A stretch of 9,000 nucleotides of DNA. Origin: an uncultured Ruminococcus sp. Lineage in GTDB: Bacteria > Bacillota_A > Clostridia > Oscillospirales > Ruminococcaceae. The stretch is from NCBI GenBank assembly GCA_937880065.1, contig CALFMA010000336.1:1-9000 (forward strand), in the 5' to 3' direction. Below the pieces are notes generated by a model, which searched no databases, was not told where the DNA came from, and was given only the letters and a program-made list of their open reading frames with translations. Each line of letters starts with the position of its first letter. Within the stretch, counting starts at the first letter, position 1. A program made the translations under genes and the position numbers. Positions 1 through 9,000 of this stretch are shown here, piece by piece.

Positions 1-155
1 GAGCAGAGGGCAGAGCAGAAGGCAGAGCTGAGGGTAGAGCAGAGGGCAGAGCAGAGGGAGAAGCAAGAAAAGAAGCGTTTCTTGTTGCCAATATGAGAGC
101 GCTTGGTTTATCGGAAGAACAAATAAATGCAATTCGATTTGGACAAATACAATGA
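1..155 (+). CDS. C-terminal tail of Rpn-family (PD-(D/E)XK) nuclease/transposase-like protein, 5' end outside window
   Basis: The reading frame is open from the left edge (first full codon at base 3) to a TGA at 153-155. It encodes about 50 residues: five AEGR/AEGE tetrapeptides, then a charged stretch and a helical end with the motif NMRALGLSEEQINAI. An Ala-Glu-Gly-Arg repeat followed by a short 'xxMxxxGLSxExI' helix is the usual C-terminus of Rpn/PDDEXK-family putative transposases (recombination-promoting nucleases), which are multicopy in many Clostridia. The catalytic N-terminal domain lies outside the window, so whether the gene is intact cannot be seen. Its stop overlaps the ATG of a tiny downstream frame (ATGA at 152-155). 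The family call rests only on the tail. Confidence 0.68.
   Translation, partial: AEGRAEGRAEGRAEGRAEGEARKEAFLVANMRALGLSEEQINAIRFGQIQ
3..62 (+). repeat. 12-bp tandem repeat, five units, coding AEGR
   Basis: Five successive 12-bp units with consensus GCAGAGGGCAGA start at 3, 15, 27, 39 and 51. They differ by only one or two bases, apart from the last, which ends GGAGAA. They are in frame and encode AEGR x4 plus AEGE. The unit count probably varies between strains through replication slippage without breaking the frame. Confidence 0.9.
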
Positions 156-241
156 TAAGAATAATTTACGACCTCAGCGAAGATATAAGAAAAATGGCAG
201 GAATTTGTAAAAAGTTCAGGGAGATGGATTTTAATGAATGA
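152..241 (+). CDS. possible 29-aa ORF in an overlapping chain; may be a gene remnant
   Basis: An ATG at 152 overlaps the previous stop (ATGA), and the frame runs 29 codons to a TGA at 239-241, overlapping the next gene's ATG by 8 bp. The peptide begins MIRIIYDLSED, resembling the start of the next protein (MNDIIYDFAET), so it may be a partial duplicate or the remaining start of a broken relative. No Shine-Dalgarno sequence is evident; translation would depend on coupling. It is too short to identify, and its status as a real gene is uncertain. Confidence 0.22.
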   Translation: MIRIIYDLSEDIRKMAGICKKFREMDFNE

Positions 242-497
242 TATTATATATGACTTTGCAGAAACGGAATTGAGTAATCAAGCTATGGCTTCGGAACTTC
301 TTGTAATTGCACGGTCGGAAAATATTGTTTGTTGTGAATATGAATGTAATCAATATAGTGTGCTGATTGAACGAGGAAAAAATCAGGTAATAATCAAAGA
401 CAGCGTTTCAGAAGAAAATGGAGTATCAGAGATTTATACAAGATATGAGCTGACTTTAACAGATTTTATTGAATTGATAGAGGTACATAAGGAATGA
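234..497 (+). CDS. small hypothetical protein, 87 aa
   Basis: I do not recognise this protein. It is acidic and soluble, with no signal peptide or membrane segment. It looks like an alpha/beta fold: an N-terminal helix (about residues 8-28), then alternating beta-type stretches (30-60), and a C-terminal helix (75-87). Cysteines are at 33, 34 and 38. The ATG at 234 has a purine-rich AGGGAG about 10 nt upstream. The TGA overlaps the start of the next gene (ATGA at 494-497), so the two are likely translationally coupled. Proteins of this size behind Rpn-type genes are often small accessory or orphan proteins, but nothing in the sequence gives a function. Confidence 0.5.
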   Translation: MNDIIYDFAETELSNQAMASELLVIARSENIVCCEYECNQYSVLIERGKNQVIIKDSVSEENGVSEIYTRYELTLTDFIELIEVHKE

Positions 498-682
498 ACA
501 AGAACAAGCCTACCAATTGCGAAATGTGTACAAATTACGTCTATGACGAGGATTACGACTGCTACGTATGCATGGTAAACCTTGACGAGGACGAGATGTG
601 CCGATTTTTATCGGGTACTAATTATGCCTGCCCCTATTTCCGCCTTGATGACGAGTACGGAGTTGTAAGGCATCAGAATTAA
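494..682 (+). CDS. DUF6472-like small cysteine-rich protein, 62 aa
   Basis: This 62-residue acidic protein has six cysteines (9, 12, 23, 26, 36, 46). They include two CxxC pairs (CEMC and CYVC) and the signature NLDEDEMCRFLSG followed by CPYFR-DDEY. The pattern NCxxCxNYxYDE...DEDEM.RFL...CPYF.P.DEY is, from memory, that of the DUF6472 family, found widely in Ruminococcus and relatives with no known function. The cysteine spacing suggests a bound zinc ion (inference). It starts inside the previous gene's stop with GAGG about 10 nt upstream, and is followed by a strong terminator, so it ends this transcription unit. Length is normal for such proteins. Confidence 0.72.
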   Translation: MNKNKPTNCEMCTNYVYDEDYDCYVCMVNLDEDEMCRFLSGTNYACPYFRLDDEYGVVRHQN

Positions 683-690
683 AAAATAGC

Positions 691-722
691 AAAAAGACTG
701 CCAATGGGACGGCAGTCTTTTT
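691..722. terminator. bidirectional Rho-independent terminator
   Basis: A perfect 12-bp stem (691-702 with 711-722) closes an 8-nt loop. The stem has a GC-rich top (ACTGCC/GGCAGT) and A5/T5 flanks, giving a T-run on either strand. It lies between two convergent genes (stops at 682 on + and 759 on -) and probably serves both. Confidence 0.87.
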
Positions 723-758
723 TGTTGGAGTATATGCTGATGTCGCATAAGTATGGTT

Positions 759-1565
759 TTATCGTGTTTTTATCAGATAAACGATTGTACCGCTTTCGTC
801 AACAATCAGAATATCGGGATTTTCTTTTGAGGTGTAGAGGGTTGCAGGAATATCGCTGAAAAATGCCCTGTAATTTCCGTCGTAATCGCTGGGAGAACCA
901 AGGCTGATATCGGGGGTATAAGTTGATGTACCTGCATTATATTCGATGTAAGCTTCACCATTAACGATTACGTGTTTCATAAAATGACCTACATCATTTT
1001 CATCAACTTTGCTTGAAGATGATGTAATATCAGTTGAAACAGTATAGTTTTCTATAGTTGGCTGTATAACTGCATCAGTTTTAACATCAACAGGTTTTTC
1101 AATTTTTGTATCTGAATTATCCGCTTCAATATTCATCTGGGGCGTTTCGGGAATTACAGCTTCCTCGGGAACTACTTCCTGTGGAGTTTCGACTATATCA
1201 GCATCGGATACTACAGAATTCGAGATAAAAACATAGGATTTTTCTGCGGTATCAGATACAGTTTCAGAGGGAACAATATTTGTAATATCCTCGTTTTTTT
1301 CCTCAATAACAGGTTTTTCAGCCTTCTCTTCAATAACAGGCTGTTCAGCGATATTGTCAATATATACTTCCCTTGTATCTGTTACGGGAACATTTTTCTG
1401 AACAGAATTAAAATATCCTGCACCGACAGCAGTCAGGCATACAGCACAAGCTGTGCCGCTGATTGCTGAAATTTTTCTTAATTTTCTGTTTCTGATTGCC
1501 TGCTGTTCCATATGTTTATCACGTGCCTGTAATACGGCATTTGCAATTTCCTTAGAGTTTTTCAT
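759..1565 (-). CDS. single-pass membrane protein, putative anti-sigma factor partner of ECF sigma, 268 aa
   Basis: Residues 1-30 are a basic, helical cytoplasmic segment (ending NRKLRK). Residues 31-51 form one hydrophobic membrane segment. Then comes a long low-complexity, acidic Pro/Val/Glu-rich extracytoplasmic region (about 55-190, with a duplicated PVIEEK at 76-90) and a compact C-terminal part (about 193-268, aromatic and beta-rich, no recognised domain). The ATG at 1565 is preferred over one seven codons upstream because AAAGGACAGG sits 8 nt before it. The gene overlaps the end of the sigma factor gene by 14 bp, the usual coupling of an ECF sigma with its membrane anti-sigma. The N-terminus shows no HxxxCxxC zinc motif, so it is not a ZAS-type anti-sigma. 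The role as sigma inhibitor or sensor is inferred from gene order and topology. Confidence 0.7.
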   Translation of the reverse strand: MKNSKEIANAVLQARDKHMEQQAIRNRKLRKISAISGTACAVCLTAVGAGYFNSVQKNVPVTDTREVYIDNIAEQPVIEEKAEKPVIEEKNEDITNIVPSETVSDTAEKSYVFISNSVVSDADIVETPQEVVPEEAVIPETPQMNIEADNSDTKIEKPVDVKTDAVIQPTIENYTVSTDITSSSSKVDENDVGHFMKHVIVNGEAYIEYNAGTSTYTPDISLGSPSDYDGNYRAFFSDIPATLYTSKENPDILIVDESGTIVYLIKTR

Positions 1566-2106
1566 AAATAAAACCTGTCCTTTCAAGTTCGTTTTTCAAA
1601 GCGTTTTTGGCTCGGTATATCAAATCTCCCACCTGACGCTTTGATTTTTTCATTATCTTTGCAATGGAATCCGAATCAAAATCCTCGAAATATTTCAGAT
1701 ATAAAACCTGTGCATATTCGGGATTAAGCTTTTTCATTGCTGTGTGCAGCTGAATTTTTCGTTCCTCAATGAGATATTGCTGTTCAATATCCGTTTCATC
1801 AGAAAGCTGAAATGCTTCATCAATGGAATTTTCCGTATAACGTGAACACTCACGGAGATATTTCAAAGCGGTATTTCTTGCTATTGCATAGAGCCATGTC
1901 TTAAAACTGCTTTTACCATTGAATTTCGGCTTTTTGACGGCAAGTCTAACGAAAGTATCCTGCATTATTTCTTCCGCTGCACAGATGTTTTTTACAATGC
2001 TGTTCAGATAAAGAGATAAGCCCTGATAATAGGTATCAATAATTACAACAAGTTCATTATCATCACCATTCAGGAAACGGCGGTAGCGATCCGCATCGTT
2101 GTCCAT
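1552..2106 (-). CDS. ECF-type RNA polymerase sigma factor (sigma-70 family), 184 aa
   Basis: The length and two-domain plan are typical of group 4 (ECF) sigma factors. Region 2 covers about residues 20-88, with AEEIMQDTFVRL at 44-55 and the -10-binding helix FKTWLYAIARNTALKYLR at 68-85. Region 4 covers about 113-172, with LNPEYAQVLYLKYFEDFDSDSIAKIM and a recognition helix around SKRQVGDLIYRAKNAL. The ATG at 2106 is chosen over one 13 codons upstream because AAAGGAGGA lies 7 nt before it. The gene is immediately followed by, and overlaps, a membrane protein that is its likely anti-sigma. The family assignment is firm; the regulon is unknown. ECF factors often control their own promoter, so the promoter upstream may carry their target motif. 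Confidence 0.93.
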   Translation of the reverse strand: MDNDADRYRRFLNGDDNELVVIIDTYYQGLSLYLNSIVKNICAAEEIMQDTFVRLAVKKPKFNGKSSFKTWLYAIARNTALKYLRECSRYTENSIDEAFQLSDETDIEQQYLIEERKIQLHTAMKKLNPEYAQVLYLKYFEDFDSDSIAKIMKKSKRQVGDLIYRAKNALKNELERTGFIYEKL

Positions 2107-2213
2107 TTGATTTCCTCCTTTCAGTTTCTGCAAATTTGCTTTCACTTATTAGATCCCGCAAGAAGTAATTTTTCGCAGTAAATTTGAAGAAATTTTTTGA
2201 ATGCCCGATTATT

Positions 2214-2222
2214 ATTCTATCA
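2214..2222 (-). promoter_or_regulatory. candidate extended -10 promoter for the sigma/anti-sigma operon
   Basis: Read on the minus strand, the sequence TGATAGAAT fits an extended -10 (TGn plus TAGAAT). It lies about 108 bp before the sigma factor start. No good -35 hexamer stands at the right distance. Only one weak element is visible, so this is tentative. Confidence 0.33.
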
Positions 2223-2277
2223 CAAAGCCGTTGTAATTGCATCATATTTATGTATGTTTCAAAGATTTATGAATTAA

Positions 2278-2402
2278 GCATTGCCAAGGCAGTTCCATAC
2301 GAAATAAATAGTAACGCATAAATCCACTGCCTTTATTAGCTAAAGGCTAACGGCTAACAGCTGACGGCTTTCAAACAATTACGCATTATTAAGGCACTTT
2401 CC
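2278..2402. repeat. non-coding repeat cluster: heptamer array flanked by direct repeats
   Basis: This lies in the 336-bp gap between the divergent sigma and spoIIID genes. Five consecutive 7-mers (AGCTAAA, GGCTAAC, GGCTAAC, AGCTGAC, GGCTTTC) fill 2338-2372. A split motif GCATTnnnAAGGCA occurs at both 2278-2291 and 2383-2396. An 8-bp inverted repeat (AAGGCAGT at 2286-2293, ACTGCCTT at 2326-2333) sits inside. No open frame of note crosses it. It resembles the small intergenic repeats common in Clostridia, but its copy number cannot be seen from one window. Confidence 0.6.
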
Positions 2403-2442
2403 GCATATCTATTTACTGTCCGCAGAATAAGGAGAAAAGGGA

Positions 2443-2730
2443 GTGGTCAGAGTGAAAGAACAACCGACACAAAGGGCGGTTATGCTGGGACAGTACATAA
2501 TAGAAAATCGTGCAACAGTCAGGTCAGCGGCGAAAAAATTCGGCATATCAAAAAGCACAGTCCATAAGGACGTCAGCGAGCGGCTTAAAAAAGAAAATCC
2601 CCTGTTATACAAAGATGTGAAGAATATACTTGAAATAAACAAGCAGGAGCGACATATCAGAGGAGGTCTTGCTACAAAGCGGAAATACAGCGAGATTGCC
2701 GAAAGAAGAAAAAAACAGGGACAGCAATAA
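2443..2730 (+). CDS. spoIIID: sporulation transcriptional regulator SpoIIID, 95 aa
   Basis: SpoIIID is a small DNA-binding protein that activates or represses mother-cell genes during sporulation, acting with sigma-E and sigma-K. The match is strong over most of the length: YIIENRATVRSAAKKFGISKSTVHKD (helix-turn-helix, about residues 18-43), SERLKKENPLLYKDVKNILE (45-64), and the hallmark ERHIRGGLATKRKY (69-82). Two GTG starts are possible: 2443 (AAGGAG 8 nt upstream) and 2452 (AAGGGAG 8 nt upstream). The second would remove three residues and is nearer the usual family N-terminus. Length fits the family (about 80-95 aa). It stands alone, with the divergent sigma operon upstream. Its presence implies that sporulation machinery, complete or relic, exists in this genome. 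Confidence 0.94.
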   Translation: MVRVKEQPTQRAVMLGQYIIENRATVRSAAKKFGISKSTVHKDVSERLKKENPLLYKDVKNILEINKQERHIRGGLATKRKYSEIAERRKKQGQQ

Positions 2731-2743
2731 CAACCGCTGTCCC
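2718..2743 (+). terminator. hairpin across the spoIIID stop codon, possible terminator without T-run
   Basis: GGGACAGC (2718-2725) pairs perfectly with GCTGTCCC (2736-2743) around a 10-nt loop that contains the TAA stop. The sequence after it is mixed rather than T-rich, so intrinsic termination would be weak. It may instead act as an RNA-stabilising 3' hairpin. Confidence 0.38.
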
Positions 2744-2756
2744 GTATCTATATAAA

Positions 2757-2930
2757 ACAGCACTATTTCCGTACAATCGCTCATGGGCGGCACCGGTGCC
2801 TTAAAGACATCAGCCAATGTACAGGGATATTGCCGTGTAATATATTCTATGCAGAATTTGCGGAAAACGACAAAGAAAATTTTGCCATTACTGCACAAAG
2901 AAAAATAAAAAAGTATTGACTTTTTTGATG
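2757..2930. other. intergenic region with palindrome; possible dispersed non-coding repeat
   Basis: No convincing gene is seen here. The sequence has a perfect 12-bp palindrome GGCACCGGTGCC (2789-2800) and is open in more than one frame (for example 2783-2908 on +, 41 codons, no ribosome binding site). It ends in an A-rich stretch and TTGACT (2916-2921), which looks like a -35 but has no matching -10 at normal spacing. The moderate GC and the openness in several frames suggest a conserved non-coding element or an eroded gene rather than drifted spacer. From memory, similar stretches recur in Ruminococcus genomes, but I cannot verify that here. Confidence 0.3.
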
Positions 2931-2990
2931 TGCAAAAGGGATTTGTAATTTTTGTAACCAATTTGTATTTTAGCTGAGATAATGCTGTTA

Positions 2991-3019
2991 TTGCAATATA
3001 CCGTCAAATGGGGTATAAT
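2991..3019 (+). promoter_or_regulatory. sigma-A type promoter, TTGCAA-17-TATAAT
   Basis: TTGCAA at 2991-2996 and a perfect TATAAT at 3014-3019 are separated by the ideal 17 bp. Transcription would start near 3026. The next annotated gene begins at 3225 and has its own promoter, so this one serves the short unit that follows or acts as an upstream promoter of gtrA-dusB. Confidence 0.62.
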
Positions 3020-3025
3020 ACAATC

Positions 3026-3117
3026 ATAAGGAAAAGGTTAATTGGAAAAAGAAATAAACAATAGCATAATGCAAATGACCGTCGTGGAAATATCTGCGGC
3101 GGTTCTTCTTTTTGTTT
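3026..3117 (+). ncRNA. candidate ~90-nt small RNA or leader-peptide transcript
   Basis: This unit runs from the predicted start of the 2991-3019 promoter to a terminator-like hairpin: ACCGTCG (3078-3084) pairs with CGGCGGT (3097-3103, one G-U), 12-nt loop, followed by the T-rich run TCTTCTTTTT. Promoter and terminator 90 nt apart are what a small RNA gene looks like. Alternatively it encodes a 25-residue peptide from TTG at 3042 (AAGGA 9 nt upstream) to TAA at 3117, ending in a hydrophobic VEISAAVLLFV-type tail. The terminator stem would then lie inside the coding sequence, as in attenuation. The boundaries are predictions; no known RNA family is recognised. Confidence 0.4.
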
Positions 3118-3139
3118 AATTTGACTAATTATTTGCAGA

Positions 3140-3166
3140 AAGTATATTTTTTTTGAAAATATACTT
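3140..3166. promoter_or_regulatory. 11-bp inverted repeat abutting the -35 of the gtrA-like gene; candidate operator
   Basis: The arms AAGTATATTTT (3140-3150) and AAAATATACTT (3156-3166) are perfect inverted copies around a 5-nt centre. The right arm overlaps the first two bases of the -35 hexamer at 3165-3170, a classic position for a repressor or activator site. Being all but entirely A/T, it could also be a weak terminator hairpin or chance. Confidence 0.45.
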
Positions 3167-3193
3167 GAAATATTCTGTGGAAGTTGTTATAAT
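3165..3193 (+). promoter_or_regulatory. sigma-A type promoter for gtrA-like gene and dusB, TTGAAA-17-TATAAT
   Basis: TTGAAA (3165-3170) and TATAAT (3188-3193) are separated by exactly 17 bp. The transcript would begin near 3200, giving a 25-nt leader with AAAGGA 8 nt before the ATG at 3225. Confidence 0.72.
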
Positions 3194-3224
3194 AATTGTA
3201 TATGATTATGAAAGGACTTCTGAT

Positions 3225-3707
3225 ATGGAAAAGTTAATACAGGCTTTTGTGGGAATTCTCCCAAAAAAGCTTCAGGATATTTATTATAAGTACGAGGAAA
3301 AATGGATGTATCTGTTGTTCGGCGGACTGACAACCGTTGTTTCTATCGAGACAAAGCTTTTGCTCTTTTGGATAGTTCCCGATGAGCCTAAGTGGGAAAC
3401 TACAGCAGGCGTTGTGTTTTCATGGATATGTGCCGTGACATTCGCATTTTTCACCAACAAGAAATATGTGTTCAAAAATGAAACCAATGGCAAAAAGGAA
3501 TTTTTCAAGGTATTTGTTTCATTCTACGGAGCAAGAATTGCAACCCTTGTTATGGAGTGGCTGATTTTCTTCATTTTCTGCGATTTGCTTCATATCAGCA
3601 GAACTATTATAACTTTTGCAAGTCAGGTTATTATCTTCATTGCAAACTATGTTCTCAGCAAGCTCTTTGTATTCAAAAAGAAAGACGATGCCAAATCAAA
3701 TGGATAA
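3225..3707 (+). CDS. GtrA-like family membrane protein, 160 aa
   Basis: GtrA-like proteins are small four-helix membrane proteins thought to move lipid-linked sugars across the membrane or assist cell-surface glycosylation. Four hydrophobic segments fall at about 28-50, 60-77, 95-120 and 127-146. The two family hallmarks are present: NKKYVFK after helix 2 (residues 78-84) and NYVLSKLFVFKK at the end of helix 4 (141-152). The ATG at 3225 is chosen because AAAGGA stands 8 nt upstream; a longer frame from 3153 would begin upstream of the promoter. The stop overlaps the start of dusB, so the two are co-transcribed, although no functional link between them is known. No glycosyltransferase lies nearby, so the substrate is open. 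Confidence 0.88.
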   Translation: MEKLIQAFVGILPKKLQDIYYKYEEKWMYLLFGGLTTVVSIETKLLLFWIVPDEPKWETTAGVVFSWICAVTFAFFTNKKYVFKNETNGKKEFFKVFVSFYGARIATLVMEWLIFFIFCDLLHISRTIITFASQVIIFIANYVLSKLFVFKKKDDAKSNG

Positions 3708-4698
3708 TATAAAAATCGGAAGTGTAACGCTGGAGAAATCCGCAGCTTTAGCACCTATGGCAGGGGTAGCCGACAGGGTATACCGCCTTATGTGCAGGGA
3801 GTACGGTGCGGCTTATACCGTAAGCGAAATGGTATCCGCAAAGGGTATCTGCTACAGCGACAAGAAAACTGCGGAGCTTTGTACTATAACCGAGGGCGAG
3901 CGTCCTATGGGAATTCAGCTTTTTGGTTATGAGGCGGATTTTATGGCGGAGGCTGTGAAAATCGTTTTAGAGTACAAACCCGATATAATTGATATAAATA
4001 TGGGCTGTCCCGTGCCTAAAGTTGTAAATACGGGAGCAGGTTCTGCCCTGATGAAAAATCCAAAGCTTGCGGCAGAAATCACCGAAGCGGCTGTAAAGGC
4101 GGCAGGTGATGTGCCTGTGACGGTGAAAATCAGAAGCGGTTGGTCTGCCGATACTATAAATGCGGTGGAAATGGCTAAGGCTGCGGAATTTGCAGGTGCG
4201 GCGGCAGTTGCGGTACACGGCAGAACGAGGGATATGTTCTACAGCGGAACTGCCGATTACAGCGTTATAAAGGCAGTTAAGGACGCTGTGAAAATTCCCG
4301 TAATCGGCAACGGCGATATAACCGACGGCGAAAGCTGTCTGCGTATGTATCGTGAAACAGGCTGCGACCTTGTTATGGTTGGCAGAGGAAGTTACGGCAA
4401 CCCCTTTATTTTTGAGGAAATAAGGGCGGCAATTGAGGGAAAGGATTACACTCGTCCCACAGTTGAGGAGAAAATGCAGGTAATGCTCCGCCATATCAGA
4501 ATTATGATTGAAAATAGTCAGAAACCCGAAGAATTCGCAATACACGAGGCAAGAAAACACGCTGCGTGGTATATGAACGGCTACTACGGTTCTGCGAAAT
4601 TCCGTGGAAGATGCTATACCCTTTCGTCATATGCAGAGGCTGAAAATCTTGCACAGGAGTTTATTCAATTGCAATTAGGCAGAATGCATAAAAATTGA
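3688..4698 (+). CDS. dusB: tRNA-dihydrouridine synthase, DusB family, 336 aa
   Basis: This FMN-dependent enzyme reduces uridines in the D-loop of tRNA to dihydrouridine, using NADPH. Motifs run in order along a TIM barrel: APMAGV (22-27, FMN phosphate end), QLFG, DINMGCPVPKV with the catalytic cysteine at 107, KIRSGW, the HGRTR stretch, PVIGNGDI, and MVGRGSYGNP (phosphate-binding end). A helical C-terminal tRNA-binding domain follows (about 255-336). Length is typical (320-340 aa). The start is uncertain: ATG 3688 (weak AAAGA upstream) or ATG 3700, both inside the end of the gtrA-like gene, so translation is probably coupled. Family identity is firm; Clostridia annotate this lineage as dusB. 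Confidence 0.95.
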   Translation: MPNQMDNIKIGSVTLEKSAALAPMAGVADRVYRLMCREYGAAYTVSEMVSAKGICYSDKKTAELCTITEGERPMGIQLFGYEADFMAEAVKIVLEYKPDIIDINMGCPVPKVVNTGAGSALMKNPKLAAEITEAAVKAAGDVPVTVKIRSGWSADTINAVEMAKAAEFAGAAAVAVHGRTRDMFYSGTADYSVIKAVKDAVKIPVIGNGDITDGESCLRMYRETGCDLVMVGRGSYGNPFIFEEIRAAIEGKDYTRPTVEEKMQVMLRHIRIMIENSQKPEEFAIHEARKHAAWYMNGYYGSAKFRGRCYTLSSYAEAENLAQEFIQLQLGRMHKN

Positions 4699-4706
4699 TA
4701 TAAAAA

Positions 4707-4724
4707 TTCGTCAGATGTGACGAA
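4707..4724. promoter_or_regulatory. inverted repeat between dusB and capA-like gene
   Basis: TTCGTCA (4707-4713) and TGACGAA (4718-4724) form a perfect 7-bp stem with a GATG loop, 9 bp after the dusB stop. No T-run follows, so a classical terminator is unlikely. It could be a 3' stabilising hairpin or a protein-binding site. The remaining gap to 4809 is A-rich with nothing else seen. Confidence 0.4.
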
Positions 4725-4809
4725 GTGGCTGAAATCACGAAATATTGCGAAATGTTTTGATAAATCAAAAATAAAGCATAAAAAATCAGTAGAAAGTGCA
4801 AAATGACAA

Positions 4810-4838
4810 TTGCAAAATAAAAACTAATGTGATATAAT
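4810..4838 (+). promoter_or_regulatory. strong sigma-A promoter with extended -10 for capA-like gene
   Basis: TTGCAA (4810-4815), a 17-bp spacer and perfect TATAAT (4833-4838) are preceded by TGn at 4830-4832, an extended -10. The transcript would start near 4845, about 45 nt before the ATG. Confidence 0.78.
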
Positions 4839-4890
4839 AATGGTAGAATGATGAGAAATTATGGATTGTCAGAGGCAAAAGGAGATTTAA

Positions 4891-6219
4891 ATGAACCTCA
4901 GAGTTAAATGTGCCGCAATTTGTGCGGTATTTGCAGCCTTTATGATAAATGGCACAGGCTGTTCATCAAGAACTGTGGGCAAGGTGGGAGAAAGCCCCGT
5001 GGGAGATGTTCCCGTTCAGCAGACAACCGCTGCCACAGAAGAAATCACAACAGAGCCGCCTACAGAGCCTGTTCCCGAGGATAAACGAGTTCACGTTATT
5101 GCAGCAGGCGATAATCTTATACACTATTCGGTTTTCAAAAATGCGGAAAAACTTGCAGGACCGGGGGAGAATTTCGATTTCAAGCCCCTTTATGCACCTG
5201 TAAAGTACCTTATAGAGGAAGCTGATTTGGCTATCCTCAATCAGGAAACAATTATCAGTCAGAGCAATCCAATAAGAGGTGCGGGGAAGGGCGGGATAAG
5301 CGGAATCCATGTACGCGGTAACGTCATTGTGGAAGGTGCCGACGGCGGTGCGCTTTTATTCAATTCGCCTCCCGAAGTTGCAGACGCTGTAATTGACCTT
5401 GGCTTTGACGTTTTCACAATGGCAAACAACCACCTCCTTGATTTCGGAGCAGATGCAACTATCGAGTCCATTAATTTCTGGAACGAAAAGGCTGCGGCTC
5501 ACGACCTGACCGTTCTCGGTGCTTATCTCAACGAGGAGGATTCAAATAATATCCGTGTACGTGAGGTAAACGGCGTGAAAATCGCTTTCCTTTCCTATGC
5601 GGAACATCTCAACGGCTTTTCAATTCCCTATGATTCGCCCCTCCGTGTGGTTATGAACCACGAAACCGATGTTATTGAACGTCAGATTAAAGAGGCGAAT
5701 GAAATTGCCGATGCCGTTATCGTAGCGGCACACTGGGGCGTTGAGGATACAACTCTTGTATCCGAGGACAGAATTGCCCTTGCAAATCAAATGGTAAACT
5801 GGGGTGCCGATGTAATACTCGGTGCACATACTCATACAGCGGAAACTATGGAATGGATAGAGCGTGAGGACGGTTCAAAGGGATTCGTTTTCTACTCTAT
5901 GGGAAATTTCATCTGCTGTCAGACCGATAATTTCAATCTCGTAGGCGAAATGCCCGATTTTGATATTGTGGTGGACGGCGAAACAGGTGAAGTCCGTCTG
6001 GAAGATGTGGGAGTTATCCCGAACATTATCCACTATGAGGTGGGCGATTATGCTAACCTTGCGGTATATCCGTACAGCAAGTATACCCCCGAAATGGCGG
6101 CGGCTCACGGCATACCTTATGCAATCCCTGCGGGTACGTACAACTACTTTAGTTATGACGTTCTCAATGAGATAATAGACAACGCAATACCCAAGGAATT
6201 CCAAAAGCTCGATAAATAG
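4891..6219 (+). CDS. CapA/PgsA-family metallophosphatase-like lipoprotein, 442 aa
   Basis: The family (PGA_cap, calcineurin-like phosphatase fold) includes poly-gamma-glutamate capsule proteins CapA/PgsA and many uncharacterised surface proteins. A signal peptide (1-23) ends at a probable lipid-attachment cysteine at 24 (GTGC, a less usual lipobox). A Thr/Pro/Glu linker follows (44-65). The metal-site motifs are in order: GDNLIH (73-78), NQE (117-119), ANNH (178-181), AAHWG (279-283), GAHTH (311-315), and YSMGNFI (335-341). All expected Asp/Asn/His ligands are present, so it is probably catalytic. A segment of about 30 residues (128-157) between the second and third motifs looks longer than usual. 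AAAAGGAG lies 6 nt before the ATG. It has its own promoter, with no capB or capC genes nearby, so a role in capsule synthesis is not supported by context. Confidence 0.9.
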   Translation: MNLRVKCAAICAVFAAFMINGTGCSSRTVGKVGESPVGDVPVQQTTAATEEITTEPPTEPVPEDKRVHVIAAGDNLIHYSVFKNAEKLAGPGENFDFKPLYAPVKYLIEEADLAILNQETIISQSNPIRGAGKGGISGIHVRGNVIVEGADGGALLFNSPPEVADAVIDLGFDVFTMANNHLLDFGADATIESINFWNEKAAAHDLTVLGAYLNEEDSNNIRVREVNGVKIAFLSYAEHLNGFSIPYDSPLRVVMNHETDVIERQIKEANEIADAVIVAAHWGVEDTTLVSEDRIALANQMVNWGADVILGAHTHTAETMEWIEREDGSKGFVFYSMGNFICCQTDNFNLVGEMPDFDIVVDGETGEVRLEDVGVIPNIIHYEVGDYANLAVYPYSKYTPEMAAAHGIPYAIPAGTYNYFSYDVLNEIIDNAIPKEFQKLDK

Positions 6220-6345
6220 AAAATTAATTCATAATTCGTTCATTTTTTCTATTTCATAGCTAAATCGGAACTTAAATGCATTGTGCAAACTGTGCAAAAA
6301 GGGTATCTCCTGTTTATTTAAAATACCAAAAACAATATAAACCTA
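6220..6345. other. capA-scaC gap, upstream part: no gene; direct repeat TGTGCAAA x2
   Basis: No reading frame of interest is seen. TGTGCAAA occurs twice in the same orientation with a 9-bp period (6282-6289 and 6291-6298), about 50 bp upstream of the scaC promoter, a possible activator-binding site. A weak A/T stem (TAGAAAA from 6217 with TTTTCTA near 6246-6252) is the only candidate for a capA terminator. Confidence 0.35.
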
Positions 6346-6374
6346 TTTACTTTTTCTGAGAGTTGATATATAAT
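6346..6374 (+). promoter_or_regulatory. promoter of the cellulosome (sca) cluster, TTTACT-17-TATAAT
   Basis: TTTACT (6346-6351) and a perfect TATAAT (6369-6374) are separated by 17 bp. Transcription would start near 6381, giving an untranslated leader of about 225 nt before scaC. It is the only good promoter found ahead of the three sca genes. Confidence 0.7.
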
Positions 6375-6412
6375 AAAATCATGAATAAATATAGAAACTG
6401 GGAGTAACATCT

Positions 6413-6570
6413 CATCACGGCAGTGTGATGCGTCTTATGCTGATGCTGCACAATGTGAAGAACCAATGTTTGTTCATGATGCGGCAGGACTGTACAGAGT
6501 CCCGTGTCCACGGTATCAGGCGATACCAAGTATAAGACAAGATATATTAAAGGGGCAAAATGTTCCTTTA
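6413..6570 (+). promoter_or_regulatory. structured 5' leader of scaC, riboswitch-like multi-branch RNA
   Basis: Read by eye, the leader folds consistently. Hairpin A: CATCAC 6413-6418 with GTGATG 6425-6430. A 10-bp closing helix (6432-6441 with 6529-6538, one G-U) encloses three arms. Arm 1: TGCTGCA 6444-6450 with TGCGGCA 6480-6486, topped by TGAAgAA 6456-6462 with TTgTTCA 6470-6476. Arm 2: GGACT 6487-6491 with AGTCC 6498-6502. Arm 3: GGTATC 6512-6517 with GATACC 6522-6527. Unpaired CGTGTCCAC (6503-6511) lies in the junction. A 9-bp terminator-like hairpin follows at 6548-6570. The layout is that of a ligand-sensing leader, but it fits no riboswitch consensus I can recall. The function is inference. 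Confidence 0.55.
6548..6570 (+). terminator. terminator-like or RBS-proximal hairpin in scaC leader
   Basis: TAAAGGGGC (6548-6556) pairs with GTTCCTTTA (6562-6570) around AAAAT, 9 bp including two G-U. It is followed by TTATATAA rather than a pure T-run, so termination would be partial. It ends 19 nt before the ribosome binding site AAGGAGG (6590-6596) of scaC. Confidence 0.4.
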
Positions 6571-6604
6571 TTATATAACATTAATGAAGAAGGAGGAAAA
6601 AAAC

Positions 6605-7423
6605 ATGAAGACAAAAAAGATAGTCATCGGAACTATGGCGGCAGCAATGCTTTCACTTTCCGTATGCTCACTTATCCCCGCTGCTGCTGCAGGCGAAACA
6701 GTGCAGATTATCGCAGGCAATGCAACAGCTCAGGCTGGTGAGTCATTTGAGGTGGAGGTGACAATTGCAGATATACCTGATACAGGTGTTCGTGGCTGCA
6801 GCTTCTCAATTGAGTTCGATAACTCTATTATCACAATTGACGAAATTACAGCAGGATCACTTACAAACACAGGTGTATCTTCAATCGACCCTTCAGCGTC
6901 TAAGCTTCCCACTTTTAACAGTATCGAAGAGAATGATGAGGGCTTCGCCAGCGTTGTGTGGTCAACAGCAGTTGATGATCCCACTTACTGGCTTAAAGGC
7001 GAGGGCGTTCTTTGTACAATTAAGGGAACAGTAGCATCAAATGCGAAAGACGGAGCAAAGTCAAACATTGACATCGTACCTGTAAGACGTAACGAGAATT
7101 CTGAATCAAGCGTTGCAAACGATGTTATTGACTGCGGTTATCTTAAAGATGATGTCTTAGTCAACTATGAAGTTAAAACAACTTCAGGTTCAGTTACTGT
7201 AGGAAGTCAGGCAGCAGGCACACTCAAGGGTGACGCTAACTGCGACGGCAAGGTTTCAATTGCTGATGCAGCAGCAATTTTCCAGGTACTCAGTAACAAG
7301 GATAAGTATTCGCTTTCCGCTGCGGGCGAAGCAAATGCTGACGTAGCAGAACCGGCAGGTATAACAGCCGCAGACGCTATTGAAATCCAGAAACTTGACG
7401 CAGGTCTTATCGATAAGCTTTAA
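6605..7423 (+). CDS. scaC: ScaC-like cellulosome adaptor scaffoldin (cohesin plus dockerin), 272 aa
   Basis: In R. flavefaciens, ScaC is an adaptor: its dockerin plugs into the ScaA cohesin, and its own cohesin binds a different set of dockerins, widening the enzyme range. Here a signal peptide (1-29, cut near AAAA|GET) precedes one cohesin-type module (about 31-200). That module begins VQIIAGNATAQAGESFEVEVTIADIP and has the ...FSIEFDNSIITIDEITAGSL strand pattern. The dockerin follows at about 206-270. Its first calcium loop is canonical (D210, N212, D214, K216, D221). The second (D246 to D257) has Ala and Pro where Asn/Asp ligands are usual. The ATG at 6605 is chosen: AAGGAGG is 8 nt upstream, and an in-frame ATG at 6560 lies within the leader hairpin. 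It is the first gene of the cluster, 111 bp before the scaA-like gene. Identity rests on domain order and synteny. Confidence 0.87.
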   Translation: MKTKKIVIGTMAAAMLSLSVCSLIPAAAAGETVQIIAGNATAQAGESFEVEVTIADIPDTGVRGCSFSIEFDNSIITIDEITAGSLTNTGVSSIDPSASKLPTFNSIEENDEGFASVVWSTAVDDPTYWLKGEGVLCTIKGTVASNAKDGAKSNIDIVPVRRNENSESSVANDVIDCGYLKDDVLVNYEVKTTSGSVTVGSQAAGTLKGDANCDGKVSIADAAAIFQVLSNKDKYSLSAAGEANADVAEPAGITAADAIEIQKLDAGLIDKL

Positions 7424-7534
7424 TTAGCCGTCGGTTACCAGAGATTATCTGATTTGTCCCCCTTACAAAGGAATACAAACCCACACTATAAGTTATTAAT
7501 AGGCTAAAAACCTAAAAGAAAGGAATTATTACAA
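7424..7534. other. scaC-scaA spacer; weak internal promoter candidate
   Basis: The 111-bp gap holds no terminator with a T-run. TTACAA (7463-7468) and TATAAG (7487-7492), 18 bp apart, could be a weak internal promoter. GAAAGGA (7518-7524) is the ribosome binding site of the next gene. Read-through from scaC is therefore likely. Confidence 0.35.
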
Positions 7535-8632
7535 ATGAAGAAAGTTATTTCTGCAGCTTCATCCATGGCGATGGTTGCATCATTAGTAGGCTCAGCTATT
7601 CCTTTTTCAACAGTAGCAGCTGAAGCTTCAAAGGGTCTTGAGCTCAGAGCATTCGTTGATAAGGACAACAAGGCTGTAAGCACAACAATTTCTGCAGCAG
7701 ATATCGCTGCAGGTGACGTTACAATCCCTGTTGGTATTTATTACTTAGAAAAAACAAAAGATACAAAGTCAATCCGTGCAAGCTTTGGTATTACATCAAA
7801 GGACGGCGACGCTTCTAAGGTTGTATTCGGCTATGGCAGCGACCACAGAGCTTACAACCCCGGTGACGAGTACTTCAACAGCCCTGTACCTGTAAAGGTT
7901 GGCGGCTCTGAGTACAGCACAACCGGTATCGTTGCTTTCTCAGGTGCAATGGAGTCATCAAGAGATGGTGACCTCTTCATCGGTTCAGGTACATACCAGA
8001 CTTCACTTGATACAAAGCAGAATTCTCAGAAGTGGGATACTGCTTGGGGCTCACTTATCTGGGCTCAGCCTGTACAGGGTGGTTATGAGTGGTCAGGCGA
8101 AACATCTGACGCTTTCCCAGGATATGTATTTGATTGTACATTCCCTAAGGGCACACCTGCTGGTACATATACAATCGAATTCGTAAACATGGTTCCTGAT
8201 ACAAACTATCCTAACGTTTGGTCAACAATGATTGAAAGCTCTGAGGGCGGTCTTGTTTACACAAAGGATGCAGGAAACCTCACATGCAAGGGCCTCACAA
8301 TCACAATCGAGGGTGACGTTTCAACTAACCCCACAACAGCTCCTACAACAGCTCCTACAACAGTTCCTACAACACCTCCTACACCTGGCGATGTTCTTTA
8401 CGGCGATACAAACTGCGATGGCAAGGTTAACATTGCTGACGTTGTAGTTCTTAACAAGTGGCTCAACGACAACTCTGCTTATGCTATCACAGATCAGGGC
8501 AAGGTTAACGCTGACTGCTGCGACGCTAAGGCTGGTACACCTGATGAGAACGACTCTAAGGCTATCATCCAGAGCCTCGTACACCTTGTAACAATCAGTG
8601 ACGGTAAGTGTACAGCTGCTGATCTTAAGTAA
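7535..8632 (+). CDS. scaA: ScaA-like secreted dockerin protein with one divergent cohesin-like module, 365 aa
   Basis: A signal peptide (1-29, STVAA|EAS) precedes a module of about 225 residues (35-260). It starts LELRAFVDKDNKAV and GDVTIPVGIYY and ends GLTITIEG, the strand pattern of cohesin-like and carbohydrate-binding beta sandwiches. At 225 residues it is longer than a cohesin (about 140-170). A Thr/Pro linker (265-285) and a dockerin (290-352) follow. Dockerin loop 1 is canonical (D291, N293, D295, K297, D302). Loop 2 is expanded (D327 to D340, with Cys328-Cys329), resembling the unconventional loop of the ScaA-type dockerin that binds ScaB. Its position after scaC and before a third secreted protein matches scaA. 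It lacks the two or three typical cohesins described for ScaA, so the name is by position and dockerin type. 20 of its 23 Lys codons are AAG, a mark of high expression. Confidence 0.72.
   Translation: MKKVISAASSMAMVASLVGSAIPFSTVAAEASKGLELRAFVDKDNKAVSTTISAADIAAGDVTIPVGIYYLEKTKDTKSIRASFGITSKDGDASKVVFGYGSDHRAYNPGDEYFNSPVPVKVGGSEYSTTGIVAFSGAMESSRDGDLFIGSGTYQTSLDTKQNSQKWDTAWGSLIWAQPVQGGYEWSGETSDAFPGYVFDCTFPKGTPAGTYTIEFVNMVPDTNYPNVWSTMIESSEGGLVYTKDAGNLTCKGLTITIEGDVSTNPTTAPTTAPTTVPTTPPTPGDVLYGDTNCDGKVNIADVVVLNKWLNDNSAYAITDQGKVNADCCDAKAGTPDENDSKAIIQSLVHLVTISDGKCTAADLK
8330..8377 (+). repeat. 12-bp tandem repeat coding the PTTA linker
   Basis: Four in-frame units with consensus CCTACAACAGCT start at 8330, 8342, 8354 and 8366. 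They encode PTTA, PTTA, PTTV, PTTP. This is the flexible linker between the N-terminal module and the dockerin, a likely site of length variation between strains and possibly of glycosylation. Confidence 0.88.
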
Positions 8633-8663
8633 TTAAGAAACACGTTCCTTATTCAATTAAATA

Positions 8664-8676
8664 GAGCGAAATGCTC
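8664..8676 (+). other. small hairpin just before the ribosome binding site of the third sca gene
   Basis: GAGC (8664-8667) and GCTC (8673-8676) pair around GAAAT, immediately before the GGAAAGGA ribosome binding site (8677-8684). It sits in the 61-bp gap after the scaA-like gene. No terminator or promoter is seen in that gap, so the two genes are probably one transcript. Confidence 0.35.
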
Positions 8677-8693
8677 GGAAAGGAAATGCACAA

Positions 8694-9000
8694 ATGAAGA
8701 AACTGCTTTCAGCAGTAACGTCTGTCTTAATGGCTAGTTCTTTTGTAACAAGTGCATTTGCTTCATCCTTTAATGTTAGTGCTGCCGGCGGAGTATCCGC
8801 TGTGCAGCCTAATGTTAGTATGGAGGATGTTGTAGACGGTGCTGCTAATAAATATGCTGTTCAGAGCGACTTCATTGTTAAGGGTACTGATGTAAAGTAC
8901 GATCCAAGCGGCGATAACTACATGGACTTCTTCACAGAGTCCAACGGTCACAAGGGTAATATGATTGTATTTGAAATCAGCGATCTTCCTGCTGGCGTTA
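8694..9000 (+). CDS. scaB: N-terminus of secreted protein, probable ScaB scaffoldin, 3' end outside window
   Basis: The frame is open for 102 codons from ATG 8694 to the window edge, with GGAAAGGA 9 nt upstream. A signal peptide is clear (MKKLLSAVTSVLMASSFVTSAFA, cleavage near residue 23, or near 31 after SAA). The following mature part (about 32-102) contains VSMEDVVDGAANKYAVQSDF and MDFFTESNGHKGNMIVFEISDLPAG. The last part resembles the first strands of a beta-sandwich module; no full domain can be judged. In the known cluster the gene after scaA is scaB, the large multi-cohesin scaffoldin anchored to the cell through ScaE. The call therefore rests on synteny, not on visible cohesins. Codon use (AAG, GCT, GTT) matches the scaA-like gene. 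Confidence 0.6.
   Translation, partial: MKKLLSAVTSVLMASSFVTSAFASSFNVSAAGGVSAVQPNVSMEDVVDGAANKYAVQSDFIVKGTDVKYDPSGDNYMDFFTESNGHKGNMIVFEISDLPAGV

What the first reader, a model, noticed from the sequence alone, without database searches (positions are those of the whole stretch)
6381..6604. Complex structured leader RNA ahead of the cellulosome cluster, possibly a new riboswitch or regulatory RNA
Seen directly: a 10-bp closing helix (6432-6441/6529-6538) encloses three nested hairpins that are adjacent but do not conflict. Hairpin A sits just before, a terminator-like hairpin just after (6548-6570), and the scaC ribosome binding site 19 nt beyond. So many compatible helices in about 160 nt are unlikely in a random leader. 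The layout (aptamer-like junction plus switchable hairpin) is typical of cis-regulatory RNA. I matched it against remembered consensus motifs (c-di-GMP-I, yybP-ykoY Mn, SAM-I, TPP, preQ1, THF, fluoride, guanidine) and none fits, although GGGAGTAAC near 6400 recalls part of the yybP-ykoY loop. A leader controlling scaffoldin expression would be new to me.
Basis: partly seen in the sequence, partly recalled or inferred. Interest (0 to 1): 0.72.

Follow-up and report, generated by a model that had tools for sequence, protein, structure and literature searches.

The report
Conserved RNA leader on scaffoldin operon
The stretch ahead of a gut bacterium's cellulose-degrading scaffold gene encodes an elaborately folded RNA that is kept in the same place across most of a bacterial genus, so it probably controls how much of the cellulose-degrading machine is made, although what it responds to is unknown.

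Summary
Relatives show an apparently undescribed leader RNA, directly ahead of scaC in 105 of 106 model hits from 125 genomes of one genus, and in 104 of the 110 of those genomes with ScaC. No Rfam family reaches threshold. The closing helix pairs better within than between leaders (0/1000 permutations). The last hairpin is no terminator; outside the genus its upper stem is rewritten but kept. Against: a stricter column-wise covariation test found no significant pair, and helix X is too conserved to covary much. Conclusion: a two-module cis-acting leader of the scaffoldin operon, most likely acting on mRNA lifetime or translation through exposure of the 5' end; a riboswitch is possible but undemonstrated.

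The parts
6346..6374 (+). Promoter: TTTACT, 17-nt spacer, TATAAT
   Evidence: Two boxes at the same distance were found in 81 of 81 leaders. Start site about 6381 is inferred.
6378..6392 (+). Helix X, 5' strand (5' end of the transcript)
   Evidence: Pairs with 6466-6480, 15 contiguous bp in the window; 9-18 bp in the same register in 36 of 81 leaders (L031 and L048 also pass 9 bp but are doubtful and not counted); chosen by RNAalifold on 9 and on 22 leaders.
6399..6414 (+). Hairpin P0 (UGGGA/UCUCA)
   Evidence: GGGA/UCUC in the MFE; 86.6% of cells paired over 66 distinct rows, but P0 and hairpin A together covary no more than shuffles.
6415..6428 (+). Hairpin A (UCACG-GCAG-UGUGA)
   Evidence: 99.7% of cells paired in 66 distinct rows; 24 of 25 departures from the commonest pair keep an RNA pair, 20 of them as G-U. 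Rows without the motif were not in that alignment.
6432..6441 (+). Closing helix P1, 5' strand
   Evidence: native versus permuted partners 0/300 in 77 leaders and 0/1000 in 32. No double change within the nine closest leaders.
6445..6449 (+). Helix P2, 5' strand (pairs with 6481-6485)
   Evidence: 17/1000 permutations. Its loop holds the 3' strand of helix X.
6466..6480 (+). Helix X, 3' strand (AUGUUUGUUCAUGAU) in the P2 loop
6481..6485 (+). Helix P2, 3' strand
6487..6502 (+). Hairpin P3
   Evidence: A-U to G-C double change in 2 of 9 close leaders.
6512..6527 (+). Hairpin P4
   Evidence: 5 of 6 pairs show double changes among nine close leaders; 77.8% of cells paired.
6529..6538 (+). Closing helix P1, 3' strand
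   Evidence: As the 5' strand.
6542..6576 (+). Hairpin T, directly before the RBS
   Evidence: 98.8% of cells paired in 65 distinct rows; 5 pairs with double changes in 20 chosen rows that include three from outside the genus, shuffles 1/500, but one slid control also reaches 5.
6590..6596 (+). Shine-Dalgarno AAGGAGG
   Evidence: Read directly.
6605..7423 (+). scaC (cohesin plus sub-threshold dockerin), the gene that follows
   Evidence: Pfam Cohesin E 1.5e-12, Dockerin_1 20.2 bits against cut-off 22.9; relatives named scaffoldin C.

Best explanation
It is a scaC-specific structured 5' leader RNA, present in most ScaC-bearing genomes of the genus, that acts in cis on the scaffoldin operon and is built of two modules. 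Shown by sequence and comparison: (1) an upstream module (P0, hairpin A, closing helix P1 with P2-P4 inside), in which the first nucleotides of the transcript can, in one large group of leaders, pair with the loop of P2 (helix X); (2) a separate hairpin T just upstream of an exposed ribosome binding site. Inferred: that the leader regulates; that X and P1, which cross, form a pseudoknot or two alternative folds; that whether X is formed decides whether the 5' end of the mRNA is buried or free, and hence its 5'-end-dependent decay or early ribosome loading; that hairpin T keeps the RBS open and shields the coding part. A signal (metabolite, protein or temperature; unknown) may bias X against P1.
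For: Position and exclusivity: 106 hits of the T model in 125 genomes, 105 of them before a ScaC gene; one hit each in 104 of the 105 genomes hit; upstream-module model in 96 of 125. ScaC is found in 112 genomes at E 1e-20, two of which (G023, G083) match by the dockerin part only. Structure: P1 within-leader pairing beats permuted pairing 0/300 and 0/1000, with rewritten helices such as GCCUUAA/UUAAGGC (L048), GUCUUC/GAAGAC (L065) and UUCAGAU/AUCUGAA (L075). P3 and P4 double changes: 6 pairs against 3.2 in shuffles, 5/500; slid controls 0-4. Helix X: 36 of 81 leaders; RNAalifold prefers it; double change C-G to U-A in L072, A-U to G-C in L016, L027 and L017. X-forced and X-free folds differ by -5.8 to +3.3 kcal/mol, mean -0.9, in 33 chosen leaders. 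Modularity: L252, L076 (same contig as L263), L264 and L265 lack the hairpin A motif and show a second promoter-like site inside the leader but keep T (promoter by eye). Literature: scaA, scaB and scaC rise about 4.5-fold en bloc on cellulose in strain FD-1 (PMC2721979, passages).
Against: A phylogeny-aware column test on 73 leaders found no pair at E <= 1. Helix X permutation is weak because both strands are nearly invariant (689/5000 unweighted, 126/5000 weighted), and 45 of 81 leaders lack a convincing UUUGUUY partner. In 12 of 77 leaders the closing helix is not the best helix between the two regions. P0 plus hairpin A covary no more than shuffles. For hairpin T the slid control by -2 columns has as many double-changed pairs as the true register (5, 3). 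9 of 106 leaders lack the hairpin A motif. ScaC protein was unaffected by substrate in strain 007 (PMC3672088, passages). No start site, half-life or ligand has been measured.
Confidence: 0.45

Rival explanations
1. A metabolite-binding riboswitch: the upstream module is an aptamer for a small molecule (for example a cellulose breakdown product), and its folding changes translation or stability of the sca mRNA.
For: Compact, highly conserved, pseudoknot-capable module with near-invariant loops, before one operon; two folds of similar energy; sca genes respond to growth substrate in FD-1. [quoted passage not shown]
Against: No terminator. The SD-pairing potential of hairpin T is not kept in L271. 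The gene controlled is structural, so it gives no hint of a ligand. Some lineages lack the module.
Confidence: 0.27
2. A purely structural mRNA stabiliser and translation enhancer for an abundant secreted protein, without any switching.
For: ScaC, ScaA, ScaB and CttA are among the most prominent proteins in the supernatant of Avicel-grown strain 007 (PMC3672088, passages). Hairpin T is the most widely kept part. In Clostridium cellulolyticum, stem-loops set transcript abundance of the cellulosomal operon (PMC4423207, outline with abstract).
Against: A stabiliser would not seem to need near-invariant hairpin A, GUCUUA and UUUGUUCAUG sequences (inference); the upstream module is more elaborate than a protective stem.
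Confidence: 0.2
3. DNA-level control: the palindrome CATCAC-GGCAGT-GTGATG (hairpin A) is an operator for a DNA-binding protein, and the rest is incidental.
For: It is a perfect dyad about 32 nt after the likely start site, with both arms strongly conserved.
Against: 24 of 25 departures keep an RNA pair and 20 of these are G-U, which would break a DNA dyad. Caveat: leaders without the motif were left out (4 of 81) and the pattern used to find it favoured some letters. The palindrome alone does not explain P1, X, P3, P4 or T.
Confidence: 0.07
4. Binding site for an RNA-binding protein or small RNA that controls the operon.
For: Near-invariant loop and unpaired sequences.
Against: No candidate protein or small RNA was sought here.
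Confidence: 0.1

Closest known systems
[quoted passage not shown]
   Same: Long conserved structured leader ahead of cellulosomal genes, with alternative folds proposed, called a putative riboswitch by its authors (outline with abstract and one section seen).
   Different: Different genus and gene cluster (hemicellulases). Its authors propose that stem-loops there block transcription; this leader has no terminator. No sequence comparison with that leader was made here.
Selective RNA processing and stabilisation stem-loops of cip-cel, Clostridium cellulolyticum (PMC4423207)
   Same: RNA structure in the mRNA of a cellulosomal operon that influences transcript abundance (outline with abstract seen).
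   Different: Those are intergenic processing sites with stem-loops at 3' ends of genes. This is a leader with a multi-helix module plus a hairpin before the first RBS.
caiA RNA, Rfam RF02934
   Same: A hairpin followed by an RBS; weak local match 6541-6607 (29.7 bits).
   Different: Gathering score 55.5 is not reached in any search made; three of the sub-threshold hits that I could read precede other genes, GroES-like, PurC-like and one unnamed (names are my reading); the 78-position caiA model has no upstream module.
yybP-ykoY manganese riboswitch
   Different: No Rfam match even at E 10 in 6220-6660.

Membership tests
Riboswitch (as a kind) | Conserved structured domain in a 5' leader | tested here: met
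   the leader position rests on a predicted promoter
Riboswitch (as a kind) | Expression platform: intrinsic terminator | tested here: not met
   0 terminator-like sites in 6001-6800; no U-tract after hairpin T in alignment A5 (by eye)
Riboswitch (as a kind) | Expression platform: sequestering of the Shine-Dalgarno | tested here: inconclusive
   Strand UUCCUUU of hairpin T could pair with the SD in leaders that keep it, but in L271 the strand is CCGCUUU and the hairpin is kept instead; the MFE leaves the SD unpaired
Riboswitch (as a kind) | Specific binding of a ligand | not testable with these tools
   Needs in-line probing, SHAPE or calorimetry
caiA RNA RF02934 | Score at or above Rfam gathering score 55.5 | tested here: not met
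   29.7 bits in the window; 0 of 197 genomes over cut-off; 31.9 and 29.3 bits among 20 further loci
Any other Rfam 15 family, yybP-ykoY included | Match at gathering score | tested here: not met
   0 in the window; 0 in 12 of the 80 related loci, 111,534 bases
Selective RNA processing and stabilisation element | Processing site next to a stem-loop in a polycistronic mRNA | not testable with these tools
   No transcript-end data for this organism
Intrinsic terminator or attenuator | G+C-rich hairpin followed by a run of U | tested here: not met

The most novel reading that the evidence does not exclude
A new class of gene-control RNA in which the extreme 5' end of the mRNA is itself one arm of the switch: it pairs with an internal loop and competes with the closing helix, so that a signal tied to plant-fibre degradation gates burial of the mRNA 5' end and thereby expression of the whole scaffoldin operon.
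Probability: 0.22. Interest if true: 0.85.

Novelty: new variant of a known kind. Interest (0 to 1): 0.62.

Why it matters
Ruminococcus flavefaciens and its kin are major fibre degraders of herbivore guts, and as far as I know how their scaffoldin genes are controlled is poorly understood (own knowledge). A conserved RNA leader in 104 of 110 ScaC-bearing genomes examined makes that question testable: the leader is small, single copy and can be moved onto a reporter. It also offers a candidate RNA family absent from Rfam 15, with 106 leaders in hand, and suggests that a published scaC PCR primer (PMC3197198) owes its conserved site to an RNA element.

Tried and rejected
1. Known Rfam families: none at threshold; lax searches gave caiA and chance-like hits only. 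caiA fails its cut-off, and three sub-threshold hits that I could read precede other genes.

2. Terminator or attenuator: rejected.

3. Anti-Shine-Dalgarno switch through hairpin T (UUCCUUU against GAAGGAG): disfavoured, because in L271 and in L065 the upper stem is rewritten to keep the hairpin, and in L271 SD complementarity is lost.

4. Short upstream reading frame at the start of the leader: 55 of 81 leaders have AUG there, 15 have AAG, 9 GUG and 2 others; among the 55 the frame runs from 5 to 69 codons. Rejected as the cause of conservation.

5. Pairing of hairpin T's 3' strand with the conserved scaC-scaA intergenic element (10 bp, seen by eye): L065 and L008 do not compensate; not supported.

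6. Column-wise covariation with a phylogenetic null on a 73-leader alignment: no pair at E <= 1. The alignment through the variable middle is poor and the conserved parts vary little; this result stands against over-claiming.

7. Phages, plasmids and viral contigs: no match or no relative.

8. A regulon sharing the leader: patterns from hairpin A (up to 3 mismatches) and hairpin T (exact) each occur once in 9 of 10 genomes and not in the tenth.

9. Of the 42 leaders with a UUUGUUY string, L031, L044, L048, L222 and L252 are poor matches and probably not true helix X; they were kept in the permutation.

10. My first structure for alignment A3 had P4 one column off, so its slid control looked as good as the structure itself; one search repeats it in the register that RNAalifold chose.

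Full report
OBSERVATION. Folding 6381-6604 gives -62.8 kcal/mol, z -3.97 against dinucleotide shuffles. Stability alone is not special: the leader tile ranks third of 79 tiles in the window, and 20 chosen leaders have z from -0.73 to -6.27.

RELATIVES. ORF 6605-7423 is a ScaC-type cohesin protein. A profile scan of genome contigs found 107 relatives, of which the best 80 were returned as loci. The region before scaC is conserved in most of them: the hairpin A motif is present in 77 of 81 leaders, the window included. Promoter boxes stand at the same spacing in 81 of 81. From the -10 box to the start codon the leader is 184 to 405 nt. Consensus: AUGAAUAAAUAU..UUUGGGAUUAACAUCUCAUCACGGCAGUGUGAUGCGUCUUA, a variable middle, then AAGACANGAUAUAAUNAAAGGGGC..GUUCCUUUGUUAUAUAACAUUAAUGAAGAAGGAGG.

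DISTRIBUTION. Two covariance models were built, R1 for the 5' module and R2 for hairpin T plus SD (E-values rough). In the 125 held genomes of one genus R1 hits 96 and R2 hits 105, one place each except two in G080. Of the 106 R2 places, 105 lie before a ScaC gene; the exception is the weakest hit. ScaC is found in 112 genomes at E 1e-20, two of them by the dockerin part only, so 104 of 110 ScaC genomes carry hairpin T; the six without are G033, G044, G066, G092, G104 and G112. In 396 genomes drawn from the family, 12 hit at E 0.001: eight are among those 125; three (L269, L270, L271) are not, and again precede a ScaC-like cohesin gene; one precedes a gene that I read as ribosomal protein S12 (gene names my reading). 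L269 and L270 are near-identical here. These three keep hairpin T with a rewritten upper stem (AAAGGAAU/AUUCCUUU; AAGGCGG/CCGCUUU), an unchanged AUAUAA/UUAUAU lower stem, and a GGGUA/UACCC hairpin where P0 lies (by eye).

STRUCTURE EVIDENCE. P1: in 77 leaders the best helix between the two strand regions scores 15.06 on average against 13.57 for partners from other leaders; 0 of 300 permutations reach it. In 32 non-redundant leaders with a UUUGUUY string it is 15.76 against 13.68, 0 of 1000. In 65 of 77 the best helix is the GUCUU-type one; in L009, L016, L018, L027, L029, L033, L036, L038, L039, L049, L050 and L075 it is shifted, rewritten or another helix. P2: 17 of 1000 permutations. P3 and P4: among the nine closest leaders 6 pairs have double changes against 3.2 in shuffles (5 of 500), 10 such cells against 4.2 (1 of 500), slid controls 0 to 4 pairs; all six lie in P3 and P4, and X, P1, P2 and T hardly vary in that set. 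Hairpin A: 24 of 25 departures keep an RNA pair (leaders without the motif were not in it, and 9 of 106 lack it). Hairpin T: 98.8% paired in 65 rows; with the three outside relatives 5 pairs have double changes, 1 of 500 shuffles, though a slide of -2 columns gives 5 as well while pairing only 54.7% of cells against 92.3% (L269 and L270 are one base out of register there). Against: a phylogenetic covariation test over a 73-leader alignment found no pair at E <= 1, and P0 plus hairpin A covary no more than shuffles.

HELIX X. The start of the transcript, AUCAUGAAUAAAUAU (6378-6392), is complementary to AUGUUUGUUCAUGAU (6466-6480) in the P2 loop. In the same register 38 of 81 leaders pair over at least 9 contiguous bp. 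I count 36 of them, 9 to 18 bp: L031 is doubtful, and the string in L048 lies in hairpin T. RNAalifold, which cannot draw pseudoknots, chooses X instead of P1 both for nine and for 22 leaders. Compensating changes exist (C-G to U-A in L072; A-U to G-C in L016, L027 and L017), but both strands are so conserved that a permutation test is weak (689/5000 unweighted, 126/5000 weighted). Long leaders of the R. flavefaciens type lack this partner; 16 of 81 can instead pair AUAUAGAU or GUAUAGAC with a conserved GUCUGUAU, 8 bp, which is only suggestive. X and P1 cross. If exclusive, the two folds lie within -5.8 to +3.3 kcal/mol of each other in 33 chosen leaders, mean -0.9 (ViennaRNA at 39 C, start assumed).

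MODULARITY AND MECHANISM. L252, L076, L264 and L265 lack the hairpin A motif and show, by eye, a second promoter-like site inside the leader, yet keep hairpin T (L076 and L263 are the same contig by length). L278-L280, without an R2 hit, show a second promoter-like site too. So T and the upstream module look separable. T is no terminator, and in L271 the hairpin rather than SD complementarity is kept. The most economical reading is an upstream module that controls exposure of the 5' end, plus a hairpin that keeps the RBS region open and the message protected. Which signal is read, if any, is unknown. Published data give scaA, scaB and scaC about 4.5-fold up on cellulose in FD-1 (PMC2721979, passages), while ScaC protein did not change in strain 007 (PMC3672088, passages).

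COMPARISON WITH THE KNOWN. No Rfam 15 family reaches gathering score in the window or in 12 related loci; lax searches of the leader and of 20 further loci gave only sub-threshold hits. Searches of the held papers: scaC + R. flavefaciens + untranslated, 0 papers; scaffoldin + riboswitch + Ruminococcus, 2; R. flavefaciens + scaC + upstream, 6; with primers and conserved, 7; cellulosome + stem-loop + RNA processing + Ruminococcus, at least three of the four terms, 34 with 12 listed; cellulosome + riboswitch, 31 with 15 listed; broader ones hold thousands with 10-12 listed. Nothing listed describes this leader in its title or the start of its abstract. I opened PMC2721979, PMC3672088, PMC3197198 and PMC12484212 (passages), PMC5815224 (outline and one section), PMC4423207 (outline), and searched three surveys of new bacterial RNAs (PMC11109978, PMC8632094, PMC6429828), whose main texts mention neither Ruminococcus nor scaffoldin. 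Most subscription papers, and the 2017 paper on 224 candidate RNAs (identifier recalled), are not held. The scaC forward primer AGACARGRTATAATHAAAGGGGC used for T-RFLP and cloning (PMC3197198) lies on P1's 3' strand and hairpin T.

VERDICT. A real, conserved, apparently undescribed structured leader RNA of the Ruminococcus scaffoldin operon. That it is a functional cis-acting RNA I hold at about 0.9; the specific mechanism at 0.45; a ligand-binding riboswitch at about 0.27.

Noticed in passing
7443-7482: Near-invariant element GATTATCTGATTTGTCCCCCTTACAAAGGAATACAAACCC between scaC and the next gene: GATTATCTGATTTGTCCC exact in 77 of 79 loci and AAAGGAATW in 79 of 79 (2 of 81 too short to read). 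The published ScaRev primer matches it.
   Followed up: partly
L290-L297 (genome G001): In one of 12 genomes searched, a 19-nt pattern from that element recurs nine more times with up to 3 mismatches, control 0; the places I looked at seem to be mostly between genes. Function unknown.
   Followed up: partly
L252, L076, L264, L265, L278-L280: In some lineages a second sigma-70-like promoter seems to sit inside the scaC leader downstream of the usual one (by eye).
   Followed up: partly
3130-3270: Strong hairpins around the start of the GtrA-like ORF, z -4.56, next to several promoter-like sites.
   Followed up: no
4891-6219: PGA_cap (capsule synthesis-like) gene directly upstream of scaC, as capA is listed with the sca cluster of R. 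flavefaciens 007.
   Followed up: no
759-2145 (minus strand): Sigma-70 region 2/4 protein (1552-2145) followed by an ORF without Pfam match (759-1586); a sigma/anti-sigma pair is a guess.
   Followed up: no
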